Shown: piece after piece, positions 1 to 64,000 of the stretch
Position numbering within the stretch: position 1 is the stretch's first letter
How the letters are laid out: each line of letters begins with the position of its first letter
Source: Ignavibacteriae bacterium HGW-Ignavibacteriae-1
GTDB lineage: Bacteria; Bacteroidota; Ignavibacteria; Kapaibacteriales; UBA2268
Length of the DNA: 64,000 bases
Direction of reading: 5' to 3'
NCBI GenBank assembly: GCA_002839825.1
Contig: PGYU01000006.1
Location: forward strand, 62,001-126,000
Program-made: the position numbers and the translations under genes
The notes under the pieces: generated by a model
The model's database searches: none
Told to the model about the DNA's origin: nothing
What the model saw: only the letters and a program-made list of their open reading frames with translations

Positions 1-1466
1 TAACGCCACAGTTAATTGACAGATTTCGAAAAGTATTCAGCAACCAATTAGCCGTTTTGCATAGCGGAATGAAGGATAGCGAAAGATTCGAATCATGGAA
101 TGCTCTCAAAAAGGGCGAATATCGTATAGCTTTGGGTGCTCGCTCTGCATTATTTGCACCAATTGACAATCTGGGAATTATCATAGTTGACGAAGAGCAC
201 GACAGTTCCTACAAGCAAGACTCGCCGTCGCCGCGTTACCAAGCTCGCGATAGTGCCGTGATGAGAGCGAAAATCGAAGATTGCCTTTGTGTTTTGGGTT
301 CGGCTACTCCTTCAATCGAGAGCATGTACAATACAACCTCAAAATATAAAATTGCTCAAATAAAAAACCGAGCTGATGGCGCCGAAATGCCTGAAGTCAC
401 TTTGCTTGATACAATTTCTGCGACAAAAAATAACCAAATGATTGGCTCCTTCAGCCGATTGCTTTTGGATAAAATTGTGCAAAAAGTCAATCGGAAAGAA
501 GGTGTTATTATTTTGCAAAACAGGCGCGGCTTTGCATCTGTCGTGTGTTGCAACGAATGCGGCTTCATTCCCGAATGCAGCCACTGTTCTGTCAAACTTA
601 CCTACCACAAACCCAAAGAAGCGCTCATATGCCATTATTGCGGTTATTCCGAGAAAATGATAACACATTGCAAAGCCTGCGATACGGATTCACTTGCCCT
701 AATCGGCACCGGTACACAAAGAATTGAAGCAGAATTGGCATCGCTATTGAGTGAAAGAGGCGTCAAACATGTTATCAAACGAATGGATTCAGATTCGGTA
801 AAGCAGCCGGGCTCGCTTCGAAGAATTTTGACTTCATTCGCCAAAGGAGATACGGACATTCTCGTTGGGACGCAGATGTTGGCTAAGGGTATTGATATTG
901 ACAGGGTGACGCTCATAGGCGTCATCAATGCAGATTTGCAATTGCTATTTCCTGATTTTCGCTCTGCCGAGCGCACTTTTCAGTTGTTGACCCAAATTTC
1001 GGGCAGAGCCGGCAGACAAAGAGATTTCCGTGGCGAAGTGATTTTGCAAAGTTTCAACCCAACTCATTATGCCGTCAAACTTGCCTCTACGGCAGATTAT
1101 GATGCTTTCTATGCTCACGAAATCGAATTACGACGCGAAGTTTTTTATCCTCCATATGTCCGATTTATCGCCGTAGAATTTTATGGTGGCGACGAAACTA
1201 AAGTAATCAGCTATGCCAAAAGATTTGCATCATTATTCCCCAAAAGTGCTGCCATTCATGAAATTATGGGTCCGGTGATACCGACGATTGCCAGAATCAG
1301 CAACAACTACAGACGAGTAATTTACATCAAGGGCAATAAATCTAAAGACCCTTCAGGAGCTATTACCCGGGCAGTAATACGCGACGTTTTGAAAAGATTC
1401 GAGCTCCCTTTTTCAAAAAATGTTGTCATGATAAAAATAGATATTGATTCTTACTCGTCATTGTGA
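1..1466 (+). CDS. priA: Primosomal protein N' (PriA helicase), 5' end outside window
   Basis: PriA is the superfamily 2 DNA helicase that reloads the replisome at stalled forks. The gene enters from the left edge: the frame is open from base 3 and the first residues already read as PriA (LAVLHSG near 48-71), so the first in-frame start-like codon (TTG at 57) is not the true start. Visible signs are the Walker B box DEEH (189-200), motif III GSATPS, a zinc-binding insert with four CxxC pairs (about 545-690), and motifs V/VI around GTQMLAKGID and QISGRAGR. The C-terminal domain is complete. The ATPase Walker A region and the 3'-DNA-binding domain must lie upstream of the window. The next gene follows after 48 bases on the same strand. 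Confidence 0.97.
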   Translation, partial: TPQLIDRFRKVFSNQLAVLHSGMKDSERFESWNALKKGEYRIALGARSALFAPIDNLGIIIVDEEHDSSYKQDSPSPRYQARDSAVMRAKIEDCLCVLGSATPSIESMYNTTSKYKIAQIKNRADGAEMPEVTLLDTISATKNNQMIGSFSRLLLDKIVQKVNRKEGVIILQNRRGFASVVCCNECGFIPECSHCSVKLTYHKPKEALICHYCGYSEKMITHCKACDTDSLALIGTGTQRIEAELASLLSERGVKHVIKRMDSDSVKQPGSLRRILTSFAKGDTDILVGTQMLAKGIDIDRVTLIGVINADLQLLFPDFRSAERTFQLLTQISGRAGRQRDFRGEVILQSFNPTHYAVKLASTADYDAFYAHEIELRREVFYPPYVRFIAVEFYGGDETKVISYAKRFASLFPKSAAIHEIMGPVIPTIARISNNYRRVIYIKGNKSKDPSGAITRAVIRDVLKRFELPFSKNVVMIKIDIDSYSSL

Positions 1467-1514
1467 TACATTAACATATTAACATGTATTAAATTATTAA
1501 TGAAAGGGTTTTTG

Positions 1515-2768
1515 ATGACAAGAATTATATTTTCTCTGGCGATTGTATTGCTTACGATATTGCCTCGTGCAAATTCAAACGAATTGACTGACGGATGGAA
1601 ACTGAACGGCTACGTGCAAACCATTCCATTCCTTGACGGACGTGATTTTTCCAACAAAACTTATATGCCAATTTACACTTCAATGAAACTTCGGCTCGGA
1701 GTTGAAAAAAGTGTTGGCGATTATCTCGATTTTAATGTCCAATTCCAAAATTCTCGTGTTTTCGGGCAAGAAGGGGCAATCACTACAAACAATTCCCATA
1801 TTTTCATGATTCAAGGCTATCTCGAATTTAAAAATATTCTAAATCAACCGCTATCTTTAAAAGTCGGCAGGTATCAATCTGATTACGGCACAGGCAGGTT
1901 TATCAGTGTCAGCCCATGGAATTATGTCGAGCGAGCCTTCGACGGTTTCAAGTTGAAGTATGACAATAAAGACCTGATGCTCGAAGCCTTTTATGCCAAG
2001 CATACTTCGGAAACAAAATCACAAAACGGAAATGCCTTTCCTACAGCGAACATCTTTAAACAAACTGAATATAATGATTATGATATAGCGGGATTATTTG
2101 GCGAAAAGAAACTTTCGGATGACATGAAAATTCAGGCTCTTGGCTATATGGAACTTAATAATGCCAAAAATGCTGAAGGAGTGAAAATGTTGGAACGCTT
2201 TACAGGTACGGTTTCATTCCTCAAATCTGCCGATCCGCTCGGCGTTACGGTCGAACTTGCTTACCAAGGTGGCAAAAACCAAGGTCGCAACATTGCCGCA
2301 TATCTTACGACCGTCAAACTCGACTACAAAATCTCCGATTTTACTTTGACTATCGCTAACGATAAGCATTCCGGAACGGCGCCAAATTCAGGTGAAGTCA
2401 ATACTTTCAATAATTATCCGGCAGCGAAGCATCGCTTCTTTGGTCTGATGGATTACTTCACTACAGCAAGCACAAATTATCCTCTCGGAGTTGATGATTA
2501 CTACGCCGGTTTTGCATGGAAATTTGCCCAAGATTGGAACATGACGCTTTTCGGACACCAATTCATCTCCAACAAGGAAGCATTGAATTATGGCAGCGAA
2601 ATAGATTTGACAATAAGATATAATTTGGACAAGAAAATTTTTGTAGAATTTGGCAATGGAATATTCTTGCCGGATGATTTGATGATTGATATGTTCGAAT
2701 CTGCTCTTGGACCCGGGCATAGCGACCCCGCTTTAGTAACGTATTTGAGGTTCACAGCCAGACTGTAA
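1515..2768 (+). CDS. Outer-membrane beta-barrel protein, alginate-export/porin-like
   Basis: The protein has a cleavable signal peptide (MTRIIFSLAIVLLTILPRA) followed by alternating polar/aromatic strands typical of an outer-membrane barrel, about 417 residues. The stretch KVGRYQSDYGTGRFISVSPW resembles alginate-export-type barrels, which describe a fold more than a substrate. An in-frame ATG at 1500 exists, but 1515 is preferred because an AAAGGG ribosome-binding site sits just ahead of it and the signal peptide then starts cleanly. It is followed by a hairpin terminator at 2799. Substrate is unknown; neighbours give no hint. A general porin or organic-substrate channel is an equally good reading. 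Confidence 0.72.
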   Translation: MTRIIFSLAIVLLTILPRANSNELTDGWKLNGYVQTIPFLDGRDFSNKTYMPIYTSMKLRLGVEKSVGDYLDFNVQFQNSRVFGQEGAITTNNSHIFMIQGYLEFKNILNQPLSLKVGRYQSDYGTGRFISVSPWNYVERAFDGFKLKYDNKDLMLEAFYAKHTSETKSQNGNAFPTANIFKQTEYNDYDIAGLFGEKKLSDDMKIQALGYMELNNAKNAEGVKMLERFTGTVSFLKSADPLGVTVELAYQGGKNQGRNIAAYLTTVKLDYKISDFTLTIANDKHSGTAPNSGEVNTFNNYPAAKHRFFGLMDYFTTASTNYPLGVDDYYAGFAWKFAQDWNMTLFGHQFISNKEALNYGSEIDLTIRYNLDKKIFVEFGNGIFLPDDLMIDMFESALGPGHSDPALVTYLRFTARL

Positions 2769-2798
2769 AATATTAGTCAATACTAAACAATTAAATTG

Positions 2799-2837
2799 GG
2801 ATGCAAATCAAAAAAATGTTTGCATCCTATCTTTTTT
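2799..2837 (+). terminator. Rho-independent terminator after the barrel gene
   Basis: A perfect 9-bp stem (GGATGCAAA at 2799-2807 with TTTGCATCC at 2819-2827) with an A-rich loop is followed by a T-rich run. It ends the unit of the barrel protein and isolates the following metal-type locus. Confidence 0.8.
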
Positions 2838-2899
2838 GTGATTACTTTGCACTTGTAGTTAAAACAAATACATAAAAAGTATTATTTGGAATTGATTAA

Positions 2900-3265
2900 G
2901 TGATTAACAACACTTTATATAGAACTGCAGCATTGTTTTTGCTGATTGCAATTGTCTTTACGACCTATAATTTCACGTTAAACGGACATTATCATCGTAC
3001 TGAAGAAGGTGTATTGATTTATCATTATCACCCTTATGAGCATGATGAAGACAGCAATTCGAGCGAAAGCAAACATTCACATACGCAATTACAGCTTGTA
3101 AATCTACAAAGCAATTCTGACATTAGATTTTGTATTGTTTTAGCAGTAGTCATACTCAATAATCAGAATGAATCCACAATTGAGTTACATATTACTGATT
3201 TCATACCGCACATCACATCTGTTGATTTGCTGTCGCCCCAATTACGTGCACCACCTGCACTCTAA
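2900..3265 (+). CDS. Small histidine-rich membrane-anchored protein upstream of TonB receptor
   Basis: This 121-residue protein starts at a GTG codon. Residues about 9-27 form one hydrophobic segment (TAALFLLIAIVFTTYNF), either a membrane anchor or an uncleaved signal. It is followed by a short histidine/acid-rich stretch (GHYHRTEEG, YHYHPYEHDED, KHSHTQ) that should face the periplasm and could bind a transition metal. The rest has no recognised domain. It sits 60 bases ahead of the TonB-dependent receptor on the same strand, so a shared role in metal capture or sensing is plausible but not shown. I do not recognise the family. Confidence 0.6.
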   Translation: MINNTLYRTAALFLLIAIVFTTYNFTLNGHYHRTEEGVLIYHYHPYEHDEDSNSSESKHSHTQLQLVNLQSNSDIRFCIVLAVVILNNQNESTIELHITDFIPHITSVDLLSPQLRAPPAL

Positions 3266-3325
3266 AAAAACTCCCTTTCTCATTTGTTCTAATCATTTTT
3301 TAAATAAAATTATAAAGTTAATACT

Positions 3326-5665
3326 ATGAAAAAGTATCAAATATATATCGTATTTTTATGCCTGCTTATAATGTTAGGCAGCACCAACAATTTAGTTAGT
3401 TCTACAGAAGTATCTGTGCGCGGTCAAGTTACCGAGAAAAACGGCAAAGGAATTCCCGGAGCAACAATCCGTATCTCAAATACTGTACTTGGGTCTGTCG
3501 CTAATGTAGATGGCAATTTTAATGTTAAAAGAGTTCAATCAGGAAATGTCAAATTTCTGATTTCAGCAGTTGGATATAGAAGTCATGAATTTGAAGTAAA
3601 CATTCAAACTTCCGAAAAAACTTTTGAAATCGGCAAAATTATGCTCGAAGAATCATCAATCAATACATCCGACATAATCGTAACGGCAACTCGTTCCGAA
3701 AAGATTTATGAGGATGTGCCCGTCAAGGTTTCAGTTCTTGACGACAGGATTTTCTCATCTGTATCTGCAATTACTCTAAACGAAGGATTAGCATTCCGTC
3801 CCGGGCTGCGAATCGAAAACAATTGCCAAAATTGTGGCTTCAACCAAGTGCGAATCAACGGGCTTGACGGACGCTATTCGCAAATCCTAATTGACAGCAA
3901 GCCAATTTTTTCCGCCCTGAATGGCGTATATGGTTTAGAGCAAATTCCCCAAAATATGATTTCGCGAGTTGAAATTATTCGCGGTGGAGCTTCTACTTTA
4001 TATGGCGGAAATGCCATTGCGGGTGTGGTCAATATAATCACAAAAGACCCTGATGCCGATGGCGTAAATGTTGAAATGAGCCAAGCAGTTTTGCCCGGCA
4101 ATCGTAGTGATGAAGCATTCGGAGGTTCGGACAGGACATTTAAAATATCGGGTCAATTGCTCAATAATAACGAAAAAGTGGGAGTTCATATCCATGCTAT
4201 GAATCGTTCAAGAGATGCTTGGGATGCCAATGATGACGGATTTAGCGAAATTCCCTCAATTGACTTAACCGTTTTTGGCGGTAAAATCAACTACAAACCT
4301 GACATGTTTACACGAATTGCTTTGGAATATCATAATATCAATGACAGTCGCCGCGGTGGGAATAAATTTCATCTGCAACCACATCTTACCGATGTTACCG
4401 AAATGGTTGACCATAATATTAACGCTGTAGGTTTGACTGCAGAAAGATATATAAATAGCTCGGATAAAATATCATCATATTTTTCATACCAAAATACTCA
4501 TAGAGACAGTTATTACGGCAGTGGAGGCGATGAAAATGCTTATGGTATCACTGATAATTACAGCTTAATTTTTGGCTTGCAATACACCAAAGCTATCAGC
4601 CAATTTGCAGGAGAGCATGTTTTTACAACCGGATTTGAATATAAGCATGATGATTTGAAGGATGTATCACCTGCATATAATAGGGCAATCATTCAAAAAT
4701 CAGATGATTTCGGATTATATCTGCAAAATGATTGGATCCTTTCGGATATGTTCAGTATTTTGAGCGGTGTACGATTTGACAAAAGCAATTTTATCGAAGA
4801 TATTATTCTTAGCCCGAGATTGAACGTGCTGATGAAATTATCGTCGAATATTTCACTTCGCACCAATTTTTCAACCGGATTCAGAGCTCCACAAGTTTTC
4901 GACGAGGATTTGCACCTTACGCAAGTCAATGGCGGCGGAATGGTAATATCAAACAGTCCTGACTTAAAGTCGGAACGCTCGATTTCCTATGGTGCATCTT
5001 TTGACCACAATATAAGTTCCGACAAGGTTCGCTCATCTTACTCGTTGGAATTTTTCTCGACAAATTTAAACAATGCTTTTGTATTGGAAAATACAGGTAC
5101 AAACGAAAATGGTGACTTGCTTTTGGTTCGCGTTAATGCGGAAAATGCCACTGTTAGAGGCATGACTGCAGAATTCATGTTGGAACCATGGGACTTTTTG
5201 AATATATCTACGGGATTCACATACCAAACTTCAAAATATTCTGAAGCTATCGAATGGTCAGAAGGAGTTGAGGAAGGAGAATCAAGCACAGACAGAATGC
5301 TTCGGACTCCGGATTTGTACGGATTTTTTACAATTTCAACTGAAATCACATCAAATATGAATTTTTCAGCTTCGGGAGTTGTAACAGGACCAATGCTTGT
5401 ACCGCATTACGCAGGTGGAATTGGGATTAATGGTCTTGAAAATGAAGATGACAAATTAGTCGAAACTTCGACTTTTGTTGATATTCATTTGAAAGTATCA
5501 TATCAAATCCTCGCTCAACCTAATCTGGAACTTGGTTTCACGGTGGGCAATATTCTAAATTCATTCCAAAATGACTTTGACAGAGGCATGAATAGTGACG
5601 CCGGATATATCTATGGACCAACAAGACCCCGATATTTCGCTCTGAATCTAAAGGCAGGAATTTAA
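3326..5665 (+). CDS. TonB-dependent outer-membrane receptor with carboxypeptidase-regulatory-like N-terminus
   Basis: A 779-residue TonB-dependent receptor. Order: signal peptide (about 1-27), a carboxypeptidase-regulatory-like beta-sandwich (about 28-110, VRGQVTEKNGKGIPGATI), a plug domain (VEIIRGGASTLYGGNAIAGV about 210-235) and a 22-strand-type barrel ending in an aromatic-rich C-terminus (RPRYFALNLKAGI). The plug carries an unusual cysteine pair, NNCQNCGFNQVRINGLDG, typical of a receptor subfamily of Bacteroidota. Such receptors import iron or other metal complexes, vitamin B12 or glycans using TonB/ExbBD energy. The histidine-rich small gene directly upstream points towards a metal substrate (inference). 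Full length, no damage seen. Confidence 0.93.
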   Translation: MKKYQIYIVFLCLLIMLGSTNNLVSSTEVSVRGQVTEKNGKGIPGATIRISNTVLGSVANVDGNFNVKRVQSGNVKFLISAVGYRSHEFEVNIQTSEKTFEIGKIMLEESSINTSDIIVTATRSEKIYEDVPVKVSVLDDRIFSSVSAITLNEGLAFRPGLRIENNCQNCGFNQVRINGLDGRYSQILIDSKPIFSALNGVYGLEQIPQNMISRVEIIRGGASTLYGGNAIAGVVNIITKDPDADGVNVEMSQAVLPGNRSDEAFGGSDRTFKISGQLLNNNEKVGVHIHAMNRSRDAWDANDDGFSEIPSIDLTVFGGKINYKPDMFTRIALEYHNINDSRRGGNKFHLQPHLTDVTEMVDHNINAVGLTAERYINSSDKISSYFSYQNTHRDSYYGSGGDENAYGITDNYSLIFGLQYTKAISQFAGEHVFTTGFEYKHDDLKDVSPAYNRAIIQKSDDFGLYLQNDWILSDMFSILSGVRFDKSNFIEDIILSPRLNVLMKLSSNISLRTNFSTGFRAPQVFDEDLHLTQVNGGGMVISNSPDLKSERSISYGASFDHNISSDKVRSSYSLEFFSTNLNNAFVLENTGTNENGDLLLVRVNAENATVRGMTAEFMLEPWDFLNISTGFTYQTSKYSEAIEWSEGVEEGESSTDRMLRTPDLYGFFTISTEITSNMNFSASGVVTGPMLVPHYAGGIGINGLENEDDKLVETSTFVDIHLKVSYQILAQPNLELGFTVGNILNSFQNDFDRGMNSDAGYIYGPTRPRYFALNLKAGI

Positions 5666-5761
5666 TGAAAATAAAAAAAAATAGTTTGTAACTTTTTGCC
5701 TTTTCAAGTGTCTATAGTATAAGAAACAAAAATGTAATTTGAAATAGAATATATAAAATTA

Positions 5762-5870
5762 AGCGGGAGCTTTTAACGTTTGCCATGTTGAATTTCTTTA
5801 TCTCTTCATTAGCACTCCCTGAATCGAAAAAAATTCGGTATGGCGTTAAAAGTAACTCCCGCTCTTTTAT
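5762..5870. other. Structured intergenic element, possible ncRNA or bidirectional terminator
   Basis: Between the convergent ends of the receptor and thiolase genes lies a nested fold. AGCGGGAG (5762-5769) pairs with CTCCCGCT (5856-5863), TTTTAACG (5771-5778) with CGTTAAAA (5844-5851), and GCCAT (5782-5786) with ATGGC (5840-5844, sharing base 5844). Inside is a 6-bp hairpin, CTGAAT (5819-5824) with ATTCGG (5833-5838). A T-rich run follows on the plus side. It is much larger than a normal terminator, so a small RNA, a MITE-like element or a two-way terminator are all possible. Confidence 0.5.
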
Positions 5871-5885
5871 TTTGTCAAATTTACT

Positions 5886-7058
5886 TTAGACTATTTCAAT
5901 TATCAACGCGTTCGCTTCTCCACCACCAATACACAATGAAGCCAAGCCACGTTTCAAACCCTTTTCCTTCAAAGCATAAATCAAAGTAGTAAGAATCCTT
6001 GCACCGGACGCACCAATTGGGTGTCCTAATGCAACTGCTCCGCCATTGACATTTACTTTTTCGTGTGGAATTCCAAGCTCGCGAATAGAGTGCATCGGAA
6101 CGCATGAAAATGCTTCGTTAATCTCGAATAAGTCAATGTCATCAACAGTCAAACCCGTTTTGTCTAATATTTTTTTGATTACGGCAGTTGGAGCGGTAGT
6201 GAACCATTCCGGCTTTTGAGCATGTGAGCAATGAGCAATGACTTTTGCCAATGGCTTCAAACCTTTCGATTCTGCCCACTCATCAGAAGTAACTACCAAT
6301 GCAGCAGCTCCATCATCAATCGAAGAAGCATTTGCGGCTGTGATTGCACCATCTTTTTTGAAAACGGCTTTCAATTCCGGTACTTTTTCAAATCTGACTT
6401 TTGACGGCTCTTCGTCCTCCGAAACAGTAATATCACCCTTTTTATTTGGAATGACGACGTTGACGATTTCATTTGCAAATCTACCTGTTTTTTGTGCATC
6501 TAAAGCACGTTTGTAGCTTTGGATAGCAAAATCATCTTGGGATTCGCGACTGATATCACATTCAGTTGAGCATAATTCTCCTGCTATCCCCATGTGGAAT
6601 TTGTTGTAAACATCCCACAAACCATCATTAACCATCGAATCAATTAATTCTCCGTTGCCCATGCGATAGCCTGTACGGGCATTTTGGAGCAAATATGGTG
6701 CGTTCGACATTGACTCTTGCCCTCCGGCAACTACAACTTTAGCGTCGCCGCATTTGATAGCTTGGTCAGCAAGCATTACAGCTTTCAATCCGCTTCCGCA
6801 GACTTTGTTGATTGTCATACATTCGACTGATTCGGGCAAACCTGCATAAATGGATGCTTGTCGTGCCGGAGCTTGTCCCACTCCTGCAGCAAGTACATTT
6901 CCCATTATGACTTCGTCAACGTCTTCAGGACTGATGCCTGCTCTGTTGACTGCTTCTTTGATGACGATTGCTCCCAATTGTGGCGAAGTGAGTTGTGAAA
7001 GTGAGCCCATGAAGGCTCCAATTGGAGTTCTTGTTGCTGATAAGATTACTGAGTTCAT
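5886..7058 (-). CDS. Acetyl-CoA C-acetyltransferase (thiolase)
   Basis: A 390-residue thiolase that joins or cleaves acetyl-CoA/acetoacetyl-CoA in the cytoplasm. The nucleophilic cysteine is in NKVCGSGLKAV, the catalytic histidine in NVNGGAVALGHPIGASGAR, and the second catalytic cysteine in SLCIGGGEANA near the C-terminus. NEAFS is also present. Length is normal for biosynthetic thiolases. It stands alone, divergent from the MBL gene, so whether it serves beta-oxidation, ketone-body or polyhydroxyalkanoate chemistry cannot be told. The ATG at 7058 gives the standard N-terminus (MNSVILSATRTPIG). Confidence 0.95.
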   Translation of the reverse strand: MNSVILSATRTPIGAFMGSLSQLTSPQLGAIVIKEAVNRAGISPEDVDEVIMGNVLAAGVGQAPARQASIYAGLPESVECMTINKVCGSGLKAVMLADQAIKCGDAKVVVAGGQESMSNAPYLLQNARTGYRMGNGELIDSMVNDGLWDVYNKFHMGIAGELCSTECDISRESQDDFAIQSYKRALDAQKTGRFANEIVNVVIPNKKGDITVSEDEEPSKVRFEKVPELKAVFKKDGAITAANASSIDDGAAALVVTSDEWAESKGLKPLAKVIAHCSHAQKPEWFTTAPTAVIKKILDKTGLTVDDIDLFEINEAFSCVPMHSIRELGIPHEKVNVNGGAVALGHPIGASGARILTTLIYALKEKGLKRGLASLCIGGGEANALIIEIV

Positions 7059-7211
7059 GTTTTTCCTGAAGAATTATCAATAAAGTCTTAAAACGATGTA
7101 TCTGTTTTGATATTTTCTATAATTTGTAAGTTCTTCAAATTTAGTCCTTTTTATATGTTTTCAAATATTTTGCGTATATTTGTTTTTTGTATAGGAATAT
7201 TTCTGGAAAAC

Positions 7212-7841
7212 ATGCAGGTTATACCGATTGAAGCGGGACCGGTAGCCACCATAGGCTATTTGGTTATAGATAAAAAATCCAAAAAGGGAGCAATCATTGA
7301 TGCGCCCCTTGAAAGTACTACATATTTTGATTCTCTCATCACCGAAAATAAAATCAAAGTTGAATCTATCATTTTAACACATACTCATTGGGACCACGTT
7401 GCAGATTTAGCAAAGCTACAACGTCTGACCGGAGCAAAAGTTTACGTTCACCAACAAGATGAATACAGATTGACTGAGCCGATGAATCATACAATAATTC
7501 CTCTACCTTTCAAAATTGAATCGGTCGAGGATTACAAACTTATCACTCACGATGACGAAATCAAAATTGGCAACTTATTGTTCAAAGTTGTCCATACTCC
7601 GGGTCATACAGAAGGAGGTATATGTTTGATTGAACACAATCACAAAATCATTTTCGCAGGAGATACAATCTTTAACGAAGGTATCGGCAGAGTTGATTTG
7701 CCGGGTGGTTCGATGGATACTCTTTTGAATTCAATCAAAAATGAGTTGATGAGCTTGCCCGACAATTTCAAAATTTACAGCGGGCATGGTCCTGCTACTA
7801 CGATTGGATGGGAACGCCGTCGCAATCCTTTTTTGAATTAG
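7212..7841 (+). CDS. MBL-fold metal-dependent hydrolase, glyoxalase II/YcbL-like
   Basis: A 209-residue metallo-beta-lactamase-fold hydrolase. The metal-binding signature HTHWDH is at about residues 56-61; further metal ligands are in VHTPGHTEGG, FAGDTIF and YSGHGPATTIG. The closest look is the small YcbL-type glyoxalase II group, which hydrolyses thioesters such as lactoylglutathione-like compounds; the true substrate is open. A longer reading from 7107 exists, but the start at 7212 fits the family and a possible promoter element TATATTTG at 7175-7182 lies between the two. Confidence 0.85.
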   Translation: MQVIPIEAGPVATIGYLVIDKKSKKGAIIDAPLESTTYFDSLITENKIKVESIILTHTHWDHVADLAKLQRLTGAKVYVHQQDEYRLTEPMNHTIIPLPFKIESVEDYKLITHDDEIKIGNLLFKVVHTPGHTEGGICLIEHNHKIIFAGDTIFNEGIGRVDLPGGSMDTLLNSIKNELMSLPDNFKIYSGHGPATTIGWERRRNPFLN

Positions 7842-7877
7842 TTCTATGACAGAAATCATTAATCAAATATTGATTCT

Positions 7878-8378
7878 ATGAAGATACATTTGATACAAAT
7901 AGCGATACTTTTAACTATTGTATGCTTTTTACAAGCTTGTTATTCGTTTACAGGTGGCTCAATTCCGTCGCATCTCAAAACTCTCTATATAGCTGCTGTA
8001 AACGACAATAGTGGCTTTGGAAATCCTGAATATCGAAATTTGTTGACTAATAATTTGATTGATGTTTTTCGGACAGACAATTCACTTTCTCAAGTAGATT
8101 TTGGTGGTGATGCCCGATTGACAGTTGTTATCACAGCAATTCGCGAAAATCCTGTTACTGTTAGCCCGGGAGAATTGGAAACAGAACGAAAGGTGGAAGT
8201 TCATTGCGATGTTGAGTATTATGATAATGTCAAGAAAAGCGTGATTTTCAAGAAAAATTTTATGACTTATGACATATATCCTGTTTCTGACGCTATAACA
8301 GGGCGTACACAAGCTATTACCACCGCGCTTACGCAAGTTGCAGATGATATATTATTAGCAGTTGTATCGGGTTGGTGA
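7878..8378 (+). CDS. lptE: LptE-like LPS-assembly lipoprotein
   Basis: A 166-residue lipoprotein with signal peptide and lipobox LQAC, the lipidated cysteine at about residue 21, followed by YSFTGGSIPSHLKTLYI, a beginning typical of the LptE family of this phylum. LptE plugs the LptD barrel and helps place lipopolysaccharide in the outer membrane. The body alternates beta strands (RLTVVITAIRENPV, ERKVEVHCDVEYYD) as expected. It follows the MBL gene by 36 bases and precedes a glycosyltransferase by 55 bases. LptD is not in the window. Confidence 0.78.
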   Translation: MKIHLIQIAILLTIVCFLQACYSFTGGSIPSHLKTLYIAAVNDNSGFGNPEYRNLLTNNLIDVFRTDNSLSQVDFGGDARLTVVITAIRENPVTVSPGELETERKVEVHCDVEYYDNVKKSVIFKKNFMTYDIYPVSDAITGRTQAITTALTQVADDILLAVVSGW

Positions 8379-8433
8379 TTTTTTTCATACTTTTGTGTTG
8401 TAAAAAATAATTTTTGGCAAATAGTCAAGGTAT

Positions 8434-9885
8434 ATGGAAAATATTATACTCATTATTTACTTCGTTTCTCTAAGCATTTTGTTTATGTTCGGTATTCACG
8501 GCGTGATTTTGCTTTATTATTATAGCAAAACACATGCTGCAAGTCATCCGGATGAGAAAATGCCTGAAACGTTTCCTCTTGTCACAATCCAATTACCTAT
8601 TTTCAACGAAAAATACGTTGTCGCAAGGCTAATTAAATCAATTTGTGAAATAGAATACCCCAAAGACAGACTTGAAATCCAAGTTCTCGATGATTCTACT
8701 GACAATACAACCGAAATCGCGCAAGATTTAGTCAAACAGTATGCCGCTAAGGGATACGATATTGTATATGTCAACAGAAAAAGTCGCAATGGATTCAAGG
8801 CAGGTGCGCTCAAATACGGGCTCGAATTTGCTAAGGGAGAATATGTTGCTATTTTTGATGCAGACTTTGTCCCTAATAGTGACTTTCTGCTCAAAACCAT
8901 CCCTCACTTTAATAATCCCGAAATTGGAATGGTCCAAACTAGATGGGAACATTTAAACGAAGAATATTCCTTCTTGACAAAGGCTCAAGCTCTCGCTTTA
9001 GATGGTCACTTTGTGATTGAACAACAGGTGCGGAACAAAGCCGGATTCTTCATCAATTTCAACGGTACAGCCGGTGTTTGGCGACGCGAATGTATTTATG
9101 ACGCCGGAAATTGGCAAGCTGATACACTCACTGAGGACCTTGACTTGAGCTATCGTGCTCAAATTAAGGGTTGGAAATTCCGTTTCCTCAATGATGTAAC
9201 TTCGCCTGCTGAATTACCCGCTGACATTAATGCGCTCAAGACGCAGCAATTCCGTTGGACGAAGGGTGCAGTCGAAACTGCAATCAAGATGTTGCCCAAA
9301 GTTTTCAAATCCAATCTTTCGCTGAAAGTGAAGTTTGAATGCTTTGTTCATCTAACATCAAATATTGTGTTTCCGTTCATCATTGTAGTTGCATTGCTCA
9401 ATATTCCACTTGTTGTTATCAAAAACACAATTGGCGGATTTGACGAATATTATTCGATGATGTCAATTTTTGTGCTTGCTTCGGTATCTACATTTTTGTT
9501 TTATACTTATGCCCAAAAAGCTTTGCATTTGGATTGGAGAAATCGTTTATTGCTATTTCCGGTCTTTCTTGCCGGAAGTATGGGATTTGCGGTAAATAAT
9601 TCAAAAGCAGTTATCGAGGCTCTGATAGGCAAAAAATCTGCATTTGCACGTACACCAAAGGAAGGCATCGTTGGGATGCAGAAATCTGACTCAGCCAAAT
9701 CATACTTCCAACGCAAAATTAGTGGCACTGTAATCATTGAATTACTTCTTGCGCTATATTATGTGGCAGGAATCGTTATTTCGGCAGCATATCTCGAAAT
9801 TGCAGCGATTCCATTCCAACTACTCTTTTTATTTGGATTCGGCACGGTAGGATTCCTATCTTTGAGACATGCGCTTGCCAAGTAG
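8434..9885 (+). CDS. Membrane glycosyltransferase, family 2 (cellulose-synthase-like)
   Basis: A 483-residue processive-type GT2 enzyme. One N-terminal membrane helix (about 5-28) is followed by the cytosolic GT-A domain with the conserved aspartates of LDDSTD and FDADFVP, the acidic TEDLDLSYRA motif and the QQFRW motif (QxxRW), then several C-terminal membrane helices. Such enzymes polymerise or transfer sugars from nucleotide sugars across the inner membrane; relatives include glucomannan and cellulose synthases. Product cannot be told. The gene ends at a strong terminator (9909-9940). Confidence 0.9.
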   Translation: MENIILIIYFVSLSILFMFGIHGVILLYYYSKTHAASHPDEKMPETFPLVTIQLPIFNEKYVVARLIKSICEIEYPKDRLEIQVLDDSTDNTTEIAQDLVKQYAAKGYDIVYVNRKSRNGFKAGALKYGLEFAKGEYVAIFDADFVPNSDFLLKTIPHFNNPEIGMVQTRWEHLNEEYSFLTKAQALALDGHFVIEQQVRNKAGFFINFNGTAGVWRRECIYDAGNWQADTLTEDLDLSYRAQIKGWKFRFLNDVTSPAELPADINALKTQQFRWTKGAVETAIKMLPKVFKSNLSLKVKFECFVHLTSNIVFPFIIVVALLNIPLVVIKNTIGGFDEYYSMMSIFVLASVSTFLFYTYAQKALHLDWRNRLLLFPVFLAGSMGFAVNNSKAVIEALIGKKSAFARTPKEGIVGMQKSDSAKSYFQRKISGTVIIELLLALYYVAGIVISAAYLEIAAIPFQLLFLFGFGTVGFLSLRHALAK

Positions 9886-9908
9886 TAAGAAAATTTAGTA
9901 TTTAAAAT

Positions 9909-9940
9909 AGAGACAGATATTATTTTCTGTCTCTTTTTTT
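9909..9940 (+). terminator. Rho-independent terminator after glycosyltransferase
   Basis: A perfect 9-bp stem (AGAGACAGA at 9909-9917 with TCTGTCTCT at 9926-9934) is followed by a run of Ts. Confidence 0.88.
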
Positions 9941-9994
9941 ATATATTTGCAATTCATTGCAATTCAAATTTTTGACTCTTGATTTAGGATTTAG

Positions 9995-10765
9995 GTGGAC
10001 ACAATCAGCCAAGATGATTTAAGAGAATATGACATTACCGAAATACTCGGCATAGCTTGGAATATCTTCCAAGCTAAATACTATCTCTTATTCTCGATTG
10101 GTTTTTTAGTTTATCTGCCGTCGAATATTTTGGTGGCTACAATGCCTCATATCAATATCGAACACCTTTTGGGAGCCGACTATTTCTCAAGATTGGGCTT
10201 CTCGGCTACTTTGATTAGCTCTATGCTATTAGGATTCGGCGGTAATATCGCAATAGCAATTGCAGTGCATCAAATTGTATTTGAGCAACGCGAATCAGTA
10301 AAAAGTGTCTTAAATCAATTTCTATCGAAAATGTTAAGAGACTGGCACGTCAATATATTGGTAATAGGAGTTTTTTTTGTAGCAGCTTTGTTGTGGCTAA
10401 CGTCAATATTTCTAAATGCATTCTTATTTTTGTTAGTTTCAGTGCCTGCAATTGTACTTCTCGTATATTGGGTTTTCGGGATTTATTCGTTCGCAATGCG
10501 AGATTTGAACCTCTATGAATCACTAAAATACAGTTATGCTGTTGTATATGGGCGATGGAGCAAAGTCTTCTTATATACAGTATCATTGTTTTTGTTGTCA
10601 TTAGTGGTCGTTATTTTTTCAGCTATTCCATTTTCTTGGTTAGGAGGAAATGTGATTTTGGAAGTTACTTTCAACACTTTAGTTTCGATTTTGTCTTCGT
10701 TTTTCGTTGTTGCATTCTCAGTTTTCTTCGTTAATTTTGAAGAATCATCAAATAAAAAGCAATAA
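9995..10765 (+). CDS. Hypothetical multi-pass membrane protein
   Basis: A 256-residue protein starting at GTG with about six hydrophobic helices (YYLLFSIGFLVYLPSNILVA, LLGFGGNIAIAIAVHQIVF, a long paired segment near 120-165, and two more to the C-terminus). The short soluble N-terminus DDLREYDITEILGIAWNIFQ and the overall layout resemble the membrane domain found with some glycerophosphodiester phosphodiesterases, but no catalytic part is present. A possible promoter element TATATTTG sits at 9942-9949, right after the previous terminator. Function unknown. Confidence 0.65.
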   Translation: MDTISQDDLREYDITEILGIAWNIFQAKYYLLFSIGFLVYLPSNILVATMPHINIEHLLGADYFSRLGFSATLISSMLLGFGGNIAIAIAVHQIVFEQRESVKSVLNQFLSKMLRDWHVNILVIGVFFVAALLWLTSIFLNAFLFLLVSVPAIVLLVYWVFGIYSFAMRDLNLYESLKYSYAVVYGRWSKVFLYTVSLFLLSLVVVIFSAIPFSWLGGNVILEVTFNTLVSILSSFFVVAFSVFFVNFEESSNKKQ

Positions 10766-10873
10766 ATCGTAAATTTTTACGAAAAAAGTGAAATTTATTG
10801 AATTTAGTTGTAACTTTCTAATAACTTCATGTGTCTTTTAAGTAAGTTGAATTCTGAATTTATTCAAAAGCAT

Positions 10874-10904
10874 TTTGTGGATTTGTGAAAACTTCTTAAC
10901 TTTG
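10874..10904 (+). promoter_or_regulatory. Bacteroidota-type promoter for the T9SS protein gene
   Basis: TTTG at 10874-10877, exactly 19 bases, then TAACTTTG at 10897-10904: a full match to the TTTG/TAnnTTTG promoter pattern used by the primary sigma factor in this phylum. The gene starts about 60 bases downstream. Confidence 0.75.
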
Positions 10905-10963
10905 CTATTTACTATTAGAACATTTTTATATTTATTTTTGTTAAAACATTTTAAGGAAACGTA

Positions 10964-13045
10964 ATGAAAAGATTTATTTACACTTTGCTTGTGATGGCAG
11001 TCTTTCCTGCCCTAATGTATTCACAAGGTATTTTCCTAAACGAAGTACCTACTTCGCCTGCTCAGAATTCCAAAAACGAATCTGAACTTCTGAAAATTAA
11101 ACCGGAAGTCAGCTATGACAAACATTTGGCACCACTTGCTCAAGGTAAATTCAAAGAAATCGGTATCACGATTGACTTGATTTTCAACACTTTTTACTCG
11201 GGCGTAACTCCTTTTGTTTACGAACCCAATTCAGGTACTTTGATTTTTGTACAAACTGATAGAATCAGAGTTCCGGAAGGCGCTGACTCTGCTGCTTTGA
11301 CAGGTATCGTACGAATTTATACTTCACAAGACGGTGGCGAAAATTGGCAAACTCACGAAATTTACCGCAAATGGGGCTCGGTTCCTGTGAATGCTTCAAT
11401 CGCTGTATTAAATCCGAATAATGAAACTAACCCTGCGAACTTTAAGTATGTAATTTCGACAAGATTTTTTGAATTGAACAGATCTTCAGGCACAGATGCT
11501 TATGACGCCAAAGGTGGACTATTTTTGCTTTATGAAGGCAACAACTTTTCATATTTTGAATATCCAGAAGCTGGACCTTTGTCGAATAATCCCGGCACAA
11601 ACCATCTTTGGAGCATGACCAATATGGCTTCATCAAGTGCTAAGGGTGGTAATCACTTTTATGTCAGCGGTTTATTAACTCCTAAAAATGAATTTATTCA
11701 ATACGGATACTATGGTTTCGGTTATATTGAACTCGAAACATCCGATGTTGGTTCATCTATTCCTTCACAATTCAACTACGACCAATTCAAACCAAGTTCA
11801 GGCGGCTTAGGTTCTTCATTTACAAGCCAAATGAATCTTGATGTTGACGCAGAAGGTAATGTATATGCTGCGGTTAATAATCATTTCAAACCAAATACAG
11901 AAGACCAACATCGTGTTGTTGGTGTTGCAAAATCAGTTGACAATGGCAAAACTTTCTCCGAATTCAACAAAATGTCAATATCTATGGTTGATGATTTTGT
12001 AACTTTAAAAGGTGGAAGCACTGCAATTGGTTCGGCTCAACCCGGCTTATATCCTTATGGAGCAAATGGTTTCAGAGTTACAGGCGTAGATGAATACAGC
12101 TTTATTTACAGACTATTTAGTTGGGCTTCAACTGAATCCGGTTCTGCATTTATTGTAGAAGCATATAGAAAAGATGGTCAATGGGGTATAAGAGAAATTT
12201 CAACATTTAATGGAAACAAATGGAGAATTCCATATGTGATTCAAGATACTACTACAGGTTCAGCAACACCAAGAGATGAATTCTTCAATAATTCAAGACA
12301 ACAAGAAGTCCAACTTGCTACTACTGCAGACGGACAATATTTAATTGCAAAATGGATGGATAATCGTGATGTATTAGTTGAATTGGCTGAACCATTTCCG
12401 ACCTTAGTTGGTAGTGGGCAAATTGATTCAATGTTAACTACAGATATTTTCTATTCATATAGAGCTGTCAATGGTACACAATGGTCACCTGCATATAATT
12501 TAACTAATGATGTATGGATGAACAAAGGGACTTGGATTCCAAATATTGTTCCAAGTATCAACCAAATTCCTATCATCGAACATGTAACTGTTAGATTTAC
12601 AAATCCTGCAAATCCAAGAATTGCTTATCCGTACTTCTTGCAAAATTATGTTGTTGAAGCTAGTATTCGTAACCATATTATTGTTGCTACTTTTGATGGG
12701 CTTAATCCGGGCAATATCGGTAACCCACTTATTCAAATTCCTGAAGGTGTCGCCGGAAATGTTAGTGTTGATGAAGAAAATTATAACTTCAGAGTGTTCA
12801 ACATGAACCCAAATCCTGTTGATAACGAAGGCTACATCAACTATCAATTAGATGCTCCAGGTCATGTAACAATAGACATTCACAATGCAATGGGTCAAAA
12901 AGTCATGAACGTACGTAATGCTTTCACAGACCAAGGCTTCTGGCAAGCTAATTTCTCGGCTTCAGAATTACCATCAGGTGCTTATTTCTACACTTTGACC
13001 TTCAATGGCAAATCTGTAACCAAAACTATGCACATTGCTCGTTAA
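10964..13045 (+). CDS. Secreted protein with sialidase-type repeats and T9SS sorting domain
   Basis: A 693-residue exported protein: signal peptide (about 1-20), a long beta-rich body containing two Asp-box-like motifs (TSQDGGENW and SVDNGKTF), which mark sialidase-type beta propellers, and a C-terminal type IX secretion sorting domain from about residue 610 (NMNPNPVDNEG, then SGAYFYTLTFNGKSVTKTM). It should cross the outer membrane by T9SS and be released or surface-attached. No sialidase catalytic arginine triad could be assigned, so an enzyme role is not claimed. It has its own promoter and terminator. Confidence 0.85.
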   Translation: MKRFIYTLLVMAVFPALMYSQGIFLNEVPTSPAQNSKNESELLKIKPEVSYDKHLAPLAQGKFKEIGITIDLIFNTFYSGVTPFVYEPNSGTLIFVQTDRIRVPEGADSAALTGIVRIYTSQDGGENWQTHEIYRKWGSVPVNASIAVLNPNNETNPANFKYVISTRFFELNRSSGTDAYDAKGGLFLLYEGNNFSYFEYPEAGPLSNNPGTNHLWSMTNMASSSAKGGNHFYVSGLLTPKNEFIQYGYYGFGYIELETSDVGSSIPSQFNYDQFKPSSGGLGSSFTSQMNLDVDAEGNVYAAVNNHFKPNTEDQHRVVGVAKSVDNGKTFSEFNKMSISMVDDFVTLKGGSTAIGSAQPGLYPYGANGFRVTGVDEYSFIYRLFSWASTESGSAFIVEAYRKDGQWGIREISTFNGNKWRIPYVIQDTTTGSATPRDEFFNNSRQQEVQLATTADGQYLIAKWMDNRDVLVELAEPFPTLVGSGQIDSMLTTDIFYSYRAVNGTQWSPAYNLTNDVWMNKGTWIPNIVPSINQIPIIEHVTVRFTNPANPRIAYPYFLQNYVVEASIRNHIIVATFDGLNPGNIGNPLIQIPEGVAGNVSVDEENYNFRVFNMNPNPVDNEGYINYQLDAPGHVTIDIHNAMGQKVMNVRNAFTDQGFWQANFSASELPSGAYFYTLTFNGKSVTKTMHIAR

Positions 13046-13072
13046 TTCTTAAGAATTGAATTCCAAATTCAA

Positions 13073-13101
13073 GGCTGTCCATCAGGGCAGCCTTTTTTTT
13101 T
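13073..13101 (+). terminator. Rho-independent terminator after T9SS protein
   Basis: An 8-bp stem (GGCTGTCC at 13073-13080 with GGGCAGCC at 13085-13092, one G-U pair), tetraloop ATCA, followed by nine Ts. Confidence 0.92.
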
Positions 13102-13272
13102 ACTCAAAATAGTACATAATAATCTCTAGAACGATTGATCTACCAAATGTAAAATGTTTGCAATCTCGTTGCGTCAATTTATCCGTTCAGAACGCATTAA
13201 AACTCGATTTTCCGATTGATTATATGCTACAAAATGAAATTAGAATTTTTTTGAAAATTATCACAAAAAAAT

Positions 13273-14391
13273 ATGAAATTTATTGACCTCGATACGCAAT
13301 ACAAACGGCTAAAAAGCTCTATAGACATAGAAATATCAAAAGTTCTTGAGTCAGGCGCCTTCATCATGGGCGGCAAAGTAACGGAATTAGAACAACTATT
13401 AGCCGAATATGTTGGAGCGAAATACTGCATATCTTGTGCATCGGGAACAGATGCTCTTCTAATGCCACTTATTGCTTGGGGCATTGGCAGGGGAGACGCT
13501 GTTTTTACTACACCGTTTACATTCATAGCAACAGCTGAAGTAATTGCTCTAACCGGAGCCACACCCGTTTTCGTAGATATTGACCCAAAATCGTTCAACA
13601 TTGACGCTACTGATCTCGAATTAAAAATTCAACAAGTCATTTCCGAAGGGAATTTAAAACCGAAGGCAATTATTCCTGTGGACTTATTTGGATTAATGTC
13701 CGATTATGCCAAAATCAACGAAATCGCCGTAAAATATGGACTCAAAGTTATCGAAGATGCCGCACAATCGTTCGGAGCAACGCATTCAGGAAAGAAAGCA
13801 TGTAGTTACGGTGATGTTGCAGCCACATCATTTTATCCTGCGAAACCGCTCGGATGTTACGGCGATGGTGGAGCAATATTCACAAATGATCCGGAAACAG
13901 CAATGCTACTGCAATCAATCAGAGTTCACGGTCAGGGCGAAGATAAGTACAACAATGACAGAATTGGCATGAATGGGCGTTTGGACACAATTCAAGCTGC
14001 GATTTTAATTGAAAAGATGAGCATTTTTGATGAAGAACTTATGATGCGAAATAAGATTGCCGATTCGTATTCTTCACGTCTCAAAACTGTTGAAACTCAA
14101 TTCATTCCTGAAGGAAATTCAAGTGCTTGGGCATTGTATTCTGTGTTGGCAAAAAATAGCGAACATCGCCGCATTATTATGGAAAAATTAAGCAGTCATG
14201 GAATTCCGAGTGTGGTTTATTATCCTAAGCCGCTGCATTTGCAAAATGCTTTTGATTATCTTGGCTATAAAAAGGGTGATTTCCCGTTTTCCGAGATGAT
14301 TTCTGAACGCATTTTCAGTTTACCAATGCACCCGTATTTGACCGAAGCGGAAATCGAGCAAGTTTGCGAAGTGGTGAATTCGTGTGAATGA
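13273..14391 (+). CDS. DegT/DnrJ/EryC1/StrS-type PLP aminotransferase
   Basis: A 372-residue PLP enzyme of the sugar aminotransferase family, which places an amino group on keto sugars bound to nucleotides. Hallmarks: an N-terminal MKFIDLDTQY, the cofactor loop ASGTDALLMPL, VEDAAQ-like IEDAAQSFGA with the PLP-binding aspartate, and the Schiff-base lysine in SFYPAKPLGCYGDGGAI. Products of this family feed O-antigen, capsule or protein glycans. The gene stands alone, converging on ftsI with only 8 bases between stop codons, so the pathway is not visible. Full length. Confidence 0.93.
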   Translation: MKFIDLDTQYKRLKSSIDIEISKVLESGAFIMGGKVTELEQLLAEYVGAKYCISCASGTDALLMPLIAWGIGRGDAVFTTPFTFIATAEVIALTGATPVFVDIDPKSFNIDATDLELKIQQVISEGNLKPKAIIPVDLFGLMSDYAKINEIAVKYGLKVIEDAAQSFGATHSGKKACSYGDVAATSFYPAKPLGCYGDGGAIFTNDPETAMLLQSIRVHGQGEDKYNNDRIGMNGRLDTIQAAILIEKMSIFDEELMMRNKIADSYSSRLKTVETQFIPEGNSSAWALYSVLAKNSEHRRIIMEKLSSHGIPSVVYYPKPLHLQNAFDYLGYKKGDFPFSEMISERIFSLPMHPYLTEAEIEQVCEVVNSCE

Positions 14392-14399
14392 TAGCGTAA

Positions 14400-16496
14400 T
14401 TATTTGGAATAAATAATACAATTCGAGCTGCCATCAGAATTTCGCGACCATTTTTGGTCTGTTACGATATTTCCGTTGCCTACAATTTTAGTTTTCACAC
14501 CACCTGCATTCAAAATTGCAAGAGCACTTCTGAGCGGCATTCCTTTCAGCACAACAATTGCATCAGGGCTTTGGACTGTGTCCGTCGCAACGATAGTCAT
14601 GTCAACTATTTTCCCGTTAATTGTTCGGCTATGTGCTTTTGGATTTTGTGCTAACACGATTCCTTGCGAATTGCCCGAATAAGTCAGTCCAAACCCGCGA
14701 TTTTTGAGCAAATTTTCTGCTAATTCGGACTTCAATCCGACAATATTAGGCACTAAAACTGAATCTTTGTTTGTTTTGGTGCTATCCACAAATTTATTGG
14801 CAATTGCAGTTGTTGGATTTGCTCCCGTCCATTTGGAAGCAATTCCTCTGAAAATCGGGGCAGCCATAGCACCACCATATATGCTTGTGCGAGGTTTATC
14901 CAACATCACTATCAATGCTACTTGTGGGTCGTTTGCCGGGAAATATCCCGCAAATGTAGCTGTATAATTTTCCTTAGAATATCTGCCGTCAACGATTTGT
15001 TGCGAAGTTCCCGTTTTGCCACAAATTTCCAATCCGTCAACTCTTGCAGCTTTGCCTGTTCCTCGGCTTACGACGCCTTTTAATATATCAGTCAATCTTG
15101 CAGCCGTTTCCTCCGATATTACACGTCTGACAATCACAGGATTCTGCGAATAGATTTCTCGCCCTTCCGAATCGAATACCGAACTTACTAAGTATGGTTT
15201 CATCAGAGTGCCGCCATTAGCTACAGCACCGTATGCGTTTGCCATTTGGAGCGGCGTCACCGACAGACCATATCCAAAACCCAAATAACGTTTTGTTGAA
15301 GATGTGAAATTTTTGGGTTTGGGCAATTTCCCTGTCACTTCACCGGGGAAATCAACATCGGTTTTGATACCAAATCCGAAATCTCGCAAATATTTGTAAA
15401 AATTATTATCACTCATCATGTTTGCCACAGTTGAAAGTATGATGTTAGATGAATATTCCATTGCTTGTCGGAAAGAAATCCTCCCTAAGGGCTTTACATC
15501 GCGAATTACGTAGCTTCTCATTGTGAGAGTGCCAAGGTGTCCGTCTAATGTATCAGTTTCCTTGATTATATTCTCTTCTAATGCAGCTGCAGCTGTAATC
15601 AGCTTAAACGTCGAACCGGGTTCGTATGTGTCGGTAATCGCGCGCATTCGCAAAAAGGCTGAGGACATGCCACCGGGTTTGTGTGGGTCATAACTTGGGT
15701 ATGATGCTATGGCAATTATTTCGCCAGTTTTAGGGTGTATAGCTACCACTGTGCCGCTTTCGGCACCGGCAATATCTACACCTGTTTTCAATTCATGCTC
15801 GACAATTCGCTGCAAGTCAATGTCAATCGTCAGATTCATCGAATAACCATCGAATGCGGGAATCAATGGCAAATCTGCCGCCGGGCGTAATCTGCCCGCA
15901 CCGTCGCGATTCATTATCATATAGCCATCACGACCTTTCAACAAGCTATCCCACTTGAGCTCTAAGCCGCTCAAACCATGATTATCAACATCAGTAAAAC
16001 CGATCAGCTGCGAAGCAATATTATCATAATGATAAATGCGTCTAGGCTCGCGAATAAGAATCAAACCCTTATCCGAAAATCCTACCAACTTGTCAAACTT
16101 TGTAGGGTCTGCCCTGCGTGTTATCCAAACGAATGATTTTTTCGATGCTTTAACTTTTGAAATAATTTCCGATGCACTGTAGCCGTAATCATGCTCGACA
16201 GCTTTGGCAAATCCTCTCAAATCTTGGATATGACGCGGGTCAATAGCTATCGAAACACTTTCGAAATTTGATGCTATAACTTTGCCGTTACGGTCATAAA
16301 TAATGCCGCGTTCGGGTGTCAGATTGACTTTAGATTCATGTTGGCGTTTAGCTTTTGACTTGTATTCTTCATTGGAAATGACCTGAATATCAATCAATCG
16401 CCAGATAATAATTGCCATTCCGATATTTACAGTAATCAAAACTAACCAGAATTTCCAAAATTTCTTTTGCCTTATTTCATTTTCGGGAGTGTTCAT
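14400..16496 (-). CDS. ftsI: Septal peptidoglycan transpeptidase FtsI (PBP3/PBP2x type) with PASTA domains
   Basis: A 698-residue class B penicillin-binding protein that cross-links septal peptidoglycan. One N-terminal membrane helix (about 15-34) is followed by the dimerisation/pedestal domain (RGIIYDRNGKVIAS) and the transpeptidase domain with the serine motif SxxK in YEPGSTFK, the SxN motif in YSSNI and the KTG motif in CGKTGTSQ. Two PASTA-like modules follow (VPNIVGLKSELAENLL and VVLKGMPLRSALAIL). It starts 6 bases after ftsL. The PASTA extension is more familiar from Gram-positive PBP2x but also occurs in this phylum. Confidence 0.95.
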   Translation of the reverse strand: MNTPENEIRQKKFWKFWLVLITVNIGMAIIIWRLIDIQVISNEEYKSKAKRQHESKVNLTPERGIIYDRNGKVIASNFESVSIAIDPRHIQDLRGFAKAVEHDYGYSASEIISKVKASKKSFVWITRRADPTKFDKLVGFSDKGLILIREPRRIYHYDNIASQLIGFTDVDNHGLSGLELKWDSLLKGRDGYMIMNRDGAGRLRPAADLPLIPAFDGYSMNLTIDIDLQRIVEHELKTGVDIAGAESGTVVAIHPKTGEIIAIASYPSYDPHKPGGMSSAFLRMRAITDTYEPGSTFKLITAAAALEENIIKETDTLDGHLGTLTMRSYVIRDVKPLGRISFRQAMEYSSNIILSTVANMMSDNNFYKYLRDFGFGIKTDVDFPGEVTGKLPKPKNFTSSTKRYLGFGYGLSVTPLQMANAYGAVANGGTLMKPYLVSSVFDSEGREIYSQNPVIVRRVISEETAARLTDILKGVVSRGTGKAARVDGLEICGKTGTSQQIVDGRYSKENYTATFAGYFPANDPQVALIVMLDKPRTSIYGGAMAAPIFRGIASKWTGANPTTAIANKFVDSTKTNKDSVLVPNIVGLKSELAENLLKNRGFGLTYSGNSQGIVLAQNPKAHSRTINGKIVDMTIVATDTVQSPDAIVVLKGMPLRSALAILNAGGVKTKIVGNGNIVTDQKWSRNSDGSSNCIIYSK

Positions 16497-16502
16497 ATAG
16501 CT

Positions 16503-16799
16503 TTATTCGATTACCTGCGGTGCAACATCAGGGGTTACCATATCTAATTCTTCAGTAGCGTAATTGATAATGCGGTCTGCGGATTGCAAATGAATTACTT
16601 GCGATTGAAGTCGCTTATTTTTGTCTCTCAGTTCATTTGCGACCTTTTCCAACTCACGTTTTTGCACAAGCAACCCGTTAATGCTCCGAACATTCGAAAC
16701 AAAAACTAATGCCGCCGCCGCTGCAACAACGATGAACACAAGCACCAACCACCGGTTGTCCTTGAGCCAATCAGTTATTTTCGTTGTAAAATTAAACAT
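16503..16799 (-). CDS. ftsL: FtsL-like cell division protein
   Basis: A 98-residue bitopic protein: short cytosolic N-terminus, one membrane helix (WLVLVFIVVAAAAALVFV, about 17-34) and a periplasmic coiled coil (about 40-75) ending in a short tail. Size, topology and position just ahead of ftsI identify it as FtsL, which with FtsB/FtsQ activates the septal synthase. FtsL is poorly conserved, so the call rests mainly on context. In most bacteria rsmH lies directly upstream; here the divergent rpmI promoter region does. Confidence 0.82.
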   Translation of the reverse strand: MFNFTTKITDWLKDNRWLVLVFIVVAAAAALVFVSNVRSINGLLVQKRELEKVANELRDKNKRLQSQVIHLQSADRIINYATEELDMVTPDVAPQVIE

Positions 16800-16925
16800 G
16801 GTTACAAAATTGCATAATAATGCCTAAAAAAGAAAAGAAAAAGTATTCCCCCATACTAATACAAACATACAAACAAGAAAGATGAATAAAAAACAGAAAA
16901 AAATATAAAATTTGAAAAAAAAGTT

Positions 16926-16955
16926 TTTGTAAATAAAAAAATCTTGCTATTTTTG
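16926..16955 (+). promoter_or_regulatory. Bacteroidota-type promoter of rpmI-rplT
   Basis: TTTG at 16926-16929, 18 bases, then TATTTTTG at 16948-16955, followed by an AT-rich leader to the rpmI start at 17000. Near-perfect match to TTTG/TAnnTTTG. Confidence 0.68.
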
Positions 16956-16999
16956 TAGTTCTCTATTTGAGATGAGAATAATAATAAACAGGATAAACG

Positions 17000-17197
17000 A
17001 TGCCTAAGATGAAGTCAAACGGATCTGCCAAGAAGCGGTTTAAAATCGCTTCAAGCGGGACTATAAAGCGACGCAAAGCTTATGGAAGTCATATTTTGAC
17101 TAAAAAGAGTTCAAAGCGCAAAAGAAATTTGAAGCAATCAGCAGTCATCTGTGATGTTGATGTTCGTAGTGTAAAAAGATTATTAGCAAAAGCCTAA
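17000..17197 (+). CDS. rpmI: 50S ribosomal protein L35
   Basis: A 65-residue, very basic protein starting MPKMKSNGSAKKRFK, the standard L35 beginning, with the conserved KRRKAYGSHIL and KSSKRKRNL stretches. It lies in the large ribosomal subunit. It forms a pair with rplT 68 bases downstream. infC, which usually precedes this pair, is absent: the gene starts straight from its own promoter. Confidence 0.97.
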   Translation: MPKMKSNGSAKKRFKIASSGTIKRRKAYGSHILTKKSSKRKRNLKQSAVICDVDVRSVKRLLAKA

Positions 17198-17265
17198 ACG
17201 GCTTAAATCGGGTAAAAGGGGTAGCGGCTCTCCCTCAGCCCTAAAATATTAGGAGGTTTGTAACC

Positions 17266-17613
17266 ATGCCAAGAGCAAATAATAAAGTAGCGGCTCGCAA
17301 TAAAAGAAAAAGAATTTTAAAGCTTGCCAAAGGCTATTGGGGACTAAGAAAGAATGCTTGGACCATTGCCAAAAATCATATCGAGAAAGGTTTACTTCAT
17401 GCCTTTGTAGGACGTAAATTAAAGAAACGTAGCTACAGAAGCTTATGGATAATGCGTATTAATGCTGCTGCTCGCGAGAACGGCACTACATACTCAAGAC
17501 TTATCCATGCTTTGAAAATGAAGAACATCCAGATGAATCGTAAAATCTTAGCAGATTTTGCAATGAACAAACCGGAAGTTTTCCAAGCGATTATTCGCAA
17601 TGCAATGAATTAG
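17266..17613 (+). CDS. rplT: 50S ribosomal protein L20
   Basis: A 115-residue protein with the usual L20 features: basic N-terminal extension [31 protein letters not shown] and [15 protein letters not shown]20 binds 23S rRNA early in assembly and in many bacteria represses its own operon. The start is set by a strong AGGAGG ribosome-binding site (around 17251-17256), unusual for this phylum where such sites are often weak. Confidence 0.98.
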
Positions 17614-17623
17614 TAGTTTTTGT

Positions 17624-17654
17624 ATTGTTATTTGAAAAATATTTAGTATTTTTG
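17624..17654 (+). promoter_or_regulatory. Possible promoter of the tRNA-secE unit
   Basis: ATTG at 17624-17627, 19 bases, then TATTTTTG at 17647-17654, ending 15 bases before tRNA-Tyr. The downstream box matches TAnnTTTG well; the upstream box has one mismatch. Confidence 0.45.
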
Positions 17655-17669
17655 TAAGCTATGCAATTT

Positions 17670-17753
17670 GGGCAGATACCGAAGCGGTTAAACGGGGCAG
17701 ACTGTAAATCTGCTAGGTAACACCTTACGGAGGTTCGAATCCTTCTCTGCCCA
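17670..17753 (+). tRNA. tRNA-Tyr (anticodon GTA)
   Basis: An 84-base class II tRNA with a long variable arm. Acceptor GGGCAGA pairs with TCTGCCC, the anticodon loop is CTGTAAA and the T arm is GGTTCGAATCC. CCA is encoded at 17754-17756. First of four tRNA genes. Confidence 0.97.
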
Positions 17754-17780
17754 CCACCAACATGTACATTGACAGCTTTT

Positions 17781-17853
17781 GCGGGAGTAGCTCAGTTGGT
17801 AGAGCATCAGCCTTCCAAGCTGAGGGTCGCGGGTTCGAGTCTCGTCTCCCGCT
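17781..17853 (+). tRNA. tRNA-Gly (anticodon TCC)
   Basis: Acceptor GCGGGAG pairs with CTCCCGC, anticodon loop CTTCCAA, T arm GGGTTCGAGTC. CCA is not encoded (TCG follows). Confidence 0.97.
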
Positions 17854-17918
17854 CGAAATTTTCCTTGTCATTCAGCATAATTGCTAAATGGCATCGCGGT
17901 TGCGAGTATTGGCATTAT

Positions 17919-17991
17919 GCTGATGTAGCTCAGCTGGTAGAGCACGTCCTTGGTAAGGACGAGGTCACGGGTTCAAGTCCCGTCATCAGCT
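17919..17991 (+). tRNA. tRNA-Thr (anticodon GGT)
   Basis: Acceptor GCTGATG pairs with CATCAGC, anticodon loop TTGGTAA, T arm GGGTTCAAGTCC. CCA is encoded at 17992-17994. Only 12 bases separate it from tRNA-Trp; in many bacteria tuf lies at this spot. Confidence 0.97.
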
Positions 17992-18003
17992 CCATAGCTG
18001 TAT

Positions 18004-18076
18004 ACGGGTGTAGCTCAATTGGTAGAGTAGCGGTCTCCAAAACCGTTGGCTGTGGGTTCAAGTCCTACCACCCGTG
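18004..18076 (+). tRNA. tRNA-Trp (anticodon CCA)
   Basis: Acceptor ACGGGTG pairs with CACCCGT, anticodon loop CTCCAAA, discriminator G as expected for tRNA-Trp. CCA is not encoded. It directly precedes secE, the classical order. Confidence 0.97.
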
Positions 18077-18142
18077 CAAATTTTTCGAGGTGTACCCTCT
18101 GGGTTATGCCGAATTTTTTACGTTAATTAATAAAGTTCAAAA

Positions 18143-18325
18143 ATGGTTGGTAAAATTAAAAAGTTCATCGGTGAAGTTGTCTCTGAAATGAAAAAGGTCT
18201 CATGGCCCTCAAAAGAGCAATTACGTGAATCAACTATTGTGGTTGTAGTCGTCACCGGCATTCTTACTGTTTTTACATTCATTATTGATGAAATAATGAC
18301 TTTTTTCATGAAATCACTCTTTTAA
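18143..18325 (+). CDS. secE: Preprotein translocase subunit SecE
   Basis: A 60-residue single-span SecE: amphipathic helix KIKKFIGEVVSEMKKVSWPS with the conserved KKVSWPS motif, then one membrane helix (STIVVVVVTGILTVFTFII). SecE clamps SecY in the translocon. It lies between tRNA-Trp and nusG, 15 bases before the latter. Length is typical for the short SecE form. Confidence 0.97.
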   Translation: MVGKIKKFIGEVVSEMKKVSWPSKEQLRESTIVVVVVTGILTVFTFIIDEIMTFFMKSLF

Positions 18326-18340
18326 TCCGGCAATATAATT

Positions 18341-18910
18341 ATGACTGATTACGGCGAACATATAGACGAATCCAAGATTGAACCGAGATGGTATGCTATT
18401 CGGACTTACACAAGTCACGAGGCTAAAGTCAAAACGGGTATCGAAGCCGAAATCAAAAGAATGAATTTGCAGGAGAAAGTTCTCGAAATTGTCATTCCGC
18501 AAGAAACGGTCTTTGAAGTCAGAAATGGCAAAAGAAGAACTCGGATTAAGAACTTTTTACCCGGTTACATTCTTATTAAAGCCGTTTTAGACCGCAGAAC
18601 TCGGGATATAATCAGCCAAGTACCTTCAATCGTAAGTTTTGTTGGTCGTCGTAGCGAGCCCGTTGCTTTGCAACCTCACGAAGTTGAGAGAATCATCGGA
18701 AGAGTCGAAGAACGTAAGGATATTACAACTGTCGAAACTTCTTTTGCCGTTGGTGACCCTGTCAGGGTTATCGAAGGACCTTTCAACTCGTTTAACGGTA
18801 CGGTAAAAGAAATTAACTTCGAAAAGCAAAAACTCAAAGTTGAAGTCGGAATCTTAGGCAGGAAAACTCCTGTCGAACTTGATTTCAGCCAAGTAGAATT
18901 AGAAATATAG
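18341..18910 (+). CDS. nusG: Transcription termination/antitermination factor NusG
   Basis: A 189-residue NusG: N-terminal NGN domain (RWYAIRTYTSHEAKVKTGIE, then LPGYILI) that binds RNA polymerase, and a C-terminal KOW domain (VGDPVRVIEGPFNSFNGTVK). It couples transcription with Rho or the ribosome. It sits in the conserved secE-nusG-rplK order. Confidence 0.98.
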   Translation: MTDYGEHIDESKIEPRWYAIRTYTSHEAKVKTGIEAEIKRMNLQEKVLEIVIPQETVFEVRNGKRRTRIKNFLPGYILIKAVLDRRTRDIISQVPSIVSFVGRRSEPVALQPHEVERIIGRVEERKDITTVETSFAVGDPVRVIEGPFNSFNGTVKEINFEKQKLKVEVGILGRKTPVELDFSQVELEI

Positions 18911-18941
18911 AATTTTAGTTAAGTATAAATAAAGCACTTAT

Positions 18942-19367
18942 ATGGCAAAGAAAGTAATTGGTTCGTTCAAGTTGCAGCTCAAAGCTGGGGAAGCAACAAT
19001 GGCGCCGCCCGTAGGTCCGGCTTTCGGTCAGCGAAGCCTGAACGGTATGGAATTTGTAAAGCAATTTAACGGTAAAACTTCGAAGGATATCGGTACGATA
19101 TTCCCCGTTTTAGTTACTTATTTTAGTGATAAGTCGTTTACTTTTGTTATCAAATCACCACCCGCATCAGTTTTGCTTGCTAAAGCTGCCGGTCTAAAAA
19201 GTGGTTCGAAAGAACCTAACAAAGTGAAAGTTGGCAAAGTAAATCGCCAACAAATTGAGGATATCATTGCAATCAAAAAGAATGACCTCAACGCTTATGA
19301 TATTGAAAAATCTGTTTCCATGATAGCCGGAACGGCTCGTAGCATGGGTATAGTAGTCGAAGACTAA
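18942..19367 (+). CDS. rplK: 50S ribosomal protein L11
   Basis: A 141-residue L11 with the proline-rich N-terminal domain ([19 protein letters not shown]) and the rRNA-binding C-terminal domain ([12 protein letters not shown]). It belongs to the GTPase-associated centre of the ribosome. Normal length, 31 bases after nusG. Confidence 0.98.
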
Positions 19368-19395
19368 TTTTTTGTAATTTAAATAATTAATAAAC

Positions 19396-20094
19396 ATGAA
19401 AAATCGAGGAAAAAGATTCAGCGCACTGCTGAAAAGTTACGACCAAGACGCAATATTTGATGTAAATGATGCAATTCCGCTCGTTAAGAAAAATGCTAAT
19501 GCAAAATTCGACGAGTCTTTTGAAATGGTCATGAATCTCGGTGTCGATCCTCGTAAAGCAGATCAAATGGTTCGCGGTACTGTATCGCTGCCCCACGGCA
19601 CAGGTAAAAACGTCAGAGTGCTCGTATTGGCAAAAACACCGAAAGATCAAGAAGCTTTAGACGCAGGCGCCGATTATGCAGGTCTTGAAGAATATGTCGA
19701 AAAAATTAAGGGTGGTTGGGCAGACATTGACGTAATTGTCGCAACTCCCGATGTTATGGGCGAAGTTGGTAAACTCGGTCGTATATTAGGTCCTCGTGGC
19801 TTGATGCCGAACCCCAAAGTCGGTACCGTTACTTTCGACGTTGCCAGAACAGTCGTAGAATTGAAAGCCGGTAAAATTGAATATCGTGTTGATAAAACAG
19901 GTAACATTCATGCCGCAATCGGAAAGTGCTCATTTGATGTAGCACAACTTACTGACAATGCCAATGCTTTATACTCAAGTATATTGAAAGCAAAGCCTTC
20001 AACGGCTAAAGGCAAATACATTAAAAAAGTTGCGTTTTCCTCGACTATGGGTCCGGGCGTAAACGTTAAAGAATCAACTTTTAATAACGAATAA
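19396..20094 (+). CDS. rplA: 50S ribosomal protein L1
   Basis: A 232-residue L1 of the ribosomal stalk. Visible: [20 protein letters not shown], the hinge region [16 protein letters not shown] and the C-terminal [21 protein letters not shown]1 often represses the rplKA mRNA; no copy of its binding site was identified with certainty. Confidence 0.98.
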
Positions 20095-20165
20095 GACTAT
20101 TACGCGCTAATTTCAGGCTCGCTTCTCGCCCCAAAACGGGGTTGTGTCTGAGATTAAACTTATAA
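20095..20165 (+). promoter_or_regulatory. L10-type ribosomal leader ahead of rplJ
   Basis: The 87-base gap between rplA and rplJ holds a hairpin CCCC-AAAA-CGGGG (about 20138-20151) flanked by TTTCAGGCTCGC and GTGTCTGAGATTAAA, at the position where L10(L12)4 binds its own mRNA in many bacteria. Assignment is by position and general shape. Confidence 0.55.
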
Positions 20166-20181
20166 TTGGTAATATATATTT

Positions 20182-20712
20182 ATGGTAACAAAAAAGAAAA
20201 AACAGCAATTAGTTGACATTCTTGTCAATCAACTGCAAGAAGCTGAAGGCATCTTTCTTGTAAATTTCGAATCTATGGATGTTGAGTTAACCAACCGATT
20301 CCGTAAATTAGTTTTCGAGAAAGAGCTGAAGTACAAAGTAGCTAAAAATACTTTGCTACGCAGAGCTTTGGACGTAGTTGGCAAATTCGATGTTCCGGAT
20401 GACGTTTTAAAAGGTCAGACCGCCATCGTATTTGGGTATAAGGACCCGACTAAGCCCGCAAAGGTTATCAAAGAATTCTCCGAAAAAGGTGGCAAGCCTG
20501 CTTTCAAAGCAGCAGTCATCGAAGGTCAATTCTTTGGCAGTTCGCAACTAAGTGTAGTCGCTTCGTTGCCGTCTCGCGACGATTTAATGGCAGCCATTGT
20601 TGGCAGCCTCGGTGCTCCTGCATCCGGTATCGTCGGTACTATTAACTCTGTATTGAGTGATGTCGCATCATTAATAGAAGAAGTTGCTAAAAAGCAAAAT
20701 GGTGCAGCGTAA
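20182..20712 (+). CDS. rplJ: 50S ribosomal protein L10
   Basis: A 176-residue L10, the base of the L7/L12 stalk. N-terminal rRNA-binding domain (GIFLVNFESMDVELTNRFRK, YKVAKNTLLRRAL) and a C-terminal helix that recruits L12 dimers. It is cotranscribed with rplL 40 bases downstream and probably feedback-controlled by the leader ahead of it. Confidence 0.98.
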   Translation: MVTKKKKQQLVDILVNQLQEAEGIFLVNFESMDVELTNRFRKLVFEKELKYKVAKNTLLRRALDVVGKFDVPDDVLKGQTAIVFGYKDPTKPAKVIKEFSEKGGKPAFKAAVIEGQFFGSSQLSVVASLPSRDDLMAAIVGSLGAPASGIVGTINSVLSDVASLIEEVAKKQNGAA

Positions 20713-20752
20713 TTAATTATTTTGTAAAATATTTTTAAAAAGTGAGTTTATA

Positions 20753-21136
20753 ATGTCAGAAAAAATAGAAAAATTATTAGAAGAAATTGCTTCTTTGACA
20801 CTTCTCGAAGCATCAGAGCTTAAAAAAGCAATGGAAGACAAATTCGGCGTAACTGCTGCTGCTCCTATGATGATGGGTGCTATGGCTGCTCCTGCTGCTG
20901 CTGCAGCTCCTGCAGAAGAAGAACAAACTGAATTCGATGTAGAATTGACAGAAGCCGGCGAAAAGAAATTGAATGTTATCAAAGTCGTTCGCGAATTGAC
21001 AGGCGTTGGTCTCAAAGAAGCTAAAGACCTCGTAGAAGGTGCACCTAAAGTTATTAAAGAAGGAGCTTCGAAAGATGAAGCTATGGATATTAAAAAGAAA
21101 TTGGAAGAAGCAGGCGCTAAGGTTACACTTAAATAG
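20753..21136 (+). CDS. rplL: 50S ribosomal protein L7/L12
   Basis: A 127-residue L12: N-terminal dimerisation helices ([20 protein letters not shown]), an alanine-rich hinge (about 40-58) and the C-terminal factor-binding domain ([34 protein letters not shown]). It recruits translation GTPases. Followed by an attenuator-like hairpin before rpoB. Confidence 0.98.
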
Positions 21137-21157
21137 CTTGTTATATCTCGTAACAAC

Positions 21158-21194
21158 GGGGAAAGTGAGTAATATTTACTCGCTTCCCCTTTTT
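21158..21194 (+). terminator. Attenuator-type hairpin between rplL and rpoB
   Basis: A stem of about 14 bp (5' arm 21158-21172, 3' arm 21176-21189, one bulged A and one G-U pair) closes on GGGGAA/TTCCCC and is followed by five Ts. Such a partial terminator is expected here because ribosomal proteins are needed in excess over RNA polymerase. Confidence 0.8.
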
Positions 21195-21275
21195 GTTCTT
21201 ATTTTGGGTCGGTCACTTTAATTAAAAAAAATACAAATTTATAAAAATCAATTGATGAACAAATATATACTAAAA

Positions 21276-21334
21276 AAGGGTTTTTATGATATTTCTGCTA
21301 TCGGCAGCGACGTCATAAAATCCCTTATTTTTTG
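21276..21334 (+). terminator. Second terminator-like hairpin in the rpoB leader
   Basis: AAGGG (21276-21280) pairs with CCCTT (21322-21326) and, after one T-T mismatch, TTTTATGA (21282-21289) with TCATAAAA (21313-21320). The apex can form a smaller CTGC/GCAG stem. A run of Ts follows at once, then the AGGAGGT site of rpoB at about 21350. Confidence 0.62.
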
Positions 21335-21361
21335 TCCTAAAGCGTTAACAGGAGGTGCTCA

Positions 21362-24300
21362 GTGGACGTAAATACTAGCAACATCGGTACGGATAACAGA
21401 CTGGATTATTTAGTAGGTCACAAAACCTACGGTAATCTTGATTTGAAACTCCTCGAAACCGGAGACGGTATTTTCAGACTTCGTAAAAGAGTGAGTTTTT
21501 CTCGCTCCTTAGTAACACCGGTTTACCCCGATTTACTAAGTGTGCAATTAGACTCATTCGAAGAATTTATGCAGGAATATGCTCCTGCTTCAAAACGCCG
21601 CGACGTTGGTTTGCAACAGGCTTTCAAAACAAATTTTCCAATTGAAGATGCATCATCAATGTTCCAACTTGAGTTCATTGACTACAGCATCGAAAAGCCA
21701 AAATATAGCGAAGAAGAATGCCGCGAACGCGAACTTACTTATGCTAAACCTTTGAAAGCAAAGTTGAGATTATCGAGTAAAGCCGATAAAAGCACCGACG
21801 ATTATTTCGAAGCTATAGAGCAAGAAGTTTACTTAGGCAATCTTCCCTCAATGACTTCACGCGGTACATTCATTATCAACGGAGCCGAAAGAGTAATTGT
21901 AAGCCAGATTCACCGTTCACCGGGAGCATTCTTTGATGATGCTGTCCACCCGAACGGTACACGTATCTACACTGCAAGAATTATTCCGTTCAGAGGTTCA
22001 TGGATAGAATTTACTACAGATATTCATGACGTAATGTATGCCTATATTGACAGAAAGAAGAAATTCCCTGTCACTACGCTCATCAGAGCATTAGGTTACT
22101 CATCTGACGAAAATATTATCGAACTTTTCGGTTTGACTGATGAAATTGAACCGGACGAAGTTGACGAATCACTCCTCGGAATGAAAATTGCCAACGACCT
22201 TGTTGACTTAACAACCGGCGAAATCATTGGCGGCAGAGATATGATTATCTCACCCGAAATACTCGAAATGATGAACGCCACAAAGTTGGCTCCATTCAAA
22301 GTTTACAAATATACCGACCCTACTGAAGAGCCGGTAATCGCTCGTACATTGACTAAAGACCCATCGAGAACTCGCGAAGACGCTCTTGAGCACATCTATA
22401 GACAACTTCGTTCGAGTGACCCACCCGATATCGAAACAGCAGAAGCTTTGTTGGACAAATTGTTCTTCAATTCCAAACGCTACGATTTAGGTTTGGTAGG
22501 TAGATTCAGAATTAACGAAAAAATGGGATTAGAAATTCCATACGACGAAACGACATTAAGAACTGAAGATATAATCACAATTATCAAGCATTTGATTTAT
22601 CTTCATGATAATAAATTAACAGGCGATGACATTGACCACTTGGGCAATAGAAGAGTACGTACAGTAGGCGAGCAACTCAGCACCCAATTCAATTTGGGAC
22701 TTGCACGTATGGCTCGTACAATTCGCGAAAGATTGAGTTTGCACGAAGAAGAAGTGCCGACTCCTTCGGAATTAGTAAACGCTCGTACAATCAGCTCTGT
22801 TATTAATCAATTCTTTGGGACTAATCAGCTGTCTCAGTTCATGGACCAAACTAATCCGCTTGCCGAATTGACGCACAAAAGACGTACGTCAGCGTTGGGT
22901 CCGGGTGGTTTGACTCGCGAAAGAGCCGGTTTTGAAGTACGTGACGTTCACTATACTCACTACGGAAGATTATGCCCGATTGAAACCCCTGAAGGTCCGA
23001 ATATCGGTCTGATTTCATCATTGGCAATTCATGCTCGTATCAACGATTTGGGTTTCATCGAAACTCCTTATCGTATTGTACGTGACGGTATTGTTACTGC
23101 GGAAATCGAATTCCTTTCAGCCGAAAAAGAAGATATGAAAATCATCTGCCCTGCATCATCTCCATTAGATGAAAATAACAGGATAGTTGGTGAAAAAGTA
23201 AGAGCAAGAAAATCAGGTGACTTCGTATTAGTTGACCCGTCTGAGGTTGACTATGTTGACGTTTCGACTGACCAAATCACAAGCCCTGCATCATCTTTGA
23301 TTCCTTTCCTCGAACATGACGATGCAAACCGTGCCTTGATGGGCTCAAACATGCAACGTCAAGCAGTGCCACTTTTGCGTCCGGCGGCTCCTGTAATTGG
23401 AACCGGTATGGAAGCACGTGTAGCAAAAGATTCGAGAACTTTGATGCTTGCCGAAGAAGATGGTATCGTCGAATACGTCAGTGCAGAAATGGTTCGTATC
23501 CGTTACGAAGATAACAGGTCTGACATTGACAAAATGCTGAATTTCGACCGCAAAGAAGTTGTAACTTATAGATTGTTGAAATTCTTCAGAACTAACCAAG
23601 ATACTTGTATCAACCAAAGACCAATCGTTTCCGCAGGTCAAAGAGTAGTCAAAGGGCAACCTATTACTGACGGCGCTTCGACAGACCAAGGCGAATTAGC
23701 TTTGGGACAAAACGTTATGGTTGCATTCATGCCTTGGCGTGGTTATAACTTTGAAGATGCGATTATCATCTCACGTAGAATGGTAGCCGAAGACATCTTC
23801 ACATCTATTCATATCGAAGAATTCACTCTTCAAGTCCGTGATACAAAACGCGGCGAAGAAGAGTTTACCCGCGAAATTCCGAATGTAAGCGAAGAAGCAG
23901 TTAAAGACTTAGACGAAACAGGGATAATCAGAGTCGGCGCTAATATCCAAGAAGGCGATATTCTTATCGGTAAAATCACTCCAAAAGGTGAAACTGACCC
24001 GACTCCTGAAGAAAAATTATTGCGCGCTATCTTTGGTGACAAAGCCGGCGACGTTAAAGACGTTTCGCTTAAAGCTACTCCCGGATTAAAAGGTGTTGTA
24101 ATCAATACTAAATTGTTTACTCGCAGATTAGTAACAATGGATAAGGACACTCGCGCATCAGAGAAAAAACGTCAAGAAATGATTAATAAGATGGAAAAAG
24201 AAACCATCAAAAAATTGGACGACGAATGTGTAAACAGAGTTTCAGTCCTAATTGACGGCGAAAAATTGCTCGGTTTGAGATTAGTAAACGGTGTCACTGT

Positions 24301-25255
24301 TTTCAGAGCAGGACAAAAAGTTACTATCAAAGATGTTGTTGGTGCTTATTCCGAAGGCTTACTAAAGCCCGAATTAATCACAGACGACGAACCGATTTTA
24401 TCCGATGATGTCAAAAATGACCTACTCATCAACATGCTTTCTAACTTTTTATCGAAACGTAAAGATGAGCAAGCTAAATTCAGAGCAGAAAAAAATAAAT
24501 TAGCTGCCGGAGACGAACTCCAACCCGGAATTCTTCAGATGGCTAAAGTTTATGTTGCTAAGAAACGTAAATTGCAAGTCGGTGATAAAATGGCTGGACG
24601 ACACGGTAACAAGGGTATCGTATCAAAAATCGTTGCTCCCGAAGACATGCCGTTCATGGCTGACGGAACTCCTGTGGATATCGTATTGAATCCGCTTGGC
24701 GTACCTTCACGTATGAACTTGGGGCAGTTGTACGAAACCGCTCTCGGATGGGCAGGTAATAAATTAGGTCTGCACTTTGCAACCCCGATTTTCGATGGTG
24801 CAACATGGGATCAAGTTGGCGATTATCTCGAAAAAGCAGGTCTTCCACGCGATGGTAAGACTTACCTTTATGATGGACGTACCGGCGATAGATTCGATAT
24901 GAAGATTACTATCGGTATCATATATATTCTTAAGCTCTCTCACTTGGTTGCAGATAAATTGCACGCTCGTTCGATTGGACCATATTCTCTTATCACCCAA
25001 CAACCACTCGGCGGTAAAGCCCAATTTGGTGGTCAAAGACTTGGTGAAATGGAAGTGTGGGCACTCGAAGCTTACGGTGCTGCACATACTCTGCAAGAAA
25101 TGATTACGGTCAAATCTGATGACGTCCAAGGTAGAGCGCGTATGTACGAATCAATCGTGAAGGGCGATAATATGCCCGACCCGAACATCCCCGAATCATT
25201 CAACGTATTGATTCGCGAATTACAAGGCTTGTGCCTTGAAGTACATATTGAGTAG
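21362..25255 (+). CDS. rpoB: DNA-directed RNA polymerase subunit beta
   Basis: A 1297-residue beta subunit starting at GTG with a strong AGGAGGT site ten bases ahead. Landmarks: SRGTFIINGAERVIVSQIHR, the rifampicin-pocket region FFGTNQLSQFMDQTNPLAEL and TSALGPGGLTRERAGFEVRD, the C-terminal GDKMAGRHGNKGIVSKI, and YDGRTGDRF. The rifampicin-pocket residues read as the usual sensitive form (SQFMDQ, TSALGPGG). Full length. Confidence 0.98.
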   Translation: MDVNTSNIGTDNRLDYLVGHKTYGNLDLKLLETGDGIFRLRKRVSFSRSLVTPVYPDLLSVQLDSFEEFMQEYAPASKRRDVGLQQAFKTNFPIEDASSMFQLEFIDYSIEKPKYSEEECRERELTYAKPLKAKLRLSSKADKSTDDYFEAIEQEVYLGNLPSMTSRGTFIINGAERVIVSQIHRSPGAFFDDAVHPNGTRIYTARIIPFRGSWIEFTTDIHDVMYAYIDRKKKFPVTTLIRALGYSSDENIIELFGLTDEIEPDEVDESLLGMKIANDLVDLTTGEIIGGRDMIISPEILEMMNATKLAPFKVYKYTDPTEEPVIARTLTKDPSRTREDALEHIYRQLRSSDPPDIETAEALLDKLFFNSKRYDLGLVGRFRINEKMGLEIPYDETTLRTEDIITIIKHLIYLHDNKLTGDDIDHLGNRRVRTVGEQLSTQFNLGLARMARTIRERLSLHEEEVPTPSELVNARTISSVINQFFGTNQLSQFMDQTNPLAELTHKRRTSALGPGGLTRERAGFEVRDVHYTHYGRLCPIETPEGPNIGLISSLAIHARINDLGFIETPYRIVRDGIVTAEIEFLSAEKEDMKIICPASSPLDENNRIVGEKVRARKSGDFVLVDPSEVDYVDVSTDQITSPASSLIPFLEHDDANRALMGSNMQRQAVPLLRPAAPVIGTGMEARVAKDSRTLMLAEEDGIVEYVSAEMVRIRYEDNRSDIDKMLNFDRKEVVTYRLLKFFRTNQDTCINQRPIVSAGQRVVKGQPITDGASTDQGELALGQNVMVAFMPWRGYNFEDAIIISRRMVAEDIFTSIHIEEFTLQVRDTKRGEEEFTREIPNVSEEAVKDLDETGIIRVGANIQEGDILIGKITPKGETDPTPEEKLLRAIFGDKAGDVKDVSLKATPGLKGVVINTKLFTRRLVTMDKDTRASEKKRQEMINKMEKETIKKLDDECVNRVSVLIDGEKLLGLRLVNGVTVFRAGQKVTIKDVVGAYSEGLLKPELITDDEPILSDDVKNDLLINMLSNFLSKRKDEQAKFRAEKNKLAAGDELQPGILQMAKVYVAKKRKLQVGDKMAGRHGNKGIVSKIVAPEDMPFMADGTPVDIVLNPLGVPSRMNLGQLYETALGWAGNKLGLHFATPIFDGATWDQVGDYLEKAGLPRDGKTYLYDGRTGDRFDMKITIGIIYILKLSHLVADKLHARSIGPYSLITQQPLGGKAQFGGQRLGEMEVWALEAYGAAHTLQEMITVKSDDVQGRARMYESIVKGDNMPDPNIPESFNVLIRELQGLCLEVHIE

Positions 25256-25304
25256 AATAAATTACAACGACAAAAATTAATAATAAATATAAGGGAGATT
25301 TATA

Positions 25305-28300
25305 ATGCAACCATTGCAAATCCCGAGAAGAGGATTCCGAAAGATTTCTATCAAAATCGCCTCGCCGGATGATATATTAAATCGTTCACATGGCGAAGTC
25401 ACTAAACCGGAAACTATCAATTATCGGTCGTTTCGTCCTGAAAAAGATGGGCTTTTTTGCGAGAAAATCTTCGGTCCTATACGCGATTGGGAATGTGCCT
25501 GTGGCAAATACAAACGTATTCGCTACAAAGGTATAGTTTGTGACCGATGTGGTGTCGAGGTTACTCAGAAATCTGTGCGCCGCGAACGCATGGGGCACAT
25601 CCAATTGGCTGTTCCTGTCGTCCACATTTGGTTCTTACGCAGTTTGCCAAGCAAAATTAGTGCAGTTCTCGGTATGCCTACTAAGGATATCGAAAGAATT
25701 GTTTACTACGAATCTTATGCTGTGGTCAGACCGGGCAATACCCAACTGCAACCGCGTGATTTATTGACTGAAGAACAATATTTGGACATCGTTGAGAATT
25801 TGCCGAAAGACGAACTTGATTTAGATTTCGACGACAAAAACAAATTCTTAGCCCTTATTGGTGGCGAAGCCATCAAAGAATTACTCAAACAAGTCGAGCC
25901 CGAGCGTATGTACTACGAATTGAAAGCAAGACTGAAAGAAGAAACTTCACAACAGAAAAAAACTGAATTACTCAAACGTCTGCGTGTACTTGATGCATTC
26001 CGCTCAAGTATGAAAGGTGAATACCCTAATGAACCAAGTTGGATGGTATTGGATATAGTTCCTGTTACTCCTCCGGACTTGCGTCCACTTGTGCCGCTCG
26101 AAGGTGGTCGTTTCGCAACTTCCGACTTAAATGACCTTTACAGACGTGTTATCATCAGAAACAACAGACTCAAGCGCCTCATTGATATTCGCGCCCCTGA
26201 AGTTATCTTACGTAATGAAAAGAGAATGCTCCAAGAAGCAGTTGATGCGCTATTTGATAATAGTCGTCGCGCTGTCCGAAGCGAATCTCAACGTGCGCTC
26301 AAATCTCTTGCTGATACTTTGAAAGGTAAAACAGGTAGATTCCGCCAAAACTTGCTCGGTAAACGTGTTGACTATTCCGGTCGTTCGGTTATCGTCGTTG
26401 GTCCTGAACTTAAGATTCACGAATGTGGATTGCCTAAGGATATGGCGGTTGAATTGTTCAAACCTTTTATTATCAGAAAATTGATTGAAAGAGGTCACGT
26501 TAAAACTGTAAAAAGTGCCAAGAAAATGGTCGAACGCAAAACTAACGAAGTTTGGGATATTTTGGATAAAGTAATTGACGGGCATCCGGTATTACTTAAC
26601 CGTGCCCCGACTTTGCACAGACTTGGTATTCAAGCGTTCCAACCACGTCTAATCGAAGGTAAAGCTATCCAATTACACCCACTTGTCTGTACAGCGTTCA
26701 ACGCCGACTTTGACGGTGATCAAATGGCAGTTCACTTACCGATTAGCTTCGAAGCACAGTTAGAAGCTATGCTTCTTATTTTGGCACCTCACAATATCAT
26801 GCACACTCAAAATGGAGACCCAATTGCGGTTCCATCGCAAGACATGGTTCTTGGTGTGTATTATTTGACAAAAATGAGACCCGGAAGTAAGGGCGAAGGC
26901 AGAGTATTTGCTTCTCCAGAAGAAGTAATTATTGCTTATGATTGCAATATTGTCGAATTAAATACTAAAATCAAAGTTCGTTATCGTGGCGAAATGATAG
27001 ATACCACTGTCGGTAGAATCATTTTGAATGACATTGTCCCCGAAGAAATGGGCTATATCAATGAACTTCTTACTAAAAACAGACTTCGCCAATTAATCGG
27101 TAATTGCTTCCGCGCTGCCGGATTGGCTAAAACTGTAGAATTCCTTGATGATTTGAAAGAAATGGGATTTAAATATGCTACAAAAGGTGGGCTTTCGGTT
27201 AGTGTTGACGATGTTATCATCCCTGACGCTAAGAAAAGTATCATCACTAACGCCCAAAACAATATTGATAAATTTGAAGACGCATACCAAAACGGTGTTA
27301 TTAGTGCCGGCGAACGTTACAACAAAATCATTGATACTTGGTCAACTGCCACTAACTTAGTTGCAGACCGTTTGTATAGTGAAATGCAACGTGATAAATC
27401 CGGATTTAACACATTTTGGATGATGTTGGATTCTAAAGCTCGTGGTTCTAAAGAGCAGATTCGTCAGCTTGCCGGAATGAGAGGTTTGATGGCTAAACCT
27501 AAGAAATCTTTGTCTGGTTCGACAGGCGAACTTATCGAAAACCCGATTATCTCGAACTTCAAGGAAGGTTTGTCTATCCTTGAGTACTTCATCTCAACTC
27601 ACGGTGCTCGTAAAGGTCTTGCTGATACCGCACTTAAAACTGCCGATGCAGGTTACTTAACTCGACGACTTCATGACGTTGCTCAAGATGTAATTATTTC
27701 CGAATCTGACTGCGGTACAATTCGTGGTGTGGAAATGACTGCATTGAAAGACGGCGAGGAAATCAAAGAGCCTTTAGTAGAACGTATCATGGGCAGAGTT
27801 GCCCTTCGTGATGTGGTTGACCCACTTTCAGAAGAAATAATTTGTAAAGCTGCTCAAGTAATTGACGAAAAAGTTGCGTCTCAAATCGAAGCATCATCAG
27901 TCGAATCTGTTTTGATTCGTTCAGTATTGACTTGCGAATCCAGACGCGGTGTTTGTGCTAAATGTTACGGTCGTAATCTTGCTACAGGCAAAATCGTTGA
28001 TACAGGCGAGGCAGTTGGTACAATTGCTTCACAGTCAATCGGTGAGCCGGGTACGCAGCTTACTCTTAGAACATTCCACACAGGTGGTACTGCTGCACTG
28101 GTTGCTTCGCAATCTTCTGTGCAAGCTAAATTTGATGGCGTTATCCAATTTGAAAATGTCAAATCTGTTAGTTACGAAGGCGACGAAGAACAAATCGTTT
28201 TGGCTACCAGCCGAAGCGGTATTGTAAATATCATTGATCCCGAAAGTAATAGAATTCTGACAAAATATGATTTGACCTACGGTGCTCAATTATTGGTCAG

Positions 28301-29585
28301 CAATGGCGAGGAAATCAAAAAAGGTAGCCAAATTTATTCTTGGGACCCATACAACACTACAATCTTGACTGAAATTGCAGGACGTGTTAAATATCGTGAT
28401 TTGGTGTTGAATATCACTTATCGCGAAGTTCATGATGAGCAAACAGGTCACATTACAAAAATCGTAATTGATTCGAAAGACAAAACTAAAATTCCTACTA
28501 TTGACATCATTGATGATGCAGGCGAAGTGCTACGTAGTTACAATATTCCGTCTAGAGCTCAGCTTAAAGTTGATAACGGCGAATTTGTCGGCGTCGGTAC
28601 AGACCTTGTTAAGATTGCTCGTGACCGCGGTAGAACTCAGGATATCACAGGTGGTTTGCCTCGTGTAACTGAACTTTTCGAAGCACGTTCACCGCAAAAC
28701 CCTGCCGTAATCAGCGATATTGACGGTATTGTATCATTCGACAGTCACAAACGTGGTCAACGTATCATCGTTGTTACTTCGCTTGACGGTAAAACTGTCA
28801 TCGAATACGGCGTTTCAGTCGGTAAGCACATTTTAGTCCAACAAGAAGACTTTGTGCGTTCGGGCGACAGATTGACCGAAGGTTCGATTAATCCTCACGA
28901 TATCCTTCGTATCAAGGGTGCAAACGCAGTCCAAGAATATCTTGTGAACGAAATTCAAGAAGTTTACCGTATGCAAGGTGTGAAAATCAATGATAAACAC
29001 ATCGAAGTTATCGTTAGACAAATGCTCCAAAAAGTAAAAATTGCCGATTCGGGCGATTCTGCATTCTTGGATAACGAAAATATTGACCGTATCAGATTTA
29101 TTGACGAAAATCAGAAAATCAAATCAATGGTGGTCATCACTGATGCCGGCGACACTCAATTCATGGAAAATGAAATTGTACCTAAACGTAAAGTTCGCGA
29201 AGAAAACGCAAGCCGTGTCCAACATAGCTTACGCGAAGGCGAATATCGTCAGGCTGAACCTGCTATTTCCGAACCGATTTTGCTTGGTATTACTCAAGCA
29301 TCGTTGACTACCGAAAGCTGGTTGTCTGCCGCATCATTCCAAGAAACTACACGTGTACTTTCAGATGCATCAGTTGCTGCTAAGGTTGACCATTTAATCG
29401 GATTGAAAGAGAATATCATTCTCGGACAATTGATTCCGGCTGGTACAGGATTGAGACATTACCAACAAATGACGGTTCATTCCGAAGTTGGTAATATTTT
29501 CGGCAGAAAAACTTACGGTACAGATGACGTTATTGCTCCGGCTTACGAAGCTGAACCAAGAGTGAAAAATCCTTCGCACGCTTAA
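25305..29585 (+). CDS. rpoC: DNA-directed RNA polymerase subunit beta'
   Basis: A 1426-residue beta' subunit. N-terminal zinc finger ([13 protein letters not shown] then CDRCG), the catalytic magnesium loop [14 protein letters not shown] at about residue 463-476, the bridge-helix/trigger-loop region ([15 protein letters not shown]) and the second zinc site ([16 protein letters not shown]). 49 bases after rpoB with GGGAG ahead of the start. Ends at a strong terminator, closing the ribosomal-RNA polymerase block. Confidence 0.98.
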
Positions 29586-29610
29586 TTCGGTGCATGATTA
29601 TTTATAAAAA

Positions 29611-29638
29611 ACCGTTCCATATGGAGCGGTTTTTTTTT
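29611..29638 (+). terminator. Rho-independent terminator after rpoC
   Basis: ACCGTTCCAT (29611-29620) and ATGGAGCGGT (29621-29630) form a near-perfect palindrome (one G-U pair) followed by a long T run. Confidence 0.9.
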
Positions 29639-29734
29639 GTTTCAAATTCATATTATAAAGTATTTTTCGTAGTTTTGATTTAATTCGTAAGTCAAAAATT
29701 TAATAAATGAAATAAATCTTAAAAAGAGTAAAAA

Positions 29735-30364
29735 ATGAGCCTTGTAATTTATATCAAAAGATTTTTGCCTTCGTGGGCAATCAATTTTCTAAAAAGTCTC
29801 AAACAGATTTTCAGAGATAAGAGTAATAGTGTCGATGATGCGCCGCCTGTGCCGCATTCCGCCAAGCAATCGGTAATAAGAAAGTATAAAAACCGCTACA
29901 AAATCAACAATCTCGTCGAAACCGGAACCTATTTGGGCGATATGGTCGAAGCTATGAGGGAAGAATTCACCACGATTTACTCTGTGGAATTGGATATGAA
30001 GTTATTCAAAATGGCAGAAAAACGATTCGCAAAATCCCCGCATATTACGATTTTGCAAGGCGATAGCGGCAAAGTGCTATATGATTTGGTGCCGAAGCTT
30101 AACGCTACGACATTGTTTTGGCTCGACGGCCATTATTCGCACGGTATAACAGCCAAGGGAGATACAGAATGCCCCATCTACGAGGAATTAGGAGCCATAG
30201 TCCAATCAAACTTCGGACATGTTTTGCTGATTGACGACGCGCATTGCTTCAACGGTATGGGCGATTACCCTACAATCGAAGCCTTGACGCAATTCATCAG
30301 CAAACACAAAAATATTAGCGAACAAATTATCGAGCACGACATCATCTGCATAGTTTTGGATTAA
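29735..30364 (+). CDS. SAM-dependent methyltransferase-like protein
   Basis: A 209-residue cytosolic protein with a Rossmann methyltransferase layout: motif I as VETGTYLGDMV (about 67-77), an acidic end of strand 2 in YSVELDMKLF, then ILQGDSGKVL and FWLDGHYS and LLIDDAHCF further on. This pattern occurs in small methyltransferases linked to glycan or lipid modification, though here glycine-rich motif I is only partly kept (GTYLGD). Substrate unknown. It stands alone after the rpoC terminator in repeat-rich DNA. Confidence 0.62.
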   Translation: MSLVIYIKRFLPSWAINFLKSLKQIFRDKSNSVDDAPPVPHSAKQSVIRKYKNRYKINNLVETGTYLGDMVEAMREEFTTIYSVELDMKLFKMAEKRFAKSPHITILQGDSGKVLYDLVPKLNATTLFWLDGHYSHGITAKGDTECPIYEELGAIVQSNFGHVLLIDDAHCFNGMGDYPTIEALTQFISKHKNISEQIIEHDIICIVLD

Positions 30365-30380
30365 CTAATGTCTTACATAG

Positions 30381-30400
30381 CCCACGAATTTATTCGTGGG
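30381..30400. repeat. Short hairpin repeat (CCCACGAAT)
   Basis: CCCACGAAT (30381-30389), two bases, ATTCGTGGG (30392-30400): a perfect 9-bp hairpin 17 bases after the methyltransferase stop. Half of it (AAATTCGTGGGCTAT) recurs at 32523-32537, so it is a dispersed repeat, perhaps also serving as a terminator. Confidence 0.6.
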
Positions 30401-30765
30401 TGAGGATTCATTTAACCACAAAGCATTCGCAAAGAACTCTAAGAGTTGTATTGGTCATTCTGAAGACGAAGTCGAAGAATCCATGCCTTTCAACCTTGAT
30501 TAATTCATCCGATGACTTCGAGTTCACAAGTGCAGCAAATTTGTATGAGATAATTCATCGGTTGATTCCAAGTCATCGGATGAATATTGAGACAACCATT
30601 TGATTAGGGTGTTCCTGTATTTATTTTCTCTTTAGAACCTTAAAATATAAAAATGCTTATGAAAATTGTCCAATTTCAAGTTTTATCGTATATTAGTTAA
30701 GTACGAATTTAACAAATTCTAGATTTATGTGAAGTGAGCTTATTAACAATGCTTAGGAGTCATAG
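30401..30765. other. Gene-free stretch with decayed repeats
   Basis: No convincing gene. It holds fragments of dispersed repeats (for example CATTCTGAAGACGAAGTCGA near 30459-30478) and the 16-bp inverted repeat listed separately. The last 150 bases are AT-rich and presumably contain the promoter of the next gene, but I could not place one. Confidence 0.55.
30503..30585. repeat. Perfect 16-bp inverted repeat
   Basis: ATTCATCCGATGACTT (30503-30518) and AAGTCATCGGATGAAT (30570-30585) are exact reverse complements 51 bases apart. A third, partial copy (TAATTCATCGGTTGA at 30551-30565) lies in the spacer. Looks like a small palindromic element or MITE remnant. Confidence 0.75.
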
Positions 30766-32373
30766 ATGAAGTATTTATCTACATTTTTTACTATCTTTTT
30801 GATATTTTCAATTAATGCCTTGAGTTCGATTTACCACGTTAAAATAGATGGCAGCGATGAAAACAGTGGTTTAACTTGGAATGAACCCTTTCTAACTTTG
30901 CAGAAGGCTCTTGATATGGCTGAAGATGGTGACCAAATATGGGTTGCCGAAGGAATCTACAAACCTACATATGATTACGGATTGAACATTGGAGAGCAGG
31001 GCAAGCATTTTAAATTGAAGCCCGGAGTCGGTTTATTTGGTGGTTTTTCTGCAGATGGAGTGCCAACTTTCGAAGATAGAGACCACTACTTGTATCAGAC
31101 GATTCTATGTGGCGATTTGAATGACGATGACTATTGGAACGAGTCCGAAATGATGTGGGAAAACCGGGAAGATAATTGTTTTCATGTATTTTACATGCCT
31201 GATTTTTTAAATTTAAACGCTCAAAACGTTTTAGATGGTTTTGTAATCAGAAACGGGCATGCACTGAAAACAGATGAAAATGAAAACCCTTTTTTTGGGC
31301 TTGGAGGTGGAATATTTATAATGGACAACATTCTACGTATAAATAATTGTATATTCAAGCATAACTTTGCCAATTATGGTGGTGCAATTGGAGTTTTTCA
31401 TGACAGTAGAAGTCCGGGAAATGCAAAATTGGATTTGTATAATTCAATGGTTATTGATAACATTGCATTAATTCACGGCGGTGGTATGGAAATATTTGCC
31501 GATGTCAAATTAGTAAATTGTGTTATAGCACGTAATCGAGCTATAGAAGGTCTTGGTGGCGGTATTGATGCCTCTTTCGTTCCGTTTAAAACTTGTAGTC
31601 TATCTATCTACAATTGTACTATCACAGAGAATACAGCGTATAATGGTGGTGGTGGTCTTTGTTTAGAGTCGCAAGATACACAAGGTCTGGAGTTACCTAC
31701 AGGCGATGTTGCTATTCTCAATTCTATAATTTCTGGTAATATTTGTATCCGTTTTAGTGCAACTGATGAAATTTATGGAGTTTATCTCAATTCATTAGGT
31801 GAAGAATTAACAGGAAAAGTTTATATTAATTACTGTATTTTAGGTGATGGCTATCAATCCTCTGAAGATAATTATATTGTAGTTTCAAATACCTCAAACC
31901 AAACCCCGAAATTTGTCGGAACAGGGGAGCATCCATACATGATACAGCAGACCTCACCTTGCTTAGATGCCGGGTCGTCAATTCCATTACATGCAAATAA
32001 TGAGCCTTTCGACATCCGTGGTTCAAAATTTCCACGAAAATTGAACGGTCTTGATGGAACAGAAGGGACTATTGACATTGGCGCCTATGAATTCAACGTA
32101 CATCAAGATCCTGTCTCAGTCAAAGAATTTGATATTGCTTTTGGTTTATATCCCAACCCGGCAACGGAATATATTACAATTACGAAACCTTCCGAAGGTT
32201 TCGAACCTTCGGAAGGTTCTGAAATCAAAATCATCAACACTTTAGGCGAATGTGTGATGACGGTAGAGACACAGCACGCCGAGTCTCTTCAAAGAATTGA
32301 CGTTTCACATCTTCCGCCAGGAGTCTATTTCCTCCGAATTGGCGACAAAACCCGGAAGTTTGTGAAAGTCTGA
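30766..32373 (+). CDS. Secreted beta-helix protein with T9SS sorting domain
   Basis: A 535-residue exported protein. Signal peptide (about 1-20), then YHVKIDGSDENSGLTW, the usual lead-in of right-handed parallel beta-helix proteins, followed by short repeats rich in NN, GG and G (LRINNCIFKHNFANYGGAIG, LYNSMVIDNIALIHGGGMEI and more, about 180-330). The C-terminal T9SS domain begins near residue 460 (GLYPNPATEYITI) and ends in LPPGVYFLRIGDKTRKFVKV. It is probably cell-surface or secreted and binds or cleaves polysaccharide (inference). A palindromic in-frame insert interrupts the sorting domain. Confidence 0.85.
   Translation: MKYLSTFFTIFLIFSINALSSIYHVKIDGSDENSGLTWNEPFLTLQKALDMAEDGDQIWVAEGIYKPTYDYGLNIGEQGKHFKLKPGVGLFGGFSADGVPTFEDRDHYLYQTILCGDLNDDDYWNESEMMWENREDNCFHVFYMPDFLNLNAQNVLDGFVIRNGHALKTDENENPFFGLGGGIFIMDNILRINNCIFKHNFANYGGAIGVFHDSRSPGNAKLDLYNSMVIDNIALIHGGGMEIFADVKLVNCVIARNRAIEGLGGGIDASFVPFKTCSLSIYNCTITENTAYNGGGGLCLESQDTQGLELPTGDVAILNSIISGNICIRFSATDEIYGVYLNSLGEELTGKVYINYCILGDGYQSSEDNYIVVSNTSNQTPKFVGTGEHPYMIQQTSPCLDAGSSIPLHANNEPFDIRGSKFPRKLNGLDGTEGTIDIGAYEFNVHQDPVSVKEFDIAFGLYPNPATEYITITKPSEGFEPSEGSEIKIINTLGECVMTVETQHAESLQRIDVSHLPPGVYFLRIGDKTRKFVKV
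32184..32219. repeat. Double palindrome inserted in a T9SS domain coding region
   Basis: Two adjacent hairpins: GAAACCTT-CCG-AAGGTTTC (32184-32202) and GAACCTTC-G-GAAGGTTC (32203-32219). Together they encode PSEGFEPSEGS between two strands of the sorting domain. Length is a multiple of three, so the frame is kept. Confidence 0.8.
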
Positions 32374-32469
32374 ACTATGATTTTTTTGATTAAAATGATT
32401 TTGATGATTATATTTTGTGTTTGTATTAATCATACCAATCACCAAAATCATACGAGTCATAGTTCAGAC
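32368..32469. repeat. Palindromic MITE-like repeat, copy 1
   Basis: A 102-bp element bounded by perfect 13-bp inverted ends, GTCTGAACTATGA (32368-32380) and TCATAGTTCAGAC (32457-32469). Its interior is also largely self-complementary (GATTTTGATGATTA against ATCACCAAAATC). It overlaps the stop codon of the beta-helix protein. A second copy lies at 33596-33717 in the same orientation. Confidence 0.88.
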
Positions 32470-32689
32470 AACCCTGGCAGGTTTGGCACATTTACATTGT
32501 CAATTTTTCTCACACACAATTAAATTCGTGGGCTATATTTGTAAATGTATTTCAGGACAAGATTTAGGACGAGACATAGCGCAGGCAAATCAATTTGCAT
32601 TTTTCAAGTCTTATTAGTAAGTTTGTAGAGTTTGCGTTTAATGAAATAATGATTTGCTAATTTGATTTTATCACAAAATACTGAAGTAG
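32470..32689. other. Gene-free spacer before the Bro-N gene
   Basis: No gene seen. It contains the half hairpin AAATTCGTGGGCTAT (32523-32537) shared with 30376-30400. A 66-codon open frame here has no protein-like features. Confidence 0.5.
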
Positions 32690-33535
32690 ATGAGCAAAAA
32701 AGAGTCCATACAAATATTTGAGAACAAACAAGTCCGCACAGTTTGGGATGCCGAACAAGAGAAGTGGTATGTTTCTGTCATAGATGTGATTGCTGTATTG
32801 ACCAATAGTCCAAATGCAAGAAAGTATTGGAGTGTGCTCAAAACAAGGCTAAAAGCTGAGGGTAGTCAGTTGGCTACAAATTGTAGTCAACTGAAAATGC
32901 AATCTGCAGATGGTAAATATTACAAAACCGATGTAGCCGACACCGAGCAACTATTTCGCTTGATTCAAAGCATTCCCTCACCTAAAGCTGAACCTTTCAA
33001 ACTATGGCTGGCACAGGTGGCATCCGAAAGATTAGATGAAATGCAAGACCCTGAGTTGAGCATTGACAGAGCTTTGGAGCAGTATCTAAAATTGGGTTAC
33101 AGCGAAAGTTGGATTAACCAACGTTTAAAAAGTATTGAAATACGCATAGAGTTAACCGACGAATGGAAAAACAGAGGTTTGAAACAAGGACAGCAATTTG
33201 CAACACTCACCGATATCATCACAAAGGCATGGGCAGGCAAAACAACCAAAGAATATAAGGTTTTCAAAGGCTTAAAAAAGGAAAATCTTCGAGACAACAT
33301 GACGAATACTGAGTTGATTCTGAATATGCTTGCAGAGGCTTCTACTAAAGATATTTCAGTAGCAGTGCAACCCAAAGATTTTGAAGAAAGTAAAAAAGTA
33401 GCATTGCAAGGTGGAAATGTAGCCAAAGTAGCGCTCAAAGAATTAGAATCTAAAACAGGGAAAAAAGTTATAAGTAAACTGAATGCTAAAGCGGTATTGG
33501 GAATTGAGCAAACTAAGATGAAAAAAGATGAATAA
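32690..33535 (+). CDS. Bro-N domain protein, phage antirepressor/DinD-like
   Basis: A 281-residue protein. The N-terminal half (IQIFENKQVRTVWDAEQEKW, YVSVIDVIAVLTNSPNARKY, WSVLKTRLKAEG) is a Bro-N DNA-binding domain, as found in phage antirepressors and mobile-element proteins. The middle (FKLWLAQVASERLDEMQDPE, GYSESWINQRLKSIEIRIEL) matches the chromosomal DinD-like group that carries this domain. The tail is lysine-rich. Cytosolic. It stands alone between two copies of a palindromic repeat, suggesting acquisition with mobile DNA. Role in DNA damage or phage response is inferred from the family only. Confidence 0.85.
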   Translation: MSKKESIQIFENKQVRTVWDAEQEKWYVSVIDVIAVLTNSPNARKYWSVLKTRLKAEGSQLATNCSQLKMQSADGKYYKTDVADTEQLFRLIQSIPSPKAEPFKLWLAQVASERLDEMQDPELSIDRALEQYLKLGYSESWINQRLKSIEIRIELTDEWKNRGLKQGQQFATLTDIITKAWAGKTTKEYKVFKGLKKENLRDNMTNTELILNMLAEASTKDISVAVQPKDFEESKKVALQGGNVAKVALKELESKTGKKVISKLNAKAVLGIEQTKMKKDE

Positions 33536-33555
33536 AAATTATTATCACCAACCAG

Positions 33556-33591
33556 TCTGCTTCGCATCTTTCGCCGGGAATCTATTTTTGT
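33556..33591 (+). pseudogene. Remnant of a T9SS sorting-domain gene end
   Basis: Read in frame, these bases encode SASHLSPGIYFC, clearly the end of a T9SS C-terminal domain (compare VSHLPPGVYFLRI in the gene ending at 32373). It is followed by the same GTGAAAGTCTGA as that gene and then the repeat. The rest of the domain is missing, so this is a short gene-end fragment. Confidence 0.72.
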
Positions 33592-33595
33592 GAAA

Positions 33596-33717
33596 GTCTG
33601 AACTATGATTTTTTTGTCTGAACTATGATTTTTTTGATTAGAATGATTTTGATGATTACATTTTGTGATTGTATTATTCATTCCAATCACAAAAATCATA
33701 CAAATCATAGTTCAGAC
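33596..33717. repeat. Palindromic MITE-like repeat, copy 2
   Basis: Same element as 32368-32469 and same orientation. The left end is duplicated in tandem (GTCTGAACTATGA at 33596-33608 and again at 33616-33628); the right end TCATAGTTCAGAC is at 33705-33717. It ends 7 bases from the stop codon of the next gene on the minus strand. Confidence 0.88.
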
Positions 33718-33724
33718 AGTTCTA

Positions 33725-35314
33725 TCAATCTTTCGGCGAATCAATCTTATATCCGAATTTCTTTTCGATTGTTTTTCCTGCCGGAATATTGACCTTCCAA
33801 GTCAGGAATCCCTTTTCCTTATTCACTTCAGCACCTGAAGTCTCAATCAAATCCACTTCGATTTTTTCGTGAGTTGAAACAGGGAATTGGTCTTCGATTG
33901 TCATTTTTATTTCAGATTTGCGATTATTTTTGGCTGTAATCACGTATCCGTATGCCTTAACCACATTGCTGCTGAAGAACTTGGTTTCGGTCATGTCCTC
34001 GACGATTTCCCGTTTGAGCACTATGCTTTTGTCTCTACCGAGCGAAATTGACAGCGAATCATCGGTAGATTGCGGATTAATCATAGTCTTGCCGATGTAT
34101 GTATTTTCAAAATAGATGTAAGATTCGCCCGGGAGCAAGTTCAATTTGCCCCAATCGGAAACTTTTGCAACCAAAAAGGCATCGGTGTCAAGCTTGGGGG
34201 CGCAATAATACTCGTAAGTAGCGGGCACATCCACCTCGTTTAATGTAATGCTTTGCTTCCGATTGTCAGATTTGATTGAATATTTGCTGCTTGGGTTAAA
34301 TTCCACAGTCATATATTTGTTATCAACGAAACCGAGTTCAATTCCATCTACCATCATCGTTTTCTCTTCAGCTCTGCTGCCACGAATTGTATTTGCTGAT
34401 TGGTCCAAAGTCAGCGGAGATGATGATTCAAAATCAATTTTTTGTCTATCCAAGCGCAGATACCATGGATATAGTACCGGCATCTCATTGTTCAAGTTTG
34501 GGTTTCTGGTGGATAGCACCAACGATACATCTTTCCAATCTCTGCCGGTGCCCTGCCACACGTTCGCTTTATATGAAAGCAGCAAAGGCGAGGAAATATC
34601 CTTGAATTTTAGTTCGTAATTTGGCACCCATCCGGCAGAAGGAGTGAAGGTATTCAGCTCTAAATTGATATTGCCGTCAATCTCGCTACTCAAAACGGCA
34701 ATTATTTGATAATTTTGAAGTGTCTTTTTAGTTGCTTCGTATTCTGCGATTTTTTTATTGAGTCGTACTAAATCCTTACCATAGTCGCTATTTTTTTCCT
34801 GAAAATTCAAGATTTCTTTCCTGATTTCAGTAACCCGTTTGTTGTAATAAGCGGCTAATGCCGTCAATTCCTGAATTGTAGCGCCCTTCTCGGTTTCGGG
34901 ATGCAATTTGAAACCTGAAATCATGAGGTCTTCGCCTTGCAATACTGAGATATTATTATTCACATCTCTGATTAAATAGTTCAAAGTCTTGATACTGTCT
35001 CGCAGCGCTATAATATTCTTGGGCTCAATCTGCTCTTCGATTGGGATATTTTCCATCTGGAAATCGGTAGACATTACCGATGTGGAAGCGCCCGTAGATA
35101 GGCGAATTGAATTGGCGTCAATAAACGAGGGCATGGAATCAATATAAATTATGTTTGTCCCTTTTTTGACATTAGCTTTCAAACTCATTGCCAAATTTGC
35201 ACCGCTTTGAAATACTGTAATTTTGTCGGGAGTCCCAGCGACATGAACTTCATGTTGCGAGAAAACTGAAACGAATTGTGCCATGAACACAATCAAAATC
35301 GCTAAGATTTTCAT
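33725..35314 (-). CDS. DUF4139 (mucoidy-inhibitor-like) secreted protein
   Basis: A protein of about 529 residues with a signal peptide (MKILAILIVFMAQFVSVFSQ). The N-terminal DUF4140-like part (DKITVFQSGANLAMSLKANV, NIIYIDSMPSFIDANSIR) is followed by a coiled-coil linker (about 120-215) and the beta-rich DUF4139 domain (GWVPNYELKF, VWQGTGRDWKDVSLVLSTRN, ending PAGKTIEKKFGYKI). The family is exported and of unknown function; MuiA-type members were linked to mucoid growth. The start at 35314 is preferred over 35341 because AAAGG lies 7 bases ahead of it and the signal peptide starts cleanly. Confidence 0.83.
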   Translation of the reverse strand: MKILAILIVFMAQFVSVFSQHEVHVAGTPDKITVFQSGANLAMSLKANVKKGTNIIYIDSMPSFIDANSIRLSTGASTSVMSTDFQMENIPIEEQIEPKNIIALRDSIKTLNYLIRDVNNNISVLQGEDLMISGFKLHPETEKGATIQELTALAAYYNKRVTEIRKEILNFQEKNSDYGKDLVRLNKKIAEYEATKKTLQNYQIIAVLSSEIDGNINLELNTFTPSAGWVPNYELKFKDISSPLLLSYKANVWQGTGRDWKDVSLVLSTRNPNLNNEMPVLYPWYLRLDRQKIDFESSSPLTLDQSANTIRGSRAEEKTMMVDGIELGFVDNKYMTVEFNPSSKYSIKSDNRKQSITLNEVDVPATYEYYCAPKLDTDAFLVAKVSDWGKLNLLPGESYIYFENTYIGKTMINPQSTDDSLSISLGRDKSIVLKREIVEDMTETKFFSSNVVKAYGYVITAKNNRKSEIKMTIEDQFPVSTHEKIEVDLIETSGAEVNKEKGFLTWKVNIPAGKTIEKKFGYKIDSPKD

Positions 35315-35408
35315 AATAAAGCCTTTAAATATTTTCATCAATTAAGAACGTTTCGCAAAATCAAAAGTAACAAGAAAAACGCAACATTTGGGGCAATGAA
35401 TTATTAAA

Positions 35409-35438
35409 CAAAAAAAAAAGAGGCTGTTTCCAGCCTCT
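35409..35438 (-). terminator. Terminator after korB
   Basis: AGAGGCTG (35419-35426), loop TTTC, CAGCCTCT (35431-35438). Read on the minus strand it is followed by a run of about ten Ts. Confidence 0.85.
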
Positions 35439-35465
35439 AATAAAAATTCAAATTAAAATATATGA

Positions 35466-36515
35466 TTATTTGATTTCCCACCATTCATCGCCGCGCATAA
35501 GGTCGTCTAAGTTGCCTTCGCCTTTGCGTTCGATTAAATCGTTGATTTGCCAAGTAACTTTTTGGTCGTAAGTTGGCTTCGATTCTGCATAAATGACACC
35601 CATCGGACGTGGCAATTCGGGATTGAATGACATATCGGACAAAATTAGTGCTAATGTGGAGTCTTGCTCGTTATGAACAATCACATCGTTCACTGAATAT
35701 GTGCCTTCATCGAAATTGACCACTTTTGGTTTGTAGCCATCCATGATGATACCTAATTCGTTTTTGAAGCCAAAAACGAGTGGTTTGCCGTGTTCAAGGT
35801 TGATTGTGCTTGTTGGGCGAGTTTCTTTGCGAGTGTATTCGTCGAAAGCACCGTCATTGAAGATCACACAATTTGCATAAATTTCTACAAATGAAAATCC
35901 TTTATGTTGCGCTGCTCTTTGGAACAGGTGCTTCATGTGCGAAGGATTATTGTCATATCCGCGAGCTACAAATGTAGAGCCCGAGCCCAATGCCAATGAT
36001 GATGGGTTGAACGGGTCGTCTAATACACCGAATGGTGACGATTTCGTCTTTTGACCAACGCGTGAAGTAGGGGAGAACTGCCCTTTTGTGAGCGAATAAA
36101 TTTCGTTGTTGAACATAATCACGTTGATATCAACATTTCTGCGAGAAGCATGAATCAAGTGATTGCCACCAATACTCATACAATCGCCATCGCCTGTTGC
36201 CACCCAAACCGATAAATCAGGACGAGCTACTTTCAAACCGGAAGCTACTGCTAATGCACGCCCGTGTATTGAATGGAAACCGTAAACGTCCATATAGTAA
36301 GGGAAACGACTCGAGCAGCCAATTCCGGAGACGAATACGATTTTTTCCTTAGGGACGCCGATATCGGGCATAATTCTTTGGACTTGTGATAAAATCGAGT
36401 ATCCACCACAGCCGGCGCACCAACGTACATCAATATCCGCTTTGAAATCTTTGGGAGTGTATTGCGGTATTTCGCCGTATTCTTTATGTATCAATAAATC
36501 AAGTTGAGTTGTCAT
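35466..36515 (-). CDS. korB: 2-oxoglutarate:ferredoxin oxidoreductase subunit beta
   Basis: A 349-residue TPP-binding subunit. CAGCGGYSIL and GIGCSSRFPYY supply cluster and cofactor ligands, GDGDCMSIGGNHLIHASRRN the TPP/magnesium site, and IYSLTKGQFSPTS a signature common in 2-oxoglutarate-type enzymes. With the alpha subunit it oxidises a 2-oxoacid to an acyl-CoA while reducing ferredoxin, or the reverse. Start overlaps the korA stop by 4 bases (ATGA type), showing translational coupling. Confidence 0.92.
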   Translation of the reverse strand: MTTQLDLLIHKEYGEIPQYTPKDFKADIDVRWCAGCGGYSILSQVQRIMPDIGVPKEKIVFVSGIGCSSRFPYYMDVYGFHSIHGRALAVASGLKVARPDLSVWVATGDGDCMSIGGNHLIHASRRNVDINVIMFNNEIYSLTKGQFSPTSRVGQKTKSSPFGVLDDPFNPSSLALGSGSTFVARGYDNNPSHMKHLFQRAAQHKGFSFVEIYANCVIFNDGAFDEYTRKETRPTSTINLEHGKPLVFGFKNELGIIMDGYKPKVVNFDEGTYSVNDVIVHNEQDSTLALILSDMSFNPELPRPMGVIYAESKPTYDQKVTWQINDLIERKGEGNLDDLMRGDEWWEIK

Positions 36516-38359
36516 TTTGAGACTCCTTCGGAAAGTAATATTTCTTCAATTTTATTGGCAATTTCTTCTGCTGTAAAAGTATTTCCCTGAACTTTGTTCA
36601 GACCAATGATAGGACGCATGTATTTGTATTGTAGCAATATTTTGAGCTGCCCGAGATTCAATTCAGGAACAAGAATTTGCTTGAAATTACCAAAAATTTC
36701 ACCCAAATTTGCAGGCAAAGGATTGAGGTATTTCAAGTGTACGTGAGAAATCTTCACGTCCTTTTCTCTGAGCGATGCCAAAGCATTTCTTGCCGAGCCC
36801 CAAGTACTGCCCCAAGTCACAAGTAGTAATTCTCCGCTTTCATCACCATCTACAACTAAATCGGGAATATCTTGAACGATTCTTTCGACTTTTTCGGCGC
36901 GAATTTCGCACATTCTTTGGTGATTCATCGGGTCATGAGATACTAAGCCTGTGATATTGTCTTTTTCCAATCCGCCGATTCTATGTTCCAATCCGGGCGT
37001 GCCTGGCACTGCCCAAGGGCGAGCCAAAGTTTCAGGATCGCGTTTGTACGGAGCGTAAGTTTCTTTATCTGTTGCAAATTTAATACTTATGTCAGGGAGT
37101 TCATCTAATGACGGGACTTTCCATGCTTCTGAGCCTTGTGCAATGTAACCGTCGCTAAGCAAAATAACAGGAGTCATATATTTGATTGCAATTCTTGCTG
37201 CTTCGATAGTCATATCAAAACAATCAGTTGCTGTACTTGCTGCAAGGACAGGGATTGGAGCTTCGCCATGGCGACCCCAAAGTGCCATTAACAAATCGGA
37301 TTGCTCAGGCTTCGTAGGCAAACCTGTACTCGGACCGGCTCTTTGAACATCAACAACAACTAATGGCAATTCGAGCATTACTGCAAGACCCATTGCTTCA
37401 ACTTTGAGAGAAAGCCCGGGACCGCTTGTTGTAGTAGCTGCTAATGCTCCACCATAGGAGGCGCCGATTGCCGATGTAATACCTGCGATTTCGTCTTCCA
37501 TTTGCATATGCTTTACGCCATATTGCTTATATCCGGAGATGAAATGCAAAATTTCAGTTGCAGGAGTGATAGGGTAGGAGCCTAAGAATAATGGTAATCC
37601 TGCTCTATTTGCAGCTACTGCCAAACCTAATGCTACTGCGTTATTGCCTGTAATGTTGCGATAGATTCCTTTGCGCAAATCTGCCGCTTTAACTATGTAG
37701 CGAACAGCCAAATCTTGACCCATTGCGCCGAAATTATAACCCGCTTTGAATACTTTTAAGTTTGCATCACGAATTGTTTCGTTTTTGGCAAATTTCTTAT
37801 TGAGCCAAAGCTGAGTTGGTTCCAATGGTCTGTCGAACAACCAATATGCCAGACCAAGTGCGAAAAGATTTTTCGTACGGTCTATCATTTTTGGCGGTAA
37901 ATCAAAATCTTCGAGTACTCTGCGTACTTGTTCGTTTATGTCGTATGCAAAAACCTGGTAATCTGCAAGGCTACCGTCTTCGATAGGATTACTTTCGTAC
38001 TTTGCCAATTTAAGATTCTTATCCTTAAATCCGGCTTTATTCAAAAGTAAAATACCGTGTTTCTTGACATCTTTCAAATTTACTTTGAGAGACGCTGCAT
38101 TCATAGCCACAAGCACATCTATTTTATCTCCAGGGGTGTTTGTATTTGATGCACCAAAATGAACTTGATATGCACTAACGCCATATAAAGTTCCTTCGGG
38201 AGCCCTGATTTCTGACGGGTAATCAGGAAAGGTGTTAACGATGTTACCCATTTCAGCGGAAGTATCCGAGAATTGAGTACCTGTCAGCTGCATGCCATCA
38301 CCGGAGTCGCCGGCAAATCGAATTACAGCTTTTTCGACTTCTACAAATTGCTGTTCCAT
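36512..38359 (-). CDS. korA: 2-oxoglutarate:ferredoxin oxidoreductase subunit alpha (gamma-alpha fusion)
   Basis: A 615-residue fusion: N-terminal gamma domain (VIRFAGDSGDGMQLTGTQF, about 10-190) and alpha domain (GSYPITPATEILHFISG, HMQMEDEIAGITSAIGASYG, TTTSGPGLSLKVEAMGLA, RAGPSTGLPTKPEQSDL). The fusion is the usual layout in this phylum. Substrate is most probably 2-oxoglutarate by family habit, but branched-chain or other 2-oxoacids are not excluded. It precedes korB as a two-gene unit. Confidence 0.92.
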   Translation of the reverse strand: MEQQFVEVEKAVIRFAGDSGDGMQLTGTQFSDTSAEMGNIVNTFPDYPSEIRAPEGTLYGVSAYQVHFGASNTNTPGDKIDVLVAMNAASLKVNLKDVKKHGILLLNKAGFKDKNLKLAKYESNPIEDGSLADYQVFAYDINEQVRRVLEDFDLPPKMIDRTKNLFALGLAYWLFDRPLEPTQLWLNKKFAKNETIRDANLKVFKAGYNFGAMGQDLAVRYIVKAADLRKGIYRNITGNNAVALGLAVAANRAGLPLFLGSYPITPATEILHFISGYKQYGVKHMQMEDEIAGITSAIGASYGGALAATTTSGPGLSLKVEAMGLAVMLELPLVVVDVQRAGPSTGLPTKPEQSDLLMALWGRHGEAPIPVLAASTATDCFDMTIEAARIAIKYMTPVILLSDGYIAQGSEAWKVPSLDELPDISIKFATDKETYAPYKRDPETLARPWAVPGTPGLEHRIGGLEKDNITGLVSHDPMNHQRMCEIRAEKVERIVQDIPDLVVDGDESGELLLVTWGSTWGSARNALASLREKDVKISHVHLKYLNPLPANLGEIFGNFKQILVPELNLGQLKILLQYKYMRPIIGLNKVQGNTFTAEEIANKIEEILLSEGVSK

Positions 38360-38416
38360 GTCAAACTTTTTAATTTTTTAAACAAGCAAATAACTTAACT
38401 TCTAATATAACTGTCG

Positions 38417-38494
38417 AGCAATGTATTTGCATTGGTCGCAAAAATTTTGTCATTCTTACCAAAAAGATGATAAGAATGACAATTATACATTGCT
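38417..38494. repeat. Nested hairpin element between the DHOD-like gene and korA
   Basis: Outer stem AGCAATGTA (38417-38425) with TACATTGCT (38486-38494); inner stem TTGTCATTCTTA (38447-38458) with TAAGAATGACAA (38471-38482), loop of 12. The outer pairing leaves a 21-base one-sided bulge. It may act as terminator for the upstream gene, as leader of korAB or as a dispersed palindrome. Confidence 0.65.
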
Positions 38495-38508
38495 ATTTAC
38501 AAATTTAA

Positions 38509-39507
38509 TCAATAATTCAATACGTAATTATTCAAAGCTTTCATATATTGGGCTCTTTCGTAAGAACTTGGGTCAGGAATATTGAGTTGGCTCATACTTC
38601 CTTGCATTTGCATTATTGATTCGTATTCATGTTCTGTCATCCATTCTACCATTTCTTCTTCGATATCTTTGATGTAATCTACACCATAGCGTAGTAATGT
38701 AGAGCAAAGCATAGTAACGTTAGCTCCAACGAGCATCATTTTGATTACATCTTCGCCATAGTGGATGCCACTTGTAGCAGCGAGGTCGGAGAATATTCTA
38801 CCTTTGAGTATCGCAATCCATCTCATCGGCAAACGCAAATCAGTTGGGTTGCTCAATATTATATGTGGCTCTACTTCGAGTTCTTCCAAATTAATATCGG
38901 GTTGGTAGAAGCGATTGAATAGGACAAGTGCGTCTGCACCTGCTGTATCAAATCTTTTAGCCATATTTGCCATATTCGAGAAAAATGGGCTAAGTTTGAG
39001 TGCTACAGGAACGCTGACTGCTGCTTTCACAGATCTCAGGATTTCCACATAATCGTTTTCGATTTCTGCACCTGTTTTGTCCAAATCGGTAGGAATATTG
39101 TAAATATTCAATTCGATAGCATCAGCACCGGCTCCTTGCATTTGCTTTGCAAAGTCAGTCCATCCACCCACTGTAGTGCCGTTAATACTGGCGATTACAG
39201 GGATTTTCACGCTTTCTTTTGCTTTGCGAATGAGTTCGAGATATTCGTCCGGACCAAGATTGTAGTCACTTTGATCGGGGAAATAGCTCAATGATTCCGC
39301 AAAGGCTTCTGTGCCTTGTGTGGTATGATAATAAAGTTCCTTTTGGTCGAATTTGATTTGCTCTTCGAATATTGAATACATCACGAGAGCTGAAGCGCCG
39401 GCATCTTCGATTTTCTTTATGCCGTCCAAAGTTCTTGATAATGGCGAAGCAGATACAACAAGTGGCGACTTAAGAGTCATGCCCATGTATTTTGTTTTCA
39501 AGTCCAT
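38509..39507 (-). CDS. Dihydroorotate-dehydrogenase-like flavoprotein
   Basis: A 332-residue TIM-barrel FMN protein of the dihydroorotate dehydrogenase superfamily (MGMTLKSPLVVSASPLSRTL, VIASINGTTVGGWTDFA, DAIELNIYNIP, VALKLSPFFSNMANMAKRF, ATSGIHYGEDVIKMMLVGA). The catalytic loop that in class 1 enzymes carries cysteine (NxSCPN) reads NIYNIPTD here, with no Cys or Ser at that spot, so a role in pyrimidine synthesis is doubtful. It sits between nifJ and korAB, which suggests a redox partner or subunit-like role (inference). Confidence 0.8.
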   Translation of the reverse strand: MDLKTKYMGMTLKSPLVVSASPLSRTLDGIKKIEDAGASALVMYSIFEEQIKFDQKELYYHTTQGTEAFAESLSYFPDQSDYNLGPDEYLELIRKAKESVKIPVIASINGTTVGGWTDFAKQMQGAGADAIELNIYNIPTDLDKTGAEIENDYVEILRSVKAAVSVPVALKLSPFFSNMANMAKRFDTAGADALVLFNRFYQPDINLEELEVEPHIILSNPTDLRLPMRWIAILKGRIFSDLAATSGIHYGEDVIKMMLVGANVTMLCSTLLRYGVDYIKDIEEEMVEWMTEHEYESIMQMQGSMSQLNIPDPSSYERAQYMKALNNYVLNY

Positions 39508-39574
39508 AATTTACTCCAATTAAATTTTTTAATTTTCAATAGAATTATAGAAGCGGATTGCTCCGCTTCCGGAT

Positions 39575-42500
39575 TTATTTTTGCTCTTCAACAGGAGCAT
39601 TAGTACGTTCAGCCATGAATTTATATTTAGCGAATCTTTCGTTCACTTGTTCTTGCGCAGTTTTGAATAAAACTTCTGCTACTTTGGGGTTGCTCTTCAT
39701 CAACATTTGGAATCTGCCTTCGCTTTGCATAAACTCACGAACGCCAATTTTGGGTTGTTTCGAATCCAAAATCAACGGATTTTTACCTTCGTCAACTAAA
39801 TTCGGATTGTATCTGTAAAGTAACCATTGTCCCGAATCTACCGCAAGTTTGTGTTGTGCAAGTGGACGGCTCATATCAATACCGTGAGCGATACAATGAC
39901 TATAAGCAATGATTATCGAAGGACCATCGTGAGCTTCAGCTTCCAAGAATGCTTTCAAAGTATGCTCGTCTTTAGCGCCGAAGGCAACTGATGCCACGTA
40001 AACGTTGCCGTAAGCCATCGCCATCGAACCTAAATCTTTCTTCTGAGTTGCTTTGCCACCGGCTGAGAATTTCGCTACAGCACTTAATGGTGTTGATTTT
40101 GAAGTCTGACCGCCGGTATTTGAATATACTTCGGTATCGAGAACTAAAATATTCACATTTTTGCCGGATGCCAATACGTGATCTAATCCACCGTAACCGA
40201 TGTCATAAGCCCAACCGTCGCCACCGACAATCCATACGCTCTTCTTGACTAAATAATCCGAAACTGTTACTAATCTCTTAGCCAATGGGTCATCAATTTT
40301 GCTTAATTTTTCTTTTAATAATTCAACTTTAGCTCTTTGGTCTGCAATTTCTTGCTCATTCTTTTGGCTTGCATTTATCAATTCATGTACAAAATCTGCG
40401 CCTAATTCATCTGTCAATTTTTCGAGTAAAAATACTGCTACGTCTTTTTGTTTGTCAATTGCTAATCTGTAACCAAGACCAAATTCGGCGTTATCTTCAA
40501 ATAATGAATTTGACCAAGCCGGACCTCTGCCATCCAAGTTCTTAGCCCAAGGAGTAGTAGGCAAATTACCACCGTAGATTGATGAGCAGCCTGTTGCATT
40601 TGCTACGATTGCTCTATCGCCGAATAATTGCGACATCAATTTGATATATGGTGTTTCGCCGCAGCCTGCACAAGCGCCCGAGAATTCGAATAATGGGAGT
40701 AGCACTTGTTGGCTTCTGATATTATTGATATTGACTTGAGTTCTGTCAAGGTCGGGAATTTGCAAGAAGAAGTCCCAATTTTCCGATTCAGGTTGACGTA
40801 ATGGAATTTGATGTTCCATATTTAATGCTTTCAAGCTGACATTGGATTTGTTTTTCGCAGGGCAAACTTCGACACAAACGCCACAACCTGTACAATCTTC
40901 GGGAGCTACTTGTATAGAATATTTCCAGCCGTTAGCTTTCCAATTTTTATCTTTAGCATCAGTATATTTGAATGTTTCAGGAGCATTTTCTAGATATTTC
41001 GGGTCGTAAACTTTGATTCTGATTGTTGCATGAGGACATACAAAGGCGCATTTGCCGCATTGTGTACATGTGTCCATATCCCATACCGGAATTTCGAGTG
41101 CAATATTGCGTTTTTCCCATTTTGCAGTATCTGTCGGGAAAGTACCATCTTGAGGGAATGCACTGACAGGTAGAAAGTCGCCATTTCCGGCAATAATCTG
41201 ACCCAAAACGTCATGAACAAATGCAGGTGATTTGGCAGATACAGGAGCGTGAATGTCAAAGTTGCTTGTGGCATCATTCGGAACTTGAATTTCATGTAAG
41301 TTTTCGAGTGTGTTATCAACTGCTTGGATATTCATTGCCACAATTGCTTCGCCTTTTCTGCCGTAAGTTTTGCGGATAGAATCTTTGATTGCCGAGATTG
41401 CTTCTTCGCGAGGCAAAACACCCGAAATTGCGAAGAAACATACTTGCATCACAGTATTGATTCTGCGTCCCATACCGCTTTGTTCGGCTACTGTTTGTGC
41501 ATCTATTGCATATAACTTAATTTTCTTTTCAATAATCTGTTTTTGCTGTGATTTCGGTAAGCTGTCCCATACTTCATTCATAGGTACCGGTGTATTAACT
41601 AAGAATACGCCGCCCGGACGAAGATTTTTGATCATATCGAATTTTTCGAGAAATACTGTTTGGTGACAGCCGATGAAATTAGCTGTAGAAATCAAATAAG
41701 GGGCTCTGATTACGTCAGGTCCAAATCTTAAGTGAGATACTGTAACGGCTCCGGCTTTTTTGGAGTCATACACGAAGTAGCCTTGAGCGTAATTATCTGT
41801 GTTTTCGCCAATGATTTTAATCGAATTTTTGTTTGCACCGACTGTGCCGTCCGAACCAAGTCCGTAGAACATTGCTCTAACAACGTTATCGGCTTCAATA
41901 TCGAAATTCGGGTCGTAATCAATGCTTGTAAATGTAACGTCGTCGTTGATACCGACTGTGAAATTGTTTTTAGGTTTGTCGGCTGCCAAATTATCGTAAA
42001 CACCTTTTACCATAGCAGGTGTAAATTCTTTTGAAGATAAACCGTATCTACCACCGATTACTTTCGGCATCTCTTTAATATTACCATAACCCAATTCGAG
42101 TCCTTGATTCAAACCAAAAACTACGTCCAAATATAAAGGTTCAGCAGGAGCGCCCGGTTCTTTTGTTCTGTCAAGCACAGCAATTTTCTTAACTGTAGCG
42201 GGTAATGCTTCCAACATGCGTTTGAAATCAAATGGACGGAATAGGCGAATTTTCAACATTCCGACTTTGCGTCCTTGCTTATTCAAAGTTTCAACAGTAG
42301 ATTGTACTGTTTCGCAACCTGAAGCCATCAAAATGACAACTTCTTCAGCATCCGGAGCGCCGACGTATTCGAATAATTTATAATATCTTCCGGTCAAATC
42401 ACCAAATTCGTTCATAACATCTTGAACTATATCGGGACATGCTTGGTAGAATTTGTTGATTGTTTCGCGATTTTGGAAAAACACGTCCGGATTTTGAGCA

Positions 42501-43156
42501 GTTCCGCGAAGAACAGGTTTGTCCGGTGTTAAGCATCTGTTGCGATGAGCTTGAACTAAGTCATCGGTAATCAATTTTTTCATTACTTCATCAGGGATAA
42601 CTTCAATTTTTGAAACTTCGTGTGAAGTTCTGAAGCCGTCAAAGAAATGAAGGAAAGGAATTCGTGAACGAAGTGTTGACGCTTGTGAAATTAACGCAAA
42701 GTCCATAACTTCTTGAACAGAGTTAGCACCCAAAAAGGCAAAGCCTGTTCCGCGTGCAGCCATAATATCACTATGGTCGCCAAAAATCGAAAGTGCATGC
42801 GTCGCCAAAGAGCGAGCAGTTATATTGAAAACAGTCGAGGTTAGCTCGCCTGCAATTTTGTACATGTTAGGAATTTTGAGAAGCAAACCTTGAGAAGCAG
42901 TAAATGTAGTGGTGAGTGCACCGGCTTGTAATGAGCCATGAACAGCACCGGCGGCTCCGCCTTCACTTTGCATTTCGCATACTTCAGGAATATTGCCCCA
43001 TATGTTCTTATAGCCTTTCGAAGCCCATTCGTCAGCCCATTCGCCCATGTTGGACGAAGGTGTAATAGGATAGATGGCACATACTTCGTTTACGCGGTAC
43101 ATTACATAGGCGGCGGCTTCGTTGCCGTCTATAGTTATAAACTCTCTTTCTTTCAT
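39575..43156 (-). CDS. nifJ: Pyruvate:ferredoxin (flavodoxin) oxidoreductase, single chain
   Basis: A protein of about 1193 residues carrying all domains in one chain: alpha (AYVMYRVNEVCAIYPITPSS), gamma (VTVSHLRFGPDVIRAPYLI), a double [4Fe-4S] ferredoxin insert (CTQCGKCAFVCP and CTGCGVCVEVCP, about 690-765) and beta/TPP (FSGACAGCGETPYIKLMSQL, GDGWAYDIGYGGLDHVLASG, YSNTGGQTSKSTPL). It interconverts pyruvate and acetyl-CoA with ferredoxin or flavodoxin. The upstream ATG at 43195 would add 13 residues; 43156 gives the family N-terminus MKEREFITIDGNEAAAYV. Confidence 0.96.
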   Translation of the reverse strand: MKEREFITIDGNEAAAYVMYRVNEVCAIYPITPSSNMGEWADEWASKGYKNIWGNIPEVCEMQSEGGAAGAVHGSLQAGALTTTFTASQGLLLKIPNMYKIAGELTSTVFNITARSLATHALSIFGDHSDIMAARGTGFAFLGANSVQEVMDFALISQASTLRSRIPFLHFFDGFRTSHEVSKIEVIPDEVMKKLITDDLVQAHRNRCLTPDKPVLRGTAQNPDVFFQNRETINKFYQACPDIVQDVMNEFGDLTGRYYKLFEYVGAPDAEEVVILMASGCETVQSTVETLNKQGRKVGMLKIRLFRPFDFKRMLEALPATVKKIAVLDRTKEPGAPAEPLYLDVVFGLNQGLELGYGNIKEMPKVIGGRYGLSSKEFTPAMVKGVYDNLAADKPKNNFTVGINDDVTFTSIDYDPNFDIEADNVVRAMFYGLGSDGTVGANKNSIKIIGENTDNYAQGYFVYDSKKAGAVTVSHLRFGPDVIRAPYLISTANFIGCHQTVFLEKFDMIKNLRPGGVFLVNTPVPMNEVWDSLPKSQQKQIIEKKIKLYAIDAQTVAEQSGMGRRINTVMQVCFFAISGVLPREEAISAIKDSIRKTYGRKGEAIVAMNIQAVDNTLENLHEIQVPNDATSNFDIHAPVSAKSPAFVHDVLGQIIAGNGDFLPVSAFPQDGTFPTDTAKWEKRNIALEIPVWDMDTCTQCGKCAFVCPHATIRIKVYDPKYLENAPETFKYTDAKDKNWKANGWKYSIQVAPEDCTGCGVCVEVCPAKNKSNVSLKALNMEHQIPLRQPESENWDFFLQIPDLDRTQVNINNIRSQQVLLPLFEFSGACAGCGETPYIKLMSQLFGDRAIVANATGCSSIYGGNLPTTPWAKNLDGRGPAWSNSLFEDNAEFGLGYRLAIDKQKDVAVFLLEKLTDELGADFVHELINASQKNEQEIADQRAKVELLKEKLSKIDDPLAKRLVTVSDYLVKKSVWIVGGDGWAYDIGYGGLDHVLASGKNVNILVLDTEVYSNTGGQTSKSTPLSAVAKFSAGGKATQKKDLGSMAMAYGNVYVASVAFGAKDEHTLKAFLEAEAHDGPSIIIAYSHCIAHGIDMSRPLAQHKLAVDSGQWLLYRYNPNLVDEGKNPLILDSKQPKIGVREFMQSEGRFQMLMKSNPKVAEVLFKTAQEQVNERFAKYKFMAERTNAPVEEQK

Positions 43157-43234
43157 ACTAATACCTTTATTCAATCTGTAAAGTTTATATTTCAATTATG
43201 ATATTTATTTCATAATTTGTTCAATAATCTTTTA

Positions 43235-43264
43235 TAAAAGTACGAAATATTTCTTTATTCTAAA
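43235..43264 (-). promoter_or_regulatory. Possible promoter of nifJ
   Basis: On the minus strand TTTA (43264-43261), 18 bases, TACTTTTA (43242-43235), close to TTTG/TAnnTTTG with one mismatch in each box, about 80 bases ahead of the nifJ start. Confidence 0.4.
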
Positions 43265-43641
43265 TAAAAATATTGTATAAGTCGTTATATTTTAATGAGT
43301 TAATGAGCCATCGCTAAAGTAAATGTTAGCTATGTATAAGATAAAATTTAGCATCAATTTAAATAATATTAACACAAACCAAATATTCGTGAAACTTTTT
43401 CTTAAAATAATTGTTTATAAACTATAAACCAGTGCAAAAGATAAATTATTTTTTGCGTTTTTGAAATTTTTATACTTTTTACATATTTAGATGACAAGAC
43501 TTACATATGACTACTTTTGCATATACGGACAAACAATATTTGGATAAGAATAGTATTACCAATTTACAATAATTGATTATAAATTAATCATAATACAAGG
43601 CAAACGAAATTTAATTTATTTACAAATTAAGGATATATAAT
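43265..43641. other. AT-rich divergent intergenic region, probable promoter at 43512
   Basis: No gene seen in this stretch between the divergent nifJ and T9SS-protein genes. TACTTTTG at 43512-43519 is a good -7 box for the plus-strand gene; the upstream box is weak (TTTAG at 43486-43490). No other structure recognised. Confidence 0.45.
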
Positions 43642-46434
43642 ATGAAAAAAGGCAACCCCTTTACACGATTCTCCATTCCCATAGTATTAATTGTTTTTTT
43701 TATGTGGTTTGGGGCAGAAGTTTACTCTAGGAATGGAGGTAGTGGCATTTCAGGATTGACAGCAACAAATTCTTCCGGATGCTATTGCCATGGTTCTTCA
43801 TCAAGTAGCTCAACAACTTTGCAAGCTACAAGTTCAACAGGTAGTTTTAAGTTTAGTCCGGACCAAGAAGTGGATTTTGTTGTTAGGGTAACTAACTCAA
43901 ATCAATCCGCAGCCGGTGTTAATATAGCTGTTAAGACTACCGAAACCGGCTCTACAAACGCCGGTACTCTAAGTTTTGCTACAGGTTCGGGTTTAAGATC
44001 TGAATCAAGCGAACTTACTCACTCATCACCCAAGTCATTTGGTGAATTGACGTATGCTGAATTTGAATTTACATGGAAGGCTCCCACTACTCCGGGGACT
44101 TATTATCTAAGGGCAATCGGTAATGCAGTAAACGAAAGTGGCAACACTAGTGGGGACTTATGGAATTGGATGACTCCACAAACTCTTATTGTGGCAGGTG
44201 CAACGGTAACTGCCCCAACAAGCTCGTCCACCTGGTGCGCCGGAACTACTCAAGAGATTAAGTGGACTCAATCCGGAATTGATAATCTTAAAATTGAGCT
44301 TTCTTCCAATGGCGGTTCATCATTTCCTACGGTGATTGCTAATAGTGTCAGCGCTTCATCAGGCTCATATAATTGGAACATTCCGTCTGATTTAGCATCC
44401 GGCGTACAATATCAGATTCGTTTGACAGATGTAACTGATGCTAATATCTCGGGTAAATCAAGTAGCTTCACTATCGCAGGTCCTGCATCAATTACTGCTC
44501 AACCAACAGATGTGACTGTTTGCGAACAACAATCTGTTACCTTGACAGCAACAGTTACAGGTAGCGTTGAATCATATGAATGGCGAAAAAATGGAACAGC
44601 TGTTCCAAATTCGAACTCTGCTACGCTAACAATAAGTTCCGCTACAATGCAAAGTGCGGGTGATTATGTTTTAGTCATTACACCTGATTGCGGCACCCAA
44701 ATCACAAGTAGCACTGCGAAACTGATTGTAAACGAAAATGCTAAAATCACTCAGCAACCTTCAGGAGTAGAAACTTGTGCCGGAAGTGATGTAGAGATTA
44801 TAATCAAATCTGCAGGTTTGAATAAAACAGTAGAATGGTTCAAAGGCGCTCAGTTGATTACAGGTCAAAGTGGAGATACATTGAAATTGTTTAGCATTTC
44901 AAGCTCCGATGCCGGTAGTTATACTGCAAAGGTAACAGCAGATTGTGGCTCGGCAGTTACAAGCGTTCCTGCAGTCGTGGCTTTGGGCGCAAGTGCTGAG
45001 ATAACGTCTCATCCACAAAGCAAAGCAATTTGCGAGAATCAAGAATTGAAGCTTTCAGTTGTTGCTATGGGAAGCGGTATAAGTTACCAATGGAAAAAGA
45101 ATGGTGTTGATATCACTGATGCTGTGAATGCTACTTATGTTATTTCAGCCTTCCAAGCCTCTGATGCCGGAAATTATCAAGTAGTCGTTCAAGGCACTTG
45201 TGGCGATGCTGTTGAATCTTCAGTTGCAAATGTAACTATGAATTCGTTTCCTGTGATTTCGACTCAGCCAAGTTCAAAAACTGTCGCTGCGGGAGAAATG
45301 GTCGAACTCACAGTGCTTGCAACAGGAAGCGATCTCGAATATCAATGGTACCATAATGATACTGAATTAGTCGGTAAAACTGCCGCTACTTTGAGCATTG
45401 CAAGCGCCGCAACAACAGATGCCGGTTCTTACTATGTCAATGTTACAAATGATTGCGGAACGGTCAAATCATCTGTTGTTACTGTTACGGTAGATGTAAT
45501 TGCAGATGGAAAATTATCACTTTCGACTCAAACTTATGATTTGGGAATTATCGAGATTAACAAGAATCACCAATTTACAATCGTTGAATTAGTCAGAAAC
45601 GTAGGCAGTAAGCCAATTTTGATTAATGAACTTGTCATGGAAGATGATTTAATGGACGGAACTATGACAATCAACTTCCCTGTTCCACAGGAATTAGGAG
45701 CCGGTGAAAGAGCCGAATTGTCAGTTGATGTAACTCCGATTACGATTGGACCAAAGAGTTATAAGTTAACTTTCGTAACTGACGACGGGCAAGAATCAAC
45801 AATTGTAATGACAGCACTTGCTGTTTCATATTCGATTGAACTTTCAACTGAATTGTTAGACTTCGGAATTGTTTTGGTTGAGGACATTCTTACGCAGTCA
45901 TTGACCATTAAAAATAACAGCAATTCATCTGTTACAATCAGCACGGTCTCAATATCAGGTGACGATGAAAATGTGTTCTCGATTACTCAAGATTACGATG
46001 GTACTGTGATAGATGCCGGTGCTGAATTGACCATCAATACTCAATTCATGTCCGACGTAGAAGGAAATTATTCGGCAATGTTGGAAATCGAATTTGACGA
46101 AATCGAAACAATTTCTGTTGAGTTGAAAGCTGTATCCTCACTTTCATCAGTCGAAGATATCAAAGCGTATATAAATGAGTTGAGAATTTTCCCGAATCCG
46201 ACTGCTGAACATTTGAATTTAGAGTTATCGGCAAAACATGATTTGCAATACACTTTGAAATTATTCAACCCCAAAGGTGAATTACTCAATACCAAAAATG
46301 GTTTTGCTTTGGAGGGGAATAATAATTTGGCATGGAATATAAGCAACGGTACGTCACTAAGTTCCGGAACATATTTGATTATGCTCGAAATCAACGGCTC
46401 AGTCGTGCTCGACAAAGTGATTGTAATCGAATAA
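43642..46434 (+). CDS. Secreted Ig-like multidomain protein with T9SS sorting domain
   Basis: A 930-residue exported protein. Signal peptide/anchor (about 12-30), then a reeler-like 'choice-of-anchor' domain carrying SGCYCHGSS (a CxCH site, about 46-54) and TYYLRAIGNAVN, a cell-wall-type fibronectin-like module, and at least four Ig-like repeats with the pattern QP..V..C......L...A.G....EYQW.......DAG.Y.V.V...CG (about 285-620). Two more beta modules lead to a T9SS C-terminal domain (IFPNPTAEHLNLELS, SSGTYLIMLEING). Probably surface adhesion or structural. The CxCH could bind a metal or haem; not shown. Confidence 0.85.
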   Translation: MKKGNPFTRFSIPIVLIVFFMWFGAEVYSRNGGSGISGLTATNSSGCYCHGSSSSSSTTLQATSSTGSFKFSPDQEVDFVVRVTNSNQSAAGVNIAVKTTETGSTNAGTLSFATGSGLRSESSELTHSSPKSFGELTYAEFEFTWKAPTTPGTYYLRAIGNAVNESGNTSGDLWNWMTPQTLIVAGATVTAPTSSSTWCAGTTQEIKWTQSGIDNLKIELSSNGGSSFPTVIANSVSASSGSYNWNIPSDLASGVQYQIRLTDVTDANISGKSSSFTIAGPASITAQPTDVTVCEQQSVTLTATVTGSVESYEWRKNGTAVPNSNSATLTISSATMQSAGDYVLVITPDCGTQITSSTAKLIVNENAKITQQPSGVETCAGSDVEIIIKSAGLNKTVEWFKGAQLITGQSGDTLKLFSISSSDAGSYTAKVTADCGSAVTSVPAVVALGASAEITSHPQSKAICENQELKLSVVAMGSGISYQWKKNGVDITDAVNATYVISAFQASDAGNYQVVVQGTCGDAVESSVANVTMNSFPVISTQPSSKTVAAGEMVELTVLATGSDLEYQWYHNDTELVGKTAATLSIASAATTDAGSYYVNVTNDCGTVKSSVVTVTVDVIADGKLSLSTQTYDLGIIEINKNHQFTIVELVRNVGSKPILINELVMEDDLMDGTMTINFPVPQELGAGERAELSVDVTPITIGPKSYKLTFVTDDGQESTIVMTALAVSYSIELSTELLDFGIVLVEDILTQSLTIKNNSNSSVTISTVSISGDDENVFSITQDYDGTVIDAGAELTINTQFMSDVEGNYSAMLEIEFDEIETISVELKAVSSLSSVEDIKAYINELRIFPNPTAEHLNLELSAKHDLQYTLKLFNPKGELLNTKNGFALEGNNNLAWNISNGTSLSSGTYLIMLEINGSVVLDKVIVIE

Positions 46435-46454
46435 TCTTACAAATAGATACTTAA

Positions 46455-46490
46455 AAAGAGCTTGCCTCCCAAGGGCAAGCTCTTTTTTTT
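46455..46490 (+). terminator. Rho-independent terminator after Ig-like protein
   Basis: GAGCTTGCC (46458-46466) pairs with GGCAAGCTC (46474-46482), flanked by A and T runs. Confidence 0.92.
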
Positions 46491-46510
46491 TCAACAAAAT
46501 AAAAAATAAT

Positions 46511-46565
46511 TTGGTCATGTTGTAGAATTTTTATAGTTTCGTGTGTCAAAGTGGGTGAAAGTGGG
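46511..46565 (+). promoter_or_regulatory. mraZ promoter and MraZ box
   Basis: TTGG at 46511 and TATAGTTTC at about 46532 form a plausible promoter. Directly after it come three 10-bp-spaced repeats, GTGTGTCAAA (46541), GTGGGTGAAA (46551) and GTGGGAAAAA (46561). TGGGN repeats with 5-base spacers are the known operator of MraZ, so the gene is most likely autoregulated. The first repeat is degenerate. Confidence 0.78.
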
Positions 46566-46608
46566 AAAAATTCCCTGACTTTTTCATAAATTGATAACGG
46601 AGTGGTAA

Positions 46609-47052
46609 ATGGCTTTTTTCAAAGGGCAAGAATTACATTCTATCGACAACAAAGGTAGAGTGAATATTCCGGCAAAGATGCGTCGCAGCATATCGCCGGA
46701 TGCCAATGATACATTTACCGTTACTCGCGGGCAAGATGATTGCATCGTGGCGTATCCCTTAGATGAATGGAAAAATTACGAGGAAAAATTCGAAGAACTT
46801 AACCAGTATGATTCAAAAAACAGATTTTTCTTACGTAAAATCTTGATGTGGTCGGAAGAAGTGTTACTTGATGCACAACAACGCATTATGCTCCCAAAAA
46901 AATTGACAGATTTTGCGGAAATCGAAGGCAAAGTGCTGATAGTTGGAATGGTGGACCACATTGAGTTTTGGAATCCGGAGAAATTCGAAGAATATTTGAA
47001 CAATCACGACGAGAGTTACGAAGAAGTAGCGGCGAAAGTGATGGTAAAATAG
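46609..47052 (+). CDS. mraZ: Transcriptional regulator MraZ
   Basis: A 147-residue MraZ with two AbrB-like halves, each carrying the DxxxR motif (DNKGRVNIPAKMRRS and DAQQRIMLPKKL). MraZ forms ring-shaped oligomers, binds TGGG repeats and represses the division/cell-wall gene cluster. The operator is visible 45-70 bases upstream. The stop is directly followed by the rsmH start. Confidence 0.97.
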   Translation: MAFFKGQELHSIDNKGRVNIPAKMRRSISPDANDTFTVTRGQDDCIVAYPLDEWKNYEEKFEELNQYDSKNRFFLRKILMWSEEVLLDAQQRIMLPKKLTDFAEIEGKVLIVGMVDHIEFWNPEKFEEYLNNHDESYEEVAAKVMVK

Positions 47053-48003
47053 ATGAAGAAGAAAAGAGCAAAACCGCAAAGAGTGCGTACCGACAAGAGT
47101 CGGCACATAGAATATGACTATCATTTGCCGGTATTGCTTGAAGTAAGTGTTGACAATTTGGTTCAAAATGCTAATGGTATTTATGTAGATGGTACATTAG
47201 GTGGCGGCGGGCATGCAGAACTGATATTATCGAAATTAGATTTCGGGGGGAGTCTGATAGCGTTCGATAAAGACAGAAATGCGGTAGAACACTGCGAGAG
47301 GAAGTTAAAGCATTACGTTACAAAGGATGCTGCTCCTAAACTTACTATCTATAATGAGTGCTATAGCAATGTCTGCGAGAAATCAGCAGTTTGGGGGAAA
47401 TTCAGTGGTTTATTGCTTGACTTGGGCGTTTCCTCGAAGCAACTTGATACTGAATCCGCCGGGCTGAGTTACAGAGTTGACTCGCCTCTCGACATGCGGT
47501 TCGGTAACCACGGCAAAACTGCCGAAGAACTACTGAAGACGGCTGATGTTGCAGATTTGACCCATGTTCTTCGCTTTTATGGCGAGGAACCAAATTCAGC
47601 TAGAATTGCGCGACGTATCGTCGAAATGCGTCGCGTGATTCCTCTGAATTCAACATTCGAACTACGCGATATTATCACCTCAATTGTTCCCGTTCCACTA
47701 CACTACAAGACCCTTTCACGTGTTTTCCAAGCTATTCGCATCGCCGTAAACGATGAATTGAATATTTTGGAAAGAACCCTGAATTGCATCGTAGATAATA
47801 TGCGTCCCGGCGGAAGAATCGTAGTGATTTCCTATCATTCGCTCGAAGATAGAATCGTCAAGCATTTCATGCGTACTAATGCCACCAAAGAAAATCAAAG
47901 ATTAGCACTCATTACAAAGAAACCAATTATCCCCACTGTAGAAGAAATCGCCACTAATCCCAGAGCACGCAGCGCCAAGTTAAGAGTTGCCGAGGTAGTG
48001 TGA
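47053..48003 (+). CDS. rsmH: 16S rRNA (cytosine(1402)-N(4))-methyltransferase
   Basis: A 316-residue RsmH that methylates C1402 of 16S rRNA in the decoding centre. Visible: SAM motif VDGTLGGGGHAELIL, FDKD, LLDLGVSSKQLD, SPLDMRFG and ISYHSLEDRIVKHFM. It adjoins mraZ without a gap. ftsL does not follow; a short copy of its own last 22 bases appears 1.9 kb downstream. Confidence 0.97.
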   Translation: MKKKRAKPQRVRTDKSRHIEYDYHLPVLLEVSVDNLVQNANGIYVDGTLGGGGHAELILSKLDFGGSLIAFDKDRNAVEHCERKLKHYVTKDAAPKLTIYNECYSNVCEKSAVWGKFSGLLLDLGVSSKQLDTESAGLSYRVDSPLDMRFGNHGKTAEELLKTADVADLTHVLRFYGEEPNSARIARRIVEMRRVIPLNSTFELRDIITSIVPVPLHYKTLSRVFQAIRIAVNDELNILERTLNCIVDNMRPGGRIVVISYHSLEDRIVKHFMRTNATKENQRLALITKKPIIPTVEEIATNPRARSAKLRVAEVV

Positions 48004-48150
48004 GTGAGGGACGCTCCAAATGACAGTGAATCGTAGAAAGATACAATACAAACAATATTGTTTGAGTAGAGTGGGCGAATATATAAGGACGACTTAGGTA
48101 AACATGTCAAAATTTACATTTATATATTAAGATACAAAAAGGCAGAACTA

Positions 48151-49107
48151 ATGTACGGATTGAAAGAATTAAAGTCGCATATAATAATTGAAGAACATTC
48201 AGTTGAATGCCCTGTTAAAGGTTGTTCAATAAAAGTTGAAAGACAACGACAATCCTTTAAGAGAGAGCAAAAATTCCAATGCTCTGAACATAAAATCTAT
48301 ATATCACCATCAACATTTGAGTATCAAACAGCAAAAGAAAACCTGTTATGGTATGATAATTCCGACAAAATTCTTTTTAATAAAATTTTAGAAGTAAAAA
48401 GAGAATGCCGTATTGCAAGGGAAAATAGTGAAGATGCATTAACTTGGAATGTCATGAGGTTTCTTGACAGACAAAAACTTCTTCCAAGTTTTCTTTCGCA
48501 ATTATCTCGTAGGGAAATACAAGAAGCGGAAATGATTTTGTGGTCGTATTCGCCAACTGCAAAATCTAGCTGGTCATTGCTCAATCAAGCAAGGATTGAA
48601 TTTGGAGAAACGGTAGCTAGAGGGTCCGAACCTGACATAATTATATTGACCGATAAAGTTCTTTATTTTATAGAAGCCAAACTGACTTCAAAAAACAAAA
48701 CCAAGCCAAGTAACTTGCAAAACAGAAAAAAATACGAGATAGGTGGCAATAAATGGTTTCAACATATTTTTAAATCAGACTTTGAAACCCTTACTGTAAG
48801 AGAGCAGCAGTACGAACTTATGCGTTACTGGTTACTAGGAAGTTGGTTGGCAAAGCAAATCGGAATTGATTTTGAGTTTTACAGCCTTGTTATCCAATCC
48901 AGAGAAAAAGCATTAGAAGCTGAATTTGACAAAAATATAATTGAAACTCCCGAAAGAAAGTTTTCGCGTTTGACTTGGGAACAGATTTATGATTTTGTTA
49001 TTACAATACCCGAAAGCCAAGAAAAACAGAAAATAACAGAATATTTTATCAATAAAACCATTGGATATGGTTCTAATGGGAAAATCATAAAAGCGTTTGA
49101 ATTATAG
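48151..49107 (+). CDS. PD-(D/E)XK nuclease-like protein with zinc-ribbon-like N-terminus
   Basis: A 318-residue cytosolic protein of unknown family. C20, C25, C44 and H47 (CPVKGC then CSEH) can form a zinc site. A conserved-looking glutamate (WNVMRFLDRQKLLPSF region) precedes the core GSEPDIIILTDKVLYFIEAKL, a clear PD-ExK signature (about residues 158-176, with D162, E174, K176 approximately). This fold is shared by restriction, repair and phage-defence nucleases. It heads a two-gene unit with the membrane protein 12 bases downstream. The target cannot be told; no methyltransferase is adjacent, so a classical restriction role is unlikely. Confidence 0.68.
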   Translation: MYGLKELKSHIIIEEHSVECPVKGCSIKVERQRQSFKREQKFQCSEHKIYISPSTFEYQTAKENLLWYDNSDKILFNKILEVKRECRIARENSEDALTWNVMRFLDRQKLLPSFLSQLSRREIQEAEMILWSYSPTAKSSWSLLNQARIEFGETVARGSEPDIIILTDKVLYFIEAKLTSKNKTKPSNLQNRKKYEIGGNKWFQHIFKSDFETLTVREQQYELMRYWLLGSWLAKQIGIDFEFYSLVIQSREKALEAEFDKNIIETPERKFSRLTWEQIYDFVITIPESQEKQKITEYFINKTIGYGSNGKIIKAFEL

Positions 49108-49119
49108 AGGCAAACAGAA

Positions 49120-49839
49120 ATGAAAGATGTAAAGTACAATGACCAACTTGAAAAAATACTAACTGCCATATTTGGTAGTATCGGAACATTAGCAATATTT
49201 ATTAATTTACATTTAAAAGGTTATCAAAGTGAATATATCTTTGATGCGATTAAAGATATCGCGGGATTAGTAGTTGTAATTGCAGTATTTTTAGTCGCAA
49301 ATAAACTATTTAGAAAAGGTGAAAAATTTGACTTCGCTATATTATTTGAAATTCATTTGAAAAATTGGATTGAACAAAACGATTATCTCGTATGTGAAAA
49401 TTTTGCGGAAGAAGGCAAAGGGAAGTACTCAAAAAGATATTGTTCAATGGTTATTGAACATTCAAATATTGTAACAAGAAAAAAATATGCTAAGGACGCT
49501 ACACAAAATAAAGAAAAAGGCGCTTTCGTATATCTTCCATATAAAGATGAAACTGGGAATATGAAACATGAATTTGAATTCAGGTTTAACGAGCGAACAT
49601 TTGAAAGACAAAATATCTATAAGACAGATAATGGAGAAGTAAACTTGAGAGCCATTATTGAACAGTTTGCGAACAGAATTGATGATAATTTCAAAAGCAT
49701 TGGTGTTTCAGTTAAAGCAAATCCATCAAATAAAACAATAGCTGTTTCATTTGAAGATATGGAACAATCTGAAGAAAATGCCAAAAAATTGATAGACCTT
49801 GTTGAATTTGTTAAAACTTTAACTCTGGCTTTGGCATGA
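49120..49839 (+). CDS. Two-TM membrane protein with cytosolic domain, partner of the nuclease
   Basis: A 239-residue protein with two N-terminal membrane helices (TAIFGSIGTLAIFINLHL, about 14-31, and IAGLVVVIAVFLVANKLF, about 46-63) and a cytosolic domain of about 170 residues (FDFAILFEIHLKNWIEQNDY, HEFEFRFNERTFERQNIYKT). Family not recognised. An AGAGG site lies ahead of its start, and the gap to the nuclease gene is 12 bases, so the two are cotranslated. Two-helix anchors with a soluble sensor or effector part are common in defence systems; the role is inference. Confidence 0.58.
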   Translation: MKDVKYNDQLEKILTAIFGSIGTLAIFINLHLKGYQSEYIFDAIKDIAGLVVVIAVFLVANKLFRKGEKFDFAILFEIHLKNWIEQNDYLVCENFAEEGKGKYSKRYCSMVIEHSNIVTRKKYAKDATQNKEKGAFVYLPYKDETGNMKHEFEFRFNERTFERQNIYKTDNGEVNLRAIIEQFANRIDDNFKSIGVSVKANPSNKTIAVSFEDMEQSEENAKKLIDLVEFVKTLTLALA

Positions 49840-49862
49840 TTCTCAGGGAGGTACACTTCCCC

Positions 49863-49887
49863 TCAGTCAGTTGTAACAACTGACTGA
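49863..49887. repeat. Perfect 11-bp hairpin after the two-gene cassette
   Basis: TCAGTCAGTTG (49863-49873), loop TAA, CAACTGACTGA (49877-49887). No T run, so not a normal terminator. A related but diverged hairpin (loop CAGTTGTTACA) lies at 58446-58471. Confidence 0.75.
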
Positions 49888-49921
49888 ACATAAAGAGTTG
49901 CCGAAGTGTTGTGATTGGGGC

Positions 49922-50683
49922 TTAGGTTAGGGAATTGATTGACATTAGCAGAAAGGGCAGACACGCTGAATAATCTAATTCGTAATAATTTGCACCAAGT
50001 TTGATATTTTCATAATAATCTTGACGATGCTCCTTGTAATATTTTTCAGTTTGCAAATTCCAGAAACTTTTCCCAAGCTTTTCTGCAATAAACCACTTTT
50101 CGAGTAATCTGGCTACTCTTCCATTTCCATCGCTAAAGGGATGAATATGAGCAAAAATTAAATGTATCAACGCCGCATGGTAAAACACTTCAGTAGTAGA
50201 TAAATTTGTATTAAGCAAATTTTCTAAATCTGCGAAAAATTCATTCATTTTGCCATCAACATATTCCGGTTCAATTGCCAAGTAAACCAAACCATACTGG
50301 TCGAAAACGCCAATCTTTTCATTTCGGAAATGACCACGCTTGCTTTTGATTAGCAATGTTTCGGACAAAATTGCGTGGCAATGCAACAGATTTTTTGCAT
50401 TCAATTGATTGCCTTGTGCATATTCGTATGCCGCAACCAAATTCTCAATTTCTACAATTTCCTTATTATTTTTGCCTTTTGCTTTCAACAAAGCATGATT
50501 CATAAAAGAGTTCAAATCAATGCTATTGCCCTCGATATTTGCCGAATATACCGCTGAAGCTTGGTTCTTATATCCCAAGTCAGTGATTAAATCAGTTTGG
50601 GATGAAATCGCTGAATAGTTCGCAATTTTATCGCCAACACTTAATTCATAATTCTTCAAATATGTTTGCTCAGTAATTTTCAT
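49922..50683 (-). CDS. Fic family protein (AMPylase-type)
   Basis: A 253-residue Fic-domain protein. The catalytic motif is HPFSDGNGR (about 177-185), complete. An inhibitory helix of the S/TxxxEG/N type lies on the N-terminal side (SANIEGN, about 47-53), marking a self-inhibited class II Fic. Such enzymes attach AMP or related groups to protein hydroxyls, acting as toxins or regulators. No separate antitoxin gene is seen, as expected with the built-in inhibitor. It lies in minus orientation right after the rsmH-end copy. Confidence 0.93.
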   Translation of the reverse strand: MKITEQTYLKNYELSVGDKIANYSAISSQTDLITDLGYKNQASAVYSANIEGNSIDLNSFMNHALLKAKGKNNKEIVEIENLVAAYEYAQGNQLNAKNLLHCHAILSETLLIKSKRGHFRNEKIGVFDQYGLVYLAIEPEYVDGKMNEFFADLENLLNTNLSTTEVFYHAALIHLIFAHIHPFSDGNGRVARLLEKWFIAEKLGKSFWNLQTEKYYKEHRQDYYENIKLGANYYELDYSACLPFLLMSINSLT

Positions 50684-50853
50684 TAATCACGGCTCTTAAT
50701 CATTTAAGAAATTCCAATTGTCATTCTGACGAATATAACAGTATTGCATTTGTTGGGGGTATTGAACAAGATTTACGGTATTGAGCCCACATCAACCATA
50801 GGATTAACCCTATGGTTGCAGAAACACAACCCTATTGTTCTGCGGAGTCTCAT

Positions 50854-50888
50854 TCCTGTCCATCCTGAAATCTTGATAATCCTGTTCA
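50854..50888 (+). repeat. 35-bp dispersed repeat, copy A
   Basis: Begins TCCTGTCCATCCTGAAATCT and ends TTGATAATCCTGTTCA. One mismatch to the copy at 62671-62705; an inverted copy is at 58484-58517. Confidence 0.88.
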
Positions 50889-50907
50889 GAATTTTTGAAG
50901 AAAAAAA

Positions 50908-50956
50908 TTTGTATATGTAAATTTTTTACACTACTTTTGCATAGTGAACGTTCACT
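50908..50956 (+). promoter_or_regulatory. Promoter and TetR-type operator of the efflux operon
   Basis: TTTG (50908-50911), 20 bases, TACTTTTG (50932-50939) form a good phylum-type promoter. Three bases on lies the perfect 14-bp palindrome AGTGAACGTTCACT (50943-50956), at the expected transcription start, where a bound repressor would block initiation. The tetR gene starts at 50994, so autorepression is likely. Confidence 0.78.
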
Positions 50957-50993
50957 TACATAAAAGTAATTTAAGATTGGATATCAACGTAAA

Positions 50994-51590
50994 ATGACAA
51001 TGACTATAACAGACAGACAAATGGAAATAATAGAAGCTGCCGGCAGAATACTCACTTCATCGGGTACTAGCGGATTGACCATAAAGAACTTATCCAAGGA
51101 AATGCAATTCTCTGAAAGTGCTATTTACAGGCACTTTACAAGTAAGGAGGAGATTATTGTTGCTTTGCTCGAATACCTTGCACAGATTATTGACGAACGA
51201 TGCACTATTGCAACTTCATTAGGTAATTCGCCAGAGGAAAAGTTCACATTGCTATTTCAAAATCAGCTATCGTTTTTTAAAGAAAATCCTCATTTTGTTG
51301 TAGCTGTATTTTCAGATGGACTTATGGAAGAAAGTGAACGAATAAACGAAACGATACTTAAAATCTTCTCGGTCAAAATGAAGCATTTGATGCCTATATT
51401 AATCGAAGGACAACAGAAGCAAGTATTCACAAATTTAGTAACAACTGAGGAATTGATGCAAATCGTCATGGGAACGTTCAGACTACAAATGTTTAAATGG
51501 CGTTTAGCGAATTATCAATTTGACATCCAACGTACCGGAAACAACTTAATTCAATCAATTTTGACATTAATAAGGAATAATGAATCATGA
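50994..51590 (+). CDS. TetR/AcrR family transcriptional regulator
   Basis: A 198-residue regulator. The N-terminal helix-turn-helix is typical (LTIKNLSKEMQFSESAIYRH, FTSKEEIIVALLEYL, about 26-62); the C-terminal part is the usual helical ligand/dimer domain. It heads the efflux operon, overlaps the next gene by 4 bases (ATGA), and has a palindromic operator over its own promoter. It most likely represses the operon until a toxic compound binds. Confidence 0.95.
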   Translation: MTMTITDRQMEIIEAAGRILTSSGTSGLTIKNLSKEMQFSESAIYRHFTSKEEIIVALLEYLAQIIDERCTIATSLGNSPEEKFTLLFQNQLSFFKENPHFVVAVFSDGLMEESERINETILKIFSVKMKHLMPILIEGQQKQVFTNLVTTEELMQIVMGTFRLQMFKWRLANYQFDIQRTGNNLIQSILTLIRNNES

Positions 51591-52048
51591 ACAGAGTAAG
51601 AATCTTTGCAGCCTCAATTCTATTAACACTTTTTGCAATTAGTTGTAATAATAACGCCCAAGAGAAGATGGATACAGAAAACCATTCAGTTGACCACGAT
51701 GCTCATAATCATGGTACAGAATCCATTGAGTTGAACAATAACGAAAAATGGCATGTAAACGAAGAAATGAAACCCTTCATTATTGAAAGTGAAAAAGTGC
51801 TTAACACATATACCGAAACTGAATCAAATGATTATTTGACTCTTGCAAGCCAACTAAAAAGTAAAAATTCAGAGTTAATCAATAGCTGTACGATGCAAGG
51901 GAAAAGTCACGATGAATTGCACAAATGGCTTCACCCCCACATGGATTTAATTGAAAAACTTGAAAATGCTGAAAACGAGAATGATGCAAATGTAATTATT
52001 TCAGATTTGAAAGCATCTTTTAACACTTATCATACTTATTTCCAGTAA
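51587..52048 (+). CDS. Histidine-rich periplasmic lipoprotein in efflux operon
   Basis: A 153-residue lipoprotein: signal peptide and lipobox LFAISC (lipid-bearing C20), then a histidine/acid-rich linker (ENHSVDHDAHNHGTESIEL, about 31-49) and a helical domain with NEEMKPFIIESEKVLNTY and MQGKSHDELHKWLHPHMDLI, reminiscent of small metal-responsive periplasmic helical bundles. Metal binding is likely from composition but not proven. Start overlaps the tetR stop. It may make this an operon for metal or metal-containing toxin efflux. Confidence 0.7.
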   Translation: MNRVRIFAASILLTLFAISCNNNAQEKMDTENHSVDHDAHNHGTESIELNNNEKWHVNEEMKPFIIESEKVLNTYTETESNDYLTLASQLKSKNSELINSCTMQGKSHDELHKWLHPHMDLIEKLENAENENDANVIISDLKASFNTYHTYFQ

Positions 52049-52164
52049 AAGTCATTTTAGCGATATGCCAGAGACCTATATTGGCTAATACAAATTCAGA
52101 GTAATTTGGCTTATACCCATGTAATTTTGTAATCAATTTTAGAAAATAAAAAAAAATTTAAACC

Positions 52165-53499
52165 ATGAAGTTAGTAAATATTCACAAACATTTCTACATC
52201 CTCATCATTCTCATGTTGGGAGTGGATACGGTTCAAGCACAAGTTTGGACCTTGAATCAATGTATTGAGTCAGCACAAGAGAACAATAAGAGCCTTCAAA
52301 TAGGTAAAAACAATATGGCTATTAGCGAGTTCCGGCATAAGGAATCCAAAGCTAATTTGCTACCCAAAGTTAACGCCAATGTTGATTACAAATACTTTAC
52401 AAATCTGCCTTACCAACTGATGCCTCTATCAACCTTTAATCCGGCAGCAGAAGAAGGTCAATTTAGAGAGGCTCAGTTTGGTGTTCCGCATAACATCAAT
52501 GCGAATCTGCAATTTTCGATGATATTGTATAATCCACAAGTTTATGGTTCTATTAAGGCAACGAAAGTAGCTACGGAATTAGCAGAATTGCAATTTCGAA
52601 AATCCGAAGAGCAAATCTATTTTGAAATCTCGAATCTCTATTACAACGCACAAATTTTGCATCATCAAATGATTTTTATTGACAGCAATCTCGTGAATTC
52701 AGAAAGGCTTTTGATAAATATGCAATTGCTCAAAGAGCAACTTTTAGCCAAAGGTACAGATGTGGGTAAAGTGGAATTGCAGGTGGCACAATTATCAACA
52801 CAGAAAGAAATTGTATTAAGTAAATACGACCAAGTCCTGAACGCTTTGAAATTCGCTATAGGTATTCCAATCGAGCAAAATCTTCAGATTGAACCGGAAA
52901 TTGCATTCCAACAAAGTACTGAGTACAACAAGTCAATTACTTTGGATATGCAAATCGTGAAGACTCAAAACAATTTATTAGCCAATGAGATAAGCACATT
53001 GAATAAATCGAGATTTTTACCGTCCCTAAATCTCATAGCTTCTTATGGAGCCACCGGTTTTGGATATGATAAGCAGCCCAATAGTTTCTTGGATTTTTAC
53101 CCAATCGCTTTTGCAGGCATTCAACTTTCTTATCCTATATTCAACGGAACAGTAACGAAACAAAAAATAAATCAGAAAAAGATTGAAGTACAAAACAATG
53201 AGCTTCAATTTGGCTTAATCACTGACCAGAACAATATGCAGACAGAAAATGCAAAATCGCAAATAAAAGTTGCACATTACTCTATTGAAAAGACAAAAGA
53301 GCAAATCAAACTTGCCACTGAGATTTACCACCAAACAATATTACAGCAGAAACAGGGGTTGGCAAACCTCACGGATGTGATTTTAGCTGACAATAGTTTA
53401 CGTGAAGCACAACAATCATACTTGTCTTCAGTAATAGATTATCTGAAAGCAGATTTAGAACTGAAAAAAGTAAGCGGAAATTTATCAATTAAGAATTAA
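52165..53499 (+). CDS. Outer-membrane efflux protein, TolC family
   Basis: A 444-residue TolC-type channel: signal peptide (about 1-26), then two long helical/hairpin repeats (WTLNQCIESAQENNKSLQIG, LNLIASYGATGFGYDKQPNS). It forms the outer-membrane exit duct for the RND pump. The stop codon lies inside the first units of a heptamer repeat array; the last four residues (SIKN) are repeat-encoded, as in the next gene. Confidence 0.93.
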   Translation: MKLVNIHKHFYILIILMLGVDTVQAQVWTLNQCIESAQENNKSLQIGKNNMAISEFRHKESKANLLPKVNANVDYKYFTNLPYQLMPLSTFNPAAEEGQFREAQFGVPHNINANLQFSMILYNPQVYGSIKATKVATELAELQFRKSEEQIYFEISNLYYNAQILHHQMIFIDSNLVNSERLLINMQLLKEQLLAKGTDVGKVELQVAQLSTQKEIVLSKYDQVLNALKFAIGIPIEQNLQIEPEIAFQQSTEYNKSITLDMQIVKTQNNLLANEISTLNKSRFLPSLNLIASYGATGFGYDKQPNSFLDFYPIAFAGIQLSYPIFNGTVTKQKINQKKIEVQNNELQFGLITDQNNMQTENAKSQIKVAHYSIEKTKEQIKLATEIYHQTILQQKQGLANLTDVILADNSLREAQQSYLSSVIDYLKADLELKKVSGNLSIKN

Positions 53500-53726
53500 G
53501 AATTGAGAATTAAGAATTAAGAATTAAGAATTAAGAATTGAGAATTAAGAATTAAGAATTAAGAATGAAGAATTGAGAATTGAGAGTAGAGAGTTAAGAA
53601 TTGAGAATTAAGAATTAAGAATTAAGAATTAAGAGTTAAGAATTAAGAATTAAGAGTTAAGAATTAAGAATTAAGAATTAAGAATGAAGAATGAAGAATT
53701 GAGAATTGTGAGTAGAGAGTTAAGTA
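53487..53726 (+). repeat. Degenerate tandem array of 7-bp units (AAGAATT), array 1
   Basis: About 33 units of AAGAATT with variants GAGAATT, AAGAATG, AAGAGTT and GAGAGTT fill nearly the whole gap between the TolC-like and adaptor genes. The array begins within the last codons of the upstream gene. Confidence 0.93.
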
Positions 53727-53751
53727 TTATCAATAATAAATTAATAATAAC

Positions 53752-54810
53752 ATGAATTGGAAAAGAATAATTGGATTGTTGTTGGGGGCGGCATTGATAG
53801 CCTTCGTAGTCATTAAGTTGATATCCAACAAGGAAGTTGCTCAAGATAGAGTTTATCAATACGATAAAGAGCAAGCAATCAATGTTCGGGTAGATTCTAT
53901 TCGATATGAATTTATCGGGGATGAATTGAGTTATAGCGGGACTTTCGAGCCCAATAAGGAATCGAAATTGAGCTCTGAATTACAGGGCAAAATCAATGCG
54001 ATTTTTGTTGATGTTGGAAGCTATGTCAAAAAGGGGCAGTCGTTAATACAGTTAGATAATTCTCTATTAAAACTACAACTACAGACTGTTGAAGTGCAGA
54101 TTGAAGGATTAGAAGCAGACTTTGAACGCTATCAAATTTTAGTTAAAGCAGATGCTATTCAAGGTGTCCAATTAGAAAAAGCTGAATTAGGATTGAAATC
54201 CGCAAAAGTCCAAAAGGCTACATTATTGGAACAAATAAGCAAAACCATCATCAAAGCACCTTTTGACGGCGTGATAACAGCAAAACTGAGTGAAGTAGGT
54301 TCATTCGCAGCGCCCGGAGTACCCTTGCTTCAGTTAACAGACATTTCAACTTTGAAATTCACTGTAAATATTCCGGAAAGTGCATTATCAAATTTCAAAT
54401 TGAATAATACTTACTCTATCAAAGCAGATGTTTACCCCGACTTTGCTCTTGATGCTTCGCTTATCATGGTAGGCAGTAAGGCAAATATGGGTAGTAGTTT
54501 TCCGGTTCAGTTTAAAGTGAAAAACACTTCCGATTTCAAAATTAAATCCGGAATGTTTGGAAAAGCATTTTTATCGAACGAAAATCAAGAAAAAGGCATT
54601 ATGATTCCAGCTTCTGCTATCGTAGGTACTTCAAATCAGCAACAAGTATATTTGGTAAAAGACAATAAGGCTGTACTGCAGAACATAAGCGTTTCAGAAA
54701 GAATTCAGAATAAAGCGCTTATATCGAGTGGTTTGAAAGCAGGCGATGTAATCATTACAAATGGATTCATCAATCTATATGACGGCGCGAATGTTTCAAT
54801 TAAGAATTAA
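53752..54810 (+). CDS. RND efflux periplasmic adaptor subunit
   Basis: A 352-residue membrane-fusion protein: N-terminal membrane anchor (IGLLLGAALIAFVVIKLI, about 5-22), lipoyl-like halves (GKINAIFVDVGSYVKKGQSL, and IIKAPFDGVITAKLSEVGSF), a helical hairpin between them, then beta-barrel and membrane-proximal domains (KIKSGMFGKAFL, GLKAGDVIITNGFINLYDGA). It links the RND pump to the outer-membrane channel. It ends SIKN-stop within the second heptamer array. Confidence 0.93.
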   Translation: MNWKRIIGLLLGAALIAFVVIKLISNKEVAQDRVYQYDKEQAINVRVDSIRYEFIGDELSYSGTFEPNKESKLSSELQGKINAIFVDVGSYVKKGQSLIQLDNSLLKLQLQTVEVQIEGLEADFERYQILVKADAIQGVQLEKAELGLKSAKVQKATLLEQISKTIIKAPFDGVITAKLSEVGSFAAPGVPLLQLTDISTLKFTVNIPESALSNFKLNNTYSIKADVYPDFALDASLIMVGSKANMGSSFPVQFKVKNTSDFKIKSGMFGKAFLSNENQEKGIMIPASAIVGTSNQQQVYLVKDNKAVLQNISVSERIQNKALISSGLKAGDVIITNGFINLYDGANVSIKN

Positions 54811-54887
54811 GAATTAAGAATTAAGAATTAAGAATTAAGAATTAAGAATTAAGAATTGAGAATTGAGAATTGAGAATTAAGAATTGT
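54798..54887 (+). repeat. Tandem array of AAGAATT units, array 2
   Basis: About 12 units, nearly pure AAGAATT followed by three GAGAATT, starting in the final codons of the adaptor gene and ending 26 bases before the four-helix-bundle gene. Confidence 0.93.
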
Positions 54888-54912
54888 CAAATAAAAATCA
54901 AGAAATAATAAT

Positions 54913-55272
54913 ATGAAAACGAACAATATCATTCAAGACAAATCATTTGCTTTTGCTATCAGAATTGTCAATCTCTACAAATACTTATTGGCTGAAAAGA
55001 AAGAATTTGTTTTATCAAAACAGTTGCTTCGTAGTGGAACAAGTATTGGAGCTAATGTGGAAGAAACTATTGGAGGTCAATCTAAAAAAGACTTTATAGC
55101 CAAAATTTCTATAGCATACAAAGAAGCGATAGAAACAAAGTATTGGGTGAAATTACTAAAAGCCACTCAATATTTAGAAGAAAAAGAAGCTGATAGTATT
55201 CTGCATGATGTAGAAGAATTATGTAAAATTCTATCTTCTATCCTCCTGTCCTCAAAGGAAGCTAATTCTTAA
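54913..55272 (+). CDS. Four-helix-bundle protein (23S rRNA intervening-sequence type)
   Basis: A 119-residue all-helical protein of the S23/IVP family: SFAFAIRIVNLYKYLLAEKK, LSKQLLRSGTSIGANVEETI, FIAKISIAYKEAIETKYWVK. Members occur in 23S rRNA insertions and as stand-alone genes; bAvd of diversity-generating retroelements has the same fold. Molecular role unknown. It is an intruder between adaptor and pump genes, bounded by heptamer arrays in opposite orientation, and its own stop codon is formed by the right-hand array. Confidence 0.88.
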   Translation: MKTNNIIQDKSFAFAIRIVNLYKYLLAEKKEFVLSKQLLRSGTSIGANVEETIGGQSKKDFIAKISIAYKEAIETKYWVKLLKATQYLEEKEADSILHDVEELCKILSSILLSSKEANS

Positions 55273-55293
55273 TTTTTAATTACTAATTTTTAA
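55263..55293 (-). repeat. Heptamer array in inverse orientation, array 3
   Basis: AATTCTT, AATTTTT, AATTACT, AATTTTT: the reverse complement of the AAGAATT-type unit, four copies, overlapping the end of the four-helix-bundle gene and the leader of the RND gene. Confidence 0.8.
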
Positions 55294-55299
55294 TTGATT

Positions 55300-58200
55300 A
55301 TGAATATTACAGAAATTTCAATCAAAAGACCATCGCTGATAATAGTATTATTCAGTGTGTTTGTCTTGTTAGGTTATATCGGGTATAAGAATTTGAGTTA
55401 TGAATTAATGCCGGACTTTAACCAACCGGTAGTGGTAATCAAAACGGTATATCCCGGAGCCGAGCCAAACGAAGTCGAGAGTTCGGTCTCAAGAAAAATC
55501 GAAGATGCCCTATCGAATTTGGAAGGCGTTGATTACTTGGTTACCAAATCTTTACCGAATGCCTCCATCATTATTGCTAATCTAAAATATGGAACTGACT
55601 TAGATAAAACAATGCAAGATGCTCAACGCTACATTGATAATATTCGCAAAGATTTGCCGGAGGAAATTTTAAGCCCTGTTATGAGCAAAGTTTCTCCTAA
55701 CGACCTACCAATAATGTCTATCAGTGCAACAAGTAATTTGCCTGCCACAGAGTTTTATCAAAAATTGATTGATGATTATCTGCCTCAAATTCAACAAATC
55801 AAGGGTGTGGCAGAGATAACGGTTTTAGGTGGGGAAGAAAGAGAAATACAAGTGCGAGTAAATCAGGACAAACTGGAATTGTACAGAATATCATTGTATC
55901 AGGTGGTTGAAGCGATAAACCGTTCGGGATTAGATTTGCCTGCCGGAAAGGTTCAAACTGATAAAGAAAGTAATTCAGTTCGCTTAACGGGAAAATTCAC
56001 AAAACTAGAAGATATTGAAAATGTACAGATTGCAATGCCTATTCAGGGAAGCCCTATTTATGTAAAAGATGTGGCTGATATCATTGACGGTATAAAAGAA
56101 ACCACATCCATAAGCAGGTACAATGGCATAAGTGGTATTGGACTTCTACTGAAAAAGCAAGGTGATGCCAACGCCGTTGACGTTTCAGAATTGGTAAGAG
56201 AAAAATTTGCAGCAATAGAATCGCAGAATCCGGATTCGAAATTACAATTCATCATTGCTGACGACAGCACAGAAAACACAATTGCAGCAGTAAATTCTGT
56301 GATTATAGACTTAATTTTGGCAGTATTTTTAGTTTCGCTTGTAATGCTACTATTTTTGCGAAGTCTGAGAAACTCAATCATAGTTCTGGTGGCAATCCCA
56401 ACTTCCTTGGTTACTGCATTTGCTGTAATGTGGTTATTGGGATACACTCTGAACCTAATGACCCTTTTAGCCATGTCATTAATCATTGGCATATTGGTAG
56501 ATGATGCCACTGTAGTACTAGAAAATATTCAACGTCACTTGGAAATGGGTAAAGAGAAAAGAAAGGCTGCTATGGAAGGCAGAATGGAAATTGGATTCTC
56601 GGCGGTATCCATTACATTAGTTGATGTTGTAGTGTTTGTACCTATTTTGTTTCTACAGGTTTTCGTGGCAGATATGCTCAAACAATTTTCGGTAGTAGTC
56701 GTAACTTCTACGCTTACCAGCTTATTAGTGGGATTTACTCTTACGCCCTGGATGGCTTCACGAATTGGGAAAAAGGAAGATTTGCAAGCGACAAATCTCT
56801 TTAATCGCTTCTTACTTTGGTTCGAAAGACAATTGGAAGTCTTTATCAATTGGTACGGTAGAAAATTGGAATGGGTTCTGAGTCATAAACTTATTTTTTC
56901 GGGAATCGTCCTGCTACTTTTTGTGATGACATTAGGAATAATTAAGCAGGGTATAATTGGAAAAGAATTGATTTCTACTGGTGACCAAGGTAAATTCAGG
57001 TTAGCGTTGGAATTTGATAAGTATATATCTATCGAACAAAATAATTTGGTATCCTCAGAAATTGAGCGATTCATAATATCTCAACCGGAAGTATCAACGG
57101 TGTTCAGCAACATTGGTGGACCCAGCACCGGAATTGGAAGTTTAGGCGTTGGTTCGCCCAATAAGACTGAATTTACAATTCAATTAAAAATTAAAAATGA
57201 AGAATTAAAAATTGCCGGATTAAAGAAAGTGCCTACCGAGAAGTTTATGAGAAAACTCCGGGAAGATTTAAAATCAAAATTCCCGGGTATAAATTATTCA
57301 ATGGCAGCTTTGGGTTTAGTTCCTCGCTCTGCACCAATCGAAATTACATTGAGTGGAGTAAATTCAAATCTGGTTATGCTACATGCCAAAGAATTAAAGT
57401 CTGTAATTGAAACTATTCCCGGTGCCGATAATGTTCGTTTATCGGTCGAAGAGGGAAGTCCAGAATTCAAAATAATCCCCGATAAAGATAAGATGCAACG
57501 TCTGGGTTTGAATACCGCATATGTTGGATTAAACCTCAGAGCCGCTTATACAGGTAATGATGACGCTACATTAACTGAAGTAGGTATAGAATATCCCATT
57601 AGAATTCGCTTAAACGAGTTCAGCAGGCAAAATTTTGAAGATGTACAACAACTATCCATAACGAATCAAATGGGTATTCCGGTGAAAATTTCACAATTTG
57701 CGAGCGTTCAGCACGACAATTCCCCATCATTATTAGAAAGAAAAGACCGCCAACCGGCAGTTACTCTCACTTCTGACGCATTGGGCAGACCATCAGGAAC
57801 TGTTGCCGACGATGTAGTAGCCTATCTGAAAGATAATCCTTTGCCTAAAGAAGTTGAAATGACTTGGGGTGGCGACATCAAAAGACAAAATGATAGTTTC
57901 GGAGCATTAGGTTCAGTATTGCTTATTTCATTTTTGTTGATTTATCTTATTTTAGTTGCCTTATATGACAATTTCATTTATCCTTTTGTGGTTTTGTTTT
58001 CCATACCTGTTGCTGCCATTGGTGCATTCTTAGCATTAAACCTAACATTGAGCCAATTAAGTCTATTTGCCTTATTGGGGCTGATAATGTTGATGGGCTT
58101 AGTGACCAAGAATGCCATTCTAATAGTTGATTTCACCAATCAATTAAAAGCAGACGGCAAACACTTCAGAGAAGCTTTAATTATTGCAGGAAAAGAGCGA

Positions 58201-58410
58201 ATGAGACCCATACTGATGACAACACTCTCGATGGTTTTTGGAATGCTACCGATTGCATTGGCAACAGGTACCGCAGCGGAATGGAAAAACGGTTTAGCGT
58301 GGGTGATTATTGGAGGGCTGCTTTCCTCGCTAATTTTAACAGTATTTTTAGTACCAATGGTTTATTATTGGGTTGACACTGCGAAAGAAAAATTAAGCAA
58401 AAACAAATAG
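55300..58410 (+). CDS. RND efflux transporter permease
   Basis: A pump of about 1036 residues of the AcrB-like hydrophobe/amphiphile type. Order: TM1 (LIIVLFSVFVLLGYIGY), porter subdomains (PGAEPNEVESSVSRKIEDAL), TM2-6, the proton-relay region in TM4 (ALAMSLIIGILVDDATVVLEN, written here only as IGILVDDATVV), a second periplasmic loop and TM7-12 (LIMLMGLVTKNAILIVDF). The DD pair and the TM10 lysine needed for proton transfer are present. Substrates are not predictable. ATG at 55300 is preferred over TTG at 55294. Four heptamer units (57184-57211 approximately) lie in frame within the second porter loop. Confidence 0.94.
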   Translation: MNITEISIKRPSLIIVLFSVFVLLGYIGYKNLSYELMPDFNQPVVVIKTVYPGAEPNEVESSVSRKIEDALSNLEGVDYLVTKSLPNASIIIANLKYGTDLDKTMQDAQRYIDNIRKDLPEEILSPVMSKVSPNDLPIMSISATSNLPATEFYQKLIDDYLPQIQQIKGVAEITVLGGEEREIQVRVNQDKLELYRISLYQVVEAINRSGLDLPAGKVQTDKESNSVRLTGKFTKLEDIENVQIAMPIQGSPIYVKDVADIIDGIKETTSISRYNGISGIGLLLKKQGDANAVDVSELVREKFAAIESQNPDSKLQFIIADDSTENTIAAVNSVIIDLILAVFLVSLVMLLFLRSLRNSIIVLVAIPTSLVTAFAVMWLLGYTLNLMTLLAMSLIIGILVDDATVVLENIQRHLEMGKEKRKAAMEGRMEIGFSAVSITLVDVVVFVPILFLQVFVADMLKQFSVVVVTSTLTSLLVGFTLTPWMASRIGKKEDLQATNLFNRFLLWFERQLEVFINWYGRKLEWVLSHKLIFSGIVLLLFVMTLGIIKQGIIGKELISTGDQGKFRLALEFDKYISIEQNNLVSSEIERFIISQPEVSTVFSNIGGPSTGIGSLGVGSPNKTEFTIQLKIKNEELKIAGLKKVPTEKFMRKLREDLKSKFPGINYSMAALGLVPRSAPIEITLSGVNSNLVMLHAKELKSVIETIPGADNVRLSVEEGSPEFKIIPDKDKMQRLGLNTAYVGLNLRAAYTGNDDATLTEVGIEYPIRIRLNEFSRQNFEDVQQLSITNQMGIPVKISQFASVQHDNSPSLLERKDRQPAVTLTSDALGRPSGTVADDVVAYLKDNPLPKEVEMTWGGDIKRQNDSFGALGSVLLISFLLIYLILVALYDNFIYPFVVLFSIPVAAIGAFLALNLTLSQLSLFALLGLIMLMGLVTKNAILIVDFTNQLKADGKHFREALIIAGKERMRPILMTTLSMVFGMLPIALATGTAAEWKNGLAWVIIGGLLSSLILTVFLVPMVYYWVDTAKEKLSKNK
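57182..57213 (+). repeat. Heptamer units inside the RND coding sequence
   Basis: AAAAATT, AAAAATG, AAGAATT and AAAAATT follow each other, encoding LKIKNEELKIAG. The same unit type forms the flanking arrays, so repeat DNA seems to have entered the gene while keeping the frame. Confidence 0.68.
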
Positions 58411-58445
58411 ATACATTTGCAAATTTAGCATCTCTACACTTTCTG

Positions 58446-58471
58446 TCCCGTCAGTTGTTACAAAGACGGGA
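58446..58471. repeat. Hairpin after the efflux operon
   Basis: TCCCGTC (58446-58452) with GACGGGA (58465-58471), loop containing CAGTTGTTACA as in the hairpin at 49863-49887. May end the operon; no T run. Confidence 0.6.
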
Positions 58472-58483
58472 TGTAGATGTCTC

Positions 58484-58517
58484 GAACAGGATTATCAATA
58501 TTACAAGATGGACATGA
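58484..58517 (-). repeat. 35-bp dispersed repeat, copy B (inverted)
   Basis: Read on the minus strand it matches the copies at 50854 and 62671 with three mismatches to the latter. It separates the efflux operon from the restriction genes. Confidence 0.82.
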
Positions 58518-58611
58518 TTTTCATACGATTTTGAAAAAGCTAATCGGAAAATGAGGAGAAAATTGTATTTTGCAAACTGAAATATGGATAAAATGAGAAT
58601 AAAAATATAAA

Positions 58612-61600
58612 ATGAGTTTGTTTCAAAAATCTGTTGAGAAAAAGTATTTAAATGAGTTAGATTCCATTCTGATTGACAAAAAATTCAAGGAATTTCAAGA
58701 CTATTTTGGAAATCCTGTAATTCAAGAGAATATCAGAAATTCCAAGGAAGAACAGTACCAAGAAGGATTCTTACGGGAACTGTTTGTTTCGATATTAGGA
58801 TATACTCTCAATCCGCATCCTAATTTCAACCTGACAACGGAACTAAAAAACATTGCCAATAGCAAAAAAGCTGACGGCGCGATATTGAAAGGCGAAGATG
58901 CTATTGCTGTGATTGAATTGAAAGGAACTGACACTACTGACTTAGACAAAATTGAGACACAAGCGTTCGGATACAAAAACCATCACCCGAAATGTGTTTA
59001 TGTGGTAACTTCAAATTTTGAAAAACTCCGTTTTTACATTCAAAATGCAGTTGACCACATAGACTTTGATTTATTCAGGTTATCTCGAGAGCAATTTTCC
59101 TTGATGTGGCTTTGTTTGGCAAAAGAAAATTTGCTAAATGGATTAGCTCTAAAAATCAAAGAATCGTCGCTTTTGCAGGAAGAAAATATTACCAAAAAGT
59201 TATATGCCGATTACTCAAAATTCCGTGAAGCGATATACAACAACCTGATTAAGAACAATCCTGAAACCGACAAACTATTACTATTCAAGAAAACCCAGAA
59301 GTTACTTGACCGTTTTCTGTTTGTCTTTTTCGCAGAAGACAGATTGTTGCTACCGCCAAATTCTATAAGCGAGATTGTAAAACAATGGAAAACTTTGAGG
59401 GACGAATTAGACGAATATGTGCCGCTATACGACCGATTCAAGAAGTATTTCGGGTACATGAACACAGGCTACAAAGGCAAAAAATATGATATTTACGCTT
59501 ACAATGGCGGACTTTTTGCAACTGATGAAATATTAGATAACATCTCGATTGACGATGAAATCCTTCACTATCATACCCTAACTTTAAGTCAGTACGATTT
59601 TGAAACCGATGTTGATGTCAATATTCTTGGTCATATTTTCGAACACTCTCTGGGCGAAATAGAAAACGTACAAGCCGAAATTAAAGGTGAGAAAATTGAC
59701 AACCAAAAGACCAAACGCAAGAAAGACGGCATATTCTACACGCCAAAATACATCACCAAGTACATTGTAGAAAATACCATTGGAAAGCTTTGCGAAGAAA
59801 AACGCATTTCACTTGACATCGTTGATGAAGAATACGCCAAGGAACGTAAGAACCGGAAAAGAGAAGCGATAAAAGAGCTTGACGATAAATTAACCGAATA
59901 TCGCAACTGGCTCTTAACTTTAACGATTCTCGACCCTGCTTGTGGTTCGGGAGCCTTCTTGAATCAGGCTTTAGACTTTTTGATTAACGAGCATCGCAAA
60001 ATTGACGAATTACGGGCACAGCTTTTTGGTGGTGGTTTGGTGTTCTCCGACATAACAAGCGACATACTCGAAAACAACATTTACGGTGTGGACATCAACG
60101 AGGAATCAGTTGAAATTGCCAAACTTTCTCTATGGCTCAGAACTGCACAAAAAGGACGTAAATTAAACTCACTGAGCAACAACATCAAATGCGGGAACTC
60201 GCTGATAGACGACCCCGAAGTGGCAGGTGATAAAGCTTTCAATTGGCAGAATGAGTTTCCTGATATTTTTGCAAATGGTGGCTTTGATGTGGTCATTGGC
60301 AATCCGCCGTATGTAGATAATAGAGGATTTGATAAAACTGATTTAGATTATCTTTTTAAGAATTATCCAAATTCATTCCAAAAGTCAGGTACTGATAAGT
60401 ATAAGACTACAAAATTGAATCTAATTGCTCCTTTTATTGAGCTTAATTCTAAAATTCTAAGGGAAAATGGATTTACTAGTTTTATATTTCATAAGAATAT
60501 TTTTAAAACAAATGGATATACTTCTATACGAAAATATATTTTGCAGAATTTCTTCATTGATACTCTTACAGATTGGGGTGCTGGTCAATTTCAGGATGTT
60601 ATTGCAGAAACTGCAACTTTTACCTTGATGATGGAAAAAAAATTCAATGAAAACATTAAAATTGAATTTTATAATCTTGATACCAAGATTGATGAAAATA
60701 ACCAATCTCAAGAAGTATTCCTAAATAGCTATGAATATATTTTTGGTATTTATGCTTCAAAAATGGACAGGACAATACTGCAAAAAATTGAAAAGTCTGA
60801 CCTAATACTAGGGAATTTAGTAAATATAAATAATGGCATTGTAACAGGTAATGATAAGAAGTATATATCAAAAATTAGAATTGATCAAACCTATAAAAAA
60901 GCAATACGAGGAAGAGACATTAGTCGTTACAGTGTTTTAAAAGAGGAAGAATACATCCTATATAATAAGGACAAGCTTCTAAGAGCAAGGGATGAAAATA
61001 TCTTTCTAAAGAATGAAAAATTGATTATGCAGATGATTAACATAAATTTCATTTTAACTTATGACAATACTCAATTCTATAATCTTGGTACAACTTATGC
61101 CATAACACTAAAAAATGGAGGTAATCTTTTTAACATACTAGGTATATTAAACAGTAAATTAGTCAGCTATTATTATAAAAAGAAGTATACAAACGATTCA
61201 TCCTTGACAAATGCTATTTCAACTCAAAATTTGAACACAATTCCAATTCCATCTCATATTAAAGATGACTTTCATACTTTCGTTTTATCGATGTTAAATC
61301 TAAATAGTCATTTCTCAATAATTTCAAACAATTTTTTGGCATACCTAAAAACTAAATTCAATATAAATAAAATTGGAAGAAAGTTAGAATCATGGTATAA
61401 GTTAGATTTTTCAGTTTTTATAGAAGAGATCCATAAAATTGTCAAAAATTCGAATGGTGTAAAGCTTTCGAAATCGGATGAAATGGAATGGATGGAACTG
61501 TTTGAAGCTAAAAAAGCAGAAGCCCAAGCTCTTCAATCCGAAATCGAAAAAACAGACAAAGAAATAGACCTCATGGTTTATCAGCTTTACGAATTGACAG

Positions 61601-61635
61601 AAGATGAAATAAGAATTGTAGAGGAGTCAAATTGA
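58612..61635 (+). CDS. Single-chain restriction-modification enzyme (type IIG/Eco57I-like)
   Basis: A 1007-residue protein combining nuclease, methyltransferase and target recognition. The N-terminal nuclease part shows KADGAILKGEDAIAVIELKG (about 84-104), a PD-ExK-type site. The N6-adenine methyltransferase has motif I DPACGSGAFLNQA (about 440) and motif IV NPPYVD (about 563). The C-terminal half holds the recognition region, less conserved and more AT-rich than the rest, and a coiled-coil tail. It should methylate host sites and cut unmodified DNA. No separate specificity subunit is seen. Bordered by inverted copies of the 35-bp repeat. Confidence 0.92.
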   Translation: MSLFQKSVEKKYLNELDSILIDKKFKEFQDYFGNPVIQENIRNSKEEQYQEGFLRELFVSILGYTLNPHPNFNLTTELKNIANSKKADGAILKGEDAIAVIELKGTDTTDLDKIETQAFGYKNHHPKCVYVVTSNFEKLRFYIQNAVDHIDFDLFRLSREQFSLMWLCLAKENLLNGLALKIKESSLLQEENITKKLYADYSKFREAIYNNLIKNNPETDKLLLFKKTQKLLDRFLFVFFAEDRLLLPPNSISEIVKQWKTLRDELDEYVPLYDRFKKYFGYMNTGYKGKKYDIYAYNGGLFATDEILDNISIDDEILHYHTLTLSQYDFETDVDVNILGHIFEHSLGEIENVQAEIKGEKIDNQKTKRKKDGIFYTPKYITKYIVENTIGKLCEEKRISLDIVDEEYAKERKNRKREAIKELDDKLTEYRNWLLTLTILDPACGSGAFLNQALDFLINEHRKIDELRAQLFGGGLVFSDITSDILENNIYGVDINEESVEIAKLSLWLRTAQKGRKLNSLSNNIKCGNSLIDDPEVAGDKAFNWQNEFPDIFANGGFDVVIGNPPYVDNRGFDKTDLDYLFKNYPNSFQKSGTDKYKTTKLNLIAPFIELNSKILRENGFTSFIFHKNIFKTNGYTSIRKYILQNFFIDTLTDWGAGQFQDVIAETATFTLMMEKKFNENIKIEFYNLDTKIDENNQSQEVFLNSYEYIFGIYASKMDRTILQKIEKSDLILGNLVNINNGIVTGNDKKYISKIRIDQTYKKAIRGRDISRYSVLKEEEYILYNKDKLLRARDENIFLKNEKLIMQMININFILTYDNTQFYNLGTTYAITLKNGGNLFNILGILNSKLVSYYYKKKYTNDSSLTNAISTQNLNTIPIPSHIKDDFHTFVLSMLNLNSHFSIISNNFLAYLKTKFNINKIGRKLESWYKLDFSVFIEEIHKIVKNSNGVKLSKSDEMEWMELFEAKKAEAQALQSEIEKTDKEIDLMVYQLYELTEDEIRIVEESN

Positions 61636-61691
61636 TATGGCAGATTTGAATATACCACCTTTTTTCTCAAGAGTGTTACCTATATAACATT

Positions 61692-62615
61692 ATGACTTCT
61701 CATTTTAATCCATATGATCCATGCCCATGTGAAAGCGGCAACAAGGCAAAGTTTTGTTGCTTGACTATAAAATCATGGAATAAGAAACCAAAACTTATAA
61801 AACCCACAGAAGCAATTTCTAACTTTTCACACAACAAGTGTTACGCTCAAAAAACTATAAACTGTTCAACAAAAATCTCACGTGAACATTATTTTTCAAA
61901 TAATATCCTAAAGAATCTTGAAGTTAATAATAAGGTTAAAATTATTGGATTACCTTGGCAAGAGAAGGAGACATTCAATCTCATTCCAAAAAGCAATTTA
62001 GTTTCAAATATTTTATGTACAACTCATAATACATTATTGTCACCATTTGACGATGAAATGGGACGATTTCATAGAATAATTATTAAGTTTGACGAGGATT
62101 TTAATTTAGACAATCCCAAAAATGATTTATCAGTATTCTGTGGTGAAGACTTAGAAAAGTGGATGCTTAAAACCGCTTGTAATTTTATAGCTTCAAATCA
62201 AATTTATAGAGGTGGAGTTAAAAGTAATTATATGCTAAAAGACGAATATATTGATATTCTTTTCAATGACAAACCATTTCCTGAAAATTGGGGGATGTAT
62301 TTCAAAATACCAGAGAACAAACCAATTCAAAAATTTAAATCGATATCTTTTCGCTCTATTACTGGAAACAATGAACTACAAGCAGTTGAATTTCTTATTA
62401 ACAACTTTAAGTTTTATTTGGTTCTTTGTCAACCCGCTAATCCAAGTTTATTCGGGAAGTATCGACCGAGAGGTATGCAATTTTACGAAGGGGATATTAA
62501 AAAAACTATTGAAATTTGTTGGCAAGACGAAAAATACAATGAAGGAATCTTTCTTGAACGTAAAGGAACAGCTAGAGGGGAGCCTAAGGAATGGGACGAT
62601 TACTTGAAAAAATAA
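61692..62615 (+). CDS. SEC-C/HNH-like protein next to the restriction enzyme
   Basis: A 307-residue protein. The N-terminus has a SEC-C-type zinc motif (C11, C13, C22, C23 in DPCPCESGNKAKFCC). Next comes an HNH-like site: C50, C58, SREH (E65, H66) and C109/H112 in LCTTHN with LLSPFDDE after it. The C-terminal half is unassigned. HNH-type nucleases with zinc knuckles are frequent in defence loci; nuclease activity here is inference. 56 bases after the restriction gene on the same strand, low GC like that gene's 3' half. Confidence 0.65.
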   Translation: MTSHFNPYDPCPCESGNKAKFCCLTIKSWNKKPKLIKPTEAISNFSHNKCYAQKTINCSTKISREHYFSNNILKNLEVNNKVKIIGLPWQEKETFNLIPKSNLVSNILCTTHNTLLSPFDDEMGRFHRIIIKFDEDFNLDNPKNDLSVFCGEDLEKWMLKTACNFIASNQIYRGGVKSNYMLKDEYIDILFNDKPFPENWGMYFKIPENKPIQKFKSISFRSITGNNELQAVEFLINNFKFYLVLCQPANPSLFGKYRPRGMQFYEGDIKKTIEICWQDEKYNEGIFLERKGTARGEPKEWDDYLKK

Positions 62616-62670
62616 AGGTTGAGGAACTAACATACCTTCTTTCCGTATTCAGCAAAATGGTATGTAATAA

Positions 62671-62705
62671 TCCTGTCCATCCTGTAATCTTGATAATCCT
62701 GTTCA
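62671..62705 (+). repeat. 35-bp dispersed repeat, copy C
   Basis: Begins TCCTGTCCATCCTGTAATCT and ends TTGATAATCCTGTTCA. Closes the accessory region; ahcY and its terminator follow. Confidence 0.88.
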
Positions 62706-62737
62706 AGAAACTCCTTTTCAAAACATACCCCCACAAA

Positions 62738-62766
62738 AAAAAAAGAGGCTCTCGAGCCTCTTTTTA
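62738..62766. terminator. Terminator between accessory genes and ahcY
   Basis: AAAGAGGCT (about 62742-62750), loop CTCG, AGCCTCTTT (about 62755-62763), flanked by A and T runs on both sides, so it can work in both directions. Main user is ahcY. Confidence 0.88.
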
Positions 62767-62785
62767 AATATTTGCCATGGTACTA

Positions 62786-64000
62786 TTATGTGCCGGCGTT
62801 GTAATCGTTCATGTAAACGATTTGCTCGGGAGTGAGTTGGTCAATTTTCATGTGCATCATAGCTAATTTTGTTTCTGCAACGTATTCGTCTTGTGCCGGG
62901 TCAGGAGTGATTACTTTGACAGGAATCGGGTCGCCTGATTTGTGCATAGTGACGAGGTTGAGATGTGCCATGAATTGATTCGCAAATGACATGTCCATAA
63001 CTTCTGAAGGGTGACCTTCGGCTGCAGCTAAGTTAATCAATCTGCCTTGAGCCAAAAGATAAATTTTTCTGCCGTCTTTCATAGTGTATTCTTCGCAATT
63101 TGCGCGAATAGTACGCTTGCTAACAGCAATTTCATCCAATTCCGGGATATTGATTTCAGCATCATAATGTCCGGTGTTGCAAACGATTGCACCGTCTTTC
63201 ATTACTTCAAAATGCTCTTTGCGGATTACATCTTTGACACCTGTTGCAGTACAGAAAATATCGCCAACTTTGGCAGCATCTTCCATAGTCATCACAGTGT
63301 GTCCTTCGAGGTAACCTTTGAGAGCAGCAGTTGCTTTTACTTCTGTGATAATTGTGTTCGAGCCCATTCCTTTCGCTCTTTTGGCAACGCCCGAGCCACA
63401 ATGTCCGTGACCTGCTACGACAAAATTCTTGCCTGCAAGCATTACGGAAGTTGCTCGGATGATACCGTCAATAGTTGATTGACCTGTACCATAAACATTA
63501 TCAAAGTCCCATTTTGTTTCAGCGTCATTAACGGCGAAAACAGGGTAGAGCAAATGTCCGGCTAATTCGCGAGCTCTCAAACGGCTTACACCGGTTGTAG
63601 TTTCTTCCGAACCACCGACGATATGCTGAGTTGCGAGTTCTTTATATTTTTCATGAACAGTGTCAATCAAATCGCAACCGTCATCAAGTGTCAGATGTGG
63701 CTTTCCGTCAATCGTACGTTCGATACACCAGTAGAAATCTTCTTTGTTGTTGTACCAAGCATAAATCTTGATTCCGTCTGCAGCCAAAGCTGCGGCTACT
63801 GCATCACTTGTCGAAAGTGGGTTGCATCCTGACCAAAGCACTTCGGCTCCGGCATCTCTGAGTGTTTTGATTAGAACAGCAGTTTCTTTGGTTACGTGCA
63901 AACAGCCTGCGATAGTATAACCTGCAAAAGGCTTAGTTTCGCTGTATTTTTTACGCAATCCCATTAAAACAGGCATATTTGCTTCTGCCCAATCAATTAA
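62786..64000 (-). CDS. ahcY: S-adenosylhomocysteinase, 5' end outside window
   Basis: The enzyme splits S-adenosylhomocysteine into adenosine and homocysteine, freeing methyltransferases from product inhibition. Seen: GCLHVTKETAVLI, WSGCNPLSTSDAVAAAL, the NAD-binding GHGHCGSGVAKRAKG and CNTGHYDAEI. The frame stays open through base 64000 and the edge residues (IDWAEANMPVL) match the family, so the ATG at 63976 is internal; the true start lies beyond the window. The C-terminus is complete. Confidence 0.97.
   Translation of the reverse strand, partial: LIDWAEANMPVLMGLRKKYSETKPFAGYTIAGCLHVTKETAVLIKTLRDAGAEVLWSGCNPLSTSDAVAAALAADGIKIYAWYNNKEDFYWCIERTIDGKPHLTLDDGCDLIDTVHEKYKELATQHIVGGSEETTTGVSRLRARELAGHLLYPVFAVNDAETKWDFDNVYGTGQSTIDGIIRATSVMLAGKNFVVAGHGHCGSGVAKRAKGMGSNTIITEVKATAALKGYLEGHTVMTMEDAAKVGDIFCTATGVKDVIRKEHFEVMKDGAIVCNTGHYDAEINIPELDEIAVSKRTIRANCEEYTMKDGRKIYLLAQGRLINLAAAEGHPSEVMDMSFANQFMAHLNLVTMHKSGDPIPVKVITPDPAQDEYVAETKLAMMHMKIDQLTPEQIVYMNDYNAGT

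Follow-up and report, generated by a model that had tools for sequence, protein, structure and literature searches.

Architecture of the locus

The window, a stretch of 64,000 nt from contig PGYU01000006.1 of Ignavibacteriae bacterium HGW-Ignavibacteriae-1 (assembly GCA_002839825.1), carries downstream of genes read as mraZ and rsmH two open reading frames, designated here gene A and gene B, which are both confirmed as real and follow each other at a distance of 12 nt (Table 1). The inverted repeat beyond gene B probably constitutes the end of the transcript; considered as an attC site, the hairpin folds well (z -3.67) but is devoid of core sites and has been rejected as such. The GC content of A (0.333) and B (0.296) is low compared with rsmH (0.440); this is not peculiar to the inserted piece, since the subsequent fic and TetR-type genes are equally low (0.346 and 0.352, respectively).

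Table 1. Features of the gene A and gene B locus (positions refer to the window)
Feature	Position	Strand	Remarks
Gene A	48151..49107	+	318 aa; zinc-like module and PD-(D/E)XK nuclease domain
Gene B	49120..49839	+	239 aa; two predicted N-terminal membrane helices and unassigned soluble part
Perfect 12-nt inverted repeat, hairpin	49863..49887		3' of B; no T-run seen
Inserted piece, missing from congener G002 (empty site)	48005..49893		1889 nt; congener G001 also without
Left copy of imperfect direct repeat (rsmH 3' end)	47982..48009	+	82% identical to right copy
Right copy of direct repeat	49893..49920	+	21 nt identical to rsmH 3' end of G002
psyrA (DprA-family antitoxin) relic, last 56 nt of gene	48013..48068	+	89% identical to G002 gene, E 8.8e-15

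Gene A and its predicted nuclease fold

The zinc-like N-terminus and the PD-ExK core that the initial annotation had recognized in A hold up upon comparison with its relatives. In an alignment of 16 rows, consisting of the window copy and the copies at loci L004-L018, the zinc-like CX4C...CX2H residues C20, C25, C44 and H47 and equally the PD-ExK residues E94, D162, E175 and K177, which by analogy with the PD-(D/E)XK superfamily would be the catalytic ones, are invariant in all 16 copies. The structural model built from this alignment is confident (mean pLDDT 94.0, pTM 0.90), and its top neighbours in VIA-align are PD-(D/E)XK nucleases, with Upx (Z 6.3), the small subunit of BspD6I (6.2), Can2 (5.7), EcoT38I and FokI (5.2 each) and McrC (4.9). 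As all these Z values stay below 8, membership in the superfamily is supported by the model without assignment to a particular family. A shares with these restriction-type nucleases the core of about 124-140 aligned residues and keeps the invariant E, D, E and K, but differs from them by the additional zinc-like module, which is predicted to bind zinc, and by the lack of an adjoining methyltransferase partner in the window. A is thus most likely a metal-dependent DNA endonuclease, with cleavage predicted from fold and residues.

The Foldseek matches of the A model all stayed above E 0.001, sequence comparison with solved structures gave no significant match (best E 0.26), and Pfam, PADLOC, NCBIfam and PHROGs gave weak matches only for the window protein. 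Among these, assignment to NERD (PF08378) was rejected, with 17.6 bits versus a gathering cut-off of 22.1, and a PADLOC Specificity_I match over a short C-terminal stretch (E 9.8e-5) was taken as chance. Within the family, when E values up to 1 are admitted, the Pfam model REase-ARP (PF22558) matches part of 3 of the 16 proteins over the nuclease core (best 5.5e-7), and PADLOC PDC-M15A models give partial core matches in 7/16 and 3/16 members (best 4.3e-6); where seen, the PDC-M15A match is confined to the core, such as residues 90-180 in the L016 protein, and the window protein itself matches neither REase-ARP nor PDC-M15A. A literature search under the name REase-ARP retrieved no paper.

Insertion into a variable region

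Comparison with two congeneric genomes defines the piece that carries A and B. In G002, the fic region comes immediately after rsmH (97% protein identity), and the window is 1889 nt longer; in G001, the insertion is equally absent and other DNA follows rsmH. The 28-nt direct repeat that flanks the piece reached a score of 31 versus a maximum of 29 among 60 single-base shuffles. In this test, the flanks of L009, L015 and the window scored above every shuffle, L006 reached a p-value of 0.017 and the other 12 loci showed nothing at 0.05. Of the two repeat copies, only the right one agrees with G002, over a stretch of 21 nt, so that the incoming end of the piece could be the left or the right.

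The initial annotation had stated that no toxin-antitoxin partner is present next to the genes, which has to be corrected, as a psyrA gene has left its 3' end as a relic 82 nt upstream of A. In G002, the corresponding DprA-family gene and its neighbour are recognized by PADLOC as PsyrA (E 1.8e-79) and PsyrT (E 4.4e-261). What links the locus to PsyrTA is this antitoxin-gene relic, with the intact pair residing in the congener; A and B themselves match neither PsyrT nor PsyrA in PADLOC. The intact psyrTA pair of G002 is located between efflux genes and a gene read as sahH, an interval which in the window harbours a type IIG restriction-modification gene together with a small gene whose beginning, by eye, resembles SEC-C. 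The correction extends to this type IIG gene, located about 9 kb downstream. The differing cargo of G002 and the window indicates that the region is variable in the genus and holds defence genes. The two versions of this exchangeable defence cargo correspond to window positions 58473-62722 and to positions 5174-8159 of L049.

Distribution and phylogeny of gene A

Scanning of contigs with a two-row A alignment identified 15 relatives, which are 43-70% identical, and the survey of 297 genomes of the phylum of L010 added, besides L010 itself and two partial matches, one further full-length copy (L063 in G746), so that 16 other A loci are considered; the distant partial relatives L064 (E 8.8e-10) and L065 (E 3.8e-4) have been left out of all A-locus counts. 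With the window genome included, A is present in one of 60 relatives and in two of 395 genomes of the phylum. The bacterial hosts, from several phyla, include Flavobacteriaceae, Bacteroidetes, two Paludibacter, Smithella, a deltaproteobacterium, Cloacimonadota, Ignavibacteria, WOR-3 and Chthoniobacterales, and two hosts are archaeal, namely Methanocellaceae and Thorarchaeota. The distribution of A is thus patchy and crosses the domains. In a 17-row tree the Methanocellaceae copy is nested among copies from bacteria (97/97); that of the window groups with those of Bacteroidota (100/100). G309, a genome of the same class as the window, has an A copy, apparently L013, that is only 48% identical to the window copy. 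Relatives of A were found neither in phages nor in plasmids or viral contigs. A behaves as a solitary mobile gene.

Possible cassette context

At several loci the flanks of A resemble those of integron cassettes. A GTT-anchored core site upstream and its complement downstream of A were sought with the attC consensus, with p-values derived from 1000 Markov-resampled flanks and uncorrected for the 15 homologous loci. Core-site halves bracket A at three of these loci, L004 (10/10 bases, p 0.009), L005 (10/10, p 0.002) and L013 (9/10, p 0.012); two others are borderline (L011, p 0.057; L010, p 0.076) and 10 of the 15 do not pass. The L063 copy shows no core-site pair of 7/9 or better. By-eye readings of attC sites were not borne out at L009 (p 0.345) and stayed borderline at L011. 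At L005, an additional 9/9 core-site pair spans 129 nt directly after A; many 8/9 pairs and a 9/9 pair occur in L013 distant from A, and such background pairs make any single pair weak evidence. Bottom-strand folding of putative attC sites gave a mixed picture, with z values of -3.32 for L008, -1.58 for L005, -1.42 for L013 (55 nt only), -0.97 for L011 and +0.38 for L009. Just 3' of A at L008 (positions 9048-9087), a perfect 9-nt inverted pair, TTGCCTAAC/GTTAGGCAA, is of the kind found at attC core sites, but it is short and no matching site lies upstream. At L016 (5400-7406), A is situated between a fragment resembling the 3' end of a DUF4238 gene (by eye) and a full DUF4238 gene.

Among the 15 homologue genomes, which are drafts, an integron integrase above the curated TIGR02249 cut-off of 265 bits was found in two, with 439 bits in the L013 genome and 489 bits in the L017 genome. 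The window copy was rejected as an integron cassette, as the core-site p-values are 0.741 for A and 0.591 for A with B, and its genome is without an integron integrase over the cut-off. Precedents for cassette-borne defence exist: PMC12409362 describes integron cassettes with antiphage activity (citing Darracq 2025, Kieffer 2025 and Getz 2025), reported for at least 16 of 179 V. cholerae cassettes and for 9 of 57 tested V. parahaemolyticus cassettes, and restriction and methylation are listed among archaeal cassette functions in PMC9668308. With these precedents, a defence role for a cassette gene is reasonable. The A family resembles the antiphage cassettes and archaeal integrons described therein by the core-site halves at three loci, by its archaeal copies and by the predicted restriction-type function; unlike those, A in the window lacks attC.

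An apparent cassette array at the 16S rRNA gene of Thorarchaeota

In Thorarchaeota AB_25 (L015), A starts 278 nt past the end of an SSU rRNA gene (Rfam RF01959) and lies between the copies, 98% identical, of a direct repeat of 112 nt. A query composed of the 16S end and the repeat matches 22 of 29 genomes of the Thorarchaeota group, the own genome included, and a repeat core of 13-14 bases yields 73 matches in 19 of the 29 genomes versus 7 matches for a reversed-pattern control. Most core matches (65 of 73) reside on 17 contigs with at least two copies, and on 16 of these contigs all copies point in one direction. The 3' end of the 16S rRNA gene is seen in 12 genomes, with a core copy within about 150 nt in five (G443, G808, G813, G815 and G819) and not in seven; full or partial SSU genes were confirmed by Rfam for L015, L076 and L078 only. 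In five repeat copies, a piece of the 16S 3' end is included that is 20-34 nt long. The core of attC sites is GTTRRRY, and the sequence TGTTGAGC, invariant in 15 of 15 aligned Thorarchaeota repeats, fits this core; G443 shows no TIGR02249 match. The apparent array loci of AB_25 and its relatives (positions 1-1540 of L015, and L074, L075, L076, L077 and L078) have repeats of about 200 nt, which recur at intervals of roughly 0.5-4 kb, for the most part point the same way and enclose unrelated genes; some of these genes are toxin-antitoxin- and acetyltransferase-like, by eye only.

Apparently, A is thus in AB_25 the first gene of a cassette array that begins at the 3' end of the 16S rRNA. Integrons have been described as enriched in Asgard archaea in PMC9668308, the main text of which contains neither '16S' nor 'rRNA', and a limited literature search gave no description of a 16S-anchored array among the matches listed. 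If not already described, such an array would extend the capture of genes in integron fashion to a new setting.

Defence genes in the neighbourhood

Strong PADLOC matches adjoin A at three of the 16 other loci, a raw count without a background rate. At L013, A is neighboured by UzuA (2.1e-67) and then a type I methyltransferase, at L016 by a type II REase (5.6e-69) and at L063 by AbiU (9.5e-38; Pfam AIPR 6.9e-39) with PDC-M14A (5.4e-17) downstream. At the last locus (L063 2-3442, G746), A is positioned 5 nt after the AIPR/AbiU gene and 28 nt before the PDC-M14A-like gene, a possible three-gene defence operon. Four genes near A at L008 and L010 had no strong PADLOC match, and 20 neighbours at twelve other loci (L007 left out) gave no convincing defence match. 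Weak or generic matches concern an HTH-ankyrin-type gene at L006 (4.5e-15), a radical-SAM-type gene at L011 (8.1e-15) and an HNH-type gene at L017 (3.7e-5); a Mem_03 match at L011 (E 0.0055) was taken as chance.

Proposed role and competing readings

Taken together, the chances are about even, in our estimation, that A is a stand-alone restriction-like antiphage nuclease which has moved around as a cassette of one gene, while B is a local passenger, whereby cleavage and defence would be the predicted activities. The metal-dependent PD-(D/E)XK cutting domain would be fused to a small module that binds zinc and probably serves DNA contact or folding. With no methyltransferase dedicated to it, the protein would most likely cut foreign DNA, such as that of invading phage. 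As such a partner is lacking, A would need a target feature absent from host DNA or activation triggered by infection; candidate mechanisms for sparing of the host are modified-base specificity, structure specificity or activation upon infection. Spread of the single-gene cassette would have occurred between integron-type core-site halves in some hosts, as first gene of the array at the 16S rRNA 3' end in Thorarchaeota AB_25 and, in the window, inside the inserted piece that follows rsmH, where the region is variable and holds defence genes. This explanation is based on the fold and the invariant residues, the patchy distribution and the nested archaeal copy, on the core-site halves at L004, L005 and L013 with an integrase in the L013 genome, on the Thorarchaeota array, and on the empty site in G002, the psyrA relic and the defence matches at L013, L016 and L063. 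Against it speak the scanned neighbours, which at most loci are not defence genes, the window copy without attC core sites in a genome without integrase over the cut-off, the uncorrected core-site p-values and mixed folding of the putative attC sites, and the absence of A relatives from the phages, plasmids and viral contigs searched. Of the role in defence proposed for the locus in the initial annotation, the nuclease assignment is borne out by the fold prediction, and the defence role of A is plausible, as the gene is mobile, patchy and cross-domain with defence matches adjoining at three of 16 other loci; the two-gene module is not upheld.

A wider version of this reading is rather doubtful, though worth stating. 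A would found a family of self-sufficient zinc-bearing PD-(D/E)XK antiphage nucleases, moving as single-gene cassettes across bacteria and archaea; the array sites of Thorarchaeota would derive from the 16S 3' end and its trailer, and the first cassette, A in AB_25, could use the rRNA promoter, an integron analogue on an rRNA gene.

An orphan endonuclease, type II-like or of the homing type, that spreads mainly for itself with little use to the host is in our view an unlikely reading of A. A single gene of patchy occurrence whose sites are unrelated, with local sequence directly repeated at L009, L015 and in the window, can be seen in this light, but the cassette-type flanks at several loci offer another route of spreading and no common target is visible among the A sites. 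The conservation of all motif residues fits selection for activity and not specifically a selfish role.

Slightly less probable still is the membrane-linked two-component nuclease defence system that the initial annotation had envisaged, with this genome as the sole sampled example. The arrangement of A and B on one strand, 12 nt apart and within one insertion, favours this proposal and makes cotranscription probable. The two membrane helices predicted for B show up as hydrophobic 19-mers at two places, around residues 10-31 and 39-65, and as two N-terminal helices of a single-sequence model of low confidence (pLDDT 56.5), which had only middling histidine-kinase-type structural matches with Z up to 4.9. 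Against the two-component system speaks that the pair is not conserved. A is present at 16 other loci, and B at none of the 15 informative ones with at least 1.4 kb downstream (L004, with 119 nt downstream, was left out); tblastn of B against L001-L018 and L062-L065 recovered B itself and chance matches of E 1.4 or worse. B was found in one of 395 genomes of the phylum and one of 149 relatives, in both cases its own genome, and in none of the plasmids, viral contigs and phages; Pfam, PADLOC, NCBIfam and PHROGs gave nothing significant for B, and no alternative recurrent partner was noticed in the ORF tables of the A loci. A and B are therefore probably not a conserved pair in the sampled loci, and B is best read as a local passenger or, at the utmost, an accessory specific to this host. 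That A has no conserved partner cautions against taking neighbour genes in one genome as a system.

A role of A as a DNA repair or other housekeeping nuclease is very improbable, as its rarity among relatives, its cross-domain tree and its cassette context speak against it, although many scanned neighbours are not defence genes and repair nucleases, among them that of P. abyssi (Z 5.3) and EndoMS (Z 4.8), are in the VIA list.

Should the stand-alone antiphage nuclease be confirmed, one small gene without a methyltransferase partner would serve bacteria and archaea alike as a portable restriction factor, and it would become testable how A spares its host. The window locus in itself is modest; the mobility of the A family and the Thorarchaeota array are more interesting. 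A further feature of the region, common to the window and G002, is the presence of intergenic short tandem repeats with 7 nt offsets around the efflux genes, located in the window at about 53487-53756 and 54796-54931.
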